64,000 nt of DNA, taken from assembly GCF_036192275.1 (NCBI RefSeq), contig NZ_CP108088.1, forward strand, positions 1,364,001 to 1,428,000, in the 5' to 3' direction. This DNA comes from Streptomyces sp. NBC_00250. Lineage in GTDB: Bacteria; Actinomycetota; Actinomycetes; Streptomycetales; Streptomycetaceae. The notes beneath the pieces are model-generated. The model saw nothing but the letters and a program-made list of their open reading frames with translations, was not told the origin of the DNA and searched no databases. Positions 1-64,000 of this stretch are shown piece after piece. Numbering within the stretch: position 1 is the stretch's first letter; each line of letters begins with the position of its first letter. The position numbers and the translations under genes are program-made.

Positions 1-660
1 TGGGCCTCGGCCGGATTCGCGCACTTCGTGATGGACACGCGCGGGCAGGGCAGCGGCTGGGCCACCGGCGACACCCCGGACCCGGTGGGCAGCGCGCCCT
101 CGTTCCCCGGCTTCATGACCCGGGGCGTCGAGGATCCGTACGCCTACTACTACCGGCGGCTGTTCACGGACGCGGTCCGCGCCGTGGAGGCCGCCCGCTC
201 GCACCCGCTGGTGGACGCGAGCCGCACGGCGGTGACCGGCGTCAGCCAGGGCGGCGGGATCACGCTCGCCGTGGCGGGACTCGCACGGAACCTGGTGGCG
301 GTCGCGGCGGACGTGCCGTTCCTGTGCGACTTCCCGCGTGCGACGACGATCACGGACCGCGCGCCGTACCGCGAGATAGGCAACTACCTCAAGACGCATC
401 GCGGCCGGGTACGGCAGGTCCAGGAGACGCTCTCCTACTTCGACGGGGTCCACTTCGCGGCCCGCGCCACGGCCCCGGCCCTGTTCTCGACGGCCCTGGA
501 GGACCAGACGTGCCCGCCGTCGACGGTCTTCGCGGCCTTCAACGCGTACGCCGGGGACGAGAAGGCGATCGAGGTGTACGACTTCAACGACCACGAGGGC
601 GGCGGCGCCTTCCAGCAGGCGGCCCAGCTCCGCTGGCTGCCCGGGAAGCTGCGCGGCTGA
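1..660 (+). CDS. acetylxylan esterase / cephalosporin-C deacetylase (CE7), 3' part
   Basis: The gene enters the window from the left in frame 1, so only the last 219 residues are present; CE7 enzymes are about 320 residues. It deacetylates acetylated xylo-oligosaccharides or similar small esters, usually in the cytoplasm. The CE7 marks are visible: an RGQG loop near residue 15, the nucleophile elbow GVSQGG (Ser at visible residue 82), an Asp in ALEDQTC (about 168) and the His in NDHEGGG (about 198), completing the catalytic triad. The next gene starts 30 bp later on the same strand. A role in trimming acetylated xylan fits the xylose genes further right, but that link is inference. Confidence 0.88.
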
Positions 661-689
661 CCCGGCGGTGCCGCCGTGTTCCGGGTGAA

Positions 690-1157
690 ATGATCACCGG
701 CGTGAACAGCGTGCGTGGGTGGAGCGACGGACCGGTGGGCGACGAGGCGGCGGACGGCGGCCTGTCCCGGCTGCTGGGCGGGGCGGGACCCGGGGTGCCG
801 GACCGGCGGATCGTGACCGGCGCCCTCGTCTGCCGGTACTGCGGCGCGGACCGGTTCGAGGTGACCGCGTGGGAGTGCTTCTGCGACGGTTGCTGCCTGC
901 CGATCGGCGTGCGGGACGGTGACGTCCGCTCCGAGACCACGGCCTGGGGCCTCGAACCCTCCGCCCTTCCCGAACCGGGCCCGTCACCGGCGATGGTCAG
1001 GTGTCCTGCGGGCCACGACCTGTTCCAGGTGGCCGCCGCGTACACGCTCGGTGCGGACGGGGACGTCCGGCGCCTGTCGGTCGGCCTGCGGTGTCCCGCC
1101 GACGGCGCGCTGAGCCTGTTCGTCGACGACGCGCGCGTGGTGCCGAGGACGACCTGA
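690..1157 (+). CDS. hypothetical Cys-rich protein with zinc-ribbon-like knuckle
   Basis: A 155-residue protein I do not recognise. From about residue 50 it holds CRYCG, then CFCDGCC, later an isolated MVRCPAGH and LRCPADG, which looks like two CxxC-type knuckles that could bind zinc. No signal peptide or membrane segment is seen. The ATG at 690 has no good ribosome site; GTG codons at 702 or 711 are alternatives that would remove only a few residues. A perfect terminator hairpin lies 40 bp after the stop. Function unknown. Confidence 0.6.
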   Translation: MITGVNSVRGWSDGPVGDEAADGGLSRLLGGAGPGVPDRRIVTGALVCRYCGADRFEVTAWECFCDGCCLPIGVRDGDVRSETTAWGLEPSALPEPGPSPAMVRCPAGHDLFQVAAAYTLGADGDVRRLSVGLRCPADGALSLFVDDARVVPRTT

Positions 1158-1197
1158 CGCGCCGACCCGGCCCTCGTCGAGGCACGGAGCGGATGGG

Positions 1198-1233
1198 CCG
1201 GAGCCCGAGCCGTGCAGCGGGCTCGGGCTCCGG
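1198..1233. terminator. strong hairpin terminator between convergent genes
   Basis: Perfect 14-bp inverted repeat (left arm CCGGAGCCCGAGCC, 1198-1211; right arm 1220-1233) with an 8-nt loop. It lies between the plus-strand gene ending at 1157 and the minus-strand pentapeptide gene ending at 1301, so it can close both transcripts. There is no U-tract, as is common in Streptomyces. Confidence 0.85.
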
Positions 1234-1300
1234 CGGGGTGCACGGGTGTCGTGCACGGGCGTGGTGCCCGCCTCCAGGACGGGCCGCACGCTCACCGGTT

Positions 1301-1318
1301 TCAGTGCCAGTACTTCAT
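1301..1318 (-). CDS. MKYWH pentapeptide, candidate minimal RiPP precursor (BytA-like)
   Basis: An 18-bp gene: ATG AAG TAC TGG CAC TGA, encoding MKYWH. Its ATG overlaps the stop of the upstream P450 gene in an ATGA junction. A very strong Shine-Dalgarno (GGGGGAGGAGG, with AGGAGG 7 nt before the ATG) lies inside the last P450 codons. A strong terminator follows about 70 bp later, so the peptide is the last cistron of a P450-peptide transcript. The established biarylitide/myxarylin family uses MxYxH pentapeptides (for example MRYYH, MRYLH), whose Tyr3 and His or aromatic residue are cross-linked by a dedicated P450. MKYWH keeps Tyr3 and His5. In described cases the peptide gene precedes the P450; here it follows it. 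That this is a true precursor is inference from sequence, but the ribosome site, junction and motif all agree. Confidence 0.72.
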   Translation of the reverse strand: MKYWH

Positions 1319-2505
1319 GGTCGTACCTCCTCCCCCGTGTGTGGACGCAGGGTGACCTCGAAGCGGTCGAGACCGCGAAGGGTCAGATTGCGCCGGTGGT
1401 CGGGTTCCGCGACTGCCCGTGCGTCGGGATAGTCCCTGGCCAGGGATCCGAGGACCGATCCGGTGAGCCGGATCGCCATGGACGCGCCCAGACAGGCATG
1501 GGCCCCGCGGCCGAACCCGAGGTGCGGGTTCGGGGCGCGGTCGAGTCGCAGCTCTGTGGGGTGGTCGAAACGGAGCGGGTCGTGGTTGGCCGCGCCCAGG
1601 AAGAGCGTGACCGGATCACCCGCCTTCATCGTGACGCCACCCAGTTCGGTGTCGGTGACGCAGACCCGGGCGTCCGCCTGGACCGGTGCGTCGTACCGGA
1701 TGAGTTCGTCCACGGCCGTGGCCGGGGTCGCCCGGAACGCGCCGAGCGCTCCGGGGGTGGTGAGGAGGGCGGCCGCCGCGTTGCCGAGCAGCCGGGAGGC
1801 CGATTCGTAGCCCGCGTGGAGGACGGCGCGCAGACTGTTGCGCAGAACCGTTTCTGCCACGCCGGTGTCCGCCGCGTGCTCGGCGACGTAGGCGATGAGA
1901 CCCGCCTTGGGCGGATCGGCCAGCCACCCGCCCGCGTACTCGGCGAGCCGGGCGCGGGCCGCGACGGCCGGCTCGTGCTTCTCGGGCCAGAGCCCGGCGT
2001 CCATGCCGTCGACGACGGTACGGGACATGGGCACGAACCAGTCGAGCTCGGGGGCCGGAACGCCGAGGAACGCGGTCACGAAGCGGAGGGCCACCGGTTC
2101 CGCGAGCTCCCCGACGAGGTCGAAGGAGGGACGCCGGGCCAACTCGGCGAGGAGGTCGTCGATCTGCCCCTCCAGACCGTCGTGCAGCGCCCGGCGGTCC
2201 TGTGCCCGGAAGCCGTCGAGCAGCAGATGCCGGATGGCGGTGTGCTCGGGCGGGTCGAGGGTCTGCACGCTGAGGAGCGGTGCGGGGATGTCCTCCCCGG
2301 CGCGGCGCCAGTCGGAGGCGAAACGGTTGCTGTCGGTGAGCACGGCGAGGCAGTCGGCGTGCCGGGTCAGGACCCAGGAACCGAGCAGTTCGTGCCATAA
2401 GACGGGTGAGGTCTCACGCATCCGGGCGTACGAGGGGTAGGGGTTCCGCAGGATCGACGGGCGGGCCAGATCCAGAATCGGGTCCACGGCTGCCGCTTGC
2501 TCCAC
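1315..2505 (-). CDS. cytochrome P450, candidate pentapeptide cross-linking enzyme (BytO-like)
   Basis: A 396-residue soluble bacterial P450. The heme motif FGRGAHACLG places the thiolate at Cys338; the ExxR motif is ELIR near 270. The I-helix reads HAGYESAS, with Ser/Ala where most oxygenating P450s have AGxDT or ETT; a missing acid-alcohol pair is often seen in P450s doing phenol coupling. I chose the GTG at 2505 because GGGGGAG sits 7 nt upstream; the in-frame ATG at 2526 has no ribosome site. Codon 36 is TTA (2400-2398), the only in-frame TTA I found in the window, so translation should depend on the bldA tRNA. The gene ends in an ATGA overlap with the MKYWH gene, suggesting that peptide is its substrate. 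It is divergent from a second P450. The substrate assignment is inference. Confidence 0.9.
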   Translation of the reverse strand: MEQAAAVDPILDLARPSILRNPYPSYARMRETSPVLWHELLGSWVLTRHADCLAVLTDSNRFASDWRRAGEDIPAPLLSVQTLDPPEHTAIRHLLLDGFRAQDRRALHDGLEGQIDDLLAELARRPSFDLVGELAEPVALRFVTAFLGVPAPELDWFVPMSRTVVDGMDAGLWPEKHEPAVAARARLAEYAGGWLADPPKAGLIAYVAEHAADTGVAETVLRNSLRAVLHAGYESASRLLGNAAAALLTTPGALGAFRATPATAVDELIRYDAPVQADARVCVTDTELGGVTMKAGDPVTLFLGAANHDPLRFDHPTELRLDRAPNPHLGFGRGAHACLGASMAIRLTGSVLGSLARDYPDARAVAEPDHRRNLTLRGLDRFEVTLRPHTGEEVRP

Positions 2506-2742
2506 GAAACGTCTCCCCCTGCGCATAGGGCCTGGTTGAGGCCTTGGCTGCTACCGAGTCGAGCCTTACGAGGCACCGGACACCGGTGGGTGGAGCGCCT
2601 CGTCGATCTTGTCACCGACTGTTCGCCGGTCCTTCGCCGTACATCGTTCGAGCCGAGCGCCGGTGACGCTACCACGCAACTTGGGTGGCTGGTATGACTA
2701 CTTGCCAGAGATCTTTCACAAAGCTTCGGGGAGTTACGGAAG

Positions 2743-3969
2743 ATGACCGGTCAAGAGCAGACAATCGTTCACGATGTCCCGGTAAACGTTGCTCAACAGC
2801 CCAACCCCTACCCGCTCTTCGAGCGCATCCGCGAGCACGGTGTCGTCCAGCGCGTGCGGCTGAATCCCACCCTTGAAGTCTGGATGGTCACGGGTTACGA
2901 CGAGGCTGTGGCCGCCCTCACCGACCCCCGGCTCAGCAGCAGTCCCGTCGGGGTGACCGGACTCGAGGAGGAGATGGCCCATCAGGAGCGCACCAACGTC
3001 CTGATGGCCAGCATGCTCGTCGCCAACGGCGAGGACCACACCCGGCTGCGCAACCTCGTCTCGAAGGCCTTCACGGCCCGACGGGTGGAGCAGCTCGCAC
3101 CCCGCGTCCAGGCGCACACCGACGCCTTCCTCGACGCGATCGCGGCACGCGGAACCGCCGATCTGGTCGCGGAGTTCGCCCTGCCGCTGCCCATGGCCGT
3201 GCTCAGCGAACTCATCGGCATCCCGGCCGAGGGACAGCCGGACTTCGCCCGTCTCGCGGTCGGCCTGATCATGCCGCCCAACACCCCGGAGCGACTGGCC
3301 AAGGGAGCCGCGGCGCGCGCCGAACTCACGGAGTTCTTCGAGCCGTTGATCGCCGAGCGCAAGAAGGAGCCGAAGGACGATCTGCTGAGCGCGTTGTGTG
3401 CCGCACAGGCGGAGGAGCGGATCAGCGACCGCGAACTGACGGCGATGACGATCCTGCTCACGCTCGCCGGACACGAGACGACGGCGAGCCTCATCGCCAA
3501 CGGCGTCCACGCCCTGTTGCGCCACCCGGACCAGTTCGCCGCCCTGCGCGACGACCCCTCGCTGCTGCCGGGCGCGATCGAGGAACTCCTGCGCTACGAG
3601 GGCCCGGTGAGCCGGGGCGTCGCCCGCTTCACCACCGACGCGTACGAGATCGGCGGGGTCACCGTCCCGCCCGGCGAGATGATCATCATCGGGCTCGCCG
3701 CGGCCAACCGCGACCCGGGCCGTTACGACCGTCCCGACATCCTCGACGTGGCACGCCGCGAGGTTCCGCAACAGCTCGCTTTCGGCCACGGTGTGCACTT
3801 CTGCCTGGGCGCGCCGCTGGCCCGCGCCGAGGCAAGGATCGCCATCGGCAGCCTGCTACGCCGCTTCCCCGACCTGCGGCTCGCCGACCCGGACGCGGAT
3901 CTGAGCCGGCGCGAGGGCATCCTGCGCGGCATGGCGACCCTGCCCGTGGCATTCACGCCCGAGGCCTGA
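2743..3969 (+). CDS. cytochrome P450 (CYP107-like)
   Basis: A 408-residue P450 with all canonical motifs: I-helix LAGHETTAS (acid-alcohol pair intact), ExxR as EELLR, and heme loop FGHGVHFCLG. It starts at ATG 2743 behind a weak GGAAG and is transcribed away from the other P450 across a 237-bp intergenic region. A methyltransferase follows on the same strand 100 bp later. It is a normal oxygenating type, unlike the divergent partner. The substrate cannot be told; possible roles are tailoring a P450/MKYWH product or an unrelated hydroxylation. After its TGA, 15-bp repeats continue an open in-frame stretch (see repeat entry). Confidence 0.92.
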   Translation: MTGQEQTIVHDVPVNVAQQPNPYPLFERIREHGVVQRVRLNPTLEVWMVTGYDEAVAALTDPRLSSSPVGVTGLEEEMAHQERTNVLMASMLVANGEDHTRLRNLVSKAFTARRVEQLAPRVQAHTDAFLDAIAARGTADLVAEFALPLPMAVLSELIGIPAEGQPDFARLAVGLIMPPNTPERLAKGAAARAELTEFFEPLIAERKKEPKDDLLSALCAAQAEERISDRELTAMTILLTLAGHETTASLIANGVHALLRHPDQFAALRDDPSLLPGAIEELLRYEGPVSRGVARFTTDAYEIGGVTVPPGEMIIIGLAAANRDPGRYDRPDILDVARREVPQQLAFGHGVHFCLGAPLARAEARIAIGSLLRRFPDLRLADPDADLSRREGILRGMATLPVAFTPEA

Positions 3970-4020
3970 ACCGCCGAGGTCGAACCGGCCGAGGTCGAAC
4001 CGGCCGAGGCTGAACCGCCT
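3968..4020. repeat. 15-bp direct repeats just after a P450 stop codon
   Basis: Three near-identical units of GAACCGGCCGAGGTC (first copy one base short, third ending GCT) plus a degenerate fourth. They begin at the stop codon of the P450 gene. Read in the P450 frame past the TGA they would encode EVEPA-type repeats, so the stop could be a recent truncation of a tailed protein; slippage in non-coding DNA would look the same. Confidence 0.7.
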
Positions 4021-4069
4021 GGACCCGAACCGCCGTACCGACGGCGGAGAGACGAACGGAGACATACGG

Positions 4070-4834
4070 ATGACATCGGCCTCCGGTACCGCGGAGTTCG
4101 ACGCGATCGCCCCGGGGTACGACGCCTCGCGCGGGGGCACGGCGCGGGCGGCGGGCTTCGCCGAGCAGCTCGCGCCGCTGCTCGACCCCGCCCGCCCGGT
4201 GCTCGACATCGGTGTGGGCACGGGCATCGTGGCGGCCGAACTGGCGGCACGCGGGCACGTGGTGTACGGGCTGGACCTCTCGTCCGGGATGCTCTCCCAC
4301 GCCTTGGACCGGCTCGGTCCGCGGGTGGCGGTGGCGGACGCCTGCCGGCTTCCGGTGCGGACCGGTTCGGTGAGCCAGGCGGTGTCGACCTGGCTGCTGC
4401 ACGCCGGGCCCGACCACGGCGGGGTCTTCGACGAGGTCGCCCGGGTGCTGCGCCCGGGCGGCCGCTATCTGGTCATCCCGGCCGGGGGCACCCGTCCCAC
4501 GGACGACATCGGGGTCGTGGTGGGCGAGTTGGAGGACCTGCTCGACCCGGGCAGGACCCGCCAGGACGGGCCGTGGACCCTCGCGCCGATCGCCGAGGCG
4601 CGGGGGCTCGTCTACCTGGGCAGGGCCTCCGAACGGCCCATGACCTTCCGGGTGTCGCCCCGGGCGATGGCCCGCTCCCTGTCGGGCGGCCTCTTCACCG
4701 GCGCCTGGCCGGTCACGGGCGATGCCACCCGCCTGGTGGCCGAGACCCAGGAGCGGCTCCTCGCGCTGCCGGACCCGGACGTTCCCCGCGTACGGGAAAT
4801 GGCCGACTACGTCATGAAGTTCGAGAAGCCCTGA
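4070..4834 (+). CDS. class I SAM-dependent methyltransferase
   Basis: A 254-residue Rossmann-fold methyltransferase. Motif I is VLDIGVGTG near residues 44-52, followed by the acidic ribose-binding strand end GLDLS. The motif after it, VLRPGGRYLVI, is typical of the UbiE/Methyltransf_11 group. It starts at an ATG with GGAG about 9 nt upstream. It follows the P450 at 2743 by 100 bp and is likely co-transcribed, so the two may modify the same small molecule. Acceptor atom and substrate are not visible in the sequence. Confidence 0.88.
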   Translation: MTSASGTAEFDAIAPGYDASRGGTARAAGFAEQLAPLLDPARPVLDIGVGTGIVAAELAARGHVVYGLDLSSGMLSHALDRLGPRVAVADACRLPVRTGSVSQAVSTWLLHAGPDHGGVFDEVARVLRPGGRYLVIPAGGTRPTDDIGVVVGELEDLLDPGRTRQDGPWTLAPIAEARGLVYLGRASERPMTFRVSPRAMARSLSGGLFTGAWPVTGDATRLVAETQERLLALPDPDVPRVREMADYVMKFEKP

Positions 4835-4841
4835 GCGGGTG

Positions 4842-4861
4842 GCCGCGGCAGGTCCCGCGGC
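4842..4861. terminator. weak hairpin between convergent genes
   Basis: Seven-bp inverted repeat GCCGCGG / CCGCGGC with a 6-nt loop, followed by a second GGGCCC repeat, in the 49-bp gap between the methyltransferase (plus) and opcA (minus). Position fits a terminator, but GC-rich hairpins of this size occur by chance here. Confidence 0.35.
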
Positions 4862-4883
4862 GGCGGGCCCGTCGGGCCCCGGG

Positions 4884-5795
4884 TCAGGCCCGGCCTCGCA
4901 GGGCTGCCGCGTAGGCCTCGTCGGGGTCGAGGCGGCGCAGTTCCTCGGCGATCAGCTCGGCGGTGGTCCTGACCTTCAGGGCGAGGACCCTGCTGGGCTG
5001 GCCGGGGATCGCGAGCCGGGCCACCGGGCCCTCGGGCCGGTCGATGCGGATCTCGCCGTCCGCGGTGCCCATGCGGACGGCGGTGACGACGGGGCCGTCG
5101 GTGACGATCCGGTCCACCGGCACGCCGAGCCTGACCTCGAACCAGCGGGCGAGGAGTTCGGCGCTGGGGTTCTCCGCCTCGCTCTCGACGGCGGCGGAGG
5201 TCACGGCGAGCGGGGCCTGGTCGAGTGCGGCGGCCAGCATCGAGCGCCAGGGCGTGAGCCGGGTCCAGGCGAGGTCCGTGTCGCCGGGGGCATAGGAGCC
5301 GGCCCGGGCCTCCAGGGCCGCGAGCGGGTCCTCGACCGCGTACATGTCGGTGATGCGGCGCTGGGCGAGTGAGCCCAGCGGGTCGCGGGACGGTACTTCG
5401 GGGGCGTCGACGGGCCACCAGACGACGACCGGCGCGTCCGGCAGGAGCAGCGGAAGGACCACCGAGTCGGCGCGGGCGCCGAGTTCGCCGTGGAGCCGCA
5501 GCAGGACCGTCTCGCCCGAACCGGCGTCGCTGCCGAGGCGCACCTCGGCGTCGAGCCGGGTCTCATGGCGATCGCGGGGCGTGCGGCCGTGGCGCTTGAT
5601 GACCACGAGGGTACGGGAGGGGTGTTCCCGTGAGGCGTCGTTGGCGGCCTTGACCGAGTCGTAGGCGTTCTCCTCGTCGGTGACGACGACAAGGGTGAGC
5701 ACGGCGCCGGCGGCGGGCGTGCCGACGGCCCTGCGGCCTTCCAGGATCGCCTTGTTGATCTTGCTGGAGTTGGTGTCCGTCAGATCGATCTTCAT
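4884..5795 (-). CDS. opcA: glucose-6-phosphate dehydrogenase assembly protein OpcA
   Basis: A 303-residue OpcA, the redox-sensitive partner that assembles and activates glucose-6-phosphate dehydrogenase in actinobacteria and cyanobacteria. The N-terminus MKIDLTDTNSSKINKAILEGR is the usual OpcA start, and WWPVDAPEVPSRDPLGSLAQ is the family's central block. OpcA normally sits in a tal-zwf-opcA-pgl cluster. Here it is alone, with unrelated neighbours and its own start at ATG 5795 (weak upstream AAGGGA), so it may be a second, detached paralogue. Family assignment is certain; which Zwf it serves is unknown. Confidence 0.93.
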   Translation of the reverse strand: MKIDLTDTNSSKINKAILEGRRAVGTPAAGAVLTLVVVTDEENAYDSVKAANDASREHPSRTLVVIKRHGRTPRDRHETRLDAEVRLGSDAGSGETVLLRLHGELGARADSVVLPLLLPDAPVVVWWPVDAPEVPSRDPLGSLAQRRITDMYAVEDPLAALEARAGSYAPGDTDLAWTRLTPWRSMLAAALDQAPLAVTSAAVESEAENPSAELLARWFEVRLGVPVDRIVTDGPVVTAVRMGTADGEIRIDRPEGPVARLAIPGQPSRVLALKVRTTAELIAEELRRLDPDEAYAAALRGRA

Positions 5796-5877
5796 GCGCG
5801 GCGACCGTCCCTTCCTCTGCGGCGAGCCTAACCCTCCCGCGCGGCGGACGCGTGCGGACCCCCGCCGGAGGCCGGCG

Positions 5878-6426
5878 TCACTGGGCTTCCGGCTCCGCCT
5901 CCTCCGCGGCGGCCCGGCCGGCGGCCTGTTCGTCGGCGCGCCGGTTGACCACGGCCGCGGCGGCGATCGCCGTACCGATGAAGGCGGTGGCCACCACCCA
6001 GGGACGGTCGAGGACGTGGTTCGTGGCGTGGTCGAGGGAGTACCGGCCCGCGCCGGTGACCCCGATGGCCGCGGCGACGAAGCCGAGGAATGCCGGGTAC
6101 TCGTAGCCGCCGGCCTGGGCGAAGAATCCGGCCGGGGCGTGGACGGCGACGGCGCCGGTCATGGCCCCGGCCGCCGCGGCTCCGGCGGCGGGGGTGGCGA
6201 GGCCCAGGGCGAGCAGCGCGCCGCCGCCCGCCTCGCCGAGACCGGCGGCGATGGCGCTCTCGCGGCCCGGGTGGAAGCCCATGGCCTCCATCCCCTTGGT
6301 GGTGCCCTCGATGCCCCCGCCGCCGAACCAGCCGAAGAGCTTCTGGGTGCCGTGGGCGGCGAGTACGGCTCCGGTGCCGACCCGCAGCACGAGGAGCCCG
6401 AGGTCGCGTCGGTTGAGGTGGCCCAT
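5878..6426 (-). CDS. DoxX-family membrane protein
   Basis: A 182-residue integral membrane protein of the DoxX family: N-terminal LNRRDLGLLVLRVGTG, the HGTQKLFGWFGGGG loop, then about four hydrophobic helices (residues about 5-25, 60-80, 90-105, 130-150). The C-terminus is Glu/Ala-rich and probably cytoplasmic. I chose ATG 6426, which has GGAG 7 nt upstream; an upstream GTG at 6477 lacks this. DoxX-like proteins are linked to quinone or thiol redox in some bacteria, but no specific function can be given here. It is separated by 82 bp from opcA on the same strand. Confidence 0.85.
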   Translation of the reverse strand: MGHLNRRDLGLLVLRVGTGAVLAAHGTQKLFGWFGGGGIEGTTKGMEAMGFHPGRESAIAAGLGEAGGGALLALGLATPAAGAAAAGAMTGAVAVHAPAGFFAQAGGYEYPAFLGFVAAAIGVTGAGRYSLDHATNHVLDRPWVVATAFIGTAIAAAAVVNRRADEQAAGRAAAEEAEPEAQ

Positions 6427-6639
6427 GTGGTTCTCCAGGTGCGGGGAGGCTGAGGGGGCGGACACGTACGCCTCCACTGTCGTCGCCCTCTCCGGTCCGC
6501 GCCGCCCGGGACCCCGGCGAATACTCCGGACGAGTCACGTTTTGCGGCGGTTGTCCGCCGATGCTTTGGTGGGAGGGCTTTCGCCGTCCGGGGTTTCGCG
6601 TGCCGCGCCCCCGCGGCGGCCCTAGGGAAGTGGGTACGC

Positions 6640-8016
6640 ATGACCGCCGAGTCCACCGAGACCGCAGCCCTGCGGAAGAAGGTCCGGGCGCTGATGCCCC
6701 GGGCGAAGGAGGACCTCGCCGCGCTCGTGGCGATGCGCTCCGTCGCCGACCCGCGGCAGTTCCCGCCCGAGGAATGCGCGAAGGCCGCCGACTTCCTCGT
6801 ACGGGCCTTCACGGAGGCGGGACTCCGCGACATGCGCCGGGTGACGACCCCGGACGGCACGGACGCGGTCGTCGGACACGCGCCGGGCCCCGAGGGGGCG
6901 CCCACCGTGCTCCTCTACTGCCACTACGACGTACAGCCGCCGCTCGACGACGCCGCCTGGGAGACGCCTCCCTTCGAGCTCACCGAGCGCGACGGGCGCT
7001 GGTTCGGGCGCGGCTCGGCGGACTGCAAGGGCAACATCGCCATGCACCTCACGGCGCTGCGCGCGCTGGGCGGTCCGGACGGCCGGGGCTTCCCGGTGAA
7101 CATCAAGTTCGTGGCGGAGGGTTCGGAGGAACAGGGCACGGGCGGTCTGGAGCAGCTCGTCCCCCTGCAGCCCGAACTCTTCGCCGCCGACACCCTGTTG
7201 ATCTGCGACACCGGAAACTTCGCGCGCGGCCTGCCCACCACGACCACCTCACTGCGCGGGCTCACCAACGTCGTCGTCACCGTCTCCACCCTGAAGGGGG
7301 CGATGCACTCCGGCATGTTCGGCGGCCCCGCGCCCGACGCCATGGCCGCTCTCGTCCGGATCCTCGACGGCCTCCGCGACGAAGACGGCAACACCGCGAT
7401 CAAGGGGCTGCCCGGCGACGGCGTCTGGGACGGCGTGGACTACCCGGCCGAACAGTTCCGCGCCGATGTGGGCGTCCTCGACGGGGTGTCCCTCGTCGGG
7501 ACGGGCACCGTCGCCGACGAACTGTGGGCGCGGCCCGCCGTCACCGTGCTCGGCATCGACTGCCCGCCGGTGGTGGGCTCCTCGGCCGCCGTGCAGGCGA
7601 AGGTACGCGCCAGGGTCAGCCTGCGGATCCCGCCCGGGATCGACGCCGAGGACGCCCTGCGCGCCCTCACCGACCACATCGTCGGCACCGCGCCGTGGGG
7701 TGCCCGGGTGGAGGTGGAGCCGGAGAGCTCAGGCCAGCCCTTCCGGGCGCGCACCGACGGCCCCGCCTACCGGGCGCTCGCGGCGGCACTCCGCGAGGCG
7801 TACGGAAAGGACATGGTCCAGTCGGGACAAGGCGGTTCGATCCCGCTCTGCAACGTGCTCGCCGACCACTTCCCCACCGCCGAGATCGCCCTGATCGGCG
7901 TCGAGGAACCCGGCTGTCTCATCCACGCGCCCAACGAGAGTGTCGACCCCTCCGAGATCGAGCACATGGCGCTGGCCGAGGCGCTCTTCCTCAGCACCTA
8001 CGCCACCCCGCTCTGA
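6640..8016 (+). CDS. M20-family dipeptidase (carnosinase-like)
   Basis: A 458-residue zinc dipeptidase of the M20 family (CNDP/PepV-like), cleaving dipeptides in the cytoplasm. Metal-site motifs are visible: HYDVQPP (His95), GSADCKGN (bridging Asp128), the catalytic/metal EGSEEQG (about 160), and a late His in GCLIHAPNE. The peptidase dimerisation domain lies between about residues 200 and 350. It starts at ATG 6640 with GGGAAG upstream. A membrane protein gene follows 48 bp later on the same strand. Confidence 0.92.
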   Translation: MTAESTETAALRKKVRALMPRAKEDLAALVAMRSVADPRQFPPEECAKAADFLVRAFTEAGLRDMRRVTTPDGTDAVVGHAPGPEGAPTVLLYCHYDVQPPLDDAAWETPPFELTERDGRWFGRGSADCKGNIAMHLTALRALGGPDGRGFPVNIKFVAEGSEEQGTGGLEQLVPLQPELFAADTLLICDTGNFARGLPTTTTSLRGLTNVVVTVSTLKGAMHSGMFGGPAPDAMAALVRILDGLRDEDGNTAIKGLPGDGVWDGVDYPAEQFRADVGVLDGVSLVGTGTVADELWARPAVTVLGIDCPPVVGSSAAVQAKVRARVSLRIPPGIDAEDALRALTDHIVGTAPWGARVEVEPESSGQPFRARTDGPAYRALAAALREAYGKDMVQSGQGGSIPLCNVLADHFPTAEIALIGVEEPGCLIHAPNESVDPSEIEHMALAEALFLSTYATPL

Positions 8017-8064
8017 CCGGCCCCAGCTCCGCCCACCCCATGCACGGAAGGACGGGAACCGTCC

Positions 8065-8667
8065 ATGGCACAGACTCAAGACGGCCCGAGACACCAGGAC
8101 ATACCGCCCGGCCCGCTGAGCGCGCTCGCGGGCGCCGCCTGGCAGGCGCTCCTCGTCGCCGGAATCGCGTCGCTGGTCCTCGGCGTCATCGTGCTGGTCT
8201 GGCCGGACGCCTCACTGTTCGTGGCCGGACTGCTCTTCGGCCTCTTCCTGTTGTTCAGCGGTGTGCTGCAGCTGGTCGCGGCCTTCGGCACGCACACCAC
8301 GACCGCGCACCGTGTCATGGCCTTCATCAGCGGCGCCGTCTCGATCCTGCTCGGCCTGCTCTGCTTCCGGGGCGCGACGCAGTCGATTCTGCTGCTCGCG
8401 CTCTGGATCGGGATCGGCTGGCTCTTCCGCGGGATCACCGAGACCATCGCGGCGGCCTCCGACGCCGCGATGCCGGCGCGCGGCTGGCACATCTTCCTCG
8501 GCATCGTCAACGCGCTCGCCGGTGTGGTCCTCATCGTCTCCCCGCTGGAGTCGGCGGCGGTGCTGATGGTCCTGGGCGGCATCTGGCTCCTCGCCGTCGG
8601 CGCGGTCGAGATCGTGACGGCCTTCCAGGTGCGCTCACGCGCCAAGTCGCTGCCGCCGGGCGCCTGA
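8065..8667 (+). CDS. HdeD / DUF308 family membrane protein
   Basis: A 200-residue six-helix membrane protein of the HdeD (DUF308) family, named for acid-resistance HdeD of E. coli. Helices follow a regular pattern from about residue 25 (LVAGIASLVLGVIVLVWP), with the typical GLFLLFSGVLQL and LWIGIGWLFRGI segments. The last 15 residues are basic. A strong terminator hairpin follows the stop. It may be co-transcribed with the M20 gene. Role in Streptomyces unknown. Confidence 0.88.
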   Translation: MAQTQDGPRHQDIPPGPLSALAGAAWQALLVAGIASLVLGVIVLVWPDASLFVAGLLFGLFLLFSGVLQLVAAFGTHTTTAHRVMAFISGAVSILLGLLCFRGATQSILLLALWIGIGWLFRGITETIAAASDAAMPARGWHIFLGIVNALAGVVLIVSPLESAAVLMVLGGIWLLAVGAVEIVTAFQVRSRAKSLPPGA

Positions 8668-8695
8668 CGGCGTCCGCGCCTCCCCCGTCCGGCCC

Positions 8696-8730
8696 CTCGC
8701 CGTCCGCCCGATCCCCGGGCGGACGGCGAG
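8696..8730. terminator. strong hairpin terminator
   Basis: Perfect 15-bp stem (CTCGCCGTCCGCCCG, 8696-8710, with its complement at 8716-8730) and a 5-nt loop, right after the HdeD-like gene and before the DUF350 gene. Confidence 0.87.
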
Positions 8731-8812
8731 CGCTGTTGACGCGTGCGCTACATTTTGCCGGTCCTTGACCACCGATCCCCCGTGATCGTGACTTCCCGGA
8801 GACCGGCACACC

Positions 8813-9235
8813 ATGAGCGACATCGTCAACGGCCTCGGCCGGGCCGGCGCCTACGGCGCCCTCGGCGTGGTCCTGCTGATCCTCGGCATAGTCCTCGTGG
8901 ATCTGCTGACCCCCGGGAAGCTCCGGCGGCAGATCTGGGAGGACCGCAACCGCAATGCCTCGATCCTGCTGAGCTCGGCGCTCCTCGGCATCGGCGGCAT
9001 CGTGTTCACCTCGATCTGGACGACGTACGAGAACTTCGGCAAGGGACTCGTCTCCACGGCCGCGTTCGGACTGCTCGGCCTGGTGATGATGGCCGTGGCC
9101 TTCCTCGTCGTGGACCTGGTCACGCCGGGCAAGCTCGGCGCCACCCTGGTCGACCCCGAGCCGCACCCGGCCGTCTGGGTGACCGCCTCCTGCAACATCG
9201 CGGTCTCGGCGATCGTCTCCGCCTCGATCGCCTGA
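8813..9235 (+). CDS. DUF350 family membrane protein
   Basis: A 140-residue membrane protein with four hydrophobic segments arranged as two similar halves. Each half carries the DUF350 turn VDLLTPGKL (residues about 30 and 103), a duplicated helix pair. DUF350 proteins often accompany stress or potassium-channel-like genes, but no such partner is next to it. It starts at ATG 8813 with CCGGAGA upstream and is transcribed alone between two terminators. Confidence 0.88.
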   Translation: MSDIVNGLGRAGAYGALGVVLLILGIVLVDLLTPGKLRRQIWEDRNRNASILLSSALLGIGGIVFTSIWTTYENFGKGLVSTAAFGLLGLVMMAVAFLVVDLVTPGKLGATLVDPEPHPAVWVTASCNIAVSAIVSASIA

Positions 9236-9239
9236 ACCC

Positions 9240-9257
9240 CCGGGGGTTCGCCCCCGG
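9240..9257. terminator. UUCG tetraloop terminator
   Basis: CCGGGGG TTCG CCCCCGG: a 7-bp GC stem closed by the very stable UUCG tetraloop, starting 5 bp after the DUF350 stop and 40 bp before the convergent gene's end. Confidence 0.7.
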
Positions 9258-9296
9258 CCCTTCCCGGGCCCACGCTCGTCGCCCCTTCCCCCGCGC

Positions 9297-9779
9297 TCAG
9301 CCCGCCATGGGCTCCACCTCCAGGAAGCGCCGCCCGCGCGGCCCCTTGTAGAGCAGGGCCTCCCAGCCGAGCCGCGCCAGGGCCGGCACGCACGCGCCGA
9401 GGGCGGTCGTCTCCTCCTGCGCGGCGCCCGAGCCCGCCGGGCCCAGCCACTCCACCACGGCCGCGTCCGGCCGGTCCCCCGCCCGGACGCGGTATCCGGT
9501 GGCGACCCGCACTCCGGCGGCGTCCACCGACGAGGGGGCGAGCCCACCGGACTCCAAGGCGAGCGCCACCGCGCGAACCGGCTGCCGGAGCTCCCAGTCG
9601 GCGGGCACGGACTTCGGGTCGCGGCCGCCCTGGTGGTGGGTCAGCCGTCTGATCTGGAGCAGCCCGTCGAGGGCGGCCCGGACCTCCCTCGACCGCTGCT
9701 CGACGTCCGCCGGAGGCACCGGCGGGCCGTCCCCCGTGGCCGCCTCGAAGGTGCCGCCGCCCCCCGGGCCCGCTGTCAC
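9297..9779 (-). CDS. hypothetical protein coupled to a WGR-propeller gene
   Basis: A 160-residue protein of unknown family. Its GTG start overlaps the stop of the upstream WGR gene (GTGA), so the two are translationally coupled. The first 25 residues are Gly/Pro-rich and probably flexible; the rest looks globular, with the segment RRLTHHQGGRDPKSVPADWELRQ cut by a likely loop and a C-terminal strand pair RFLEVEP. No signal peptide or membrane span. Its conserved job is probably to work with the WGR protein, but nothing identifies the function. Confidence 0.75.
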   Translation of the reverse strand: MTAGPGGGGTFEAATGDGPPVPPADVEQRSREVRAALDGLLQIRRLTHHQGGRDPKSVPADWELRQPVRAVALALESGGLAPSSVDAAGVRVATGYRVRAGDRPDAAVVEWLGPAGSGAAQEETTALGACVPALARLGWEALLYKGPRGRRFLEVEPMAG

Positions 9780-11209
9780 CGCAGCCGCCGGATGTCACCG
9801 CGCACCCGATAGAAGCCACCGGCGGCCGCGTGCAGGGCATCGACCACGTACCGCGCACCGGGCTCCCGGATCGCCCTCGGGAACTGCACGTTCCACGCGG
9901 AGTCGTAGCCCTGGGAGACGACCCGTACCCGTGTCCGGCCCGACTCGGTCACGCACTCCACGACCACCGAGCCGGCCGGGGCGTCGCTGACAGTGGTCAC
10001 GGCGGTGACGGTCGTCGCCGGCTCGTACACCGGCATGGCCGCCGCGAGCTTGATGTCGCGGGCGACCGGGACCGTGCCCCCCTGGGCGGCCTCGATCGCC
10101 GCCTCGCTCGCGTCCACGCACACCAGCGAACCGTCGGTGGTCACCAGGTAGAGCCGCTCGTCGCGATACTGCATGGAGAGCGCCGACCCGCCTCCCGTGC
10201 CGAGCTTCCACAGCCGGGTGCCGTCCTCGGCGAAGCAGTAGACCGAGGAGGCCGAGTCGGCGGCGAAGACGAACCGGCCGCCGGGCGAGGTGGCGCAGGA
10301 GTACACCGGGCTGTCGCAGGCGTACACCGCCTCGATCCGCCCGTCCTTCTTCGCGAGCCGCTGCACCTTCTTGCGGGCGGTGCCCGCGTAGACCGCGGTG
10401 TCCTCCTGCCAGCCGAAGAGCACCCCGCCCTCGGTGGCCGTGTGCCACAGTTCGCCGCCGCCGTCCGGCGCGTGGGCGGCGACGCCCCGCGTGTCCCCGT
10501 AGTAGACGCCTTCCCCGTCGGCGCGGACCATCCAGGCGTGCTCGCCCTGTCCGCCGCGCGCCCACTGGTGCTCGTCCTCGTGGTCGATGACGGTGAGCCG
10601 GCCCGAGCGGTCGGCGACGTGCAGGACGCCCTCGTGGATGTCGAGCCAGAAGATGTCGACGTCGGTGGCGATGTCGTAGGCGGCGAAGGGCAGCTTGGAC
10701 GACAGGTCGTACACCTTGCCGTCGTCGCAGCCCGCGTAGATCCAGAAGTCGTCGGCGACCAGGCACTTGACGCCGTCCGGGAGGCTGAACCGGGCCTGCA
10801 CCTCGCCGGAACGGTCGAGCGTGAAGACGTCGCCCGCCTGGTTGCCGACCCAGCAGCGCTCCTCGTCGACGTGGATGCCGAAGGCGGCCGAGCCGGTCCG
10901 GAAGCGCCAGAGCACAGGGGCGACGGCGCGCGCGGTGGAGGGCGCGGAGGTCACCGCGCGCCGCGTCACGGCGCGGGCGGCCCGCTGTCCCCGGACAGCC
11001 GGGGCGTATCCCTTGCGGACCTTCTCCCCTATCTTCTTCGCCGCGGCGGCCTGCGCCTTCGCCTGCGTCGGGAACGTGGAGCGCTGCGTCTGGCCCGCCG
11101 CACCGATCCGTCCGTAACGGACCGACACCGTGAGGTCGTCGACGGTCACTTCGTAGAACTTGTGGGCAGCGCCGTCGTCCTGCGACAGCTCCAGGTAGGT
11201 CGTCGTCAT
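9776..11209 (-). CDS. WGR domain protein with beta-propeller
   Basis: A 477-residue cytoplasmic protein. Residues 1-75 form a WGR domain (TTTYLELSQDDGAAHKFYEV, then VRYGRIGAAGQ and a Lys-rich helix ending KIGEKVRKGY). From about 105 to 400 come regular PQQ/WD-like strands with turns such as HVDEERCWVGNQAGDVFTLD and ADSASSVYCFAEDGTRLW, read as a six- to eight-bladed propeller. The last 70 residues are a separate alpha/beta piece. WGR domains occur in PARPs and in bacterial MolR-like proteins and can bind nucleic acid ends; here the catalytic PARP part is absent. ATG 11209 was chosen because the WGR fold begins there. It overlaps the next gene by 4 bp. Confidence 0.85.
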   Translation of the reverse strand: MTTTYLELSQDDGAAHKFYEVTVDDLTVSVRYGRIGAAGQTQRSTFPTQAKAQAAAAKKIGEKVRKGYAPAVRGQRAARAVTRRAVTSAPSTARAVAPVLWRFRTGSAAFGIHVDEERCWVGNQAGDVFTLDRSGEVQARFSLPDGVKCLVADDFWIYAGCDDGKVYDLSSKLPFAAYDIATDVDIFWLDIHEGVLHVADRSGRLTVIDHEDEHQWARGGQGEHAWMVRADGEGVYYGDTRGVAAHAPDGGGELWHTATEGGVLFGWQEDTAVYAGTARKKVQRLAKKDGRIEAVYACDSPVYSCATSPGGRFVFAADSASSVYCFAEDGTRLWKLGTGGGSALSMQYRDERLYLVTTDGSLVCVDASEAAIEAAQGGTVPVARDIKLAAAMPVYEPATTVTAVTTVSDAPAGSVVVECVTESGRTRVRVVSQGYDSAWNVQFPRAIREPGARYVVDALHAAAGGFYRVRGDIRRLR

Positions 11210-11385
11210 GGTGAAAACGGTAGGGGCACCCACTGACAACGGCCCCCGGTGAAACCTTGACCGAGGGACTTAAGTCCTGGACATTCAGGACGTTCGTCGC
11301 GGCATTCCGGACATACACCCCTGTGACGATGGTGCGTGAAGATCATCCGACGTGCCGTCACCTCAGGAACGGCCGGAAGGGCCTC

Positions 11386-12657
11386 ATGACCGAGCGACAG
11401 AAGCGGCCCCTGCCCGTCCGTGCGCGCCGGCACACGGACGGCATACCGATGGACGACCTCTTCCGGTCGGACCGCGCCCAGCAGCCGACCACCACCCCGT
11501 CGAAGACCACGGCCCTGCCGAAGACCACGACCCCGTCGAAGACCACCGCCCCGGCACAGGCCACGGCCCTGCCGGGGACCACGGAACCGACGGTCGGCCG
11601 GGGCGAGGCGACCGCGGGCGCCGGGCCGAACTCCCCCCGGCAGCACGCCCGGCAGCGCGGGACCACACCCACCGAGCCCACCACCACCCGGGCAGCCTCG
11701 CCGCGCGCCCTGTCCACCACACCCACCGCACGGTCCGCGTCGGGCACCCCCGCCCCCGCGCTCCCCCGCTGCCCCCCGCCCGTCGACCCCGACCTGGTGG
11801 AACGCCCCGGGCCCGCCGTCCCCGGCTGGACGGCCGTGCTGACCGGACTGACCGCGCTCGTCGGCATCGCCACGGCGCTGTGGCGGGCCCGCCCACTCCG
11901 CGAAGTCGAGCTGCCGCCCTGGGAATGGGCCGCGCTCGCGGGCTGTGTCGTCGTCGCCGTCGTCTCCTTCGGCGGACTGACCCGCGGGCGGACCGGCTCC
12001 GCCTGGGTGCTCTCGCTCTTCGGCCGCTACCGGGGCAGCGTGCGCCGCACCGGCCTCGTCTGGATCAGCCCCTTCGTGCTGCGGCGCCGGATCGACGTAC
12101 GGCTGCGGCACTGGCGCAGTGAGCCGATCGCCGTCGTCGACGCCGAGGGTTCGGCGCTGCGCGTGGTGGTCCTGGTCGTCTGGTCGGTACGGGACACGGC
12201 CCGCGCGCTGCTCTCCGTCGACGACCATCTCGGCTATCTGCGTGAGCAGGTGGAGGCGGCGGCCGCGCGGGTGCTCTCGCAGCTGCCCGCCGATGCCTTC
12301 CGGGGCGGCACACCCACCCTGCGGGACGCGGAGGCGGTCGGCGACGCGCTCACGCGCATGCTCGCGGCCGAGTGCCGGCCGGTCGGCATCGCCGTCTTCT
12401 CCGCACAGCCGACCCGCATCGAGTACGCCCCCGAGGTCGCCTCCGCCATGCGTCGGCGGCAGATCGCCGTACTGGACGCCAAGCACCGGGACTCCGTCCT
12501 CACCGGCGTGATCGACGCCGTGGACGACACCGTGACCCGGCTGACCGTCCGGGGACTCGTCGAGCTCGACGACTTCGAACGCCAGGCCCTGGTCAAGGAC
12601 TTGACCGTGGCCTTCTACACCCGGAGTGGCGGCCCGGCCCACCCGAACCAGGAGTGA
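11386..12657 (+). CDS. SPFH/Band 7 domain membrane protein
   Basis: A 423-residue protein. Residues about 30-130 are Thr/Pro/Ala-rich and disordered, built partly from 18-bp DNA repeats (KTTALPKTTTPSKTT). Two membrane helices follow (VLTGLTALVGIATALW and WAALAGCVVVAVVSFGGL), then a Band 7 domain with the RTGLVWISPFVLRRRIDVRLR entry and the VRDTARALLSVDD segment. Such SPFH proteins scaffold membrane microdomains. I chose ATG 11386 with GGAAGGG just upstream; the open frame begins 43 codons earlier without a ribosome site. The next gene, a secreted peptidase, starts 9 bp after the stop, so both are probably one operon. Confidence 0.85.
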   Translation: MTERQKRPLPVRARRHTDGIPMDDLFRSDRAQQPTTTPSKTTALPKTTTPSKTTAPAQATALPGTTEPTVGRGEATAGAGPNSPRQHARQRGTTPTEPTTTRAASPRALSTTPTARSASGTPAPALPRCPPPVDPDLVERPGPAVPGWTAVLTGLTALVGIATALWRARPLREVELPPWEWAALAGCVVVAVVSFGGLTRGRTGSAWVLSLFGRYRGSVRRTGLVWISPFVLRRRIDVRLRHWRSEPIAVVDAEGSALRVVVLVVWSVRDTARALLSVDDHLGYLREQVEAAAARVLSQLPADAFRGGTPTLRDAEAVGDALTRMLAAECRPVGIAVFSAQPTRIEYAPEVASAMRRRQIAVLDAKHRDSVLTGVIDAVDDTVTRLTVRGLVELDDFERQALVKDLTVAFYTRSGGPAHPNQE

Positions 12658-12665
12658 AGAGGACC

Positions 12666-13631
12666 GTGAACACCCCCGCATTCACCGCCCCGGCATTCAC
12701 CACCCCCGCATTCACCGACGAGATACCCCCGGACTGCGCCTGCGCGGGCTGCGCCGACGCCGCCCGGCACACCGCCCCGGGCGGACCGCGCGCGGTGGCG
12801 TCCCTGCACGGGGTGCGCCGCGCGGTCGTCGCGACCGTGGGCGCGGTCGTCCTGGCGGGCGCGGCGGCGGGAACGGCCGCGGCCGAACCCGCCCCGGCGC
12901 ACGCGGGCTGGGACGGCTCGAAGTACTGGTTCCGGAACGCGGCCGGCGAGTGGCGCTGGACCAGTCACGCCACGACGTACGAGCAGCGCACCGGAGCCCC
13001 GGCCGCCACCTCCCCCGCGGGCGGCGGCCGGACCGGTGAGCCGGTCTTCCGGGGGCGGCAGGGCTGGGACGCCCAGGACCGCGTCTACTGGTACAAGTCC
13101 CGCGGCCACTGGTACTGGACCGGCCATGCGTGGAAGTACCAGCAGCGTACGGGCCTTTCGGGCGACAGTTCCAACTCCACGAAACACTCCGGGCCTTCGG
13201 GGCCGAAGGCGCCCTCCGGCTCCTCGCGGGGCTGGACGGCGCCGGTCTCCTCGTACGTCTACACGGGCTCCTACGGCCAGCGCGGTTCCTGGTCGAAGGG
13301 CTATCACACGGGGCAGGACTTCGCCGTCCCGACGGGAACGACGGTCCGCTCGGTGGGTCCCGGACGGGTGGTGACCGCCGGGTACGGACGCTCGTACGGC
13401 TACGAGGTGGTGATCCGCCACCCGGACGGCCGCTACACCCAGTACGCCCATCTCTCCCGTATCGACGTGTCGCCCGGCCAGAGCGTGTCGGCCGGGCAGC
13501 GGATCGCCCGCTCGGGCGCGACCGGCCGGGTGACGGGTCCGCATCTGCACTTCGAGGTGCGGACCACGCCGTACTTCGGCTCGGACATCGACCCGTCGGC
13601 CTATCTGCGCGGCCACGGCGTTCCCGTGTAG
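12666..13631 (+). CDS. secreted M23 metallopeptidase with duplicated Trp-rich repeat
   Basis: A 321-residue LytM/M23 zinc endopeptidase, predicted to cut peptidoglycan cross-bridges outside the cell. Catalytic residues are His214 and Asp218 (YHTGQDF) and His293/His295 (GPHLHFE). Before it are two copies of a Trp/Tyr-rich unit (KYWFRNAAGEWRWTSHATTY and VYWYKSRGHWYWTGHAWKY), each ending in EQRTG or QQRTG, possibly wall-binding. The export signal (GVRRAVVATVGAVVLAG) lies unusually far in, near residues 52-75, after a PAFT repeat and a CACAGC cysteine cluster; a later GTG (12796) would give a normal signal peptide. GTG 12666 has AGAGG upstream and follows the Band 7 gene by 8 bp. Confidence 0.85.
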   Translation: MNTPAFTAPAFTTPAFTDEIPPDCACAGCADAARHTAPGGPRAVASLHGVRRAVVATVGAVVLAGAAAGTAAAEPAPAHAGWDGSKYWFRNAAGEWRWTSHATTYEQRTGAPAATSPAGGGRTGEPVFRGRQGWDAQDRVYWYKSRGHWYWTGHAWKYQQRTGLSGDSSNSTKHSGPSGPKAPSGSSRGWTAPVSSYVYTGSYGQRGSWSKGYHTGQDFAVPTGTTVRSVGPGRVVTAGYGRSYGYEVVIRHPDGRYTQYAHLSRIDVSPGQSVSAGQRIARSGATGRVTGPHLHFEVRTTPYFGSDIDPSAYLRGHGVPV

Positions 13632-13664
13632 CCCCCCGAGGGCCCGTGCGGCGACGGCAGTCGC

Positions 13665-14372
13665 TCAGGCCTCGACCGGGTCCGGCGTCGCCGCCGGGCG
13701 GTTCTCCTTGATCGTGATCCGGCCCTTGCGGATCGTGGCGAGGCGGGGCGCCCGGCGGGCGATCGCGCTGTCGTGGGTGACCATGACGAAGGTCAACCCG
13801 TGCTCCTTCCACAGCCCTTCGAGCAGGTCGACGATCTCGTCGCGCATCGACTCGTCGAGGTTTCCGGTCGGTTCGTCGGCGAGCAGCACCTTCGGGCGCT
13901 TGACGAGCGCGCGGGCGATGGCCACCCGCTGCTGCTGACCGCCGGAGAGCTCGGACGGCAGATGTCCGCGGCGTTCGCCGAGTCCTACCGACTCCAGCGC
14001 CTCGGCGGCCCGGCTCCGCCGCTCGGCGGGCTTCGCACCGAGCGGGACGAGCGCGGTCTCCACGTTCTCCTGCGCGGTGAGCGTGGGGATGAGGTTGAAG
14101 CTCTGGAAGACGAAGCCGATGTTCTGGCCGCGTACGGCTGTCAGCTTGCGCTCGGAGAGCGCGGCGAGGTCCGTGCCGTCGAGCAGGACCCGGCCGGAGG
14201 TGGGGCGGTCGAGGCCGCCGAGCATCTGGAGGAGCGTCGACTTGCCGCCGCCCGTGGGCCCTTGGATGACCAGCCGGTCGCCCTGGGCGAGGGTGAGGTC
14301 GACCCCGGCGAGGGCGTCGACTCTCTCCTGGCCCCGCCGGTACTGCTTGGTGACGCCGATGAGTTCGTACAT
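13665..14372 (-). CDS. MacB/LolD-type ABC transporter ATPase
   Basis: A 235-residue ABC ATPase. Walker A GPTGGGKST (about 37-45), Q-loop FVFQSFNLIP, signature LSGGQQQR and Walker B VLLADEPTGNLD are intact, followed by the switch His in MVTHD. The FNLIPTLTAQENV loop is the mark of the MacB/LolD/FtsE group, which works mechanically rather than moving substrate through the membrane. ATG 14372 has AGGAG 8 nt upstream. The permease gene lies 37 bp upstream on the same strand and is its obvious partner. Confidence 0.93.
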   Translation of the reverse strand: MYELIGVTKQYRRGQERVDALAGVDLTLAQGDRLVIQGPTGGGKSTLLQMLGGLDRPTSGRVLLDGTDLAALSERKLTAVRGQNIGFVFQSFNLIPTLTAQENVETALVPLGAKPAERRSRAAEALESVGLGERRGHLPSELSGGQQQRVAIARALVKRPKVLLADEPTGNLDESMRDEIVDLLEGLWKEHGLTFVMVTHDSAIARRAPRLATIRKGRITIKENRPAATPDPVEA

Positions 14373-14409
14373 GGTGGGACTCCTGTGGTGCGTGGGTGGG
14401 TTCGGGCGG

Positions 14410-15894
14410 CTACTCGACGCGGCGCAGGGCGTCCGCGGGGCGCAGTCGCGAGGCGCGCCAGGCGCCGAACGCGCCCGCGACCAGACCGCCGCCCAGGGCG
14501 AGGAGGACGGCGAGACCCACCGTCGTGACGCTGACCGGGGCGGTGAGGGCGATGTCGACGGTCTTGCCGGCTGCCGTGCCGCCGGGGCCGCCACCGAAGG
14601 CCATGCCGCCGCGTCCGCCGCCGAACGCGCCTCCGGTAGCGCCCAGTTCGGCGGTGAGCGTCGGGCTGACGGCGGACACCGCGTACGCTCCGGCCAGGCC
14701 GATCGCGATGCCGAGGGCGCCGCCGATGAATCCGTTGACGAGGGCCTCGCCGACGACCTGGCGGGTGACCCGGCCGCTCTTCCAGCCGAGCGCCTTGAGC
14801 GTGCCGAACTCACGGACCCGGCGGGTGACGGCGGAGGAGGTGAGCAGACCCGCGACGAGGACCGCGGCGAGCAGCACGGCGTACGAGAGCCACCGGCCCA
14901 CGTTCGAGGCGAGGTCGGCGGCGGTGTCGAGCGAGCCGGAGACCGTCTGGGCGAGGTCGGCCGACGTGGTGACGGTGGTACCGGTGACGTTCTTCTGGAT
15001 GGCGGTCTTCACCGCGTCGATCCGCGTCGAGTCGGTCGCCTTCACATAGATCGTGGTGATCTCGGCCGCGGAGGCGGAGAGGGTCTGCGCCTGCTTCAGC
15101 GGAAGGTAGACCTGTGCGGCGGACTGGCCCCGGTCGGCGGTCGCGATGCCGACGATCTCGAACTTCACGTTCTTGACGGTGAGTTCGTCCCCGAGCGCGA
15201 GGTCCTTCTCCTGGGCGTAGGCGCTGTCGACGACGGCGACCTTCGCGTCGGTCTCGGTGGTCTTGAAGGTACGGCCCTGGGAGACGGTGGAGGTCGTGAG
15301 GGGGCCGAGGTCGGGCGACGTGACGTCGGTGCCGTAGAGCGTGAAGGAGTCGACGTCGAAGGCCGCGCCGCCACCGGTGACGGTGTCGCCGGGCCCGGAA
15401 CCGCCGCCGTTGCCGCTTCCGCCGTTCTGGCCGCCCTGCTCGCCGGGCTGACCCTGCTGGGTCTGGCCGCGCTGGATCCGGCCCCGCGCGAACTCCCCGT
15501 CGATCTTCAGGTTGACGAGGCTGAGCCCGCCCACCGCTCGGTCGACACCGGGCTGTCCGGCGACCGTGGCGACGGTGGAGTCCGCGAGGGTCTGGAAGCC
15601 CTGGACCATCAGCCGGTCGCTGCTCTGCTCCTCACCGTCCTCCTTGCCCTGGAACTCGAACCGGGGTCGCTGCGGCTGCGCGCCGCCCTCCGGCCGTTCC
15701 TGCGCCTTGGTCACCGTCAGGTCCGTACCGAGGCCGTAGAGGGACTCGAGGACCTTGCCCTGGGCCTGATTCATGCCGGCGGAGACGGAGTTGACGACGA
15801 TGACCAGCGCGATACCGAGCGCGAGCCCGGAGGCGACGACGAGCGCCGCCTTTCTGCGGCGGCGCAGTTCGCGCCGGAGGTAGGTGAAGAACAT
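14410..15894 (-). CDS. MacB-like FtsX-domain ABC permease
   Basis: A 494-residue permease. One N-terminal helix (AALVVASGLALGIALVIVV) follows a basic RRELRRRRK stretch; then a large extracytoplasmic domain (about 45-345) with a Gly/Gln-rich linker near 140; then three C-terminal helices of an FtsX domain, including WLSYAVLLAAVLVAGLL and the conserved RVREFGTLKALGW loop. This is MacB topology. With the ATPase it should form a mechanotransmission exporter or signal-linked transporter. Start at ATG 15894 has no clear ribosome site. A two-component system, often linked to such pairs, is not seen nearby. Confidence 0.9.
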   Translation of the reverse strand: MFFTYLRRELRRRRKAALVVASGLALGIALVIVVNSVSAGMNQAQGKVLESLYGLGTDLTVTKAQERPEGGAQPQRPRFEFQGKEDGEEQSSDRLMVQGFQTLADSTVATVAGQPGVDRAVGGLSLVNLKIDGEFARGRIQRGQTQQGQPGEQGGQNGGSGNGGGSGPGDTVTGGGAAFDVDSFTLYGTDVTSPDLGPLTTSTVSQGRTFKTTETDAKVAVVDSAYAQEKDLALGDELTVKNVKFEIVGIATADRGQSAAQVYLPLKQAQTLSASAAEITTIYVKATDSTRIDAVKTAIQKNVTGTTVTTSADLAQTVSGSLDTAADLASNVGRWLSYAVLLAAVLVAGLLTSSAVTRRVREFGTLKALGWKSGRVTRQVVGEALVNGFIGGALGIAIGLAGAYAVSAVSPTLTAELGATGGAFGGGRGGMAFGGGPGGTAAGKTVDIALTAPVSVTTVGLAVLLALGGGLVAGAFGAWRASRLRPADALRRVE

Positions 15895-16006
15895 GGGCGT
15901 GAAGCTAGGGGCGGCGCGTGATGACGGGATAAGGCCGGCGTGAGAGCGGGATGAGAGTGATCGGTCTGCTGTACGTGCGGAGCCTGACGGTGGCAGGGTC
16001 GGCGTC

Positions 16007-16864
16007 ATGCCGAACAGCAGCGAACTGACGCGGATGGGCCCGGTGACGGCACTCCTGGACGCCACCGGGCTGTTCTTCAGGTCGGCGCGGGACGCCTTCC
16101 CCGGCGCGGTCCCGGCGGACTGGGCGGCCGCCGCCGCGCTCGACCCGGGTGCGGTCGGTCCCGAGGGCGCGTGGCGGCTGGACTTCCGCTGTTTCGCCGT
16201 GACGGACCCCGGCGGTTCGGGGTGGACGCTCATCGACGCGGGGGTGGGCCCCGCCGGCGGGCCGGGAGCGCCCTGGTGTCCCGTGCCCGGCCGACTGCCG
16301 GACCTGCTCACAGAGGCCGGGATCGACCGCGCGGACGTCCACACCGTGGTCCTGACGCATCTGCACGAGGATCACACCGGCTGGGCCGCCGACGCCGCCG
16401 GCCGGCCGTTCTTCCCGTCCGCCCGGTACGTCGTCCAGCGCGCGGAGACCGCCGCCCTCGACCGGCAGGACCCCGTGTGGGACTGGGTGGTGGCACCCCT
16501 CCGGGCCGCCGGGCAGCTGCACGAGGTCGACGGCAGGCACCGGCTGCGCCCGGGCGTCACGCTGTTTCCCACTCCCGGCCACACCCCCGGCCATCAGTCC
16601 GTCCTGGTCGAACGGCCGGACGGCCGGGACGTCCTGGTGACCGGCGACGTCCTCGTCCACGCCGTACAGCTCGTCGCACCGGGCGTGGCGTACGCCCACG
16701 AACGCGACCCGGCCACCGCCCGCTCCTCGCGCGCGGAGCTGCTGGCGCGCGCCGCCGACAGCGGCGCGGTGCTGGCGACGGCCCATCTGACGCGGCCGTT
16801 CGTCGAACCGCCGACGGCCCCCACCGGCCGACCGCCCGGCGGCGGGGCCGCCGACGCCCGGTGA
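16007..16864 (+). CDS. MBL-fold metallohydrolase
   Basis: A 285-residue metallo-beta-lactamase-fold hydrolase. The metal motif HLHEDH is at residues 118-123 (His118, His120, Asp122, His123), followed by PTPGHTPGHQS for the third histidine and TGDVLVH for the bridging Asp. It resembles the AHL-lactonase/AttM-like group more than glyoxalase II. It is probably cytoplasmic. No neighbour indicates a substrate; the divergent MacB pair and the convergent ROK gene are unrelated. Confidence 0.88.
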   Translation: MPNSSELTRMGPVTALLDATGLFFRSARDAFPGAVPADWAAAAALDPGAVGPEGAWRLDFRCFAVTDPGGSGWTLIDAGVGPAGGPGAPWCPVPGRLPDLLTEAGIDRADVHTVVLTHLHEDHTGWAADAAGRPFFPSARYVVQRAETAALDRQDPVWDWVVAPLRAAGQLHEVDGRHRLRPGVTLFPTPGHTPGHQSVLVERPDGRDVLVTGDVLVHAVQLVAPGVAYAHERDPATARSSRAELLARAADSGAVLATAHLTRPFVEPPTAPTGRPPGGGAADAR

Positions 16865-16904
16865 GCCCCGTCGGGCCCCCGCAACCGTCCGACCGCCGCT
16901 CTCG

Positions 16905-18116
16905 TCAGGCGCCCGTCGCCGTGGGGTACGCCAGCGGGTCGGCCAGGACGTCGTGGAGGACGAGGGCCGCCGCGCCCCGGGCGGCGTCGGTGGCGGCGGA
17001 GGCGGGGCGGAGGCGGCCCGATTCCGGGGCCCAGAGGCCGGAGACGACCCGGTCGGAGAGCTCCTCGGCGAGGGCGGGGACGAGCCACGGCATCAGCTGC
17101 GGGTAGATGCCGCCGAGGACGACCGCCTCGGGGTCGAGGAGGTTCACGGCGCCGGACAGGGCGCGCCCGAGCATCCTGCCCGCCTCGGCGAGCGCGGCGA
17201 GGGCCCGCGGGTCTCCCGCCCCGGCGCGGTCCGTGAGGTCGGGGACGCCGGTCGCCTCCGCCGCCCGGAGGAGCGCCGCCTGGCCCGCGTACTGCTCCAG
17301 ACAGCCGCGGGAGCCGCACCGGCAGCGGGGCCCTTCGGCGTCGACGACGAGATGGCCGATCTCGCCGGCGAAGCCGTGCGCGCCGCGCAGGAGTTCGCCG
17401 TGGACGACGATCGCGCCGCCGACGCCGATCTCGCCGGTCAGGTGGAGAAAGGTGCGGAGGTCGCCGAGCGTGCCGAACCACAGCTCCGCGAGGGCCGCCA
17501 TGTTGGCCTCGTTGTCGGAGGTCAGGGCGAGGCCCTCGGTGCCGGGGCGCAGTGCGGTGAGGGCCTCGCCGAAGAGGCGCTCGGCCTCGACCTCGTACCA
17601 GCCGAGGTTGGGGGCCTGCCGGACGGTCCCGCCGGAGACGAGGCCCGGCAGGGCGAGTCCGGCGGCGGCCGGAGCGAGACGTCGTTCCGCGGCGGTGTCC
17701 AGGACGTCGGCGGCGACACGGGCGGCCCTGGCGAGGACTTCGGGGGCGCCGACGGAGCGGTTGTCGAGGCGTTCGGTGCGCCGGACGCGGTCGGTGCCGG
17801 TGAGGTCGACGACGCAGACCGTCACGTAGTCGACGTTGATCTCGACACCGAGCCCGGCCGGTCCGGTGTCCGCGGGTTTGAGGACGGTGCCCGGCCGTCC
17901 CGCCTGCCCGCTGAACGTCTTGCCCGATTCGACGAGGAAGCCGAGGTCGAGGAGTTGCTCGACGAGCGAGGAGACGGCGGGCCGGGTGAGGCCGACGCGG
18001 CCGGCGACGGCCGCCCTGGTGGTCTCGCCCGCGTCGTGGACGGTCCGCAGGACGAGGCTCAGGTTGTGCCGACGCACGCCCGACTTGTCGGCCTTGGGTT
18101 CCGTGGGCTGGTTCAT
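16905..18116 (-). CDS. ROK family transcriptional regulator
   Basis: A 403-residue ROK repressor. The N-terminal winged helix-turn-helix (RHNLSLVLRTVHDAGETTRA, then LTRPAVSSLVEQLLDLGFL) is joined to a sugar-kinase-like ROK domain. The zinc motif CRCGSRGCLEQY and the phosphate loop LTGEIGVGGA are present. ATG 18116 was chosen from the domain start. It is divergent from an HxlR gene. The xylose genes are only 3 kb away, so this is a candidate XylR, but no operator evidence links them directly. Confidence 0.9.
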   Translation of the reverse strand: MNQPTEPKADKSGVRRHNLSLVLRTVHDAGETTRAAVAGRVGLTRPAVSSLVEQLLDLGFLVESGKTFSGQAGRPGTVLKPADTGPAGLGVEINVDYVTVCVVDLTGTDRVRRTERLDNRSVGAPEVLARAARVAADVLDTAAERRLAPAAAGLALPGLVSGGTVRQAPNLGWYEVEAERLFGEALTALRPGTEGLALTSDNEANMAALAELWFGTLGDLRTFLHLTGEIGVGGAIVVHGELLRGAHGFAGEIGHLVVDAEGPRCRCGSRGCLEQYAGQAALLRAAEATGVPDLTDRAGAGDPRALAALAEAGRMLGRALSGAVNLLDPEAVVLGGIYPQLMPWLVPALAEELSDRVVSGLWAPESGRLRPASAATDAARGAAALVLHDVLADPLAYPTATGA

Positions 18117-18170
18117 GGTGAGCGAAAGCCTAGTGGTCCCCTTCACTCGCCGGAGAACCGTTCCCTCACA

Positions 18171-18193
18171 AACAGTTCGGTCACCGAACTGTT
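18171..18193. promoter_or_regulatory. 23-bp perfect palindrome, likely HxlR operator
   Basis: Two 11-bp arms, AACAGTTCGGT and ACCGAACTGTT, flank a single central C. The site lies in the 95-bp gap between the divergent ROK and HxlR genes, 19 bp before the HxlR start. A TAGGGT box follows at 18200. MarR/HxlR-type repressors usually bind such sites in their own promoter, so autoregulation is likely. Confidence 0.75.
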
Positions 18194-18211
18194 CTGCGCT
18201 AGGGTCCCGCC

Positions 18212-18781
18212 ATGACCCTTCCGCGCGACTACCGCGGCCAGACCTGCGCCCTCGCCCGCTCGATGGAGATCGTCGGCGAGCGCTGGACGCTGCTGATCCT
18301 GCGCGACGCCTTCTACGGGGTGCGCAGGTTCGGGGAGTTCGCCGCGCACCTGGGCGTACCCCGGGCCGTCCTCACCGACCGGCTCACCACCCTCACCGGG
18401 GCGGGCGTCCTGGAGCGCCGCCCCGAGCCGGGCACGGGCCGCCGCGAGGTGTACGCGCTCACGCCCAAGGGAGTCGCGCTCTGGCCGGCCGTCCGCGCGC
18501 TGACCGCCTGGGGCGAGGAGTTCCACGCGGCGGACGGCGGCCCGCGCCGCGTCTTCCTGCACGCCGGGGACGAGGCCCCGCTCGACGCGGACGGACGCTG
18601 TACGCGCTGCGGCGCGGCCGTACCCGTCGCGGACGTCCTGGTCGCCCCCGGCCCCGGGCTCACCCCGTCCGCCCCTGACGACGACCCGGTGACGGCCGCG
18701 CTCGCCCGGCCGCACCGGCTGCTCCATCCCCTGCTCACCACCGCGCCCTCGGGGCGCTCCACGAGAGGTCCACAACGATGA
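18212..18781 (+). CDS. HxlR-family winged-helix regulator
   Basis: A 189-residue regulator. Residues 10-100 are an HxlR winged helix (CALARSMEIVGERWTLLILR, then GVRRFGEFAAHLGVPRAVLTDRL split by the turn). The C-terminal half has a CTRCG knuckle and a disordered tail. It starts at ATG 18212 right after a perfect 23-bp palindrome, its likely operator. Its end overlaps the next gene (ATGA), so it is co-translated with a ketopantoate reductase-like enzyme it probably controls. Confidence 0.9.
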   Translation: MTLPRDYRGQTCALARSMEIVGERWTLLILRDAFYGVRRFGEFAAHLGVPRAVLTDRLTTLTGAGVLERRPEPGTGRREVYALTPKGVALWPAVRALTAWGEEFHAADGGPRRVFLHAGDEAPLDADGRCTRCGAAVPVADVLVAPGPGLTPSAPDDDPVTAALARPHRLLHPLLTTAPSGRSTRGPQR

Positions 18782-19716
18782 AGATCCTGGTCGTCGGCGC
18801 CGGTGCCACCGGTGGCTATTTCGGAGCCCTGCTCGCCCGCGCCGGACAGGACGTCACCTTCCTGGTCCGTCCTGCCAGGGCGGCGGTGCTGCGGGAGCGC
18901 GGGCTGCGGGTGGTGGGCCGGGACGAGGAGTGGGTCCTCGCGCCCCGCCTCGTGACGGCCGACGCGCTCGACTCCCCGTACGACCTGGTCCTGCTGTCGG
19001 TGAAGTCCACCGGCCTGGACAGGGCGATCGAGGACACCGCGCCGGCCGTCGGGCCGGACACGGCCGTCGTGCCGCTCCTCAACGGTCTCGCCCACATCGA
19101 CGCCCTCAACGCCCGCTTCGGGGCCTCGGCCGTCCTCGGCGGCGTGGCCAAGGTGGTGACCACGCTCGACGACACGGGTGACATCCGGCGGCTCGCCCCG
19201 CTGGCCCATCTGACGCTCGGCGAGCAGGACGGCACGGACTCCGCGCGCGTGGCGAAGATCAGGGCGGTCCTCGACGGCTCGGGAATCGCGTCGCCGGAGC
19301 CGGAGCACGTGATCACGGCGATGTGGCACAAGTGGGTGTTCATCACGACCTTCGGCGCCGTGACGAGCCTGATGCGGGGCACGGTGGGCGATGTGTACGA
19401 CGCACCGGGCGGTCCCGCACTCGGCCCGGCGCTGCTCGACGAGGCGGCCGCCGTCGCCGCCGCGGCAGGACACCCCGTACCGGAGGCGGAGCGGGCGGCG
19501 ACGCTCGCCGTGGTCTCGGCGTCGGGCTCGCCGATGGTCCCGTCCCTCTACCGCGATCTCACGGCGGGGCACCCGACCGAGGTCGAGCACCTCTTCGGCG
19601 ACCTGACCACCCGCGCGCGTGCCTTGGGGGTGGCGACCCCGCTCCTCGACCTGGCGACCCTGCACCTGCGGGTGCACCAGCGGCGCATCACGGCGACGGC
19701 GGGCGCCGGGGCCTGA
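18778..19716 (+). CDS. ketopantoate reductase family protein (PanE/ApbA-like)
   Basis: A 312-residue NADPH-dependent reductase. The N-terminal Rossmann motif is GAGATGGYFGALLARAG (residues 7-23); the catalytic-Lys segment is HKWVFITTFGAVTSL, and the C-terminal helical domain has SMLQDL-like SPMVPSLYRDL. PanE reduces 2-dehydropantoate to pantoate in CoA synthesis, but secondary paralogues act on other 2-keto acids. Translation coupling to an HxlR regulator suggests an inducible, non-housekeeping role. Confidence 0.85.
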   Translation: MKILVVGAGATGGYFGALLARAGQDVTFLVRPARAAVLRERGLRVVGRDEEWVLAPRLVTADALDSPYDLVLLSVKSTGLDRAIEDTAPAVGPDTAVVPLLNGLAHIDALNARFGASAVLGGVAKVVTTLDDTGDIRRLAPLAHLTLGEQDGTDSARVAKIRAVLDGSGIASPEPEHVITAMWHKWVFITTFGAVTSLMRGTVGDVYDAPGGPALGPALLDEAAAVAAAAGHPVPEAERAATLAVVSASGSPMVPSLYRDLTAGHPTEVEHLFGDLTTRARALGVATPLLDLATLHLRVHQRRITATAGAGA

Positions 19717-19757
19717 CGGTCGGTGGACCGGGGGCTCTCGCAGCCGGGCCGCCGGAC

Positions 19758-19858
19758 GGGGCCGCTCGGGAACCGGACGGCCCCTCGCGAGTCCCCTCGG
19801 GAAGCCGGGCGGGGCCGCTCCGGAAGCCGGACCGGAAGCCGGGCGGCCCCTCGCGAGT
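19758..19858. repeat. imperfect direct repeat in intergenic DNA
   Basis: Two copies of a GC-rich unit, 19758-19792 and 19811-19858, each starting GGGGCCGCTC and ending CGGCCCCTCGCGAGT; the second carries a GGAAGCCGG duplication. They lie in the 229-bp gap between the PanE-like and DUF1349 genes and could fold into hairpins. I see no gene in the gap. Confidence 0.7.
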
Positions 19859-19945
19859 GATCTGCCGAGTTGGACTCTCGTACCGGCTCTTGGATCCTTG
19901 GTGGAGTCCGTGGCGGGCGCCCGTCGGGTTCGCGATCATGACGCC

Positions 19946-20542
19946 ATGAACGTCGACGACTCGCCCCCGCTCGGCCTGCGTTGGATGACCGACCCGGCCG
20001 CCTGGTCCCTCTCCGGTGACGTCCTGACCGTCTCCGCCGCCCCCCGCACGGACGTCTTCACGGACCCCGTCGGCGGGGCGGCGCGACGAGACGCCGCCAT
20101 GGCTCTGACCGCTCCGCCGGACGGCGACTGGCAGTTCTCGGCCCGGCTGCGCGTCGGCTTCCGGTCCGCGTGGGACGCGGGGGCGCTCATCGTCCGGTAC
20201 GACGACGACCACTGGGCGAAGCTCAACTTCGAGCAGGCGCCCGACGGCGCTCCGAGCGTCTACTCGGTCGTCACCCGCGGGCGGTCCGACGACGCGCTCG
20301 CGGGCCCGGTCCCGGGAGACGCGCTGTGGCTGCGCATCAGCCGGATCGGCGAGGGCTTCGCCTTCCACGTCTCGGACGACGGCGGCTTCTGGCGCCTGGT
20401 GCGGCAGTTCGCCCTGGACGGCCCCGATCCCGTACGGGTCGGCATCGAGGTCCAGTCACCCGTCGGCGAGGGATGCCGCGTCGACTTCGACGAACTCCGT
20501 CTCGCCCCGACGACCCTGGCCCACCTCTTCGACGGTCGCTGA
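19946..20542 (+). CDS. DUF1349 family protein (concanavalin-like fold)
   Basis: A 198-residue cytoplasmic protein of the DUF1349 family, related to yeast Ree1 (regulator of enolase) and built like a lectin/glucanase jelly roll. Family marks are DAGALIVRYDDDHWAKLNFE near residues 70-90 and the SVVTRGRSDD strand. It starts at ATG 19946 without a strong ribosome site. No enzyme residues are evident; a sugar-binding role is possible. Confidence 0.88.
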   Translation: MNVDDSPPLGLRWMTDPAAWSLSGDVLTVSAAPRTDVFTDPVGGAARRDAAMALTAPPDGDWQFSARLRVGFRSAWDAGALIVRYDDDHWAKLNFEQAPDGAPSVYSVVTRGRSDDALAGPVPGDALWLRISRIGEGFAFHVSDDGGFWRLVRQFALDGPDPVRVGIEVQSPVGEGCRVDFDELRLAPTTLAHLFDGR

Positions 20543-20551
20543 CACCACCGT

Positions 20552-20580
20552 GGGGTGCGCCCCTGCCCGGGCGCCACCCC
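20552..20580. terminator. hairpin between convergent genes
   Basis: GGGGTGCGCCC pairs with GGGCGCCACCCC with one bulged base. It starts 10 bp after the DUF1349 stop and ends just before the convergent small membrane protein's stop. Confidence 0.6.
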
Positions 20581-20814
20581 TCAAGGGCGACCGCTCCCGC
20601 GGTGGTACGAGTCGCTCGCCGTGGGGACGGAGTTGTGGACGGCCGCGGAACCGAAGGACACCCGGTCGTGGCGGGCCCGGCGCAGGGCTTCCTGCTCCAG
20701 GAGCATGCCCTCGGCCGTGTCCGTCCTCCGCCCGCCTCCTCGACGGACCAACGTGACGACCATCAGGATCCCCGCGCCGCCGAGGATCCCCAACAGAACG
20801 AATACCGCCACCAC
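20581..20814 (-). CDS. small single-span membrane protein downstream of xylB
   Basis: A 77-residue protein of no recognised function. Residues 2-22 ([21 protein letters not shown]) form one membrane helix, followed by VRRGGGRR as a positive-inside stop and a hydrophilic tail. GTG 20814 (or the next GTG) has GGGGGAGG 5-8 nt upstream, which decides the start against a longer upstream frame. It follows xylB by 70 bp on the same strand. Confidence 0.68.
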
Positions 20815-20884
20815 TTGCGCCTCCCCCGTCGTTCCCCTCAGGGTAAGCGGCCGGTCGGCGGCAGGGCCAGAGTCCCGGGTCACC

Positions 20885-22378
20885 TCACGACGGGACCGGG
20901 CCGCCCAGCAGTGTCGGCGTGGCGGCGGACAGGACCCCCTCGATACGGCTCCAGGTCTCCTCGTCACGCGCGACCGGGGGAAGGAGCTCGCCCGACCCCG
21001 TGTCCCAGGCCGTCGTCAGGGCCACCGGGTCCGCGCCCGTCACCGCGCCGGCCGCCAGGGCCGCCGCGCCGAGGGCGACGAGTTCGTCGGCGGCCGGGAC
21101 CATCAGGGGGCGCCCGGAGAGCCTGCGGACGGTCTCGGTCCAGGCGCGGCCCCGCGCGCCGCCGCCGATCAGGCGCAGCGGCCGGTCCCGTACGGCGGGA
21201 TCCGACGGGTCGAGGCCGCAGGCGACGAGGAGTCGGTCGAGGGCGCGCAGGACCGTGAAGGCCGCGCCTTCGTAGGCGGCACCGAGGACCGATCGGGGGT
21301 CCGTGCCGTGCCGGAGGCCGGTGACGAGCCCCGCCGCGTGGGGCAGGTCGGGGGTGCGTTCGCCGTCGAGGTACGGCAGGACCACCACGTCTCCCCCCGG
21401 CGCCGCGTCCTCCCGGTCCAGGCCGAGGAGTGTGGCGAACCGGTCCACCGCCAGGGTGCAGTTGAGGGTGCAGCCGAGCGGGAGGTACGTGCCGTCGGTG
21501 GCGGCGAAGCCGGCGAGTCCGGGGTCGGCCGGGCGGGCGCGGGTCGCGGCGAAGACGGTGCCGGAGGTGCCGAGGCTGACGACCGGATGGTCGAGGAGTC
21601 CCGCGCCGCCGAGGCCGAGGCCGACGGCCGCGGCCATGTTGTCGCCGGTCCCCGCTGCGACGACGACGGTACGGGGCAGCCCGAGGGCCTCGGCGGCGGC
21701 CGGGGTCAGGGTGCCGACGCGGGTGGCGCCGCCGGGGGCGACGGTGGGCAGCAGCGCCGGGTCGAGACCGATGAGGTCCAGGATCTCGGGGTCGTACGCG
21801 CCTTCGGCGGTTCCGTACCAGCAGGTCCCGGAGGCGTCCCCGGGGTCGGTCACGGCGACGCCCGAGAGGCGCTCGGTGAGGTGGTCGTGCGGGAGCCGGA
21901 CCCCGGCGACGGCCGCCGCGACGTGCGGTTCGTGCGCGCGCAGCCACTGCCACTTGGCGGCGGTCATGGAGGCGACGGGCATCGAACCGGTGCGTGCCTG
22001 CCAGGCGTCGGGACCGCCGAGGCGGGCGGCGAGGGCGGCGGCCTGGGGCGCCGAGCGGGTGTCGTTCCAGAGCAGCGCGGGGCGCAGGGGGCGTCCGTCG
22101 GCTCCGAGGGTGACGAGGCCGTGCTGCTGCCCTGCGACGGCGATGCCGGTGACGGCGTCGGCCGGGACGCCCGCGTCCCGTACCGCCGTGCGGACGGCCG
22201 TGGCGAGGGCGGTCCACCATTCCTCGGGGTCGCTCTCGCGCGCGCCGGCGGTGCCGGTGACGGTGTGCGGGGCGCGGCCGAGGGCGAGGAGCTCGCCGGT
22301 GTCGGCGTCGACGACCGCGGCCTTGGTGGACTGCGTGGAGCTGTCCACGCCGATCACGACGGAGCGGCTCGTGGGCAC
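20885..22378 (-). CDS. xylB: xylulokinase
   Basis: A 497-residue FGGY kinase that phosphorylates D-xylulose, the second step of xylose use. The N-terminal ATPase motif is [23 protein letters not shown] and LLWNDTR are xylulokinase-specific active-site blocks (QQHG touches the sugar; the Asp in [15 protein letters not shown] loops is conserved), and IGGGARG is the late FGGY motif. It starts at GTG 22378 behind GAGGTGAGG. It is divergent from xylA across 117 bp that hold a palindromic operator, the usual Streptomyces xylBA arrangement. Confidence 0.96.
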
Positions 22379-22453
22379 GCCCTCACCTCTTTCCTGTGGT
22401 TCGTCCGGGGCGATTCATGGCGGGGGACTGGCGCCCCGGTGCGTCCGTCCCGT

Positions 22454-22476
22454 ATTAGTTATCTCAGAAAACAAAT
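22454..22476. promoter_or_regulatory. xyl operator in the xylB-xylA divergent promoter
   Basis: Imperfect palindrome with arms ATTAGTTATC and GAAAACAAAT (8 of 10 pairs) around TCA. An almost identical sequence (AGTTATC CCA GAAAACAAA) lies upstream of the GH31 alpha-xylosidase at 60168. The AT-rich site stands out from its surroundings and overlaps a possible -10 box (TATTAG). A ROK-type xylose repressor is the likely ligand. Confidence 0.8.
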
Positions 22477-22495
22477 CCCGAGAGAAGGACACACC

Positions 22496-23665
22496 ATGCC
22501 GGATCTCTTCTCCCCCGCCCCCGAGGACCGGTTCACCTTCGGACTGTGGACCGTCGGCTGGCAGGGCCGCGACCCCTTCGGCGAGGCCACCCGGCCGGCC
22601 CTCGATCCCGTCGAGACGGTGGAGCGGCTCGCCGCCCTCGGCGCGTACGGCGTCACCTTCCATGACGACGACCTGATCCCCTTCGGCGCCCCGGACGCCG
22701 AGCGCGACGCGATCGTCAAGCGCTTCCGGGCCGCACTCGACCGCACCGGACTCGCGGTGCCGATGGCCACCACGAACCTCTTCACCCACCCCGTCTTCAA
22801 GGACGGCGCGTTCACCGCCAACGACCGGGACGTCCGCCGCTTCGCCCTGCGCAAGACCCTCCGCAACATCGACCTGGCCGTCGAACTCGGCGCCACCGTC
22901 TATGTGGCCTGGGGCGGCCGGGAGGGCGCCGAGTCCGGCGCGGCGAAGGACGTACGGGTCGCGCTCGACCGGATGAAGGAGGCCTTCGACCTGCTCGGCG
23001 AGTACGTCACCGAGCAGGGCTACGATCTGCGCTTCGCCATCGAGCCCAAGCCGAACGAGCCGCGCGGCGACATCCTGCTGCCCACCATCGGGCACGCCCT
23101 GGCCTTCATCGAGCGCCTGGAGCGCCCCGAACTCGTCGGTGTGAACCCGGAGACGGGCCACGAGCAGATGGCCGGCCTCAACTTCCCGCACGGCATCGCG
23201 CAGGCCCTGTGGGCGGGCAAGCTCTTCCACATCGACCTGAACGGCCAGTCCGGCATCAAGTACGACCAGGACTTCCGCTTCGGCGCGGGCGATCTGCGCC
23301 AGGCGTTCTGGCTGGTGGACCTGCTGGAGACGGCCGGGTACGAGGGCCCGCGCCACTTCGACTTCAAGCCGGTGCGGACGGACGGCGCGGACGGGGTGTG
23401 GGAGTCCGCGAAGAACTGCATGCGGAACTACCTGATCCTCAAGGAGCGCACGGCGGCCTTCCGCGCCGACCCGGACGTCCAGCGGGCCCTGACCGCTTCC
23501 CGGCTGCCCGAACTCGCCGTCCCCACGGCCGCCGACGGCCTCGCCGCGCTGCTCGCCGACCCCACGGCGTACGAGACCTTCGACCCGGACGCGGCGGCGG
23601 CCCGCTCCATGGCCTTCGAACACCTCGACCAGCTGGCCCTGGAGCACCTGCTCGGCGTCCGCTGA
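22496..23665 (+). CDS. xylA: xylose isomerase
   Basis: A 389-residue class I (actinobacterial) xylose isomerase converting D-xylose to D-xylulose. The catalytic His is in VTFHDDD (about 56), the FTNP-like [16 protein letters not shown] loop and WGGREG follow, the metal ligands come in [13 protein letters not shown] and [17 protein letters not shown], and [10 protein letters not shown] carries the second metal site. Length and C-terminal dimer arm match the family. ATG 22496 has AAGGA 7 nt upstream. Neighbouring xylB and the shared operator complete the pathway. Confidence 0.97.
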
Positions 23666-23670
23666 GAACG

Positions 23671-23742
23671 CCGTCGCACGAGGCGCCGTACGAGACCGTC
23701 GCACGCAGCCGTCGCACGAGGCCCGCGTACGAAGCCGTCGTA
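23671..23742. repeat. short degenerate repeats between convergent genes
   Basis: Alternating units of CCGTCGCACGAGGC and CGTACGA-type sequence repeat about four times in the 86-bp gap between xylA and the convergent LacI gene. It may act as a bidirectional terminator region; no gene is present. Confidence 0.6.
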
Positions 23743-23751
23743 CGCAGGCGG

Positions 23752-24789
23752 TCAGTGCCCGGCGAGGGTCGAGCGGCGGACGACCAGTTCCGGCTGGAGC
23801 ACCACGTGCTCGTGCCGGTGGTCGGCCGCCCGCTCGCCGGTCTCCTCCAGGAGAAGCTCGGCCGCCTTGGCTCCGAGCGTCAGCGCCGGCTGCCGTACGG
23901 ACGTCAGGGGTACGGTCGCGGCCGCGGCGAACTCGATGTCGTCGTAGCCGACGATGGCCATGTCCTCCGGGACCCTGACCCCCGCCGCGTAGAGCGACTG
24001 GAGCACACCGAGCGCCAGCAGGTCGTTGGCGCAGAAGACGGCCGTCGGGCGGTCGGCGAGGCCGAGCAGACGGGAGCCCGCGTCGCGCCCCGAGGCCACG
24101 TCCAGGCGCTCCGCCGGGAGTTCCCGGAGCGCCGACGCGGGCAGTCCCGCCTCCGCGAGCGCGAGCAGCGCGCCCTCGCGCCGGTCGCGGATCTGCTGGA
24201 GGTGGGACGGGCCGCTGACGTACGCGAAGGAGCGGTGTCCCGCCGCGGTGAGGTGCCGGATCGCCAGCGAGCCGCCGACGACGTCGTCGACGGAGACAGA
24301 GCAGCCGGCGCCGTCGCCCGCCACCCGGTCGACGAGCACGGACGGGATGCCGTGGCGGCGGAACTCGCGCAGGTTCGCACCGCTCGGGTCGGCGGGGGTG
24401 ACCAGGACGCCGCGGACGCGCTGCTCCGCGAAGAGGGACAGGTAGTCGGCCTCCTCACCGGCGTTCTGGTCGCTGTTGCAGACCATGACGCCCAGACCGG
24501 CCGCACGTGCCGTGCGCTCGGCGCCCCGGGCGATGTCGACGAAGAAGGGGTTGCCCATGTCGAGGACGAGCAAGGCCATGATCCGGCTGCGGCCGGCCCG
24601 TAGCTGGCGGGCGGACTCGCTGCGCACGTAGCCGAGGCGGGCGATGACCCGCCGTACGTGTTCGAGCGTCGCGGGCGAGACCCGTTCGGGCTGGTTGATC
24701 ACGTTCGAGACGGTCCCGACGGAGACTCCCGCCTCGCGTGCCACGTCCTTGATGCCGACGTTCCCGACCGCCCGCGCGGTGTCCGTCAT
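23752..24789 (-). CDS. LacI-family transcriptional regulator (candidate rhamnose regulator)
   Basis: A 345-residue LacI repressor. The HTH is VGIKDVAREAGVSVGTVSNV with hinge helix ESARQLRAGRS, followed by a periplasmic-binding-like effector domain (VLDMGNPFF, VDRVAGDGAG, FCANDLLALG, GYDDIEFA). ATG 24789 has AGGTGG upstream. It follows the rhamnose mutarotase gene by 106 bp on the same strand, so it probably responds to rhamnose or a rhamnoside. The two TGAAWYGATTCA sites upstream of the mutarotase are its likely operators (inference). Confidence 0.88.
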   Translation of the reverse strand: MTDTARAVGNVGIKDVAREAGVSVGTVSNVINQPERVSPATLEHVRRVIARLGYVRSESARQLRAGRSRIMALLVLDMGNPFFVDIARGAERTARAAGLGVMVCNSDQNAGEEADYLSLFAEQRVRGVLVTPADPSGANLREFRRHGIPSVLVDRVAGDGAGCSVSVDDVVGGSLAIRHLTAAGHRSFAYVSGPSHLQQIRDRREGALLALAEAGLPASALRELPAERLDVASGRDAGSRLLGLADRPTAVFCANDLLALGVLQSLYAAGVRVPEDMAIVGYDDIEFAAAATVPLTSVRQPALTLGAKAAELLLEETGERAADHRHEHVVLQPELVVRRSTLAGH

Positions 24790-24895
24790 CCGTCCCACCT
24801 GGTCCGTCCTGCCCCTACCGCCCCGGCCGGGCGAGGTCCCGCCCCGCTTTTCATCCTATGCGGCCGCGTCGCGGCGGGCCGCCGCCCGGCGCCTC

Positions 24896-25225
24896 TCACG
24901 CGAGGTGGAAGACCTCGGTGAGCGGGCGCATGGCGGCGTCGGGCGCCTGCCCGTCGAGCTCCTCGAAGAACTCCGCCATCTCCGCCTGCCAGCGGGCGTT
25001 GACCTCGGTGGCCTCCATCGCGGCGCGGGCCCGGTCGAAGTCCGGCGTCTCCAGATAGCCGACGAGCAGCCCGTCCTCGCGGAGGAAGAGGGAGTAGTTG
25101 TGCCAGCCGGCAGCGGAAAGTGCCGTGAGCATGTCGGCCCAGACGTCCGTGTGGCGCGCCCGGTACTCCTCCACCCGCCCGGCCCGGACCTTGAGCAGGA
25201 AACAGACCCGCCGCATGTTCGCCAT
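24896..25225 (-). CDS. rhaM: L-rhamnose mutarotase
   Basis: A 109-residue mutarotase interconverting alpha- and beta-L-rhamnopyranose before catabolism. Family blocks are visible: RVCFLLKVRAGRVEEYRARH with the catalytic His, NYSLFLREDGLLVGYLE, and ARWQAEMAEFF. ATG 25225 gives the typical length; an earlier frame start would add 12 unconserved residues. Rhamnose isomerase, kinase and aldolase are not in this window, so the rest of the pathway lies elsewhere. Confidence 0.93.
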   Translation of the reverse strand: MANMRRVCFLLKVRAGRVEEYRARHTDVWADMLTALSAAGWHNYSLFLREDGLLVGYLETPDFDRARAAMEATEVNARWQAEMAEFFEELDGQAPDAAMRPLTEVFHLA

Positions 25226-25264
25226 CCCGTTCACCCTCGCCCTCGCCGTCGCCGACCCCATGGC

Positions 25265-25276
25265 TGAAATGATTCA
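25265..25276. promoter_or_regulatory. candidate LacI operator, TGAAATGATTCA
   Basis: A 12-bp near-palindrome upstream of rhaM, matching the second site at 25364 in 10 of 12 bases (TGAAWYGATTCA). It lies 40 bp before the rhaM start codon, where a repressor would block transcription. Confidence 0.6.
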
Positions 25277-25363
25277 GTCCGTGCGCTCGACGCTAGGCCG
25301 TGGACATGATCGTGGTCAAGGGTTGCGACGACATCCTGGACGGCAGCCGGATCTCCCATGGGA

Positions 25364-25375
25364 TGAATCGATTCA
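25364..25375. promoter_or_regulatory. candidate LacI operator, TGAATCGATTCA
   Basis: Perfect 12-bp palindrome in the 271-bp gap between the LacI gene at 25497 and rhaM, 99 bp from the related site at 25265. The paired spacing is typical of LacI-family operators. The rest of the gap holds nothing I recognise. Confidence 0.65.
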
Positions 25376-25496
25376 CGCAAGAGTCGATCCAGGCGCCCCG
25401 CGCCCGACACGAAGGAGCGGCCGCTTCCCGAAGGATGCGACCGCTCCCCTGACGTACGCGCTGCGCCGGCGACGCCGACGACGCCGACCGCCCCGA

Positions 25497-26522
25497 CTAC
25501 GCAGACTCCCGCCGGACCAACTCCGTCGGGAGGATCACCGTCGCCGGGTCCTCCCCCGCTATCCGGGCGAGCAGCGTCCGTACCATCTCGGTGCTGATCC
25601 GGTCCCAGGGCTGACGGATCGTGGTCAGCGAGGGGCGGGAGGACAGGGCTGCCGGGGAGTCGTCGAAGCCTCCGACGGCTATGTCCTCGGGGACCTTCCG
25701 GCCCGCGCGGGCGAGGGCGTCGAGGACGCCCTGGGCCATCAGGTCGGAGGCGACGAAGACGGCGTCGATGTCCGGGGCGCGCTCCAGGAGGGCTACGGCC
25801 GCGTCCTCGCCGCTGGCCCGGCTGTAGTCGCCGGTGGCGATGAGCGTCTCGTCGGCGGGCAGCCCGTACTCGGCGAGCGTCTCGCGGTAACCGGCGAGGC
25901 GCTCCACTCCTCCGGGGGTGTCGAGCGGGCCGGTGACGGTGGCGATCCGGCGCCGCCCGGAGCCGTACAGGTGGCGGACCATGTCGCGGGCGCCGTCGCG
26001 GTCGTCGGCGGCGACGTAGCCGATCTTGGCGGTCTGGCCGAGGGGCTTGCCGCAGGCGACGACGGGGACGCCGGCCTCGTGCAGCCGGGCCACCACGGGG
26101 TCGCCGGAGTGGCTGGAGACGAGGAGGACGCCGTCGACGTGACCGGCCTCGATGTAGCGGAGGTTGCGGCGGCGCTCGTCCTCGGTGCCCGCGATCATCA
26201 GGAGGAGCGGGATGTCCTGGGCCGCGAGTGCCTGGGTGCAGGCGCGGAGCAGGACGTTGAAGTTGGGGTCCTCGAAGAAGCGCTCCTGAGGTTCGGTCAG
26301 GAGGAAGGCGACCGAGTCGGACTTGCCCGTGATCAGCGAGCGGGCGTGCCGGTTGACGACGTAGCCCGTTCTGCGGATCGCGGCGTCGACGGCCGCCTTG
26401 GCCGTCGGGCTGACGTAGTGGCCGCCGTTGAGGACTCGGGAGACGGTGCCGCGCGAGACGCCGGCCTCGCGGGCCACGTCGTGGATGGTCGCCGGGCGGC
26501 GCCTGCTCGCTGCTGTGCTCAT
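25497..26522 (-). CDS. LacI-family regulator of the galactan operon (GanR-like)
   Basis: A 341-residue LacI repressor. HTH: ATIHDVAREAGVSRGTVSRV, hinge RHARSLITGKS; effector domain marks VLLVSSHSGD, VFVASDLMAQG and GGFDDSPAA. It is the last gene of the minus-strand run SBP, permease, permease, LacI; 29 bp separate it from the permease. Gene content mirrors the ganSPQAB/GanR set of Bacillus, so it likely represses the galactan genes through the TGTGARCGTTCACA-like sites at 29768 and 29859. The assignment of ligand (galactobiose) is inference. Confidence 0.9.
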   Translation of the reverse strand: MSTAASRRRPATIHDVAREAGVSRGTVSRVLNGGHYVSPTAKAAVDAAIRRTGYVVNRHARSLITGKSDSVAFLLTEPQERFFEDPNFNVLLRACTQALAAQDIPLLLMIAGTEDERRRNLRYIEAGHVDGVLLVSSHSGDPVVARLHEAGVPVVACGKPLGQTAKIGYVAADDRDGARDMVRHLYGSGRRRIATVTGPLDTPGGVERLAGYRETLAEYGLPADETLIATGDYSRASGEDAAVALLERAPDIDAVFVASDLMAQGVLDALARAGRKVPEDIAVGGFDDSPAALSSRPSLTTIRQPWDRISTEMVRTLLARIAGEDPATVILPTELVRRESA

Positions 26523-26551
26523 GCTGTGTGTTTCCCCTCGATCCCCTGTGC

Positions 26552-27466
26552 TCAGGACTTTACGGCGCCGGAGAGCAGGTCGAGGCTCCAGAAGCGCTGG
26601 ATGACGAGGAACAGGGCGATGAGCGGGGCGATGGCGAGGAGCGCGCCGGTGATCACCAGGGTGTAGAGGGAGGGTTGGGAGGCTCCCTGCTTGAGGAGGG
26701 TGAAGAGGCCGACCGTCATGGGGAACTTCTCGTCGTCGCCGAGCATGATGAAGGGCAGCAGGAAGTTGTTCCAGATGGCGACGAACTGGAAGAGGAAGAT
26801 CGTCACCAGTCCCGGGGACATCATGGGGACGGCGATCCGCACGAAGATCCGCCACTCGCCCGCGCCGTCCATGCGGCCGGCCTCGACCAGCTCCATCGGG
26901 ACGGCGGCCTCGGCGTAGATGCGGCCGAGGTAGACGCCGTACGGGGAGAGGATCAGCGGCAGCAGCACCGAGGCGTAGGTGTCCGTCAGGTCGGCCTCGG
27001 CCATCAGCAGGTACTGCGGGATGGCGAGGATGACCGGGGGCATGAGGACGCCGGTGAGCATCACGTTGAAGAAGGCCTCGCGGCCGCGGAAGCGGTAGAT
27101 CGCGAGGGCGTAGCCGGCCAGCGCGGAGACCACGGTGGACAGGACGGCGCCGAGGCCCGCGTAGAACACGGAGTTGAGCATCCAGCGCCAGTAGATGCCC
27201 TCGCGGTACGCGGTGAGCTCGGAGACGTTGTCGGCGAGACCGCCACCGGGCAGGAAGGTGAAGGTGGAGAAGAGCTCGTTGTCGGGCTTGGTGGCGGCGA
27301 CCACGACCCAGGCGACGGGCAGCAGGCAGTAGAGCGCGCCGAGGACCAGGGCGGCCGTGGGGAGCAGCGCGGTGCGGCGGGGGCGCGGCGGTGCCTGGGG
27401 GACGCCGGGGGTACTGCCGGCTGCCGGGGCCGCCTTGCGCAGCGGAGGGGAGGCGAGCCCGGTCAT
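26552..27466 (-). CDS. sugar ABC permease, MalG-type (galacto-oligosaccharide importer)
   Basis: A 304-residue CUT1 permease with six helices and the EAA loop EAGRMDGAGEWRIFVRIAVP. The N-terminal 30 residues are Pro/Ala-rich and cytoplasmic. Its ATG overlaps the stop of the partner permease (ATGA). No ATPase is encoded in the operon; Streptomyces CUT1 importers commonly share the distant MsiK ATPase. Confidence 0.92.
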   Translation of the reverse strand: MTGLASPPLRKAAPAAGSTPGVPQAPPRPRRTALLPTAALVLGALYCLLPVAWVVVAATKPDNELFSTFTFLPGGGLADNVSELTAYREGIYWRWMLNSVFYAGLGAVLSTVVSALAGYALAIYRFRGREAFFNVMLTGVLMPPVILAIPQYLLMAEADLTDTYASVLLPLILSPYGVYLGRIYAEAAVPMELVEAGRMDGAGEWRIFVRIAVPMMSPGLVTIFLFQFVAIWNNFLLPFIMLGDDEKFPMTVGLFTLLKQGASQPSLYTLVITGALLAIAPLIALFLVIQRFWSLDLLSGAVKS

Positions 27467-28395
27467 CGGCTGGCTCCTTGTGTGGTGCGGCGGTTGGAGA
27501 TTCTGAGCAGGGCGAAGGAGAGCACGAAGGTGGCGAGGGCGAGGACCACGGCGGTGGCCGAGGCGGCGTGGATGTTCCCGCCGGTGAAAGCGTCGCTGTA
27601 GACCTTCATGAGGGGGCTCCAGGTGGAGGGGATGCCGTTGGTGAGCGGCTTGAGCGTCATGGGCTCGTTGAAGACCTGGAGGGTGGCGATGATCGAGAAG
27701 AAGAAGGTGAGCACCAGGGAGGGCACCACCATCGGGATCTTGATGCGCAGGGCGATCTGGAGCTCCGAGCAGCCGTCGAGCTTGGCCGCCTCGTACACCT
27801 CGGCGGGCAGCGAGCGCAGCGCGGTGTAGATGACGATCATGTTGAAGCCGGTGCCGCCCCAGATCGCGATGTTCGACATCGCCAGGTAGAGCGGTCCACC
27901 GTCCATGAGGTCGGGCTGCGGGAGGCCGAGCTTGTCGAGGACGAAGTGGAAGGGGCTGACGTCCGGGAGGTAGAGGAAGCCCCAGAGGACGGCCGCGATG
28001 ACACCGGGGACGGCGTACGGCAGGAAGATCGCGAGCCGGGCGAAGGAGCGGGCCCGGACGCGCTCGGAGTCGAGCAGGAGCGCGAAGAAGAGGGCGAGGC
28101 CGAGCATCACGGGGACGACGATGGCGCCGTAGCCCAGGACGCGCAGGGCGCTGGCGGCGAGTTCGGAGTCGGTGAGTGCGGAGGTGTAGTTCTCCAGGCC
28201 GGCCCAGACCTCGGACTTGGCGCCCTTGCCGAGGCCGAGGCCCTTGATCTGGACCTTGTGGAAGCTGAGCCACAGGGCGTAGCCGATGGGCAGGGCGAAG
28301 AAGAGGGCGAAGAGGAGGGCGGCGGGGAGGAGGAAGCCGTACGGGGCCGCCTTGACCCCGTACGACCGGCGCGCGCCCTTGGGGGGCTGCGTCAC
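27463..28395 (-). CDS. sugar ABC permease, MalF-type (galacto-oligosaccharide importer)
   Basis: A 310-residue CUT1 permease with six helices. The EAA loop is EAAKLDGCSELQIALRIKIP; the segment LPYAVPGVIAAVLWGFLY is typical of UgpA/MalF. GTG 28395 overlaps the stop of the solute-binding protein gene (GTGA). It pairs with the next gene to form the membrane channel. Confidence 0.92.
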   Translation of the reverse strand: MTQPPKGARRSYGVKAAPYGFLLPAALLFALFFALPIGYALWLSFHKVQIKGLGLGKGAKSEVWAGLENYTSALTDSELAASALRVLGYGAIVVPVMLGLALFFALLLDSERVRARSFARLAIFLPYAVPGVIAAVLWGFLYLPDVSPFHFVLDKLGLPQPDLMDGGPLYLAMSNIAIWGGTGFNMIVIYTALRSLPAEVYEAAKLDGCSELQIALRIKIPMVVPSLVLTFFFSIIATLQVFNEPMTLKPLTNGIPSTWSPLMKVYSDAFTGGNIHAASATAVVLALATFVLSFALLRISNRRTTQGASR

Positions 28396-29705
28396 CGGGC
28401 GACCTCGAAGCCCTGCTTGCTGAGGTCCGCGACGGTGGCGGACTGGACGGCGGACAGGGCGGTGTCGAAGCCGGACTTGGCCTTGGCGGCCTTGCCGAAC
28501 TCGTCCTTGAAGGCGGTGTAGGCGACGTTCACGTTGGGGCCCCAGGCGGCCGGCGCGGTGGTCTTCGCTATCTCGGCGGCGCGGGTGTAGAAGTCGGGCT
28601 GGTTGGCGAAGTAGTCGGGGGCCTTGGCCAGGGCACCGCTGGTCTGGGCGGCGGTGGCGGCCGGGTAGATGCCGCTCTCCTTGACGAGGGCCGTGAGGGC
28701 GACCGGGTCGGTGTTCAGCCAGGTGGCGAACTGCGCGGCGGCCGTCTTGTGCTTGGAGTCGGTGGTGACGGCGGTGGAGGAGCCGCCCCAGCTGCCGGTG
28801 GAGGAGCCGCCCTCGGTCCACTGCGGGAGCGGGGCCATGGCCCACTTGCCCTTGGTGTCGGGGGCGGCGGTGGTCAGGGTGCCGGGGGCCCAGACGGCGG
28901 AGACCCAGGCGAGCTGCTCGCCGGTGTTCATGGCCTTGTTCCAGGAGGGGGTGTACATCGGCTGGTTGTCGATGGCGCCTTCGGCGACCAGACCGCCCCA
29001 GAAGTCGGAGACCTTCTTGGTGGCGGCGTCGTCGATGCCGACCTTCCAGGTGTCGCCCTCGAAGGTCCACCACTTGGCGCCGGCCTGCTGGGCGAGTCCG
29101 GCGAAGAGGCCGGAGTCGTTGGCGGAGAAGGTGGTGAGCGACTGCTTCGGGGCCTTCTTCTTCAGGTCGCGGGCGGTGGCGGCGAACTCCTCCCAGGTGG
29201 TGGGGACGGAGAGGCCGTACTTCTTGAAGAGGTCCTGGCGGTAGAAGAACATCAGCGGCCCGGAGTCCTGCGGCAGGGCGTAGACGGCCTCGTCGCTGCC
29301 GAGGGTGGTCTGCTGCCAGATGCCGGGGGCGAACTTGTCCTCGACGCCCGTGACGTCGGTGGCGATGTCCGCGAGGGCGTCGTTGGAGACCAGGGTCGGC
29401 AGGGCCTGGTACTCGGCCTGGACGAGGTCGGGGGCCTTGTGCGCCTTGGCGGCGGTGATGATCTTGGTGACCAGGTCGTCACCGGAGGCCTGCTTCTGCA
29501 CCGTGACCTTGATGTCGGGGTGCTCGGCGTTCCAGAGGGCCACGACCTTGTCCATACCGGGCGCCCAGGCCCAGTAGGTCAGCGAGACGGGGCCGGACGC
29601 CGCCGCCTCGTCGCCGGAGTCGGAGGATCCACAGGCGGTGAGCGCGGTGGCGCCGAGGAGGACGGCGGTGGCGGCGGCGAGGCTGCGGCGCGTGATGTGA
29701 GGCAT
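28392..29705 (-). CDS. extracellular sugar-binding lipoprotein (galacto-oligosaccharide importer)
   Basis: A 437-residue CUT1 substrate-binding protein. The signal MPHITRRSLAAATAVLLGAT ends in the lipobox LTAC, giving a lipid-anchored Cys near residue 25; the mature start is CGSSDSGDE. Conserved folds include LTYWAWAPGMDKVVALWNAE and the QDSGPLMFFYRQDLFKKYG binding block. First gene of the minus-strand operon, divergent from the GH42 gene. It should bind galactan-derived beta-1,4-galacto-oligosaccharides, judged from the neighbouring galactanase. Confidence 0.93.
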   Translation of the reverse strand: MPHITRRSLAAATAVLLGATALTACGSSDSGDEAAASGPVSLTYWAWAPGMDKVVALWNAEHPDIKVTVQKQASGDDLVTKIITAAKAHKAPDLVQAEYQALPTLVSNDALADIATDVTGVEDKFAPGIWQQTTLGSDEAVYALPQDSGPLMFFYRQDLFKKYGLSVPTTWEEFAATARDLKKKAPKQSLTTFSANDSGLFAGLAQQAGAKWWTFEGDTWKVGIDDAATKKVSDFWGGLVAEGAIDNQPMYTPSWNKAMNTGEQLAWVSAVWAPGTLTTAAPDTKGKWAMAPLPQWTEGGSSTGSWGGSSTAVTTDSKHKTAAAQFATWLNTDPVALTALVKESGIYPAATAAQTSGALAKAPDYFANQPDFYTRAAEIAKTTAPAAWGPNVNVAYTAFKDEFGKAAKAKSGFDTALSAVQSATVADLSKQGFEVAR

Positions 29706-29767
29706 GGGGTGCTTCTCCCTGACCGAAAAAGGGGCCTCTCCCCAGAGCGGGAAGGCCGGTCATGCAT

Positions 29768-29783
29768 CTGTGAGCGTTCACAG
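29768..29783. promoter_or_regulatory. LacI-type operator, CTGTGAGCGTTCACAG
   Basis: A 16-bp palindrome with two central mismatches, in the 209-bp divergent region between the SBP and GH42 genes. It is 63 bp upstream of the SBP start. Together with the site at 29859 it is a likely target of the operon's own LacI regulator. Confidence 0.72.
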
Positions 29784-29858
29784 TAGAGAAATGTTCCGGA
29801 CACTTGTCAATGGTTGTTCGTGTGCGGTTATGTTGCGTTGCCACATCGAGATCGACTG

Positions 29859-29872
29859 TGTGCACGTTCACA
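29859..29872. promoter_or_regulatory. LacI-type operator, TGTGCACGTTCACA
   Basis: A 14-bp near-palindrome sharing the CGTTCACA half of the site at 29768, located 43 bp upstream of the GH42 start, so that each divergent gene has one proximal operator. Confidence 0.68.
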
Positions 29873-29914
29873 AGGCTCCGCAGCTTTCACCGTTCGAGGT
29901 TTCAGGAGAGACTC

Positions 29915-31936
29915 ATGCCGCAGACCACTCCCAAGGGCCTGCACCGGCTCGCGTTCGGCGGGGACTACAACCCCGAACAGTGGCCGGAAAGCGTCTGGCA
30001 GGAGGACGTCCGGCTCATGCGGGAGGCCGGCGTCACCATGGTGAGCGTCGGGATCTTCTCCTGGGCCCTCCTCGAACCGGAGCCGGGCCGGTACGACTTC
30101 GGCTGGCTCGACCGGCTCCTCGACCTCCTCCACGAGCACGGCGTCCGGGTCGACCTGGGGACACCGACGGTGGCACCGCCCGCCTGGTTCTACCGCGCCC
30201 ACCCCGAGGCCCTGCCCGTCACCGCCGAGGGGGTGCGCTTCTCGTACGGCTCACGCGGGACGATCTGTCACAGTTCCACCGCCTATCGCGCGGCCGCCGC
30301 GGGCATCACCACCGAGCTGGCCCGCCGCTACGGCAGCCATCCGGCGCTCGCGCTCTGGCACGTCCACAACGAGTACGGCGTACCCGTCAGCGCCTGCTAC
30401 TGCGACAGCTGCGCCGCCCACTTCCGCCGCTGGCTGCACGAGACGTACGGCTCGGTCGACGCCGTGAACGAGGCCTGGGGCACCGCCTTCTGGGGCCAGC
30501 GCTACGGCTCGTACGAGGAGATCGACCCGCCCCGCGTCACCCCCACCGTCGGAAACCCGGCCCAGCAGCTCGACTACCGGCGCTTCGCCGACGCCACCAT
30601 CCGGGAGAACTTCCGGACGGAACGGGATATCCTGCACGAACTCGCGCCCGGCATCCCCGTCACCACCAACTTCATGACCGCGCTCAGCCAGTGCGACTCG
30701 ATCGACTACTGGGCCTGGGGCCGCGAGGTCGACCTCGTCACCAACGACCACTATCTGATGACCGACGGCCGCCGAACCCACGTCAACCTGGCCATGGCCG
30801 CCGACCTCACCCGCTCCGTCGCGGGCGGCGCCCCCTGGCTGCTCCTGGAGCACTCCACGTCCGGGGTGAACTGGCAGGCCCGCAACCCGGCCAAGCGCCC
30901 CGGCGAGATGGCCCGCAACTCGCTCGCCCACGTGGCGCGCGGCTCCGAGGGCGCCATGTTCTTCCAGTGGCGCCAGTCCCGGCGCGGCGCCGAGAAGTTC
31001 CACTCCGCGATGGTCCCGCACGGCGGCAGCGACACCCGGATCTGGCGCGAGGTCGTCGCCCTCGGCTCCGACCTGGAGTCCCTGGAGGAGGTACGCGGCA
31101 CCCGGACCGTCCCGGACGTCGCCGTGCTCTGGGACTGGCACTCCTGGTGGGCGCAGAACCTGGAGTGGCGGCCGAACGAGGCCCACGAGGCCCGTGAGCG
31201 CGCCGACAGCTTCTACGAGACCCTCTACGACCGGCACCTCACCGTCGACTTCGCCCACCCCGAGGCCGACCTCGCGGCCTACCCGCTGGTCGTCGTCCCC
31301 GCGCTCTACCTCATGACCGAGGCCGCCGGACAGAACCTCCGCGAGTACGTCGAGAACGGCGGCACGCTCGTCGTCTCCTACTTCTCCGGGATCGTCGACG
31401 AGCACGACGCCGTGCACCCCGGCGCCTACCCGGGTGCGCTGCGGGACGTGCTCGGCCTCACCGTGGAGGAGTGGTCGCCGCTCCTGGACGACCAGCGCGT
31501 ACGGATCACCGGACCCGACGGCGCGTCGCTCACCGGCGACGTGTGGACGGAGTTCGTCCGGCCGCGCGGCGCCGAGACCGTGTGGACGTACGTCGACGGG
31601 CCGGCCGCCGGCGGACCCGCGGTGACGCGGCACCGGCTCGGGCAGGGCACGGCCTGGTACGTCTCCACCCGGCTCGACGCGGCGTCGCTCGACGCGATCG
31701 TCGCCGCCGCGTCCGAGGACGCGGGGGTCCCGGCGCGGGCCGGACTGCCGCGTGACGTGGAGGTCGTGCGACGGGCCGGGGAGGGCGGGGAGTACGTCTT
31801 CGCCCTGAACCACTCCGGGGAGGACGTCGAGGTGCCGCTGGAAGGCGCCGGGACGGAGCTGCTCGGCGGTGCGCACGTGACCGGCAAGCTCGCGGTTCCG
31901 GCCGGGGCCGTCAGGGTCGTACGTCTCGACGCCTGA
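29915..31936 (+). CDS. GH42 beta-galactosidase (galactan operon)
   Basis: A 673-residue family 42 glycoside hydrolase without signal peptide, so intracellular. It frees galactose from galacto-oligosaccharides. The acid/base Glu is in HVHNEYG (Glu153) and the nucleophile in LLLEHS (Glu312); CYCDSC is the Cys cluster that binds zinc in many GH42 enzymes. The three usual parts (TIM barrel, trimerisation domain from about 400, C-terminal beta domain) are complete. ATG 29915 has AGGAGAG upstream; a longer open frame upstream has no ribosome site. It is paired with an importer and a secreted galactanase. Confidence 0.95.
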   Translation: MPQTTPKGLHRLAFGGDYNPEQWPESVWQEDVRLMREAGVTMVSVGIFSWALLEPEPGRYDFGWLDRLLDLLHEHGVRVDLGTPTVAPPAWFYRAHPEALPVTAEGVRFSYGSRGTICHSSTAYRAAAAGITTELARRYGSHPALALWHVHNEYGVPVSACYCDSCAAHFRRWLHETYGSVDAVNEAWGTAFWGQRYGSYEEIDPPRVTPTVGNPAQQLDYRRFADATIRENFRTERDILHELAPGIPVTTNFMTALSQCDSIDYWAWGREVDLVTNDHYLMTDGRRTHVNLAMAADLTRSVAGGAPWLLLEHSTSGVNWQARNPAKRPGEMARNSLAHVARGSEGAMFFQWRQSRRGAEKFHSAMVPHGGSDTRIWREVVALGSDLESLEEVRGTRTVPDVAVLWDWHSWWAQNLEWRPNEAHEARERADSFYETLYDRHLTVDFAHPEADLAAYPLVVVPALYLMTEAAGQNLREYVENGGTLVVSYFSGIVDEHDAVHPGAYPGALRDVLGLTVEEWSPLLDDQRVRITGPDGASLTGDVWTEFVRPRGAETVWTYVDGPAAGGPAVTRHRLGQGTAWYVSTRLDAASLDAIVAAASEDAGVPARAGLPRDVEVVRRAGEGGEYVFALNHSGEDVEVPLEGAGTELLGGAHVTGKLAVPAGAVRVVRLDA

Positions 31937-32129
31937 GCCCCCTTTCCCGCCCCGTGTTCCGCGGGGCGGCCCCCGATCTCCCCGGGGGCGGCGGCAGTAC
32001 CCGCTGCGCCGTCCCCGGGTGAGCCGTACCCCCGTGCCCCCCGGCACGGGCCGCACCACCCGTACCACCCGCACCACACGTTGGGAAACGCACCACACTC
32101 CTGTCCGCCACCGTCGAAGGGACTCGACG

Positions 32130-33713
32130 ATGCACCCCACCACCAGAAGCCGCTTCCGGCCGCGCGTCGCGGCCGTCGCCGCCGCGCTCGGCGCCCTGCT
32201 CCTGGCTCCCCTGCCCGCCGCGCAGCGGGCCGAGGCCGCCGCCACCCTCACCAACGCCGGTTTCGAGAGCGACGCCACCGGGACCACCACCCCGGCCGGC
32301 TGGTCGACCTACTCGGCCGCCGGCCAGAACGCCGCCTCGTTCACCGAGGCGGGGGGCCACGGCGGCGGTTACCGCCTCAGCCACTGGTCGGCCTCCGCGT
32401 ACAAGGTGGAGACGTACCAGTACCTCTCCGGGCTCACCGACGGCACGTACACGCTGAGCGCCTGGGTGCGTTCGGGCGGCGGGCAGAACTCCGCCTATCT
32501 GGCCCTGCGCAACTGCGGGTCCGCGGAGCAGCGCACCGACCTGCCGGTCACCTCCAGCTCCTGGATACGGATCGTCACCCCGATCACCGTGACGGGAGGC
32601 GCCTGCACGATCAGCGTCAACTCCGATGCCAACGCCGGGAACTGGCTCAACGTCGACGACCTGACGTTCACCTCCGGCACGACCGGACTCTCGGTCAAGG
32701 GCGTCGACCTCTCCGCGCTCAAGAAGAGCGAGGACCTCGGCGGTACCTACCGGTCGAGCTCCGGCACCATCGGTGACGCGGTCGCCCTGCTCAAGAACGC
32801 GGGCGCGAACTACGGCCGTCTCAAGGTGTGGGTGAACCCGGCCGACGGCTACAACGACAAGGCCCGTGTCCTCGCCACCGCCCAGAAGATCAAGGCGCAG
32901 GGCATGAAGCTCCTCGTGGACTTCCACTACTCCGACATCTGGGCCGACCCGGGCGCCCAGACCAAGCCCGCCGCCTGGCAGGGACACTCGTACGCGCAGC
33001 TGAAGACGGACGTCTACAACCACACGTACGACGTCCTCAACGCCCTGAAGGCGCAGGGCACCACCGCCGACATGGTGCAGATCGGCAACGAGATCAACAC
33101 CGGCATGCTCTGGCCCGAGGGCTCGACGAGCAACTGGCCCCAGCTCGCCGGGCTGCTCAACTCCGGTATCTCCGCCGCCAAGACGGTCTCGTCCAGCACC
33201 CAGATCGCTCTGCACCTCGCCAACGGCGGCGACAACACCCTCTACCGCACCTGGTTCGACAACGCCAAGGCGCAGGGCGTCGGTTACGACGTCATCGCGC
33301 TCTCGTTCTACGGCTACTGGCACGGCGCCCTGTCCTCGCTCCAGACCAACCTCGACGACATCTCCGCCCGTTACGGGAAGAAGGTCATGGTCGCCGAGAC
33401 CGCGTACCCCTTCCGCCTCGACAGCGAGGACGCCCACGAGAACATCATCGACCTGTCGAGCGAGCTGGTCACCGGCTACCCGGCGAGCAGCGCCGGCCAG
33501 TCGGCCTGGCTGCGGGACGTCATGAACGTCGTCGAGGCGGTGCCGAACGGCCGCGGCCTCGGCGTCGTCTACTGGGAGCCCGCCTGGACCGCCGTCACGG
33601 GCAACGGCTGGGACCCGGCCGACTCCTCGTCCGGCAACGGCTGGGAGAACCAGGCCCTGTTCGACTACGACAGCAAGCTGCTGCCTGCGGCCGGCTGGCT
33701 GGCGCACCGCTGA
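32130..33713 (+). CDS. secreted GH53 endo-beta-1,4-galactanase with CBM
   Basis: A 527-residue secreted arabinogalactan endo-1,4-beta-galactosidase. Signal peptide residues 1-36 (RPRVAAVAAALGALLLAP, cleavage after RAEA). Residues about 38-185 form a beta-sandwich carbohydrate-binding module resembling CBM61 (ATLTNAGFESDATG opening). The GH53 barrel follows from GVDLSALKK; acid/base Glu321 in QIGNEIN and nucleophile Glu423 in MVAETAYP. ATG 32130 has GAAGGGA upstream. It lies 193 bp after the GH42 gene, and a perfect terminator follows. It supplies the galacto-oligosaccharides imported by the adjacent transporter. Confidence 0.95.
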   Translation: MHPTTRSRFRPRVAAVAAALGALLLAPLPAAQRAEAAATLTNAGFESDATGTTTPAGWSTYSAAGQNAASFTEAGGHGGGYRLSHWSASAYKVETYQYLSGLTDGTYTLSAWVRSGGGQNSAYLALRNCGSAEQRTDLPVTSSSWIRIVTPITVTGGACTISVNSDANAGNWLNVDDLTFTSGTTGLSVKGVDLSALKKSEDLGGTYRSSSGTIGDAVALLKNAGANYGRLKVWVNPADGYNDKARVLATAQKIKAQGMKLLVDFHYSDIWADPGAQTKPAAWQGHSYAQLKTDVYNHTYDVLNALKAQGTTADMVQIGNEINTGMLWPEGSTSNWPQLAGLLNSGISAAKTVSSSTQIALHLANGGDNTLYRTWFDNAKAQGVGYDVIALSFYGYWHGALSSLQTNLDDISARYGKKVMVAETAYPFRLDSEDAHENIIDLSSELVTGYPASSAGQSAWLRDVMNVVEAVPNGRGLGVVYWEPAWTAVTGNGWDPADSSSGNGWENQALFDYDSKLLPAAGWLAHR

Positions 33714-33733
33714 CCCGACCGCACACCTGAGGA

Positions 33734-33761
33734 GGGGCGGGCTCGTGAACGAGCCCGCCCC
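33734..33761. terminator. strong bidirectional terminator
   Basis: Perfect 13-bp stem (GGGGCGGGCTCGT with its complement) with a tiny loop, followed by TTCC. It sits between the convergent galactanase and galactonate dehydratase genes. Confidence 0.88.
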
Positions 33762-33776
33762 TTCCGTGCGTCCTGG

Positions 33777-34922
33777 CTACCACTCCGCCAGGGAGCCGTC
33801 GTCGCGGCGCCAGGCCGGGTTGCGCCAGCGGTGGCCCACCTCGGCGGCCCGCTCGACGGCCTTCGCGTCGACCTCGATGCCGAGACCGGGTCCGGTGGGC
33901 AGGCCCACGTGCCCGTCCTCGTACCGGAAGACGGAGGGGTCGACCAGATAGTCGAGCAGGTCGGAGCCGGTGTTGTAGTGGATGCCCAGGCTCTGCTCCT
34001 GGATCAGGAGGTTCGGCGCGGCGAAGCCGACCTGGAGGCAGGAGGCGAGCGCGATCGGACCCAGCGGGCAGTGCGGGGCGAGGGAGACGTCGTACGCCTC
34101 CGCCATGGCGGCGATCCTGCGCACCTCCGAGATGCCGCCGGCGTGCGAGAGGTCCGGCTGGGCGACCGCGATGCCCTGGTCGAGCACCTTCTTGAAGTCC
34201 CAGCGGGAGTAGAGGCGTTCGCCGGTCGCGATGGGGATCGAGGTCGAGCGGACGATGTCGCCGATGTGGTCGCTCATCTCCGGGACGACCGGTTCCTCCA
34301 CGAAGAAGGGGAGGTACGGCTCCAGCAGCGGGAGGACGCGGCGGGCCATCGGGGCGGTGAGCCGCCCGTGGAAGTCGATGGCGATGTCGAACTCGTCGCC
34401 GACGGCCTCCCGGATCGAGGCGACCCGGTCCACGATCCCGTGGACGGCGGCGGGGGTGTCGATGAGCCGCAGCTGCGCCGAGGCGTTCATCTTGATCGCG
34501 GTGAAGCCCTCGTTCTTGCGGGCCAGGGCCTCGGAGGCGACCTCGTCGGGACGGTCGCCGCCGATCCAGCTGTAGACGCGGGCGCGGTCGCGGACGTTGC
34601 CGCCGAGCAGCTGCCAGACGGGGACGCCGAGGGCCTTGCCGGTGATGTCCCAGAGGGCCTGGTCGATGCCGGCGACGGCGCTGGAGAGGACGGGGCCGCC
34701 ACGGTAGAAGCCGCCCTTGGTGAGGACCTGCCAGTGGTCCTCGATCTTCATCGGGTCCTGGCCGATCAGGTGGTCGGAGAGCTCGTCGACGGCGGCGGCG
34801 ACGGTGTGGGCGCGGCCCTCGACGACGGGCTCCCCCCAGCCGGTGACACCCTCGTCGGTGTCGATGCGCAGGAAGCACCAGCGCGGGGCGACGAGGTAGG
34901 TGCGCAGGGAGGTGATCTTCAC
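33777..34922 (-). CDS. dgoD: D-galactonate dehydratase (enolase superfamily)
   Basis: A 381-residue mandelate-racemase-like enolase-superfamily enzyme. It dehydrates D-galactonate to 2-keto-3-deoxygalactonate. Mg ligands appear in IAIDFHGR (Asp), FFVEEPV (Glu) and IATGERL (Glu), with catalytic APHCPLGP and the Glu loop LLIQEQS; KMNASAQ is the family's Lys-x-Asn strand. GTG 34922 (AAGGAG 5 nt upstream) overlaps the SDR stop. It is last in the operon aldolase, kinase, SDR, dehydratase, which supports the galactonate assignment. Confidence 0.88.
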   Translation of the reverse strand: MKITSLRTYLVAPRWCFLRIDTDEGVTGWGEPVVEGRAHTVAAAVDELSDHLIGQDPMKIEDHWQVLTKGGFYRGGPVLSSAVAGIDQALWDITGKALGVPVWQLLGGNVRDRARVYSWIGGDRPDEVASEALARKNEGFTAIKMNASAQLRLIDTPAAVHGIVDRVASIREAVGDEFDIAIDFHGRLTAPMARRVLPLLEPYLPFFVEEPVVPEMSDHIGDIVRSTSIPIATGERLYSRWDFKKVLDQGIAVAQPDLSHAGGISEVRRIAAMAEAYDVSLAPHCPLGPIALASCLQVGFAAPNLLIQEQSLGIHYNTGSDLLDYLVDPSVFRYEDGHVGLPTGPGLGIEVDAKAVERAAEVGHRWRNPAWRRDDGSLAEW

Positions 34923-35671
34923 TTGGACTCCTTCTTCACGGTCCAGCCGCCGTCGACGACCAGGTTGGTTCCGGTGATGTAGGCGGCGTCGGCGGAGGCG
35001 AGGAAGGCGACGGCGGCGGCGACCTCCTCGGGCCGGCCGAGCCGGGCGAGCGCGGTGGCGTCGGCGGAGAGCCGCCGTCCCTCCTCGTCGACGTCGTTCC
35101 AGACGTCGGTGAGGATCGGGCCGGGCAGCACGGAGTTGAAGCGGACGTCGGGCCCGTACTCGACGGCGAACTGGCGGACGAGCGCGCACATCCCGCCCTT
35201 CGCGGCGGCGTACGCGGGGTATCCGGGCAGGCCGAAGTCTGCGTGCACGCTGGAGGTGGCGACGAGGCTGCCGCGCTCGGCGCGCAGGTCGTCGAGGAAG
35301 GTGCGGGTGGCGAGGTAGAGGGCCCGCAGGTTGACGGCCATCTCCCGGTCCCACAGGGCGACGGGGAGTTCGTGGGCGGCGGCCGTGGTGTGGGTGAAGG
35401 CGTTGCTGTGGAGGATGCTCACCGGGCCGAACCGGGCGTGGGCCTCGGCACGGAGGGCGGTCCAGTCCTCCTCGGAGGAGACGTCGCAGCGTACGTAGGC
35501 AGCGCGGCCGCCGTCGGCGCGGATCGCGGCGGCGACGGCCTCGCCGGGCCCGTCGGCGATGTCGGAGACGAGCACGGCCGCGCCCTCGGCGGCGAGCCGG
35601 ACGGCACTGGCCGCCCCGATGCCGGAGGCCGCGCCGGTGACGACGGCGGTCTGCCCGGAGAAACGGTTCAT
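34919..35671 (-). CDS. SDR dehydrogenase, candidate D-galactose 1-dehydrogenase
   Basis: A 250-residue short-chain dehydrogenase. NAD(P) motif TGAASGIGAASA at 12-23, NNAG replaced by HSNAF, catalytic Ser/Tyr/Lys in SSVHADFGLPGYPAYAAAKGG, and the C-terminal GGWTV. Within a galactonate operon it is the natural candidate to oxidise galactose to galactono-lactone. Similar SDRs act on fucose, arabinose or rhamnose, so the exact sugar is inferred. The unusual SNAF in place of NNAG is worth noting. Confidence 0.83.
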   Translation of the reverse strand: MNRFSGQTAVVTGAASGIGAASAVRLAAEGAAVLVSDIADGPGEAVAAAIRADGGRAAYVRCDVSSEEDWTALRAEAHARFGPVSILHSNAFTHTTAAAHELPVALWDREMAVNLRALYLATRTFLDDLRAERGSLVATSSVHADFGLPGYPAYAAAKGGMCALVRQFAVEYGPDVRFNSVLPGPILTDVWNDVDEEGRRLSADATALARLGRPEEVAAAVAFLASADAAYITGTNLVVDGGWTVKKESK

Positions 35672-35725
35672 GGGTGTGGGTTCCTGAGTGCTGGTGCGGA
35701 AGGGGATGAAGGGGGCGCGAACGGC

Positions 35726-36688
35726 TCAGCGACTGATGTCCTGGGCCGCGAGCAGGCCGAGTTCGGCGCGGCGCGGAAGGCCTTCCCAGTCGCCGGGGAC
35801 CGAGACCGCGAAGGCGCCGCAGAGTGCGGCGAGGTGCAGGCGTCCCTCCACCGGGGAGCCGTCGAGGGCCGCGGCGAGATAGCCGGAGACGAAGGCGTCG
35901 CCCGCGCCGACGGGGTCGACGGCGGTGACGGGGACGGCCGGCCGGACATGGAGTTCGCCGTCCGCCGTGGCCACGAGGGCGCCCTTCGCGCCGAGTTTGA
36001 GCACGGCCTGCCCCGGGCCGAGCCGGGTGAGGGCCCGGGCCATCCGCTCCGGCGTCTCCTCGGGTACGAAGAGGGCGGCCTCCTCCGGTCCGGCGAAGAC
36101 GACGTCGGCGTACGGGAGGAGCCCGGCCAGCACCTCGGCGGCCTCGGGGCGGCTCCAGAGGCGTTCGCGGTGGTTGACGTCGAAGGAGACGGTGACGCCC
36201 GCGGCGCGGGCGAGGGCGACGGCCTGCTCCACGGCCGCCCGCGCCGTGCCGCTCAACGCCGGGGTGATTCCGGTGACATGGAGTATCCGCGCACCCGTCA
36301 GCTGTGCCTCGTCGAGGTCCTCGGGGGCGAGCCGGGAGCCCGCGAGCCCGGCCCGGTAGTAGCTGACGCGGAGCCGGTCGGCGGTGCGGCGCTCTCGGAG
36401 CATCAGACCGGTGGGCGCGGCCGGGTCCGTACCGGCGGCGGAGACGTCGACGCCCTCGGCCCGGAGTCCGGCCAGGACCATCGCGCCCGCGGCGTCGTCG
36501 CCGACCCGGCCGGTCCAGGCGGCCCGGTGGCCGAGCCGGCTGACGCCGATGGCGACCGTCGCCTCGGCGCCCGCCCAGCCGAGGCGGAGGGGCGCGCCGG
36601 TGGCGAGCGGTCCGGCTTCGGTCGCGGCGACCACCGCCATGGCCTCGCCGAGGGTGACGAGGGCGGGCCGCTGTCCGGTCGCCGTCAT
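35726..36688 (-). CDS. 2-keto-3-deoxygalactonate/gluconate kinase (PfkB family)
   Basis: A 320-residue ribokinase-fold sugar kinase. N-terminal TLGEAMAVV, substrate loop GWAGAEATVAIGVSRLG, and the catalytic GAGDAF (DPVGAGDAFVSGYL) near residue 255. The YYRAGLAGSRL stretch resembles KDG kinases. Its ATG overlaps the stop of the aldolase gene (ATGA), and an aldolase plus galactonate dehydratase flank it, so it should make KDPGal (or KDPG). Confidence 0.88.
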   Translation of the reverse strand: MTATGQRPALVTLGEAMAVVAATEAGPLATGAPLRLGWAGAEATVAIGVSRLGHRAAWTGRVGDDAAGAMVLAGLRAEGVDVSAAGTDPAAPTGLMLRERRTADRLRVSYYRAGLAGSRLAPEDLDEAQLTGARILHVTGITPALSGTARAAVEQAVALARAAGVTVSFDVNHRERLWSRPEAAEVLAGLLPYADVVFAGPEEAALFVPEETPERMARALTRLGPGQAVLKLGAKGALVATADGELHVRPAVPVTAVDPVGAGDAFVSGYLAAALDGSPVEGRLHLAALCGAFAVSVPGDWEGLPRRAELGLLAAQDISR

Positions 36689-37374
36689 CGGCGTGTTCCG
36701 TCGAGGAGGGCGGCGGCGCGCTCGCCGAGGGCGGCGAGGGAGCCGCCCTCGCAGGCGTCGCCGACGAGGGGGCCGCCGATGCCGAGGGCGGTGGCGCCCG
36801 CGGCCAGATAGGCGGGGGCGTCGGTCACGCCGATGCCGCCGGTCGGGACCAGGGGGACGTGCGGCAGCGGGGCGCGGATCGCGCGGAGGTACTCGGGTCC
36901 GCCGGTGGCGGCGGGGAACAGCTTCACCATGGTGGCCCCGGCCCGCCAGGCGGTGAGGATCTCGGTGGGGGTGTACGCACCGGGGAGCACCGGGACGCCG
37001 AGGCGGGCCGCCTCGGCGATGACCTCGGTGGAGGTGGTCGGGGTGATGAGGTACGTCGCCCCGGCCTCGACGGCCGCCCCCGCCTCGGCGGGCGTGGTCA
37101 CGGTACCGGCGCCGAGCGCGAGGCCGGGCGGTGCGTCGGCGGCGTACTCGCGCAGGGCGTCGAGCACGCCGGGGGTGGTGAGGGTGAACTCGGCGGCGCG
37201 GATGCCGGACGCGAGGAGGGTGTCGGTGACTTCGGCGAAGCGGGTGGCGGAGGTGGAACGAAGGATCGCGATGACGGGCGCGGAGGCGAGGGCGGTCCGG
37301 AGGGCGGCGGCGTGTGGCCGGGTGCGCTCGTCGGGCGGTGTGGTCGCTGCGGGTGGGGTGGGCGGGGTGGTCAT
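36685..37374 (-). CDS. KDPGal / KDPG aldolase
   Basis: A 229-residue class I aldolase of the Eda/DgoA family, splitting 2-keto-3-deoxy-6-phosphogalactonate to pyruvate and glyceraldehyde-3-phosphate. Active-site Glu is in AEFTLTTP, the Schiff-base Lys in ATMVKLFPA, and the phosphate loop in PTGGIG. ATG 37374 begins a Thr/Pro-rich N-terminal tail of 25 residues. It is first in the four-gene operon. Confidence 0.92.
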   Translation of the reverse strand: MTTPPTPPAATTPPDERTRPHAAALRTALASAPVIAILRSTSATRFAEVTDTLLASGIRAAEFTLTTPGVLDALREYAADAPPGLALGAGTVTTPAEAGAAVEAGATYLITPTTSTEVIAEAARLGVPVLPGAYTPTEILTAWRAGATMVKLFPAATGGPEYLRAIRAPLPHVPLVPTGGIGVTDAPAYLAAGATALGIGGPLVGDACEGGSLAALGERAAALLDGTRR

Positions 37375-37959
37375 GGCCGGTGCTTCCTCAGGGGTACGGG
37401 GTGGGCGACGGGCGGACGGGAACGGCTGACGGTCCGCCGGCGGACAGGCGAGCGGGCGGGGTCCGGGGAATGGCAGGCGCGCGCGGACGACAGGCGAGCG
37501 GGCGAGCAGGGTGGTCCGGAGACGGGCAGGCGGGCGCGGCGGACAGCCCGCCGGGCAGGTGGGTCGGCGGCCGGGAGCGGCGGCCTGCCCGCCGGGCGGC
37601 ACGAGCAAGGAGGTGGGGAGGCGGCGGGCGGCGCATGGCGTGCCGGCGGCACGGCGCGGCAGCGGACCGACCGGCGGGCCACGGCGACCGGGCGACGGCC
37701 TACGGGCTACGGCGACGCGGTCCGGCGGGGCTGCGGCGGCGGTCCGGCAGAGCTGCGGCGGCCGTGCTCCACCCGCAGGAGCGCGCGGAGTCGACGACCG
37801 CGCTACGCTCCGGCAATGCGGCGGCGGGCGCGCCGAAGGAACCCGTCAGGCCGAGCGGCCGACGGGCCCGGCCGTCCCCCGCAGACCCATCCGCGTTCCC
37901 CTGGTCCGCAATCGGCGGTCAGGGGCGGCGGTCAGCGGTCAGCGGTCGGCAACCGGCAG
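37375..37959. other. 585-bp intergenic region, GC-rich and repetitive, no gene seen
   Basis: Lies between the aldolase and lactonase genes on the minus strand. The only open frames are low-complexity Arg/Pro/Ala frames without ribosome sites. The left half is very G+C-rich with GGCGAGCGGGCGGG-type runs; the right end carries CGGTCAGCGGTCAG repeats (separate entry). It should hold the operon promoter, but no clear -35/-10 pair stands out. Confidence 0.6.
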
Positions 37960-37971
37960 TCAGCGATCGGC
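37916..37971. repeat. 7-bp tandem repeat cluster (CGGTCAG)
   Basis: Repeated CGGTCAG/CGGTCGG-type units, directly behind and slightly into the 3' end of the lactonase gene; two exact adjacent copies near 37929-37942 and degenerate ones on both sides. Looks like slippage-grown sequence. Confidence 0.6.
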
Positions 37972-38865
37972 GTACGGAACACTCGGCAGGCCCCGCGCCC
38001 CCGGGCGGCAGACGAACAGGCGTCCCGCATCCGGCTCCGCCCGGCGGCGGTCCTCGTCGAGGCCCTCCGTCGCCGTCGTGATGACCAGGACGTCGAGGTC
38101 CGGTCCGGCGAAGGCGCAGCTGGTCACGTGCGAGGCGGGGACCTCCACGCGCGCGTGGAGGCCGCCTTCGGGGGTGAAGGCGAGAACCTCCCCGCCTCCC
38201 CACACCGCGACCCACACGCGCCCCTCGGCGTCCACCGTGAGCCCGTCCGGCACCCCGCGGTCGAGGACGGCGAACGGCCGCCGTCCGCTCAGGGTGCCGG
38301 TGGTCGTGTCGTACGCGAAGACGTCGACCCTGCCGGTCGGGCTGTCGGCGTAGTAGAGGAGCGTGCCGTCGGGGCTCCAGCCGAGGCCGTTGGAGATGGT
38401 GACCGACTCCAGGAGGGTGGCGAGGCCGTCGCCGTCGAGGCGGTAGAGCGCGCCCGCGCCGGGGCTCTCGTCGTACGCCATGGTTCCGGCGAGGAGCCGG
38501 CCCGCGGGGTCGACGGCGGCGTCGTTCATACGGCGGGGCAGGCCGTCCTCGGGCAGGAGGGGCGCTGCCAGCTCGACCGCCTCGGCGACCGGGCGGTCCT
38601 CCTCCAGTCGCAGGAAGGACGTGCCCGCGGCGGCCAGCAGGGCTCCGGAGGCGCAGGGCTGGACCGCACCGACCGGGCGGTCGAGGCGGATCGTGGAGAC
38701 GGCGACCAGGTCCGGCGTCGCGTCCTCGTGGGTCAGGGCGGCCCGGTGGACGAGGCCGTCGGGTATGTCCACCCAGAGCAGTTCCCGGCGCCGGGCGTCC
38801 CATACGGGCCCTTCCGTCAGGCGTCCGGGCAGGGGGGAGCAGGGCACGGCCCTGAGGTGCTGCAT
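37960..38865 (-). CDS. SMP-30/gluconolactonase-family sugar lactonase
   Basis: A 301-residue six-bladed propeller lactonase. Metal ligands: Glu in LTEGPVWD, Asn in SNGLGWSPDG, Asp in VPDGLTVDAEG, plus Arg/Asn in LPRRMNDAAVDP. It should open galactono-1,4-lactone made by the SDR enzyme to galactonate for the dehydratase. ATG 38865 has GAGGAGG 4-5 nt upstream. It has its own promoter region, divergent from a ROK regulator, with a 13-bp tandem repeat array in its leader. Confidence 0.9.
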   Translation of the reverse strand: MQHLRAVPCSPLPGRLTEGPVWDARRRELLWVDIPDGLVHRAALTHEDATPDLVAVSTIRLDRPVGAVQPCASGALLAAAGTSFLRLEEDRPVAEAVELAAPLLPEDGLPRRMNDAAVDPAGRLLAGTMAYDESPGAGALYRLDGDGLATLLESVTISNGLGWSPDGTLLYYADSPTGRVDVFAYDTTTGTLSGRRPFAVLDRGVPDGLTVDAEGRVWVAVWGGGEVLAFTPEGGLHARVEVPASHVTSCAFAGPDLDVLVITTATEGLDEDRRRAEPDAGRLFVCRPGARGLPSVPYADR

Positions 38866-38884
38866 CTGGCCTCCTCGGTCGGTG

Positions 38885-38936
38885 AAGCGGTGCGGCGAAG
38901 TGGTGCGATGAAGGGGTGTGGCGAAGGGGTGTGGCG
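38885..38936. repeat. 13-bp tandem repeat, four copies
   Basis: Units AAGCGGTGCGGCG, AAGTGGTGCGATG, AAGGGGTGTGGCG, AAGGGGTGTGGCG; the last two are identical and a partial fifth begins. The array starts 20 bp upstream of the lactonase start codon, within its leader or promoter. Confidence 0.85.
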
Positions 38937-39016
38937 AAGGAAAAACTACGGGTTCGTCTAACGGTTGTAAATATCCCGCCCTCCAGTTCTTCCAACCCTT
39001 TGAATAAGATCCCGAA

Positions 39017-39061
39017 GTACGGGCCGTACGAGCGGGTCGTGCGTACGGGCCGTACGAGCGG
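39017..39061. promoter_or_regulatory. duplicated 19-bp element with GTACGGGCCGTAC palindrome, candidate ROK operator
   Basis: GTACGGGCCGTACGAGCGG occurs exactly twice, at 39017-39035 and 39043-39061, 26 bp apart. Each copy holds a 13-bp odd palindrome. The pair ends 12 bp before the ROK start codon and includes its ribosome site, fitting an autorepression site for this regulator and control of the divergent lactonase. Confidence 0.65.
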
Positions 39062-39073
39062 AGGACAGCACCC

Positions 39074-40351
39074 ATGATCAAGCGGACGTCCCAGGACATT
39101 CGCCGCCTCAACCGCTTCGAGGTCCTGCGGCGCTTCTACGCGGGGTCCGGCGCGATGAGCCGTCAGGACCTCGCCGCCGCGACCGGCCTCTCCTTCGCGA
39201 CCGTCGCCAACCTGACCTCCGAACTCCTGGAGGCCGGCGTCCTCGTCGAGGCGGGTCACGAGGACTCCAGCGGCGGCCGGCCCCGGGCACGGCTCGCCGT
39301 CAACGCCGACCGGGGCGCGCTGATCGGCGTCGACATCGCCGAGACCTCCGTCCACGCCGAGCTGTTCGATCTCGCCCTGGAGGTCCGGCACTCGGTGGAA
39401 CGCCCGCTCCCCCCGGACGACGTCCGGCCCGCCGACGTGGTCGAGCAGCTCGCCGGGTGCGTCGAGGAGTTGCTGCGCGTCTCCGGGGTCCCCCGCGCGC
39501 GCGTGCTCGGGGTCGGGGTCAGCGTGCCCGGCATGGTGGAGCACGAGGGCGGCGTCTCCGCCTTCTCCCCCTACTGGTCCTGGCGCGAGGTGCCGCTCCG
39601 CGCGCTGCTCGACGAACGCCTCGGGCTGCCGCTCCGGCTGGACAACCCCCTGCGGGCCAGCACGGTGGCCGAGTTGTGGTTCGGCGCCGGTCGGGAGGTG
39701 GACGACCTGGTGGTGCTCACCCTGCGGGCCGGTGTCGGCGCCGGGATCGCCGTCGACGGGCAGCTCTACCGGGGATTCACCAACAGCGCGGGCGAATGGG
39801 GCCACACCTGTCTCGCGATCGACGGGCGGCTCTGCACCTGCGGCAACCGGGGGTGCGTGGAGGCGTACGTCAGCACCCGGGGGATCGCCCGGACCTGGCG
39901 CGAGCTCGCCCCCGGCGACGAGCGGGCCGCCGGGCCGGACGACGCGGCCACGGTCGCCGCCCTGGCGCGCGCGGCGGCCGAGGAGGACCCGACGGCCGCC
40001 GAGGTCATCGACCGGACCGGGCGCTACCTCGGCGCGGCGGTGGCCAATCTGGTCAACCTGCTCAACCCCCGGGCCCTCGTCCTCGGCAACCAGGTCGTCG
40101 ACCTGCTGGGAGAGCGTCTGCTGACCGCCACGTACGAGGCGGTCACGCGGCACGCGCTGCCGTTGCCGCACCGGGCGGCGACCCTGCGGCGCAGCGCGGT
40201 GCCGCACAACGCGGTCACCCGGGGTGCGGCCGCGTTCGCCCTGGAGGGCTTCCTCGACGACCGGGAGGTCTTCGGCCCGGTCAGCCGGATGCGCCGCCCC
40301 CGGGAGCGAAGGGACGGCGGACACGCCGGACCCGCCGATGCGGAGGCCTGA
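39074..40351 (+). CDS. ROK family transcriptional regulator (galactose route)
   Basis: A 425-residue ROK repressor. Winged HTH SRQDLAAATGLSFATVANLTS near residues 28-48, then the ROK domain with VSVPGMVEH, LRAGVGAGIAVDG and the zinc motif CTCGNRGCVEAY. The C-terminal 30 residues are charged and disordered. ATG 39074 has GGAGGA upstream. It is divergent from the lactonase and likely controls the oxidative galactose genes. Confidence 0.92.
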   Translation: MIKRTSQDIRRLNRFEVLRRFYAGSGAMSRQDLAAATGLSFATVANLTSELLEAGVLVEAGHEDSSGGRPRARLAVNADRGALIGVDIAETSVHAELFDLALEVRHSVERPLPPDDVRPADVVEQLAGCVEELLRVSGVPRARVLGVGVSVPGMVEHEGGVSAFSPYWSWREVPLRALLDERLGLPLRLDNPLRASTVAELWFGAGREVDDLVVLTLRAGVGAGIAVDGQLYRGFTNSAGEWGHTCLAIDGRLCTCGNRGCVEAYVSTRGIARTWRELAPGDERAAGPDDAATVAALARAAAEEDPTAAEVIDRTGRYLGAAVANLVNLLNPRALVLGNQVVDLLGERLLTATYEAVTRHALPLPHRAATLRRSAVPHNAVTRGAAAFALEGFLDDREVFGPVSRMRRPRERRDGGHAGPADAEA

Positions 40352-40373
40352 CCGGGCCGGGGCGGGCCGGGGT

Positions 40374-41144
40374 TCAGCGCACGATCCGGTACCCAAGCCG
40401 CTCCGACAGCTCGTTCGCACCCTTCACCGCGAGTGCCGTGAGTTCGTTCTCGCGGTCCTCGCTCCAGCGGTGCACCGGTACCGAGACGGACAGGGCGGCG
40501 ACGACCCCGCCCGTGCGGTCCCGCACCGGTGCGGCGACGCAGCTGACGTCGGGGTTGGACTCCTGCTGCTCGCCGGCGACCCCGAGGATCCGGATCTCGG
40601 CCAGCGCGGCGCGCAGCGCGTCCGGGTCGGTGAGGCTTCGGGGTGTCATGCCGGTGAGTTCGTACCCGTCGAGGCGCTCGCCGAGCTCCGCCTCCGGGAG
40701 GGACGCGAGCAGCATCTTGCCGACGGCCGTGCAGTGGGCGGGCAGTCGGCGTCCGGCCGCCGAGACCATCCGTACCGCGTGGGTGGAGTCGACCTTCGCG
40801 ATGTAGATGACGTCCATGTCCTCCAGGACGGCCACGTGGACCGTCTCGCCGCAGGTGTCGGCCACCTCGCGGGCGACCTGGTGGCCCTCGGCCGCGAGGT
40901 CGAGCTGCTCGGCGTACCGGCTGCCGAGCTGGTACGTGCGGACGCCGAGCCGGTAGCGGCCGGGCCGTTCCGGCACCGGTACGAGGTAGTTGCGGGCGGT
41001 CAGGGTGGTGACCAGCTCATGGGTGGTCGTGCGGGGCAGCTGGAGCCTGCGGGTGATCTCGGGGGCGGACAGTGTCCCGTCGCCCTCCAGGAAGAGCTCC
41101 AGTACGTCGAATGCCCTGGTCACCGCCGGAACGAGTCGTCCCAT
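40374..41144 (-). CDS. IclR-family transcriptional regulator
   Basis: A 256-residue IclR regulator. N-terminal winged HTH (TLSAPEITRRLQLPRTTTHE) and C-terminal effector domain with the family signature LPAHCTAVGKMLLASLP and a Cys-containing SCVAAPVRD. ATG 41144 has GAGGTGGGGG upstream. It is divergent from an enolase-superfamily dehydratase whose promoter carries two 15-bp TTCG-N6-CGAA repeats, its likely operators. Confidence 0.92.
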   Translation of the reverse strand: MGRLVPAVTRAFDVLELFLEGDGTLSAPEITRRLQLPRTTTHELVTTLTARNYLVPVPERPGRYRLGVRTYQLGSRYAEQLDLAAEGHQVAREVADTCGETVHVAVLEDMDVIYIAKVDSTHAVRMVSAAGRRLPAHCTAVGKMLLASLPEAELGERLDGYELTGMTPRSLTDPDALRAALAEIRILGVAGEQQESNPDVSCVAAPVRDRTGGVVAALSVSVPVHRWSEDRENELTALAVKGANELSERLGYRIVR

Positions 41145-41273
41145 GGGTCCCCCACCTCGCCTCTGTCCGTTCGGTATTCCGTACCACGATCGAAATCGCG
41201 AACAGAGACTAGCGGCGCGCCCCACGCCCGGCAACGGCTCCCGTCGCGGACGGGCCGGGTGGACGCGCTCCCA

Positions 41274-41303
41274 TTGACACCCCGGCGGGCCGCTGCCTAC
41301 GGT
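41274..41303 (+). promoter_or_regulatory. housekeeping-type promoter of the enolase-dehydrogenase operon
   Basis: A perfect -35 TTGACA (41274-41279), an 18-bp spacer, and TACGGT as -10 (41298-41303). Transcription would start near 41310, just before the IclR-type repeats, and the start codon lies at 41389. Confidence 0.7.
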
Positions 41304-41324
41304 CTCGCCGATTCATCGAACGCG

Positions 41325-41356
41325 ATTCGGCATCTCGAACAATTCGGCCTCTCGAA
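41325..41356. promoter_or_regulatory. two 15-bp direct repeats, candidate IclR operators
   Basis: ATTCGGCATCTCGAA (41325-41339) and ATTCGGCCTCTCGAA (41342-41356), 17 bp apart, each with TTCG-N6-CGAA symmetry; a partial third (ATTCATCGAA) is at 41311. They lie just downstream of a strong promoter, as a repressor site would. Confidence 0.7.
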
Positions 41357-41388
41357 GAACACTTCCGCGTCCCCGGGGAGCAACCACC

Positions 41389-42543
41389 GTGCGCATCACG
41401 GGAATCACCACTCATGTCGTCGGCACGCCCTGGCGCAACCTCACCTACGTCCTGGTCCACACGGACGAGGGCCTGACCGGGGTCGGCGAGACCCGGATGC
41501 TCGGGCACACCGACGCGCTCCTCGGCTACCTCCGCGAGGCGGAGGCGAACCACATCGCCGGTTCGGACCCGTTCGCCGTCGAGGACCTCGTACGGCGCAT
41601 GAAGTACGGGGACTTCGGTCGGGCCGGGGAGATCGTGATGTCCGGCATCGCGGTCGTGGAGACGGCCTGCTGGGACATCAAGGGCAAGGCGCTCGGCGTC
41701 CCCGTCTGGCAGCTGCTCGGCGGGAAGGTGACCGACCGGGTGAAGGCGTACGCCAACGGCTGGTACACCACCGAGCGCACCCCGGAGGCGTACCACAAGG
41801 CCGCCCGTGAGGTCGTGGCGCGCGGCTACCGGGCGCTGAAGATCGACCCCTTCGGCAACGGCCACTACGAGCTGGACGCCGAGCGGTCGCGGGAGGCCGT
41901 CGCCCTGATCGAGGCGGTACGGGACGCCGTCGGCCCGGACACCGAGCTGATGGTGGAGATGCACGGCCGCTTCTCCCCCTCGACCGCGGTCCGGCTCGCG
42001 CGCGAACTCGCCCCGTTCCGGCCCGCGTGGCTGGAGGAGCCGGTGCCGCCGGAGAACCTCAAGGCCCTGGCGAAGGTGGCCGAGAAGGTGGACCTGCCGA
42101 TCGCGACGGGTGAACGGATCCACGACCGGATCGAGTTCAGGGAACTCTTCGAGTCGCAGGCGGCCGACATCGTGCAGCCCGACGTCGGGCACATCGGCGG
42201 CATCCTGGAGGCCAGGAAGCTCGCCGCGACCGCCGAGACCCACTACGTCCTCGTCGCCCCGCACAACGTCGGCGGCTCGGTCCTCACCGCCGCTTCACTC
42301 CAACTCGCCGCCTGTACCCCGAACTTCAAGATCCTGGAGCACTTCAACGACTTCGCGGACGCGGAGATCAAGAAGGTCGTGCGCGGCGCGCCCGAGGTCG
42401 ACCCGGAGACCGGTTGCTTCTCCGTCTCCCACGAGCCCGGCCTCGGGGTGGAGTTCGACCCGGACGCCGCAGCCGAATTCCCGCAGCAGCGAGCCCGGTT
42501 CGACCTGTGGGCCGAGGGCTGGGAGAAGAGGCAGCCTAAGTGA
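41389..42543 (+). CDS. enolase-superfamily acid-sugar dehydratase
   Basis: A 384-residue mandelate racemase/muconate lactonising family enzyme. Metal-site blocks are ELMVEMHGR, AWLEEPV and IATGERI; later APHNVGG and KILEHF. It carries KIDPFGNG instead of the KMN strand of galactonate dehydratase at 33777, so the substrate is likely another aldonate. GTG 41389 has GGGGAG upstream. It overlaps the following zinc dehydrogenase gene by 4 bp (GTGA), suggesting a sugar oxidation pathway: dehydrogenase then dehydratase. Exact substrate unknown. Confidence 0.85.
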   Translation: MRITGITTHVVGTPWRNLTYVLVHTDEGLTGVGETRMLGHTDALLGYLREAEANHIAGSDPFAVEDLVRRMKYGDFGRAGEIVMSGIAVVETACWDIKGKALGVPVWQLLGGKVTDRVKAYANGWYTTERTPEAYHKAAREVVARGYRALKIDPFGNGHYELDAERSREAVALIEAVRDAVGPDTELMVEMHGRFSPSTAVRLARELAPFRPAWLEEPVPPENLKALAKVAEKVDLPIATGERIHDRIEFRELFESQAADIVQPDVGHIGGILEARKLAATAETHYVLVAPHNVGGSVLTAASLQLAACTPNFKILEHFNDFADAEIKKVVRGAPEVDPETGCFSVSHEPGLGVEFDPDAAAEFPQQRARFDLWAEGWEKRQPK

Positions 42544-43574
42544 GGCGCGCCGCGTCCGCCTCCGTGAGCCGCGCCGTCCTCGTCGAACGGCCCGGCGCCC
42601 ACCGGCTGGTCGAGCGGGAGGTCCCCGAGCCGGGCCCCGGCGAGATACGGGTAAGGATCGCCGCCGCCGGGATCTGCATGAGCGACCGCGAGCTGTACGA
42701 GGGCCGCCGCGCCCCCGGCTACGTCCGCTATCCGATCGTCCCCGGCCACGAGTGGTCCGGCACCGTGGACGCCGTCGGCACCGGGGTCGATCCCTCGCTC
42801 CTGGGCCGGCCGTGCGTCGCCGAGGGCTTCCGGTCCTGCGGTCTGTGCGAGCGCTGCCGGTACGGCGAGACCAGCCTGTGCACGGCCGGATACGCCGAGA
42901 CCGGCTTCACCGAACCGGGCGCGTTCGCCGACCACGTCCTCGTACCCGCCCGGCTCCTGCACCCCCTGCCGGACGGGGTGGACCTCCGGGCCGCCGCCCT
43001 GCTCGAACCGGCCGCCGTCGTCGCCGCCGCGGTACGGGCGGGCCGGCCGCGCCCGGGCGAGCGGATCGCCGTGGTCGGTGCCGGAACGCTCGGGCTCCTC
43101 GCCGTGCAGTGGCTCGCATCCTCCTCCCTGGCCGAGCTGGCCGTCGTGGCCCCCCGGACGGAACGGGCCGCACGGGCCCTGGACTTCGGGGCGACCCGGG
43201 CCCTCGCCCCGGCCGAGGCGGACGGCGAGACCGGGCACTTCGACCTGGTCGTGGAGACGGCAGGGGCGTCCACCACGGCCGCGTCCTCCTGTCTGCTCGC
43301 CCGCCGGGGCGGCCGGGTCGTCCTCACCGGCATGTTCACGGCGGGGGCCGCCGGCATCGACCCCGTCCACCTCTCCGTCAGCCAGCTCGAGGTCCGCAGC
43401 GTCTTCGGCGCCTCCTCCGCGGCCTGGGCCGATGCCGTCCGCGCCCTCTCGCTCGGACTGCTCGATCCGGGCCCGCTCGTCACCCACGAGTTCCCGTTCG
43501 AAGGGTTCGGCGAGGCGCTCGCCCTGGTGGGCGGCGGCTCCCCGGACACGGGCAAGGTCCTCCTCCGCCCGTGA
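42540..43574 (+). CDS. zinc-dependent medium-chain dehydrogenase
   Basis: A 344-residue MDR alcohol/polyol dehydrogenase. Catalytic zinc: GICMSD (Cys) and GHEWSG (His-Glu); structural zinc loop CGLCERCRYGETSLC; nucleotide motif VGAGTLG. It resembles L-threonine/sorbitol dehydrogenase-type enzymes. Its GTG overlaps the dehydratase stop, so both act in one pathway under the divergent IclR regulator. Confidence 0.9.
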   Translation: MRRAASASVSRAVLVERPGAHRLVEREVPEPGPGEIRVRIAAAGICMSDRELYEGRRAPGYVRYPIVPGHEWSGTVDAVGTGVDPSLLGRPCVAEGFRSCGLCERCRYGETSLCTAGYAETGFTEPGAFADHVLVPARLLHPLPDGVDLRAAALLEPAAVVAAAVRAGRPRPGERIAVVGAGTLGLLAVQWLASSSLAELAVVAPRTERAARALDFGATRALAPAEADGETGHFDLVVETAGASTTAASSCLLARRGGRVVLTGMFTAGAAGIDPVHLSVSQLEVRSVFGASSAAWADAVRALSLGLLDPGPLVTHEFPFEGFGEALALVGGGSPDTGKVLLRP

Positions 43575-43673
43575 ACCCGGCCTCGCGGCCACCCCGTTCC
43601 GCGTCCGCCCTCTCCCCGCCGGGCTCCCGGCAACCGGGCGAACTGCGGCGCTTCAGCTGCGACACCTCTCCCG

Positions 43674-43687
43674 TCGAAGCGCTTCGA
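43674..43687. promoter_or_regulatory. LacI-type operator TCGAAGCGCTTCGA
   Basis: Perfect 14-bp palindrome, 161 bp upstream of the LacI gene start and 20 bp before its -35 box. Exact copies occur at 52541 and 52713. Confidence 0.8.
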
Positions 43688-43706
43688 TCTTCTTGACCCA
43701 CTTCTC

Positions 43707-43735
43707 TGGACACGTCAACCCGCCCGCGTTACGGT
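43707..43735 (+). promoter_or_regulatory. promoter of the LacI gene at 43835
   Basis: TGGACA (43707-43712), 17-bp spacer, TACGGT (43730-43735). The -10 is identical to that of the promoter at 41274. Operators lie on both sides, so autoregulation is likely. Confidence 0.6.
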
Positions 43736-43747
43736 CTCGCTGAGCCG

Positions 43748-43787
43748 TCGAAGCGATCGTTCGACAGGCGTCGTCGAAGCGGTTCGA
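43748..43787. promoter_or_regulatory. two further operators of the TCGAAGCGCTTCGA type
   Basis: TCGAAGCGATCGTTCGA (43748-43764, arms with a longer centre) and TCGAAGCGGTTCGA (43774-43787, one mismatch to the perfect site), both between the promoter and the LacI start codon. Confidence 0.72.
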
Positions 43788-43834
43788 AGCGGTGCGCGTC
43801 GCTTCACCTCAGTCACGGCCCGCGGGGAGAACGG

Positions 43835-44866
43835 ATGGTCACGCTTGCCGAGGTCGCCCGGCACGCCGGAGTGTCGGCGAGCACGGTGAGCTACGTCCTC
43901 AGCGGCAAGCGGCCCATCTCGGACCCCACCCGGCAGCGGGTGCGGGCCAGTATCGAGCAGCTCGGCTACCAGCCCCACGCGGGCGCCCGCGCGCTCGCCA
44001 GCAGCCGTTCCCGGATCATCGCGCTGATGGTCCCCCTGCGCACCGACATGTACGTGCCGGTGATGCTGGAGATCGCGGTCGCCGTCGCCACCGCGGCCCG
44101 CGCCCACGGCTATGACGTACTGCTCCTCACCGGGGAGGAAGGACCGTCGGCGCTCCGCCGCGTGACCGGCAGCGGCCTCGCCGAGGCGGTGATCCTGATG
44201 GACGTCCAACTCGACGACGAGCGGCTTCCGGTGCTGCGCGCCGCGGGCCCGCCGGCCGTCCTGGTCGGGCTGCCCGCCGACCCCACCGGTCTGAGCTGTG
44301 TCGATCTGGACTTCACGGCGGCCGGAGCGCTGTGCGTGGAGCATCTGGCGTCCCTCGGGCACCGGGAGATCGCGGTCATCGGCGAGTCCCCCGGTGTCTA
44401 CGCCCGTCATACGGGCTTCGCCGAGCGCACCCTGCGCGGGCTGCGCGACCGGGCGGCCGGGCTCGGGGTCCGCCTGCTGCACCGGCCGTGCGAGGGCGGT
44501 CACGACGCCGTGGCGGGGGTGCTCGCCCGGATCCTCGACGAGCGGCCCGGGGTCAGCGCCTTCGTCGTGCAGAACGAGACGGCGGTCGAGCCGCTGCTCG
44601 CCCTGCTGCGGCGCACGGGCCGGGCGGTGCCGGAGGACGTGTCGGTGGTCGCGGTCTGCGCCGACCAGATCGCCACCCAGGCCTCGGTGCCGCTGACCTC
44701 GGTGGCGATTCCCGCGCAGGAGCTGGGCCGCAGGGCGGTGGAGCGGCTCATCACGGGCCTCGCCCGGCGGTCAGGGGCGGACACCGCCGCGGTCGAACTC
44801 CTCACACCCGCCCTGACGGTACGGGACAGCTCGGGCCCCCCGCCGGCGCCGCCGACCCGGCCGTGA
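43835..44866 (+). CDS. LacI-family regulator, candidate master of the TCGAAGCGCTTCGA regulon
   Basis: A 343-residue LacI repressor. HTH: VTLAEVARHAGVSASTVSYV at the extreme N-terminus; hinge HAGARALASSRS; effector domain with VQNETAVEPLLAL. ATG 43835 has GGGGAGAA upstream. Three palindromes in its own promoter match two perfect copies between the LplABC/GH42 operon and the GH3 gene 9 kb away, so it probably controls those genes in trans and itself. Ligand unknown. Confidence 0.92.
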   Translation: MVTLAEVARHAGVSASTVSYVLSGKRPISDPTRQRVRASIEQLGYQPHAGARALASSRSRIIALMVPLRTDMYVPVMLEIAVAVATAARAHGYDVLLLTGEEGPSALRRVTGSGLAEAVILMDVQLDDERLPVLRAAGPPAVLVGLPADPTGLSCVDLDFTAAGALCVEHLASLGHREIAVIGESPGVYARHTGFAERTLRGLRDRAAGLGVRLLHRPCEGGHDAVAGVLARILDERPGVSAFVVQNETAVEPLLALLRRTGRAVPEDVSVVAVCADQIATQASVPLTSVAIPAQELGRRAVERLITGLARRSGADTAAVELLTPALTVRDSSGPPPAPPTRP

Positions 44867-44945
44867 GGGCTCGGATCCGAAGGCCCGCACGACCCCGGAC
44901 CCGTAATTCGCTTGCTCTGGCCACGCGTCGACGCTGCACTGTGGC

Positions 44946-44969
44946 CGGGCCCCACGCATCGTGGGCCCG
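44946..44969. terminator. hairpin between LacI and acetyltransferase genes
   Basis: CGGGCCCCACG pairs with CGTGGGCCCG (one bulged C) around a 3-nt loop. It could terminate the LacI transcript or sit in the leader of the acetyltransferase gene, which starts 25 bp later. Confidence 0.45.
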
Positions 44970-44993
44970 CGATCCGAGGGGACAGCGGCTGCA

Positions 44994-46214
44994 ATGGAGA
45001 TTCGTTCCACGACCGAAGAGGACTTCGACGTCTTCGTCGACACTGTCCATACCGCGTTCGGGCGCTTCCCGGAAACACCGGTCGAGGGCGGCGGACTCTG
45101 GTGGTCGGCGCTCGAAACGGACCGCTGCCTGCTCGCCCTGACGGCGGACGGGCGGCCCGTCGGCACCGCCGCCGCGCACTCCTTCGAACTCACCCTGCCC
45201 GGTGAGACCCTCGTCCCGGCGTCCGGGGTGACCGCCGTCGGCGTGCTGCCCTCGCACCGCCGCCAGGGCGTGCTCAGCGCGATGATGCGGCATCAGCTCA
45301 CCGAGTTGCGGGCCCGAGGGGAGTTCCTCTCCGTACTCCTCGCCTCGGAGGCCCCGATCTACGGCAGGTTCGGCTACGGACCGGCGACCTACACGGGACG
45401 GCTGACGGTGCAGCGCCACGAGGCCGCCCTCGCCTCGCCCCGGACGCGCGCGGTGACCGACGCACCGGACACCGGCACGGTCGAGGTACTGCGTCGTGCC
45501 GAGTGCGGAGAGATCCTGGAAACGGTCTACGACCGGTACCGCCGCTCCCAGCCCGGCGCGCTGTCCCGGCCGCACCGCTGGTGGGCCTTGCGCGCGGGGC
45601 AGCCCCCGATCTCACCGGCACCGCGCCACGTCGCCGTGCACCGGGACTCCGACGGCGTCCCTGACGGGTATGCCAGCTACTCGATCGGCGAGGCCGAGAC
45701 CCTGACGGTCGACGAGACCATCGCCTGCGACGACACCGCCTTCACGGCCCTGGCCCGGTTCGCCCTCGGCCACGACCTGGTCTCTCAGGTCGTGTTCAAG
45801 CACGTCCCGCCCGAGCACCCGCTGCGCTGGCAGTTCGCGGACTTCCGGGCCGGCCGGGTGAGCGGCGACACCGACTGGCTGTGGGTGCGGCTGCTCGACG
45901 TCCCAGGGGCCCTGACCGCGCGCGGCTGGTTCACCGACGGCGAGCTCGTCCTCGACGTCGAGGACCCGTTCCTCGGCGAGCACGGCCGCTACCTGCTGAC
46001 CGTCCGGGACGGCAAGGCCGACTGCGTGCCGACGGACCGGGAGCCCGACCTGTCCTTGGACGTGCGCGACCTGGGCTCGGTCTACCTCGGCGGCACCGCC
46101 CCGAGCACGCTCGTGCGTGCCGGACACATCCGTTCCCACCACCCGGGGGCGGCCGCCCTCGCCGACACCCTCTTCCGCGCCGAGCGCTCCCCGCACTGCC
46201 TGCACTGGTTCTGA
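44994..46214 (+). CDS. Eis-like GNAT N-acetyltransferase
   Basis: A 406-residue acetyltransferase with Eis architecture: an N-terminal GNAT domain with the acetyl-CoA loop VLPSHRRQGVLSAMM, a second GNAT-like domain, and a C-terminal SCP2-like sterol-carrier fold ending with a terminal aromatic/carboxylate (HCLHWF), whose C-terminus acts as catalytic base in Eis. Eis enzymes acetylate aminoglycosides or protein lysines. ATG 44994 has GAGGGG about 15 nt upstream. No partner gene. Confidence 0.9.
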   Translation: MEIRSTTEEDFDVFVDTVHTAFGRFPETPVEGGGLWWSALETDRCLLALTADGRPVGTAAAHSFELTLPGETLVPASGVTAVGVLPSHRRQGVLSAMMRHQLTELRARGEFLSVLLASEAPIYGRFGYGPATYTGRLTVQRHEAALASPRTRAVTDAPDTGTVEVLRRAECGEILETVYDRYRRSQPGALSRPHRWWALRAGQPPISPAPRHVAVHRDSDGVPDGYASYSIGEAETLTVDETIACDDTAFTALARFALGHDLVSQVVFKHVPPEHPLRWQFADFRAGRVSGDTDWLWVRLLDVPGALTARGWFTDGELVLDVEDPFLGEHGRYLLTVRDGKADCVPTDREPDLSLDVRDLGSVYLGGTAPSTLVRAGHIRSHHPGAAALADTLFRAERSPHCLHWF

Positions 46215-46225
46215 CCGCGTGCTCA

Positions 46226-46253
46226 CCGGCCCTGCGGACATCTTCCGGGCCGG
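46226..46253. terminator. weak hairpin between convergent genes
   Basis: CCGGCCC and GGGCCGG arms, 14-nt loop, in the 41-bp gap between the acetyltransferase and the GH95 remnant. Confidence 0.35.
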
Positions 46254-46255
46254 GC

Positions 46256-46672
46256 TCAGGAACCGACCGTGCGTTCCTCCCCCGCCCGCAGGACGAGCCG
46301 TGCGGCCCCCGCCGGGGTCCTGAGGTCGATCTCGGCGTCCCGGTCGGGGCGGAGGACCGCGCGGTACGTCCCGGGCAACCATGTCAGGTCGACACGGGCG
46401 CCGAACCGGGTCCGTACGCCGGTGAGCCGGCCGCGTGGGCACCGGGCGGGTGGCGCGGGCAGCAGCACGAGCCGCGCGGGCGTGGACTGCACGAGGGCCT
46501 CGACGAGTGTGTCGGCGGGCGCGTTGTTCGGCCGTACGAGCGTGTGGTGGGTGACGATCACCCGGTCGTCCTCGGGGTCGCCGAGGACGAGGGCGCCGTG
46601 CCTGCCGTTCCCGGCGAGAAAGGCGTCCTCCCAGCGGGTGGCGGGCGCGGGCTCCCAGGTTCCGTGGATCAC
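46256..46672 (-). pseudogene. GH95 alpha-L-fucosidase remnant: N- and C-termini joined, catalytic core deleted
   Basis: An intact 138-codon frame. Residues about 1-50 match the N-terminal GH95 start (WEDAFLAGNGRHGALVLGD, then VTHHTLVRPNN). From about 57 it jumps to the C-terminal GH95 block (VQSTPARLVLLPAPPARCP, RGRLTGVRTRFGARVDL). GH95 enzymes are about 750-800 residues, so roughly 600 residues including the whole catalytic barrel are missing. The junction keeps the reading frame. GTG 46672 (GGAGG 7 nt upstream) overlaps the GH42 stop (GTGA), so it is still translated. The intact ancestor probably removed fucose or galactose side groups, for example from xyloglucan. Catalytically dead by inference. 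Confidence 0.8.
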
Positions 46673-48693
46673 GGACGTTCCTCCGACGCGGGCACGGGGC
46701 CCGGTCCGCACTCCTCCAGGACCACCGCTCCGTACCGGTCGAGCTTCAGCGCCCCTTCGACCTCCGCACCGGTGAGCAGGTCACGATGGCGGCCGGGCAG
46801 CGGCACCGTGACCGGGTCGGGCCCGTGGTGGAGGAGGAAGAGCAGTTCGCCGCGCCGGACGGCCTCGACGCCGGCCGGCAGGCCGTCGAGGACCGGTCGC
46901 ACCCCGGCCTCGTGGGCCACGGCGGCGAGCAGGTCCCGCAGCCCTGCCGGTTCGGGGAGGGTGGAGACGTACCAGGCTCGGCCGTTGCGGAGCACGGCGG
47001 GAAGGCCGTCGAGTTCCCCGCCCCGGTAGGCGGCCACCGTCTCCGCGCCGGGGACGGCGGTCAGCTCCTCGGACCAGAGGGAGCCCCTGAAGGTGCCGCA
47101 GTCGACGTGTTCGCCCTCGTCGAGCGGCCACCACTCCTGGAGCAGGTCGATGCCGAGGAGTTCCCGGAGGCGGGCGTCCATCCCGCCGGGGCGGACCCGG
47201 TCGTCCTGGTCGGCGATGCCGGTGAGGAAGCCGCAGACGAGGGTGCCGCCGCCGCGCACGTACGCGAGGAGGTTGTCGACGGCGGTGTCGTCGAGGAGGT
47301 AGAGGTGCGGGACGACGACGAGCCGGTGACCGCCGAGGTCCTGGTGGGGGTGGGCGAAGGAGGCGGGGAGGTGGGCGTCCCAGAGGGCGCGGTGCCAGGC
47401 GCGGACGATCTCGGCGTGGTCGACCCGGCGGGAGAGCGCCCCGTCCTGGGCGCCGGCCCACCAGGAGTTCCAGTCGTGGAGGACGGCGATGTCGGTGGTG
47501 ACGCGGCTGCCGGCGACGCGGGGGCCGAGCCGGGCGAGGTCTTCGCCGATGCGGACGGTCTCCTGGAAGACGCGGCCCCGTTCCCCGGCGTGGCCCAGCA
47601 TCCCGGAGTGGAACTTCTCCGCTCCCTGACGGGACTGCCGCCACTGGAAGTAGCAGACGGCGTCCGCTCCGTGGGCGACGGTCTGGAGGGCCCAGAGCCG
47701 GTTGAGTCCGTACGGCTTGGGGTGGTTGACGCCCCGCCAGTTGACGGCGCCGGCGGCCTGCTCCATGACCATCCACGGCCCGCCGCCGGCCTGGGAGCGG
47801 GTCAGGTCTCCGATCATCGCGTTGTACGCTCCGGCGCCCGGGTCCCGTGGGTCGGGGTAGACGTCGACCGAGACGAGGTCCTCTTCGGCGGCCCAGGCCC
47901 AGCCGTCCTGGCCGGACCAGAACGGCATGAAGTTGGTGGTCACGGGCAGGTGCGGGGTGTGGCGGCGGACGATGTCCCGTTCGGCCCGGTAGCACTCCAG
48001 GAGCTGGTCGGAGGTGTAGCGCCGGAAGTCGAGGACGTGTGCCGGGTTCTTCAGGTAGTGGGCGCGGCGGGGTGGCAAAACCTCGGCCCAGTCGCCGTAC
48101 CGCTGGCTCCAGAAGGCGGTGCCCCAGGCGGTGTTGAGCGCGTCGAGCGTGCCGTACCGGTCCTGGAGCCAGCGGCGGAAGGTACGGGCGGCCTCGTCGC
48201 CCCAGTCGTAGGTGCAGTACTCGTTGTTGATGTGCCACATGGTGAGGGCCGGGTGTCCGGCGTAGCGGGCGGCGAGGTCCTCGGTGATCGCGGCGGCGTA
48301 CTGCCGGTAGACCTCGCTGGAGTGGGAGAAGTGCTGGCGCGAGCCCCACCATTCGGTCCTGCCGTCCTCGTCGCGGGGCAGTGTCTCGGGGTGGAGCCGC
48401 CCCATCCAGGGCGGGGGCGAGGAGGTGGGGGTGGCGAGAACGACACCGATGCCGTGGTCGTGGGTGAGGTCCATGAGGCGGTCGAGCCACCCGAACTCGC
48501 GGGCGCCTGGCCTGGGTTCGATGCGCCCCCAGGAGAAGACCCCGAGGGTGACGGAGTCGACGCGGGCACGGCGCATCAGCCGCACGTCCTCGGCCCAGGT
48601 CTCCTCGGGCCACTGCTCGGGGTTCCAGTCGCCGCCGTAGAGGATCCGGGGCGGGCGGCCGGGCGGCCGGGTCACGTCGTCGAGGCTCGGCAT
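46669..48693 (-). CDS. GH42 beta-galactosidase (LplABC operon)
   Basis: A 674-residue intracellular GH42 enzyme, second in this window and clearly diverged from the one at 29915. Acid/base Glu in WHINNEYC; nucleophile in VMEQAAG; the substrate loop FQWRQSRQGAEKFHSGM is conserved in both. The Cys cluster of the other copy is not kept. ATG 48693 has GGAGAG 5 nt upstream. It follows two permeases and precedes the GH95 remnant. Substrate may be galactose or arabinopyranose on plant glycans. Confidence 0.94.
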   Translation of the reverse strand: MPSLDDVTRPPGRPPRILYGGDWNPEQWPEETWAEDVRLMRRARVDSVTLGVFSWGRIEPRPGAREFGWLDRLMDLTHDHGIGVVLATPTSSPPPWMGRLHPETLPRDEDGRTEWWGSRQHFSHSSEVYRQYAAAITEDLAARYAGHPALTMWHINNEYCTYDWGDEAARTFRRWLQDRYGTLDALNTAWGTAFWSQRYGDWAEVLPPRRAHYLKNPAHVLDFRRYTSDQLLECYRAERDIVRRHTPHLPVTTNFMPFWSGQDGWAWAAEEDLVSVDVYPDPRDPGAGAYNAMIGDLTRSQAGGGPWMVMEQAAGAVNWRGVNHPKPYGLNRLWALQTVAHGADAVCYFQWRQSRQGAEKFHSGMLGHAGERGRVFQETVRIGEDLARLGPRVAGSRVTTDIAVLHDWNSWWAGAQDGALSRRVDHAEIVRAWHRALWDAHLPASFAHPHQDLGGHRLVVVPHLYLLDDTAVDNLLAYVRGGGTLVCGFLTGIADQDDRVRPGGMDARLRELLGIDLLQEWWPLDEGEHVDCGTFRGSLWSEELTAVPGAETVAAYRGGELDGLPAVLRNGRAWYVSTLPEPAGLRDLLAAVAHEAGVRPVLDGLPAGVEAVRRGELLFLLHHGPDPVTVPLPGRHRDLLTGAEVEGALKLDRYGAVVLEECGPGPVPASEERP

Positions 48694-48741
48694 CGAACTC
48701 TCCGTAAAGGGTGGGGGCTTCAGGGTGTCGCTCGGGTGGGC

Positions 48742-49698
48742 TCAGCCCTTGACGGCGCCGGTGAGCATGCCCTTCCTGAAGTGCTTCTGGACGAAGGGCG
48801 AGAGGACGGCGACCGGCAGCAGGGCGAGGACCATGACGGCCATCTGGACGGCGAGGCCGGAGAGGTTGCCCGCCTTGACGGCCTGGCCGAGGCCGACGGG
48901 GATCTCCTGCTTCTGCGCGAGCTGGATGAGGACGTTCTGCAGCGGCATCATGTTCTGGTCGCTGAGGTAGATGGAGGCGTTGAACCAGGCGCTCCAGTAA
49001 CCGACCGCGTAGAACAGGGTGATGACGGCGATGACCGCCCTCGACAGTGGCATCACGATCTGCCAGAGGATCCGCATGTCTCCCGCTCCGTCGATGCGCG
49101 CGCTGTCGATGAGTTCGGGTGAGACGCCCATGAAGAAGCCCCGCAGGACGAGGATGTTGAAGACGCTGACGGCGCTGGGGAGGATCAGCGCGAGATAGGT
49201 GTCGGTGAGGCCGAGGGTCTGCACGAGGAGGTACGTGGGGATCAGGCCGGCGCCGAAGAACATGGTGGCCATCAGGGTGAGCAGGATGAAGCGGTGGCCG
49301 AGCGAGCCGGGCCGGGAGAGTCCGTACGCGCAGAGGATCGACACGGCCATCGAGAAGAGCGTGCCGGTCACGGTGACGAGGACGCTGACGACGGCGGCGC
49401 GGGTGACCTGGCCGCCGCTCAGGAGTTCCTGGTAGGCGATGAAGGTGATGTCCCGGGGGACGACCACCAGCCCGCCGGTCTCCGTGATCGTCTTCTTGGA
49501 CGAGAGGCTGGTGACGACCACGATCCACAGCGGGAGGAGGACCGCGAGGCAGGCGAGGACGAGGATCGCGCCCTTGGCGGCTAGGCCGGCCCTGCCGGGC
49601 GGCTCCTCCCAGACGGGCCGGGCGGGCGCCGCCCATCGCGACGAGGTGGGTCGTCGGGCCCCTCGCGGTCGGCGGGGCGCTTGCAGGCTCTGGGTCAC
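48742..49698 (-). CDS. sugar ABC permease, LplC/AraQ-type
   Basis: A 318-residue permease with six helices and EAA-type loop SARIDGAGDMRILWQIVMP. The end FRKGMLTGAVKG is the LplC signature. GTG 49698 overlaps the stop of the partner permease (GTGA). The N-terminal 35 residues are basic and Pro-rich. Confidence 0.92.
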   Translation of the reverse strand: MTQSLQAPRRPRGARRPTSSRWAAPARPVWEEPPGRAGLAAKGAILVLACLAVLLPLWIVVVTSLSSKKTITETGGLVVVPRDITFIAYQELLSGGQVTRAAVVSVLVTVTGTLFSMAVSILCAYGLSRPGSLGHRFILLTLMATMFFGAGLIPTYLLVQTLGLTDTYLALILPSAVSVFNILVLRGFFMGVSPELIDSARIDGAGDMRILWQIVMPLSRAVIAVITLFYAVGYWSAWFNASIYLSDQNMMPLQNVLIQLAQKQEIPVGLGQAVKAGNLSGLAVQMAVMVLALLPVAVLSPFVQKHFRKGMLTGAVKG

Positions 49699-50717
49699 TT
49701 GCGGTACACCCCCTGCTCGCCCATGAGATGGGCGGTCTTGTTCGCGGAGAGCACCAGCACGAGGCCGACGACTCCCTTCACCAGGCCTGCGGCGGCCGCG
49801 TAGCTGAAGTCCTGGCTGCGCAGACCGGTCCACCACACGAAGGTGTCGAGGACCTCGGCGGCACCCGGGCCGACGGCGTCGCGCTGGAGCAGCAGCTGTT
49901 CGAAGCCGACGGTGAGCGCGTCGCCGACGCGGAGGACGAGCAGCAGCGCGATCACCGGCCGCAGCGCGGGCAGGGTGACGTGCCACATCCGGCGCCACCG
50001 GTTCGCGCCGTCCATGGCGGCGGCCTCGTACAGGTCCTGGTTGACTGCGGCGAGCGCGGCGAGGAAGACGATGACGCCCCAGCCCGCGTCCTTCCAGATG
50101 CCTTCGGCGGTGACGAGGAACTTGAAGATCGCCGGGTCGGTCATGAGGTCGAAGCCCTCGTAGCCGTGCTGCCTGAGGGTCTGCGCGATGATGCCGGCGC
50201 CTCCGAGGATCTGCTGGAAGACCGTGATGACGAGCACCCAGGAGAAGAAGTGCGGCAGGTACAGGACGGCCTGGACGAGCGCCCTGACCCGGGGCCGCAG
50301 CACGCTGTTGACGAGCAGGGCGAGCGCGATGGGCACGGGGAAGAAGAGGACCAGCTGGAGGAGGAAGAGGACGAGGGTGTTCTCGACGGCGTGCCAGAAC
50401 CCCGGGTCGGAGAAGACCCGTTCGAACTGGGCGAGGCCGACCCAGGGGCTCTCCATCATGGCGGTGACGCCGTTGGTCGAGATGTACGGGTCGTAGTCCT
50501 GGAAGGCGACCACGTTCCCCAGGATCGGGACGTAGTTGAAGACGACGACGAGGATGAGCGCCGGGACGGTCATCAGGAGCAGGGTCCGGTCGCGGCGGAG
50601 CCGCCGGCCGAGCGGAACGTGCCCGGTCGTACGGTCCCGGCGGCGGCCTCGTGGGGCGCCTCCGGTCGAGGCGCGCGCGCCCGGCGGCTCCGCCGTCTTG
50701 GTGTCGAGCGTGCTCAC
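49695..50717 (-). CDS. sugar ABC permease, LplB-type
   Basis: A 340-residue permease. The helix-opening FNYVPILGNVVAFQDYDPY and the EAA loop EAAAMDGANRWRRMWHVTLP are typical of the LplB family. The N-terminal 45 residues are charged and cytoplasmic. GTG 50717 starts 2 bp after the SBP stop and probably depends on coupling. Confidence 0.92.
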   Translation of the reverse strand: MSTLDTKTAEPPGARASTGGAPRGRRRDRTTGHVPLGRRLRRDRTLLLMTVPALILVVVFNYVPILGNVVAFQDYDPYISTNGVTAMMESPWVGLAQFERVFSDPGFWHAVENTLVLFLLQLVLFFPVPIALALLVNSVLRPRVRALVQAVLYLPHFFSWVLVITVFQQILGGAGIIAQTLRQHGYEGFDLMTDPAIFKFLVTAEGIWKDAGWGVIVFLAALAAVNQDLYEAAAMDGANRWRRMWHVTLPALRPVIALLLVLRVGDALTVGFEQLLLQRDAVGPGAAEVLDTFVWWTGLRSQDFSYAAAAGLVKGVVGLVLVLSANKTAHLMGEQGVYRK

Positions 50718-50719
50718 CG

Positions 50720-52423
50720 TCAGCTCGCCGCGGAACCGTTGGTGTCGAGGAGCTTGCGGTACCAGTCGCGCAGCTCGTCGCCGCCCTTGGTCTTCCACTC
50801 GGAGACGGCCTGCTGCATGTCGGAGACCTTCTTGCGGCCGCGGACGACGTCCTTCTCCAGCTGCTCGAAGTCGTTCATGAGGCCGGTCCACCGGGACGGC
50901 TCGGTGACGGTCATGCCGTAGAAGGAGGACTTGGAGGTGACCGCGCCCATGCGCTGCTGCCACTCGATCATGGCCCGGGTGACCTCGGGGGTGTCGGGGT
51001 GGGCGATGTACGGGGAGGGGCTGGCGACGAACATCCAGGAGCTGCTGACCTCCTGGTTGCCCTTGTCGGTCTTCACCGGAAGGCCGTTCTTGACGGTGTG
51101 GTGGACGCCCTCGACTCCGTAGTCGGTGAGCATCCGCTCCTTGGTGCCGTAGGGGGCGGCGGTGAAGTCGGCGACGGCGAGGGCGTCCTCGATCACCGCC
51201 TTGGAGCTGCCCTTCCTGATGAAGGCCCAGATGTTGGCGGGGTTGGTGGCCCACAGCTTCGGGAGTCCGCCAGCGTGGCCGGGGATGTCCATGGCCGCCA
51301 TCGCGAACGACGGCTTCTGCGCGACCTGTTCGGAGGTCTTGGCGTACCAGTGGGAGAGGTCGTTGTTGTAGATCAGGCACTGGCCGGCCGTGAAGCGGAT
51401 CCCGGCGTCGCCCTGGTTCTGGGTCTTCTCGTCGGGGTGGACGACTCCGGCGTCGAAGAGCTTGCGGGTCCACTCCAGCGCTTCGAGGTACTCGGGCGTC
51501 TCGATGCGGTTGATCAGCTTGCCGTCGACGAGGTTCCAGCCGAGCGCCTTGTCGCTGCCGGACAGCACGCCGAACATGTTGTACGCGGTCCAGGTCATGT
51601 CGCCGCAGGCCCACACCTTCGCCTTGGCGCTGGTGATCTCCTTGGCGAGGGCGAGGAACTCGTCCGCGCTCTTGGGGAGTTGCCAGCCCTTCGCGTCGAA
51701 GAGGTCCTTGCGGTAGAAGGGCGCGATGTTGGTGACGTAGGAGGCGGGCATGGGCAGGCCGCGGAGCTTGCCACCGAAGATCGAGCGCTGCCAGGCGTCG
51801 GTGGGGATCGCCGCGAGGTTCGGGTACGCCTTGACCTTGTCGCCGGAGAGGTACGGGCCGAGGTCCTCGAACTTGGCGTCGACGGCGCTGGGGATCTTGC
51901 CGCCGAGGTTCCAGCCGGGGACGACGACCACGTCGGGGATCTCGCTGGAGGCGAGGACGGCGCCGAGCTTCTGGTCGTAGACGTTGCCGTCCTGGTTCTG
52001 CCAGGTGGCCCGGACGCCGATGGCCTCGTTCATGGCCTTGTAGTACGGGTTGTCGGGGGCGGGCGGCGGTCCCCAGAACGGGGCCATGATCGTGAGCGCG
52101 CCGCCCTTGCCCCGCTTCCCGTCGACGGAGGCCTTGAGTTCGGCGCTCGGGACGGCGCGGGTGAAGCCGGCGGCCGAGCCGTTCTTCGGCGCGATGTCGG
52201 GGGCGACGACGGTACTCGCGACGAAGGCGGGGAGGAGCTTCGCCGCGTCCTTGCCGGTGGTGGTGCCGTCCTTCTTCCCGCTGTCCGAGCCGCCGCCACC
52301 GCAGGCCGTGAGCAGCGGTGCGCCACCGGCGACCGCGGCGGCGGCGACGGCGGTGGAGGCGAGGAAGCCCCTCCGGCTCGGGGCGGATCTCCGGGAGCCC
52401 GTGGAGACGGCGTTCGGCGTCAT
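50720..52423 (-). CDS. LplA-type sugar-binding lipoprotein, Tat-exported
   Basis: A 567-residue solute-binding protein. The N-terminus has a twin-arginine motif (SRRGFLAS) followed by a hydrophobic stretch and lipobox LLTACGG, so a Tat-exported lipoprotein. Size and blocks such as PYYKAMNEAIGV and FYRKDLFDAKGW fit the LplA group that binds complex oligosaccharides. First gene of the operon SBP-LplB-LplC-GH42-GH95 remnant; its promoter holds a TCGAAGCGCTTCGA operator. Confidence 0.93.
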   Translation of the reverse strand: MTPNAVSTGSRRSAPSRRGFLASTAVAAAAVAGGAPLLTACGGGGSDSGKKDGTTTGKDAAKLLPAFVASTVVAPDIAPKNGSAAGFTRAVPSAELKASVDGKRGKGGALTIMAPFWGPPPAPDNPYYKAMNEAIGVRATWQNQDGNVYDQKLGAVLASSEIPDVVVVPGWNLGGKIPSAVDAKFEDLGPYLSGDKVKAYPNLAAIPTDAWQRSIFGGKLRGLPMPASYVTNIAPFYRKDLFDAKGWQLPKSADEFLALAKEITSAKAKVWACGDMTWTAYNMFGVLSGSDKALGWNLVDGKLINRIETPEYLEALEWTRKLFDAGVVHPDEKTQNQGDAGIRFTAGQCLIYNNDLSHWYAKTSEQVAQKPSFAMAAMDIPGHAGGLPKLWATNPANIWAFIRKGSSKAVIEDALAVADFTAAPYGTKERMLTDYGVEGVHHTVKNGLPVKTDKGNQEVSSSWMFVASPSPYIAHPDTPEVTRAMIEWQQRMGAVTSKSSFYGMTVTEPSRWTGLMNDFEQLEKDVVRGRKKVSDMQQAVSEWKTKGGDELRDWYRKLLDTNGSAAS

Positions 52424-52773
52424 TGCGTCAACCCTTCATGGCACGCGCCAGGACATACGGCGACCGTGGAGGTGCCGGCCGGCTGCGGTGGTGGAGGTGG
52501 TGCGGGCGGGGCGGTACCCCGGGCGCTGTCGACGATCGAGTCGAAGCGCTTCGATATTGCTGCGAGGTTAAGTGACCGTCACAGGTGCGGCAAGAGTCGT
52601 TCCCGAGAATCTCGGGGGATTCCACGCCAGACCCGGTCGTCCCAAGTGACGTTGCGGGCACGGCGAATGATCGCCCTGCACCGCTTGACACCCACTCCTC
52701 CCGCACGGAGCATCGAAGCGCTTCGAACGCTCCGCCCTGTCGGCATCCAAGCTCCTCTGCAAGGGACTCGCAC
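52424..52773. promoter_or_regulatory. 350-bp divergent promoter region, LplABC operon versus GH3
   Basis: Contains two perfect TCGAAGCGCTTCGA operators (52541-52554 and 52713-52726). For GH3 a perfect -35 TTGACA lies at 52685-52690 with the operator right at the -10/start position. For the SBP, GTGACG then 17 bp then CAATAT (minus strand, ending near 52556) lies next to the other operator. No gene is present. Confidence 0.75.
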
Positions 52774-55734
52774 GTGACCGCACACCGGCCGCCCTTCCGT
52801 GACCCGGCGCTCCCCGTCGCCTCCCGGGTCGACGATCTGCTCGACCGGCTCACCGCCGACGAACGCCTCGCGCTCCTCCACCAGTTCACGCCCGGTGTCG
52901 ACCGGATCGGACTCGCCGCCTTCCGCACCGGCCAGGAGGCCCTGCACGGCGTCGCCTGGATGGGGCCGGCGACCGTGTTCCCGCAGTCCGTGGGCCTGGG
53001 GGCGAGCTGGCACCCGGAGTTGGTGCGCCGGGTGGGCGAGGCGGTGTCCCGCGAGGCGCGGGCGATGCGCGCCAAGGACGACCGGGTCGGTCTCAACGTG
53101 TGGGCACCGACGGTGAACCTGCTGCGCAACCCGCTGTGGGGACGCGGCGAGGAGGGATACGCGGAGGACCCGACGCTGACCGCCGCGATCGCCACCGCGT
53201 ACACCCGGGGCCTGCGCGGCGACCATCCCGTGTACTGGCGTACCGCACCGGTCCTCAAGCACTGGCTCGCCCACAACAACGAGGCGGCGAGGGACACTTC
53301 CTCCGCTTCCGTACGACCGCGGGTGTTGCACGAGTACGACCTGCGGGCCTTCCGCGGACCCGTGGAGGCGGGCGCGGTGGCGGGGGTGATGCCCGCGTAC
53401 AACCTCGTCAACGGCCGGCCCAACCACCTCTCCCCGTACCTGGAGGAGGAGCTGCGCACCTGGACGGACCAGGAGCTGCTCGTCTGCTCGGACGCGGGCG
53501 CGCCCTCCAACCTGGCCGACTCCCAGGGGTACTTCGCGACGCACGAGGAGGCGGTGGCGGCGTCGCTGCGCGCCGGGGTCGACTCCTTCACCGACCACGG
53601 AACGGACACCTCGGTGATCCTCGGGCGGCTGCGGCGGGCCCTGGAGGCCGGACTCATCGAGCAGAGCGACGTGGACCGGGCGGTACGGCGCCAGCTGACC
53701 GTGCGGTGTCTGCTCGGCGAGTTCGACCCGGACCTCGGTCCGTACGCGGCCGAGGACCGGTTCGACACGGCCGAGCACCGGGAGCTGGCCCGCGAGGCGG
53801 CGGAGGCGGCGATCGTCCTGCTGCGCAACGAGCCCCTGGGGCCCGGTGGCCCGGTACCGCGCGACGAGCGCCTGGATTCCGGCGGCCCGGAACTGCTCGG
53901 CAGGTCCCCGGAGCGACCGGACCGCCCGCTGCTGCCGCTCGCGGACGACGGGCGGCGGATCGCCGTGGTGGGGCTGCTCGCCGACGCCTGCAAGCTCGAC
54001 TGGTACAGCGGTTCGCTGATCCACCGCTCCTCCCCGCTGGACGGGCTGCGGGAGCGGTTCGGCGCGGACCGGGTGACGTTCGCCGAGGGCGTGGACCGGG
54101 TACGGCTGCGGACCGCGTCCGGCACCGTGCTGCGGGTGCCGGAGGGCGGCGCGGCCGACGCGGTGCGGGGCACCGAGGTCGCGCTCGACCCGGCCCTGCT
54201 GGCGGGCCGGACCGACCTGCCGCCGCTCACCGCCGACGCGGAGGGCTCGGAACTCGCCCTGGTCGACCGGGGCGACGGGGTGCTGACCCTGCGCGCCCCC
54301 GACGGCCGGTACCTGTCGGTCGCCGAGGACGGGTTCGTCCGCGCCTCGGCGGACGAACCCGGCGGCTGGGTCGTCCAGGAGACCTTCCGGCTCGAAGCCC
54401 ATGAGGGACACGCGGGGCGTGAGGAACACGGGAACCGACACCTCCTTCTGCACCTCGGTACGGGTGGCTACGTCTCTGTCGCCGCCGACGGCGTGAAGGT
54501 TGCCGCCGACCGGGAATCGGCCGAACCCTTCACGGTGGAGGTGATCGAGCGGGGCGAGGAGGCGGTCGCCCGGGCCGCAGCCGGAGCGGACACGGTGATC
54601 GTCGTCGCCGGGAACGACCCGCACATCAACGGCCGGGAGACCGAGGACCGTACGACGCTCGCCCTCCCCGCCCACCAGGAGCGGCTGTGGCGGGCCGCGC
54701 ACGCGGCGAACCCGCGGACCGCCCTCGTCCTGGTCTCCTCGTACCCGTACGCCGTCCCGGAGGCCGCCGCCACGCTCCCGGCCCTGCTGTGGACCGCGCA
54801 CGGCGGGCAGGCGGCCGGTACGGCGCTCGCCCGGATCCTGGCCGGTGACGTCTCCCCGGCGGGGCGGCTCCCGCAGACCTGGTACGCGGCGGACGAGGAC
54901 CTGCCCGACATGCTGGACTACGACGTCATCGGCGGCCGGCAGACGTATCTGTACTTCGACGGCACACCGCTCTTCCCGTTCGGGCACGGCCTGTCGTACA
55001 CGAGCTTCGCGTACGAGGAACTGACGGCCGCCGTCGACGGCGGGACCGTGACGGTCTCCTGCACCGTCGCCAACACGGGTGCCCTCACCGCGGACGAGGT
55101 GATCCAGGTGTACGCGCGCGTAGTGGCGCCCTCCGTCCCGCGCCCCCACCGGGAACTCGTCGCCCACGCGCGCGTGGGTATCGCTCCGGGCGCGTCCACC
55201 GCGCTCTCCTTCGAGGTGCCGGTGGCGGTGCTCGGGTACTGGGACGTGGCCCACGGCCGGTGGACGGTGGAGCCGGGCCCGTACGAGATCCAGGTGGGCG
55301 CGTCCGCCGCGGACATCCGCCGCACGGTCCGCGTCGAGGTGGCGGGCGAGGCACCGGGCCCGCGTCCGGTCCTGGTGGAAGGCCTCGCCGCGGCCGACTA
55401 CGACGGGCAGTCCGGCACGGTGATCGTGGACCGCACGAAGGTTTCGGGCGACGCGGTGACTCCGGCGGACCCGGACGTGGACGGCCGCCTCGTCTACCGG
55501 GCCTGTGAGTTCGCCGACGGCGTCTCGGAGGCGGCGGTGACGGTCGCGGGCGAGGGAACGGTGGAGCTGTCCCTCGCCGACGGCACGCTCCTGGCCCGGT
55601 TCGAGGTCGAGCCGACGGGCGGGCCGTACGCCTACCGCACCCTGGTCGCCCCGGTGCTCGCGCAGGACGTGGTGGACCTCCGGGTCGCCCTGCGCGGGCG
55701 GGTGCGCCTCGCCCACGTCGGTTTCGTCGGCTGA
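52774..55734 (+). CDS. GH3 beta-glycosidase with inserted beta-trefoil-like and C-terminal CBM-like domains
   Basis: A 986-residue family 3 glycoside hydrolase without signal peptide. Barrel domain from residue about 10; nucleophile Asp in LLVCSDAGAPSN (about 243). The second alpha/beta-sandwich domain is interrupted near 480-590 by an insert with fascin-like turns (DGRYLSVAEDG, GGYVSVAADG). The FnIII domain follows GHGLSYTSFAYEEL, and the last 120 residues look like a CBM6-type sandwich. GTG 52774 has AAGGGA upstream. It is divergent from the LplABC/GH42 operon and shares its operators. Substrate (glucoside, xyloside or arabinoside) cannot be fixed. Confidence 0.92.
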   Translation: MTAHRPPFRDPALPVASRVDDLLDRLTADERLALLHQFTPGVDRIGLAAFRTGQEALHGVAWMGPATVFPQSVGLGASWHPELVRRVGEAVSREARAMRAKDDRVGLNVWAPTVNLLRNPLWGRGEEGYAEDPTLTAAIATAYTRGLRGDHPVYWRTAPVLKHWLAHNNEAARDTSSASVRPRVLHEYDLRAFRGPVEAGAVAGVMPAYNLVNGRPNHLSPYLEEELRTWTDQELLVCSDAGAPSNLADSQGYFATHEEAVAASLRAGVDSFTDHGTDTSVILGRLRRALEAGLIEQSDVDRAVRRQLTVRCLLGEFDPDLGPYAAEDRFDTAEHRELAREAAEAAIVLLRNEPLGPGGPVPRDERLDSGGPELLGRSPERPDRPLLPLADDGRRIAVVGLLADACKLDWYSGSLIHRSSPLDGLRERFGADRVTFAEGVDRVRLRTASGTVLRVPEGGAADAVRGTEVALDPALLAGRTDLPPLTADAEGSELALVDRGDGVLTLRAPDGRYLSVAEDGFVRASADEPGGWVVQETFRLEAHEGHAGREEHGNRHLLLHLGTGGYVSVAADGVKVAADRESAEPFTVEVIERGEEAVARAAAGADTVIVVAGNDPHINGRETEDRTTLALPAHQERLWRAAHAANPRTALVLVSSYPYAVPEAAATLPALLWTAHGGQAAGTALARILAGDVSPAGRLPQTWYAADEDLPDMLDYDVIGGRQTYLYFDGTPLFPFGHGLSYTSFAYEELTAAVDGGTVTVSCTVANTGALTADEVIQVYARVVAPSVPRPHRELVAHARVGIAPGASTALSFEVPVAVLGYWDVAHGRWTVEPGPYEIQVGASAADIRRTVRVEVAGEAPGPRPVLVEGLAAADYDGQSGTVIVDRTKVSGDAVTPADPDVDGRLVYRACEFADGVSEAAVTVAGEGTVELSLADGTLLARFEVEPTGGPYAYRTLVAPVLAQDVVDLRVALRGRVRLAHVGFVG

Positions 55735-55754
55735 GGGACCGGCGGAACCGACCC

Positions 55755-55791
55755 GAGAGCCCGGCACCGAACCTTCCGGTGCCGGGCTCTC
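55755..55791. terminator. strong hairpin terminator
   Basis: Perfect 15-bp stem (GAGAGCCCGGCACCG, 55755-55769, with complement at 55777-55791) and 7-nt loop between the convergent GH3 and MFS genes. A run of eight G (55801-55808) follows, touching the MFS stop codon. Confidence 0.92.
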
Positions 55792-55808
55792 GTCGTACGC
55801 GGGGGGGG

Positions 55809-57107
55809 TCAGGCGCCTGTGCCGCGTGCCGGGACGGCCGCGAGAGCGACGGGCAGTGCGGCCGCGACGAGCACGGCGGCCGCCCAGAACGGCCCCAGGG
55901 GCCCGGCCGAGGTCCCCAGGGTCGCGGCCGCGAGGAGGGGGCCCACCGTCGCGCCGACGTTGAAGGCGGCGGTCGCGTAGGCCCCGGCCATGGTGGGCGC
56001 CCCGGCCGCCGCGTACAGGGACCGGGCGATCAGGGTGCCTCCCAGCGCGAACGACAGCGTTCCCTGCACGAGGACGAGCCCGAGGAGGACCGCCGGCCGG
56101 TCCGCGAACAGCGCCACGGCGGGCCAGCCGAGGAGCAGCAGCGGGCCGCCGACGGCGAGGACCAGGCCGGGGCGGCGGTCGGAGAGCCGGCCGGCGGCGG
56201 TGATCCCGGCGAAGGAACCGGCTCCGAAGAGGACCAGGGCGACCGGGACCCAGGGTTCGGCGAGTCCGGCGGATCCGGTGACCACGGGGGCGAGGAAGGT
56301 GAAGGCGCCGAAGGTGGCCGCGTTGACCAGGGCTCCGGACAGCAGGACCAGGAGGAGCCGCGGACTCCTGAGCCGCGCGAACTCCGCCCGCAGCGCGGGC
56401 CGGCCGTCCGTGGACCGCCGGGCGCCGGGGTCGAGCCGCCCACCCTCCATGTCTCGCCGACTGTCCGCGTCCCGCCGGCCGACCATGTCTCGCCGACCGT
56501 CCGCGTCCCGCCGGCCGTCCGCGTCCTTGCGTACGGGGTGGGTCGGGACGCCCCGGAGGACGCCGAGCGCGGCGGGGAGGCACAGGGCGGCGACCGCCCA
56601 GAACGCGGCGCGCCAGCCGAAGAGGCCGCCGAGAAGCGCGCCGCCCGGCACGCCCACGACCGTGGCCACCGTCGTGCCGGAGAGCAGCACGGCGAGCGCA
56701 CGGCCCTTCCGCTCGGGCGGGACGAGAGCGGCGGCCGTCGTCAGGGCGACGGCGAGGAAGCCCGCGTTGGCGAGGGCGGCGGCGACACGGGTGGCGAGCA
56801 GGACCGTGAAGCTGCCGGTGACGGCGCCCACGGCATGGGCGGCGAGGAAGGCCAGGACGAATCCGAGCAGTCCGGCCCGGCCGGACCGGTCACGGGCGAG
56901 CGCGGCCGTCAGCGGGGCGCCGACGACCATGCCGATGGCGAAGGCCGAGGTGAGCGCGCCGGTCGCGCCGACACTCACGCCGAGATCGTGGGAGATGTCG
57001 GGCAGCAGCCCGGCGAGCATGAACTCCGAGGTGCCCATGGCGAAGACCGCCAGGGCGAGCAGGTACAGGGAAAGGGGCATCGAGGAAGGCGTCGAGGGAC
57101 GCGTCAA
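55809..57107 (-). CDS. MFS drug efflux transporter, Cmx/CmlR-like
   Basis: A 432-residue 12-helix MFS pump. The N-terminus LYLLALAVFAMGTSEFMLAG is the chloramphenicol-efflux (Cmx/CmlR) type; motif A follows in LARDRSGRAG. The central cytoplasmic loop is enlarged by RRDADGRRDMVG-type heptad repeats (DNA repeats near 56445-56525). TTG 57107 has GGAG 7 nt upstream; ATG 57080 is the alternative and gives the usual family start. An attenuator-like leader lies upstream. Which drug it exports is unknown. Confidence 0.87.
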   Translation of the reverse strand: MTRPSTPSSMPLSLYLLALAVFAMGTSEFMLAGLLPDISHDLGVSVGATGALTSAFAIGMVVGAPLTAALARDRSGRAGLLGFVLAFLAAHAVGAVTGSFTVLLATRVAAALANAGFLAVALTTAAALVPPERKGRALAVLLSGTTVATVVGVPGGALLGGLFGWRAAFWAVAALCLPAALGVLRGVPTHPVRKDADGRRDADGRRDMVGRRDADSRRDMEGGRLDPGARRSTDGRPALRAEFARLRSPRLLLVLLSGALVNAATFGAFTFLAPVVTGSAGLAEPWVPVALVLFGAGSFAGITAAGRLSDRRPGLVLAVGGPLLLLGWPAVALFADRPAVLLGLVLVQGTLSFALGGTLIARSLYAAAGAPTMAGAYATAAFNVGATVGPLLAAATLGTSAGPLGPFWAAAVLVAAALPVALAAVPARGTGA

Positions 57108-57129
57108 GGGGGGCTCCGGGGTGGGGAGG

Positions 57130-57156
57130 GTGGTGAGAACGACGTCTCGTCACCAC
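57130..57156. promoter_or_regulatory. inverted repeat in the MFS gene leader
   Basis: Arms GTGGTGA and TCACCAC, 13 bp apart, 23 bp upstream of the MFS start. It could be a repressor site or a leader hairpin hiding the ribosome site. Confidence 0.5.
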
Positions 57157-57272
57157 GGTCAGCCCACCGACCTGGGCACACCGGCGCGGCCCGTCCGGCC
57201 GCGCGGGGCGGCGGGAGGGCGCGAGCGGACTACCGGCTCACAGGTCCGGACGTGCGAGGAATCAGGGGATCA

Positions 57273-57301
57273 GGGGGCTGACGGCGTGACCGAAAGCCCC
57301 C
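57273..57301. terminator. hairpin in the PPOX-MFS gap
   Basis: GGGGGCT and AGCCCCC arms with a 15-nt loop. It may end the PPOX transcript or be part of an MFS attenuator. On the minus strand it overlaps a 21-codon ATG frame (57327-57262) that has no clear ribosome site. Confidence 0.4.
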
Positions 57302-57381
57302 ACCCTGGATGCTTCGGGGCTCGACATGGCGGGCAGGTTACCCGTCTCCCAGCACCCGGCGCACCCTGTTTTCCACGCGCC

Positions 57382-57840
57382 TCAGACCACCCAGGCACCG
57401 TCCCGCATCAGGTGGCGCCCGGCGAGTTCGGGCTCCTCGTGCCATGCCTCCACGGCGGTGGGCCGGACCCGGAACCAGCCGTACGCGGGGCCCGAGTTCC
57501 GGGGGTCCCAGCCGCACTTCGCGGCGAACTCCTCGATCGCCGCGGCCGGTACGTCGCCGACGGAGAGGGTCGTCACCTCGCCGTCGATCAGGACGACGTC
57601 CCGGGTGTGCCCGAGTGAGAGCCGGGCCCGTCCGCCGGTACGGAGGTTGCGGCCGGTGGGGTTGGTCAGCCGGGTGCACAGCCAGATGTCCGTGCCGTCC
57701 CAGTGGAAGGCCAGCGGTACGAGGTACGGCGTCCCGTCGGCACTCGCCGAGGCCACCCAGATGTCCACCTCCTCCGCGAGCCGCGCGAGGAGGTCCTTCT
57801 TGCGCTGTTCGGGATCTCGTATCGTCCGGGTGTTCGTCAT
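57382..57840 (-). CDS. PPOX-class F420/FMN-dependent oxidoreductase
   Basis: A 152-residue split-barrel flavin/F420-binding protein of the pyridoxamine 5'-phosphate oxidase superfamily. Typical blocks: TPYLVPLAFHWDGTDIWLCT, then ARLSLGHTRDVVLIDGEV. Cytoplasmic, probably a dimer. ATG 57840; no partner gene. The substrate is not predictable. Confidence 0.88.
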   Translation of the reverse strand: MTNTRTIRDPEQRKKDLLARLAEEVDIWVASASADGTPYLVPLAFHWDGTDIWLCTRLTNPTGRNLRTGGRARLSLGHTRDVVLIDGEVTTLSVGDVPAAAIEEFAAKCGWDPRNSGPAYGWFRVRPTAVEAWHEEPELAGRHLMRDGAWVV

Positions 57841-57878
57841 GGCCCGACCCTACGGCCCGACCCCGAGGGCCGTCCCGG

Positions 57879-60122
57879 TCATGATCCGTCCGCCCGCAGA
57901 ACCCGTACCTCGTACGGCAGATCCGTCCCGGTCACCGTCGCCCGCGGCCCCTCCGGCGTTCGGGTCACCCGGTAGACGGCCGCCGGGGCGCCCGTGTGGT
58001 CGGGGACCGTGACCGTCACCGCGCCCCGCCCCTCCCCCGTATCCCCCGGCGCCACGAGCAGCGTCAGGCCGTCCAGCCAGTCGCCGTCCGGGCGCGTGTC
58101 GTCGGCGCCCAGGGGGAGGACCGCGCCGGGGCGGACGTACAGCGGGAGGCTGTCGAGGGCGTGGGTCTCCCGGCGCCAGCACGGGCCGGTCACCGTCTCG
58201 CCCGTGAGGAGGTGGGTCCAGTCGCCCGCCGGGAGGTAGACCTCGACCTCGCCCCCGGGACCGAGCACGGGCGCCACCAGCAGGTCGGGGCCGAGCATGT
58301 ACTGCCGGTCCAGGGTCCGGCACGCCGGGTCCTCCGGGAACTCCAGGAGCATCGGCCGCATCACCGGCACCCCCGTCGCGTGCGCCTCCGCGGCCACCCC
58401 GTACAGGTACGGCATCAGGCGGTGCTTGAGCCGGGTGAAGCGCCGGGCGACCTCCACGGCCTCCTCGCCGAACGCCCAGGGCACCCGGTACGAGTCGCTG
58501 CCGTGCAGCCTGCTGTGCGAGGAGAGCAGCCCGAAGGCGAGCCAGCGCGTGAAGACCTCGGGCTCGGGTGTGCCTTCGAAGCCGCCGATGTCGTGGCTCC
58601 AGAAGCCGAAGCCGCTCAGGGAGAGCGAGAGTCCGCCGCGCAGGGATTCGGCCATGGCCTCGAAGGAGGCCCAGCAGTCGCCGCCCCAGTGGACGGGGAA
58701 CTGCTGGCCGCCGGCGGTCGCGGAGCGGGCGAAGAGGACGGCCTCGCCGGTGCCGCGTTCCTTCTCCAGGAGGTCGAAGACGGTCCGGTTGTAGAGCTGG
58801 GCGTAGTAGTTGTGCATGCGCTCGGGGTCCGAGCCGTCGTGCCAGACGACGTCGGTGGGGACGCGCTCTCCGAAGTCGGTCTTGAAGCAGTCGACGCCCT
58901 GTGCGAGCAGCGGTCGCAGCTTGTCCTGGAACCAGGTCCTGGCCTCGGGGTTCGTGAAGTCGACGAGGGCCATGCCGGGCTGCCACAGGTCCCACTGCCA
59001 GACGTCGCCGTTCGGCCGCTTGAGGAGATGGCCCCGCTCCCTGCCCTCTTCGAAGAGGGGGGATTTCTGGGCGATGTACGGGTTGATCCACATCCCGACG
59101 CGCAGGCCGCGCGCCTTGAGCCGGGCCAGCATGCCCTCCGGGTCCGGGAAGGTATCGGGGTCCCAGCGGAAGTCGGACCACTGGTACTCGCGCATCCAGA
59201 AGCAGTCGAAGTGGAAGACGGAGAGCGGGATGTCCCGTTCGGCCATGCCGTCGACGAAGGAGGTGACGGTCGCCTCGTCGTAGCGGGTGGTGAAGGAGGT
59301 GGTCAGCCAGAGGCCGAAGGACCAGGGCGGAGGCAGGGCGGGGCGGCCGGTGAGCGCGGTGTAGCGGGCGAGGACGTCCTTGGGGGTGGGGCCCGCGACG
59401 ACGAAGTATTCGACGGTGTGGTCCTCGACGCTGAACTGGACCTGGCCGACGGCCTCCGAGCCGACCTCGAAGGAGACGCGGCCGGGGTGGTTGACGAAGA
59501 CGCCGTAGCCGCGCGAGGAGAGGTAGAACGGGATGTTCTTGTAGGCCTGTTCGCTGCTGGTGCCGCCGTCGGCCTGCCAGATGTCGACGCTCTGGCCGTT
59601 CTTCACGAAGGGGGTGAAGCGCTCGCCGAGGCCGTAGATCTGCTCGCCGACGCCGAGCGCGAGCTGGACGGCCATGTGGTGGGCGCCGTCCGGGGTGGTG
59701 ACGAACGCGGTGCCCTTGCGGCCGGCCTCGGTGAGGGCACGCCCTTCGGCGTCGCCGAACTCCAGGGTCCAGGGCGCAGATCGGTCCAGACGCAGCCGCA
59801 GCGGCCCCGAGGCCAGCTCGACGACCGTTCCGTCCGTGCGGAGTCTGCCCGCCCCCGATCCGGGGCGGTCGAGCTCGAAGTCGGGTCCGCGGTGGGCCTT
59901 CCCCGCGTGATGGGTGACGCGTACGCCGATCACGCCCTCGGCGGGCGCGTGGCACTCCACGGTCAGAAGGGCCGAGTTCAGGGTGTCGCCGCGGGTCTCG
60001 ACCCGCTTGACGGAGGCGTAGGCGGTGAAGCGGTCGGCTTCCGGGCGCAGATCGCGGACTTCGGTGGCGTACGAGGCGTGGACGCCCTCGCGCATCAGCC
60101 AGAAGCCGTCGGTGAACTTCAT
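57879..60122 (-). CDS. GH31 alpha-xylosidase (YicI-like)
   Basis: A 747-residue cytoplasmic GH31 enzyme closely resembling E. coli YicI. Nucleophile Asp in DCFKTDFGERVPTDV, acid/base Asp in FPVHWGGDCWA, and the conserved GFGFWSHDIGGFEGT and SSHSRLHGS blocks; the N-terminal MKFTDGFWLMREGV is also YicI-like. It frees xylose from isoprimeverose or xyloglucan oligosaccharides. ATG 60122 has AAGGA 6 nt upstream. Its promoter carries the same palindrome as xylBA, tying it to xylose control. Confidence 0.95.
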   Translation of the reverse strand: MKFTDGFWLMREGVHASYATEVRDLRPEADRFTAYASVKRVETRGDTLNSALLTVECHAPAEGVIGVRVTHHAGKAHRGPDFELDRPGSGAGRLRTDGTVVELASGPLRLRLDRSAPWTLEFGDAEGRALTEAGRKGTAFVTTPDGAHHMAVQLALGVGEQIYGLGERFTPFVKNGQSVDIWQADGGTSSEQAYKNIPFYLSSRGYGVFVNHPGRVSFEVGSEAVGQVQFSVEDHTVEYFVVAGPTPKDVLARYTALTGRPALPPPWSFGLWLTTSFTTRYDEATVTSFVDGMAERDIPLSVFHFDCFWMREYQWSDFRWDPDTFPDPEGMLARLKARGLRVGMWINPYIAQKSPLFEEGRERGHLLKRPNGDVWQWDLWQPGMALVDFTNPEARTWFQDKLRPLLAQGVDCFKTDFGERVPTDVVWHDGSDPERMHNYYAQLYNRTVFDLLEKERGTGEAVLFARSATAGGQQFPVHWGGDCWASFEAMAESLRGGLSLSLSGFGFWSHDIGGFEGTPEPEVFTRWLAFGLLSSHSRLHGSDSYRVPWAFGEEAVEVARRFTRLKHRLMPYLYGVAAEAHATGVPVMRPMLLEFPEDPACRTLDRQYMLGPDLLVAPVLGPGGEVEVYLPAGDWTHLLTGETVTGPCWRRETHALDSLPLYVRPGAVLPLGADDTRPDGDWLDGLTLLVAPGDTGEGRGAVTVTVPDHTGAPAAVYRVTRTPEGPRATVTGTDLPYEVRVLRADGS

Positions 60123-60167
60123 GCTGGTCCTTGGGGGTGGGGTGGGGAGGGGCTGCACCGAGCCCCC

Positions 60168-60190
60168 AATAGTTATCCCAGAAAACAAAA
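60168..60190. promoter_or_regulatory. xyl operator upstream of the alpha-xylosidase
   Basis: AGTTATC CCA GAAAACAAA matches the xylBA site at 22454 in 18 of 19 core bases, same top-strand orientation. It lies 46 bp upstream of the GH31 start codon. Confidence 0.8.
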
Positions 60191-60309
60191 CCGCGAACCA
60201 GCCCCACAGCCGAGTGATCACCGCCGGACCCCGCCGTAGAAACCGCTTGCGCGAAGCATTGACGAAACACGAACGCCCCCATAGCTTCATGCCCGTTGCA
60301 CTTCGTACG

Positions 60310-60319
60310 TCATATATGA
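60310..60319. promoter_or_regulatory. TCATATATGA palindrome, candidate GntR operator
   Basis: A 10-bp AT-rich palindrome 31 bp before the GntR start, followed by a related half (GATACATGAGA). Its position fits autoregulation by the FCD-type regulator. Confidence 0.5.
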
Positions 60320-60349
60320 GACGCGATACATGAGATCTGAGAGTGCGCC

Positions 60350-61060
60350 ATGGCCTTCGCCCCCAGCCCCATCCCCTCCCGCACCCAGTACGTCCTGGAA
60401 GCGATCAAGCACGACATCCTCACCGGGGGCCTCAGACCCGGGCAGGCACTCGTGGAGACCGAACTCGCCGCGCGTTTCGGGGTGTCGAAGACCCCCGTCC
60501 GCGAGGCGCTGAAGACCCTCGCGGGCAGCGGGCTCGTGGTGATGAGCCAGTACAAGGGCGTCACGGTCCGGATGGTCGACGCGGACATGGCCCGCGCCGT
60601 CTACGACGTGCGGCTGCTCCTGGAGCCCGAGGCGGTCCGTCGGGCCGTCGCCTCCGGCGCCCCGCTCGACGCGGCGCACGAGGCGCTGCGTCGAGCGGCC
60701 GGGGCCGACGACCCGGCCGAACGGTCCCTGGCCAACCGCGACTTCCACCGCGCGCTCTACCTCCCCTGCGGCAACCCGCTGCTCGGCCGGATGCTCGACG
60801 AGGTGCGCGACCAGGCCGCGCTGGTCTCCACGGTCGCCTGGGCGGCCGTCCCCTCCTGGGAGCGCGAGGCCGCGGAGCACGAGGAGATCCTGCGGCTGGC
60901 CGACGCGGGCGACGTCGACGGCGCGGGCCTGGCCGTGCACGACCACATCGCCTCGTTCGTCGAGCGCGCCTTCCCGCACTCCCCCCTGCACCCGTCCCCC
61001 ATGGACCCGCCCCCGACGAACCGGTCCCCCATGAACCAGTCCCCCCTGATCAGCGAATGA
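60350..61060 (+). CDS. GntR-family (FCD) regulator
   Basis: A 236-residue FadR-type regulator: winged HTH with GQALVETELAARFGVSKTPV, then the all-helical FCD effector domain with metal-binding His residues (NRDFHRALY, EHEEIL, VHDHI). The last 25 residues are a PMDPPPTN/PMNQSP-type tail. The stop overlaps the next gene (ATGA). It likely controls the two following enzymes, with a pentonate or keto-deoxy acid as signal. Confidence 0.92.
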   Translation: MAFAPSPIPSRTQYVLEAIKHDILTGGLRPGQALVETELAARFGVSKTPVREALKTLAGSGLVVMSQYKGVTVRMVDADMARAVYDVRLLLEPEAVRRAVASGAPLDAAHEALRRAAGADDPAERSLANRDFHRALYLPCGNPLLGRMLDEVRDQAALVSTVAWAAVPSWEREAAEHEEILRLADAGDVDGAGLAVHDHIASFVERAFPHSPLHPSPMDPPPTNRSPMNQSPLISE

Positions 61061-61980
61061 GCGGGCAGCACGTGAGCATCGAGTTCGACACCCTGAGGAC
61101 CGCCCTGGCCGACGTCGTGGCCATCCCGGTCACGCCGTTCGCCGAGGACGGCTCCGTGGACACCGTCACGCACCGGGCGCTGTTGCGCCGGCTCCTGGAC
61201 GGCGGGGTCCGCACCCTCACCCCCAACGGCAACACCGGCGAGTTCTACGCCCTCACCCCCGAAGAACGACGCTCCCTCACCGAGATCACCGTCGAGGAGG
61301 CGGGCGACCGCGCCGCGATCCTGGTCGGTGTCGGCCACGACGTGCCGACTGCGGTCGAGGCCGCCCGGCACGCCCGCGCCACCGGCGCCCACATGGTGAT
61401 GGTCCACCAGCCCGTCCACCCGTACGTCTCCGAGAGCGGCTGGGTCGACTACCACCGGGCCATCGCCGAGGCCGTCCCGGAGCTCGGCGTCGTCCCCTAC
61501 ATCCGCAACCCGCTGATCGGCGGGGGCCGGCTCGCCGAACTCGGCGCCGTCTGCCCCAATGTCGTCGGTGTGAAGTACGCGGTCCCCGACGCGGCCCGGT
61601 TCGCCGGCTTCGCGCGGGACGCGGGCCTCGACCGGTTCGTGTGGGTGGCGGGCCTCGCCGAGCCGTACGCCCCCGCCTACTTCGCGAGCGGCGCCACCGG
61701 CTTCACCTCCGGCCTGGTCAATGTCTCCCCCGCGCTCTCCCTGGAGATGCTGGGCGCCCTGCGGGCCGGCGACTACCCGAGCGCGATGAAGGTCTGGGAG
61801 CGGATCCGCCGCTTCGAGGAGCTGCGCGCGGCGAACGGCAGTGCCGACAACGTGACCGTGGTCAAGGAGGCCCTCGCGTCCCTCGGCCTCTGCCGCCGCG
61901 AGGTCCGCCCGCCGAGCCGCGAACTCCCCGAGGCCGAGCGGGCCGAGGTCGCCACGATCGCCGCCGGGTGGCCGATATGA
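61057..61980 (+). CDS. DHDPS-family lyase (2-keto-3-deoxy-pentonate type)
   Basis: A 307-residue class I aldolase/dehydratase of the dihydrodipicolinate synthase superfamily. NGNTGEFYALTPEER is the substrate-carboxylate loop; Schiff-base Lys in VVGVKYAV; proton relay Tyr in VVPYIRNP. Overlap with both GntR and an IlvD/Edd dehydratase points to sugar-acid catabolism: it should act on 2-keto-3-deoxy-pentonate, as dehydratase or aldolase. Lysine biosynthesis is unlikely in this context. Confidence 0.88.
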   Translation: MSGQHVSIEFDTLRTALADVVAIPVTPFAEDGSVDTVTHRALLRRLLDGGVRTLTPNGNTGEFYALTPEERRSLTEITVEEAGDRAAILVGVGHDVPTAVEAARHARATGAHMVMVHQPVHPYVSESGWVDYHRAIAEAVPELGVVPYIRNPLIGGGRLAELGAVCPNVVGVKYAVPDAARFAGFARDAGLDRFVWVAGLAEPYAPAYFASGATGFTSGLVNVSPALSLEMLGALRAGDYPSAMKVWERIRRFEELRAANGSADNVTVVKEALASLGLCRREVRPPSRELPEAERAEVATIAAGWPI

Positions 61981-63722
61981 GCACCGGAGACCCGGCAGGG
62001 GCCGGGCGGCGCCCCGAGGACCTGCGCAGCCACCAGTGGTACGGCACCGACGGCCTCCGCTCCTTCAGCCACCGGGCCCGCACCCGGCAGCTCGGCTATC
62101 TGCCCGAGGAGCACCTCGGCAAGCCGGTGATCGCGATCCTCAACACCTGGTCCGACATCAACCCCTGCCACGTCCATCTGCGCGACCGCGCCCAGGCCGT
62201 GAAGCGGGGCGTGTGGCAGGCCGGCGGATTCCCGCTGGAGTTCCCGGTCTCCACCCTCTCGGAGACCTTCCAGAAGCCGACCCCGATGCTCTACCGCAAT
62301 CTCCTCGCCCTGGAGACGGAGGAGCTGCTGCGCTCGTACCCGGTGGACGGGGCGGTGCTGATGGGCGGCTGCGACAAGACGACTCCCGCGCTGCTCATGG
62401 GTGCGGCCTCGGTCGACCTGCCGACCGTGTTCGTCCCGGCGGGGCCGATGCTGCCGGGGCACTGGCGGGGCGAGACCCTCGGCTCCGGTACGGACATGTG
62501 GAAGTACTGGGACGAGAAGCGGGCCGGGAACCTCGGCGACTGCGAGATGGCGGAGCTGGAGAGCGGCCTCGCCCGCTCCCCCGGGCACTGCATGACGATG
62601 GGTACGGCGTCCACGCTGACCGCCGCCGCCGAGACGCTCGGCGTGACCGTGCCGGGCGCGTCCTCGGTGCCGGCGGTGGACTCGGGGCACGACCGGATGG
62701 CCGCGGCCTCGGGGCTGCGGATCGTCGAACTCGTACGGCAGGACCTGCGGTTGTCGCGGATCCTGACGGGGGAGGCGTACGAGGACGCGGTCGCCGCGGT
62801 GCTCGCGCTCGGCGGTTCGACCAACGCGGTCATCCATCTGATCGCGATGGCCGGGCGCTCGGGGGTGAAGCTGACGCTCGACGACTTCGACCGGATCGCG
62901 CGGACGGTCCCGGTCCTCGCGAACCTGCGGCCGGGCGGGCGGTTCCTGATGGAGGACTTCCACTTCGCGGGCGGGATGCCGGGATTCCTCTCCCGGTTGA
63001 CCGACGTCCTGCACCTGGACCGGCCCACCGTCTCCCACGCCACCCTGCGGGAGCAGCTCGACGGGGCCCTCGTCCACGACGAGGAGGTGATCCGCGACCG
63101 TGCCAGGCCGCTGGCCGCCGAGGGAGGGGTGGCGGTGCTGCGCGGCAACCTCTGCCCCGACGGGGCGGTCATCAAGCACATCGCGGCCGAGCCGCGGCTG
63201 CTGAAGCACACCGGCCCCGCGGTCGTCTTCGAGGACTACCGGTCGATGCAGCGGACCATCGACGACCCGGCGCTCGGCATCACGCCCCAGCACGTGCTCG
63301 TGCTGCGCGGCGCGGGTCCCAAGGGCGGGCCCGGGATGCCGGAGTACGGCATGCTGCCCATCCCCCGGTACCTGCTGGAGCAGGGGGTTCGGGACATGGT
63401 GCGGATCTCCGACGCGCGGATGAGCGGGACGAGTTACGGGGCGTGTGTGCTGCACGTGGCGCCCGAGTCCCATGTCGGCGGCCCCCTTGCCCTCGTCCGT
63501 ACGGGCGATACGATCACCCTCGACGTCGCGGCACGCTCTCTCCGTCTGCACGTCACGGACGAGGAGCTGGACGTCCGACGGGCCGCGTGGACACCGCCGC
63601 CGGCCCGGTACGAGCGCGGCTACGGCGCGCTCTACATGGAGCAGATCTCCCAGGCCGACACGGGCTGCGACTTCGAGTTCCTGGCCAGGCCGGGAGCCAC
63701 TCCCGATCCGTACGCGGGCTGA
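61977..63722 (+). CDS. IlvD/Edd-family pentonate dehydratase (L-arabinonate/D-xylonate type)
   Basis: A 581-residue Fe-S dehydratase. Cluster Cys residues are in NPCHVH, MGGCDKT and SPGHCMT; the catalytic and Mg block is in SDARMSGTSYGACVLH. Length (579-585) and HQWYGTDGLRSFSHRART opening fit the L-arabinonate/D-xylonate dehydratase branch, not branched-chain IlvD. ATG overlaps the lyase stop. With the lyase it forms a non-phosphorylating pentose route. Confidence 0.9.
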   Translation: MSTGDPAGAGRRPEDLRSHQWYGTDGLRSFSHRARTRQLGYLPEEHLGKPVIAILNTWSDINPCHVHLRDRAQAVKRGVWQAGGFPLEFPVSTLSETFQKPTPMLYRNLLALETEELLRSYPVDGAVLMGGCDKTTPALLMGAASVDLPTVFVPAGPMLPGHWRGETLGSGTDMWKYWDEKRAGNLGDCEMAELESGLARSPGHCMTMGTASTLTAAAETLGVTVPGASSVPAVDSGHDRMAAASGLRIVELVRQDLRLSRILTGEAYEDAVAAVLALGGSTNAVIHLIAMAGRSGVKLTLDDFDRIARTVPVLANLRPGGRFLMEDFHFAGGMPGFLSRLTDVLHLDRPTVSHATLREQLDGALVHDEEVIRDRARPLAAEGGVAVLRGNLCPDGAVIKHIAAEPRLLKHTGPAVVFEDYRSMQRTIDDPALGITPQHVLVLRGAGPKGGPGMPEYGMLPIPRYLLEQGVRDMVRISDARMSGTSYGACVLHVAPESHVGGPLALVRTGDTITLDVAARSLRLHVTDEELDVRRAAWTPPPARYERGYGALYMEQISQADTGCDFEFLARPGATPDPYAG

Positions 63723-63797
63723 CACCCGCGCCCCACACCCGCCTCACAGCCCCTCCTCACACCTCCAGCTCCACCCGCCCCACCTTGTCCGAAATCT

Positions 63798-63821
63798 CGA
63801 ACGTCGTTCGCGAAGCGCTTC
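63798..63821. promoter_or_regulatory. two adjacent palindromes upstream of a sugar permease
   Basis: CGAACGTCGTTCG (63798-63810, odd palindrome) is followed directly by CGAAGCGCTTC (63811-63821), whose GAAGCGCTTC core equals the core of the operators at 43674, 52541 and 52713. They end 21 bp before the permease start. Confidence 0.65.
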
Positions 63822-63842
63822 ACCGAGAACGGAGCCGCCGTC

Positions 63843-64000
63843 ATGGCCTCAGCTGTGACCCCACCGCCCCGAGCCGTCACGGCACGGAGCCGCCGCCGCA
63901 CGGGAGCGACCCCCCGCCGACTGCCGTACCTGCTGATCGCCCCCGCCGGACTGCTGATGCTGGGCTTCATCGCCTACCCGGTGCTCAGCGTCTTCTACTA
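63843..64000 (+). CDS. sugar ABC permease, 5' part
   Basis: Only the first 52 residues are present; the gene runs out of the window. A basic tail (TARSRRRTGATPRR) precedes the first helix LPYLLIAPAGLLMLGFIAYPVLSVFY, typical of CUT1 MalF/UgpA-type permeases. ACGGAG lies about 9 nt upstream of ATG 63843. An upstream LacI-type operator core suggests sugar control. Partners lie to the right of the window. Confidence 0.82.
   Translation, partial: MASAVTPPPRAVTARSRRRTGATPRRLPYLLIAPAGLLMLGFIAYPVLSVFY

Follow-up and report, generated by a model that had tools for sequence, protein, structure and literature searches.

Within the window, by which we mean the whole stretch of 64,000 nucleotides that was analysed, a precursor gene of five codons plus TGA lies on the minus strand at 1301..1318. 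The reverse complement of these positions is ATGAAGTACTGGCACTGA, which reads ATG-AAG-TAC-TGG-CAC-TGA and encodes the pentapeptide MKYWH; a gene this short belongs to one of the smallest kinds known. The TGA stop codon of a P450 gene on the same strand (P450a, 1315..2505) occupies 1315-1317, and the ATGA at 1315-1318 is common to this stop and the precursor start, giving a 4-nt overlap. A ribosome site for the precursor, AGGAGG, sits within the 3' end of P450a at 1326..1331 (minus strand), 7 nt before the ATG. Direct reading of 1301-1331 upheld the sequence-only reading that had reported a frame at an ATGA junction with AGGAGG 7 nt upstream. The window has a single match to the pattern ATG-N3-TAY-N3-CAY-TRA, and 100 shuffles gave none.

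The same reading had placed a strong terminator behind the precursor. Folding does give hairpins there (1197..1292, minus strand), and these are strong (111 nt, z = -7.0, with 0 of 200 shuffles equally good) and might serve as a terminator, but they have no T run and a terminator scan found no terminator-like site behind the precursor; a textbook terminator was thus rejected and only the strong hairpins stood. When the first 70 nt after the precursor were folded in nine loci, z ranged from -1.5 (L019) to -5.3 (L014), so the hairpin is common but unequal in strength.

The open frame of P450a reaches an ATG at 2526, and its likely start is the GTG at 2505, which is preceded by a GGGGGAGA site and is identical in 21 aligned sequences (the window and 20 loci, L019 excluded); the ATG at 2526 is not conserved. 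P450a and a second P450 gene, P450b (2743..3969, plus strand), diverge across the 237 bp at 2506..2742 (no strand assigned), which we regard as a divergent control region and which has a conserved core in the alignment of the window and 20 loci. A scan of 2506-2742 found no sigma-70-like site, and a sigma-70 promoter between the two P450 genes was rejected. P450b, proposed here as a tailoring enzyme, is CYP107-like with a Pfam p450 match, and its nearest solved chains are 5cje and PikC. Beyond it, at 4070..4834 (plus strand), is a class I SAM methyltransferase (Pfam Methyltransf_11), proposed as an optional tailoring enzyme. Its identification as mad2 was rejected, with the partial-length match (E 1e-13) taken as general methyltransferase likeness. 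Searches of defence libraries gave no match for P450a or P450b.

Conservation of the precursor gene

Scanning one genome per species gave 21 Streptomyces loci with a P450a that is 81-99% identical, and MKYWH follows just behind P450a, exactly, in all 21. The ATGA overlap with the P450 stop is found in 16 of these loci (L001-L013, L015, L019, and L020). The precursor ATG starts one base past the P450 stop in L014, L016, and L018 and 22 bases past it in L017; in L021 (genome G248), a break further up disrupts the P450 frame, MKYWH is intact, and the overlap is not measurable. The sequence-only reading had proposed looking for absence or drift of the frame in close homologues, and the frame is present and unchanged in each of the 21 loci. 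All 18 precursor bases are identical across 24 loci, with variable flanks on both sides, and column identity over the ribosome-site run GGGGGAGGAGG is 0.88-1.0 (24 loci). L031 and L033 carry the 18-mer too, on the opposite strand. An 18-bp gene is held exactly within a Streptomyces clade.

Of 392 Streptomyces genomes, 14 contain MKYWH preceded by a ribosome site at a fixed distance, always at P450a, and the backwards control pattern of MKYWH and ribosome site has no matches. MKYWH was found in 0 of 200 genomes in the family of genome G605, counting ATG starts and TAA or TGA stops only. As a separate observation, the broken P450a frame of L021 (4001-5192 of that locus) lies beside an intact P450b and MKYWH and may represent either an assembly error or a decaying locus.

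We considered whether the pentapeptide frame might have arisen by chance at the 3' end of the P450 gene or have only a regulatory role there. The precursor spans only 18 bp, and the codons kept in it are those preferred by G+C-rich genomes; nevertheless, MKYWH remains exact in L014 and L016-L018, with the P450 stop lying 1 or 22 nt ahead of it, and even in L021, despite the broken P450 frame. Residue invariance alone is modest evidence because 59 of the 384 five-residue windows within P450a are equally invariant, whereas not one of the 383 six-codon windows within P450a is codon-invariant. The shuffles also speak against a chance frame, as does the finding, described below, that related P450s come with related pentapeptides (42 of 46 loci versus 0 of 46 on the other strand). 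Based on the exactness in 21 loci, the 14 of 392 genomes, the shuffles, and the strand control, we rejected a chance frame and hold this reading to be scarcely credible.

Relatives of P450a and their precursors

P450a has a Pfam p450 match, and its nearest solved chains are 22yx, 9m47, 8spc, 8spp, 9eby, and 8u2m. The last of these is named P450Blt in PMC12352619, per which P450Blt makes C-N links in Tyr-x-His peptides, and its specificity is set by A231, H234, and E238 (PMC10929621). In the I-helix of P450a, RAVLHAGYES, the distances between Ala, His, and Glu match those between these three residues, as judged from spacing rather than from an alignment to P450Blt.

P450a matches are present in 45 of the 392 Streptomyces genomes, with 14 being orthologues. 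The 31 other Streptomyces matches, 4 places from a class search, 9 loci of family f19, and 2 plasmid loci (taken from 4 plasmid records matched) make up a set of 46 distant loci, in which the P450 is 35-57% identical to P450a. A short frame here means one of 5-7 residues that has a ribosome site and carries Tyr, Trp, or His at both position 3 and position 5. On the P450 strand, 42 of the 46 loci have such a frame within 3 kb, compared to 0 of 46 on the other strand, and the counts within 250 nt are 38 and 0, respectively. There is no short frame in L063, L078, L086, and L089, and the sole short frame of L060, L074, and L109 is uncertain, being more than 1.3 kb away.

A tree of 58 proteins places P450a in a supported clade (99/91) with loci carrying MRYVH, MRYIH, MRYRH, MRYWY, MRYAY (L106, a long branch whose placement is unsure), and MRHxH. 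The precursor is downstream in 18 of 18 rows of this clade that have a precursor (6 are MKYWH orthologues, and 5 more rows come without DNA). A second small group has it downstream in three of four rows (L077, L079, and L111) and upstream in L074. The sequence-only reading had called the order of peptide after P450 reversed, and these counts, along with a downstream MRYWY in PMC13417212, led us to reject the idea that a reversed order is new. Precursor position requires 3 changes over the whole tree versus about 16 in shuffles and, judged in this way, follows P450 ancestry.

MKYWH satisfies the five-residue MxYxY/H rule for biarylitides given in PMC13417212. The closeness of precursor and P450 gene that characterizes biarylitides takes the form of the 4-nt overlap here, and the ribosome site ahead of the precursor is the AGGAGG at 7 nt, which is kept. 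By its place in the tree, its solved relatives, and its I-helix, P450a belongs with the biarylitide cross-linking enzymes, as a predicted Tyr-His cross-linking P450 of the BytO type. The initial proposal of a biarylitide-type precursor with its P450 is borne out by the tree, the solved relatives, and the conservation of MKYWH.

P450a could instead modify its peptide without cross-linking, e.g., by RufO-like nitration of tyrosine, with MKYWH serving as the carrier of the modified residue. RufO is closely related to the P450s of biarylitides, yet the nearest known enzyme acting on MKYWH, AchB, cross-links (both per PMC13417212). The best NCBIfam match of P450a is the model for the nitrating P450 TxtE, though with 141 bits where the cut-off is 500. 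A nitration pathway would call for a co-encoded nitric oxide synthase; none was detected among the 12 neighbouring proteins scanned between 28 and 11239 (two of them without a family), and we rejected this pathway as very improbable.

Several other loci found in this survey deserve mention in their own right. Six of them (L057, L058, L059, L061, L062, and L110) have P450s that are 45-48% identical to P450a, followed by MRHAH, MRHVH, or MRHIH, with His at both positions 3 and 5; MRHAH occurs twice in L057, and the I-helix of these P450s is RVVLQAGFQT. They are candidates for a His-His link. In the literature library searched, MRHAH, MRHVH, MRHIH, MxHxH, and MRHxH matched no biarylitide paper, the 2 hits being on unrelated subjects to judge by their titles, and models of peptides with His-3 are mentioned in PMC13417212. 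The loci L067, L069, L072, and L073 have an MRYAY precursor before two P450 genes in a row, an arrangement that differs in kind from P450a/P450b. The upstream frame of L085 and L087, which precedes a P450 of the P450a family, is MRYDHCL, with seven residues rather than five. Lastly, a plasmid of Bacillus arachidis (L111) has MNYNH 70 nt after its P450, with two annotated ATP-grasp genes and an IS6 transposase nearby, and is a candidate plasmid-borne biarylitide locus in Bacillota.

The second P450 and the extent of the gene block

The sequence-only reading had called the precursor and P450a a minimal unit, which proved incomplete, as P450b and usually the methyltransferase belong to the conserved block. 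All 21 loci have P450b next to P450a (truncated where the contig ends in L019). A methyltransferase with at least 71% identity accompanies them in 15 of the 21; it is 47% identical over 180 residues in L021, not assessable in L019, and absent in 4 of 21 (L008, L009, L011, and L013). The same 14 of 392 Streptomyces genomes hold a P450a orthologue (at least 92%), a P450b orthologue (at least 94%, with the next best match at 52%), and the precursor with its ribosome site. Much of this co-occurrence reflects common descent, since the two P450s are linked mainly within one Streptomyces clade and 16 of the 21 loci adjoin opcA. In L016-L018, the block of methyltransferase, P450b, P450a, and MKYWH is intact at different places on the chromosome, where the remaining 35 window frames tested had no match within 9.2 kb (8 loci were tested in this way).

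No protease is encoded within the block, and none is needed inside known clusters, per PMC12951456. Two genes near the block, an acetyl xylan esterase with a weaker Peptidase_S9 match (28-660 of the window) and an M20 peptidase (6640-8016), do not accompany it in L016-L018.

There are four cases outside this clade in which a P450a homologue (53-55%) and a P450b homologue (49-53%) appear to lie on one contig, namely Micromonospora sp. NPDC003197, Spirillospora sp. NPDC127200, and two metagenome contigs (9.3 and 5.3 kb). Shared contigs were judged on equal size and source and, in two cases, by organism name; the two long ones are 328 and 377 kb, which does not prove that the P450s are adjacent. 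The comparison took in 88 of 88 P450a and 107 of 110 P450b entries below the orthologue clades, from the best 120 of 275 and the best 120 of 332 matches, respectively, and a fifth coinciding contig (2,183 bases, two sources) was dropped as too short for both genes. The P450a and P450b homologues of each pair are only 29-34% identical to one another, and all four P450b homologues are within the 12 best below the orthologue clade among the matches listed. The Spirillospora P450a homologue is 92% identical to a protein from Actinomadura hibisca (P0100) that we infer from the species name to be AchB, and because this homologue appears to share its contig with a P450b homologue, AchB-type clusters may have a second P450 too. 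An old pairing of P450a and P450b is weakened by L101-L106, which have a P450a homologue and a precursor and in which no P450b neighbour was found within about 4 kb.

The block might consist of two separate units, i.e., a complete biarylitide system of P450a and MKYWH and, next to it on the chromosome but otherwise unrelated, a divergent operon of P450b and the methyltransferase. The situation in L101-L106 fits such a division, and bytAO alone makes biarylitide YYH in a heterologous host (PMC9113118), although the conserved core between P450a and P450b and the apparent sharing of contigs in four cases outside the clade speak for a joint unit. Linkage through descent would likewise be consistent with all 14 genomes with the pair being of one genus and with the 16 loci beside opcA, but not readily with L016-L018, where the block has stayed intact elsewhere with the 35 other window frames unmatched. 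We consider the division into two units unlikely but by no means negligible.

Proposed pathway and relation to known peptides

The sequence itself establishes the precursor gene and how well it is conserved, as well as the family of the P450 and the make-up of the gene block, and we consider it highly probable that the locus is a biarylitide cluster whose product is a Tyr-His-linked YWH, probably oxidised again by P450b, with the methyltransferase, where present, in the same pathway. One message from the divergent region would carry P450a and the five-codon gene, and we infer that the precursor is translated by coupling at the P450a stop or from its own ribosome site, the overlap basis for coupling being lost in four loci (L014, L016-L018). 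P450a would then oxidatively join Tyr3 to His5 of MKYWH, as others have shown for the Tyr-His C-N link of a homologue, most likely between Tyr C6 and His N-tau with the loss of 2 Da. A peptidase would remove Met-Lys to leave cyclic YWH; a prolyl oligopeptidase is indicated for leader removal in myxarylin (PMC12951456). P450b and, where present, the methyltransferase would probably modify the linked peptide later.

It is possible, if somewhat doubtful, that the product is a doubly oxidised biarylitide in which P450a closes the Tyr3-His5 ring and P450b then acts on Trp4 through hydroxylation or a second ring, in which case work on AchB-type clusters would have missed their second enzyme, with linked YWH as an intermediate. 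The choice of Trp4 as P450b's target is guesswork. Trp4 is invariant in MKYWH loci, and L101-L104, without P450b, carry Val, Ile, or Arg at position 4; against this, MRYWY in L105 keeps Trp4 without a P450b neighbour, and the invariance could need no P450b, because AchB itself prefers Trp4 (PMC13417212). If P450b does act on Trp4, this would explain why a residue uninvolved in the first link is invariant, and the pathway would continue beyond the published in vitro product. P450b is a candidate for a missing later step of MKYWH biarylitides.

An MKYWH biarylitide, with Lys2 and Trp4, was already described in 2026 in PMC13417212, the sole match for the string MKYWH in the literature library searched. 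That paper reports a solved Tyr-His C-N link for AchB of A. hibisca on Nle-KYWH as well as unsuccessful in vivo attempts, and gives the biological role of MKYWH biarylitides as unknown. Its text lacks the word methyltransferase, and the phrase second P450 is absent among the 12 of 24 places listed. As it names both MKYWH and an MRYWY about 1400 bp downstream of its P450 in Stackebrandtia and Actinocatenispora, neither the peptide nor the gene order is new, and the novelty that the sequence-only reading saw in Lys2 and Trp4 has to be given up.

The A. hibisca system has an identical precursor and a homologous P450 (P0100 is 54% identical to P450a), but that protein has Val, His, and Thr at the three I-helix positions where P450a has Ala, His, and Glu; since two of the three differ, it is not certain that P450a forms the same Tyr-His link. 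A comparison of the A. hibisca protein to 18 genomes in the genus of G842 gave two matches at 58%. The bytA/bytO pair of Planomonospora similarly has a pentapeptide gene with a ribosome site beside a cross-linking P450 (PMC9113118), while in the MRYYH example L091 the precursor is upstream, unlike the downstream and overlapping precursor of the window. MRYWY biarylitides share Trp4 and a downstream precursor, and the example L105 lies in the P450a clade; they differ in that the precursor is about 1.4 kb (PMC13417212) or 1.56 kb (L105) away, in having Tyr5 rather than His5, and, in L105, in having no P450b neighbour. Methyltransferases beside biarylitide genes are mentioned in PMC9113118. Myxarylin also combines an MxYxH precursor, a P450, and a methyltransferase in its cluster, but its precursor is MNYLH and its methyltransferase acts on the N-terminus of the freed peptide (PMC12951456, PMC8708641); CorZ was not among the names given to matches of the window methyltransferase.

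In the case of hyalucidin A, a RiPP from tandem P450 catalysis that is cited in PMC13417212, two P450s act on one RiPP, and the two linked P450s of the MKYWH locus may likewise act in turn on one precursor. Its cluster may prove to be of the same kind as MKYWH/P450a/P450b, and owing to this citation the second-P450 part may itself be known. The locus is a real and well-conserved biarylitide cluster of a peptide kind already in print, and what it adds to the known systems is the conserved second P450.
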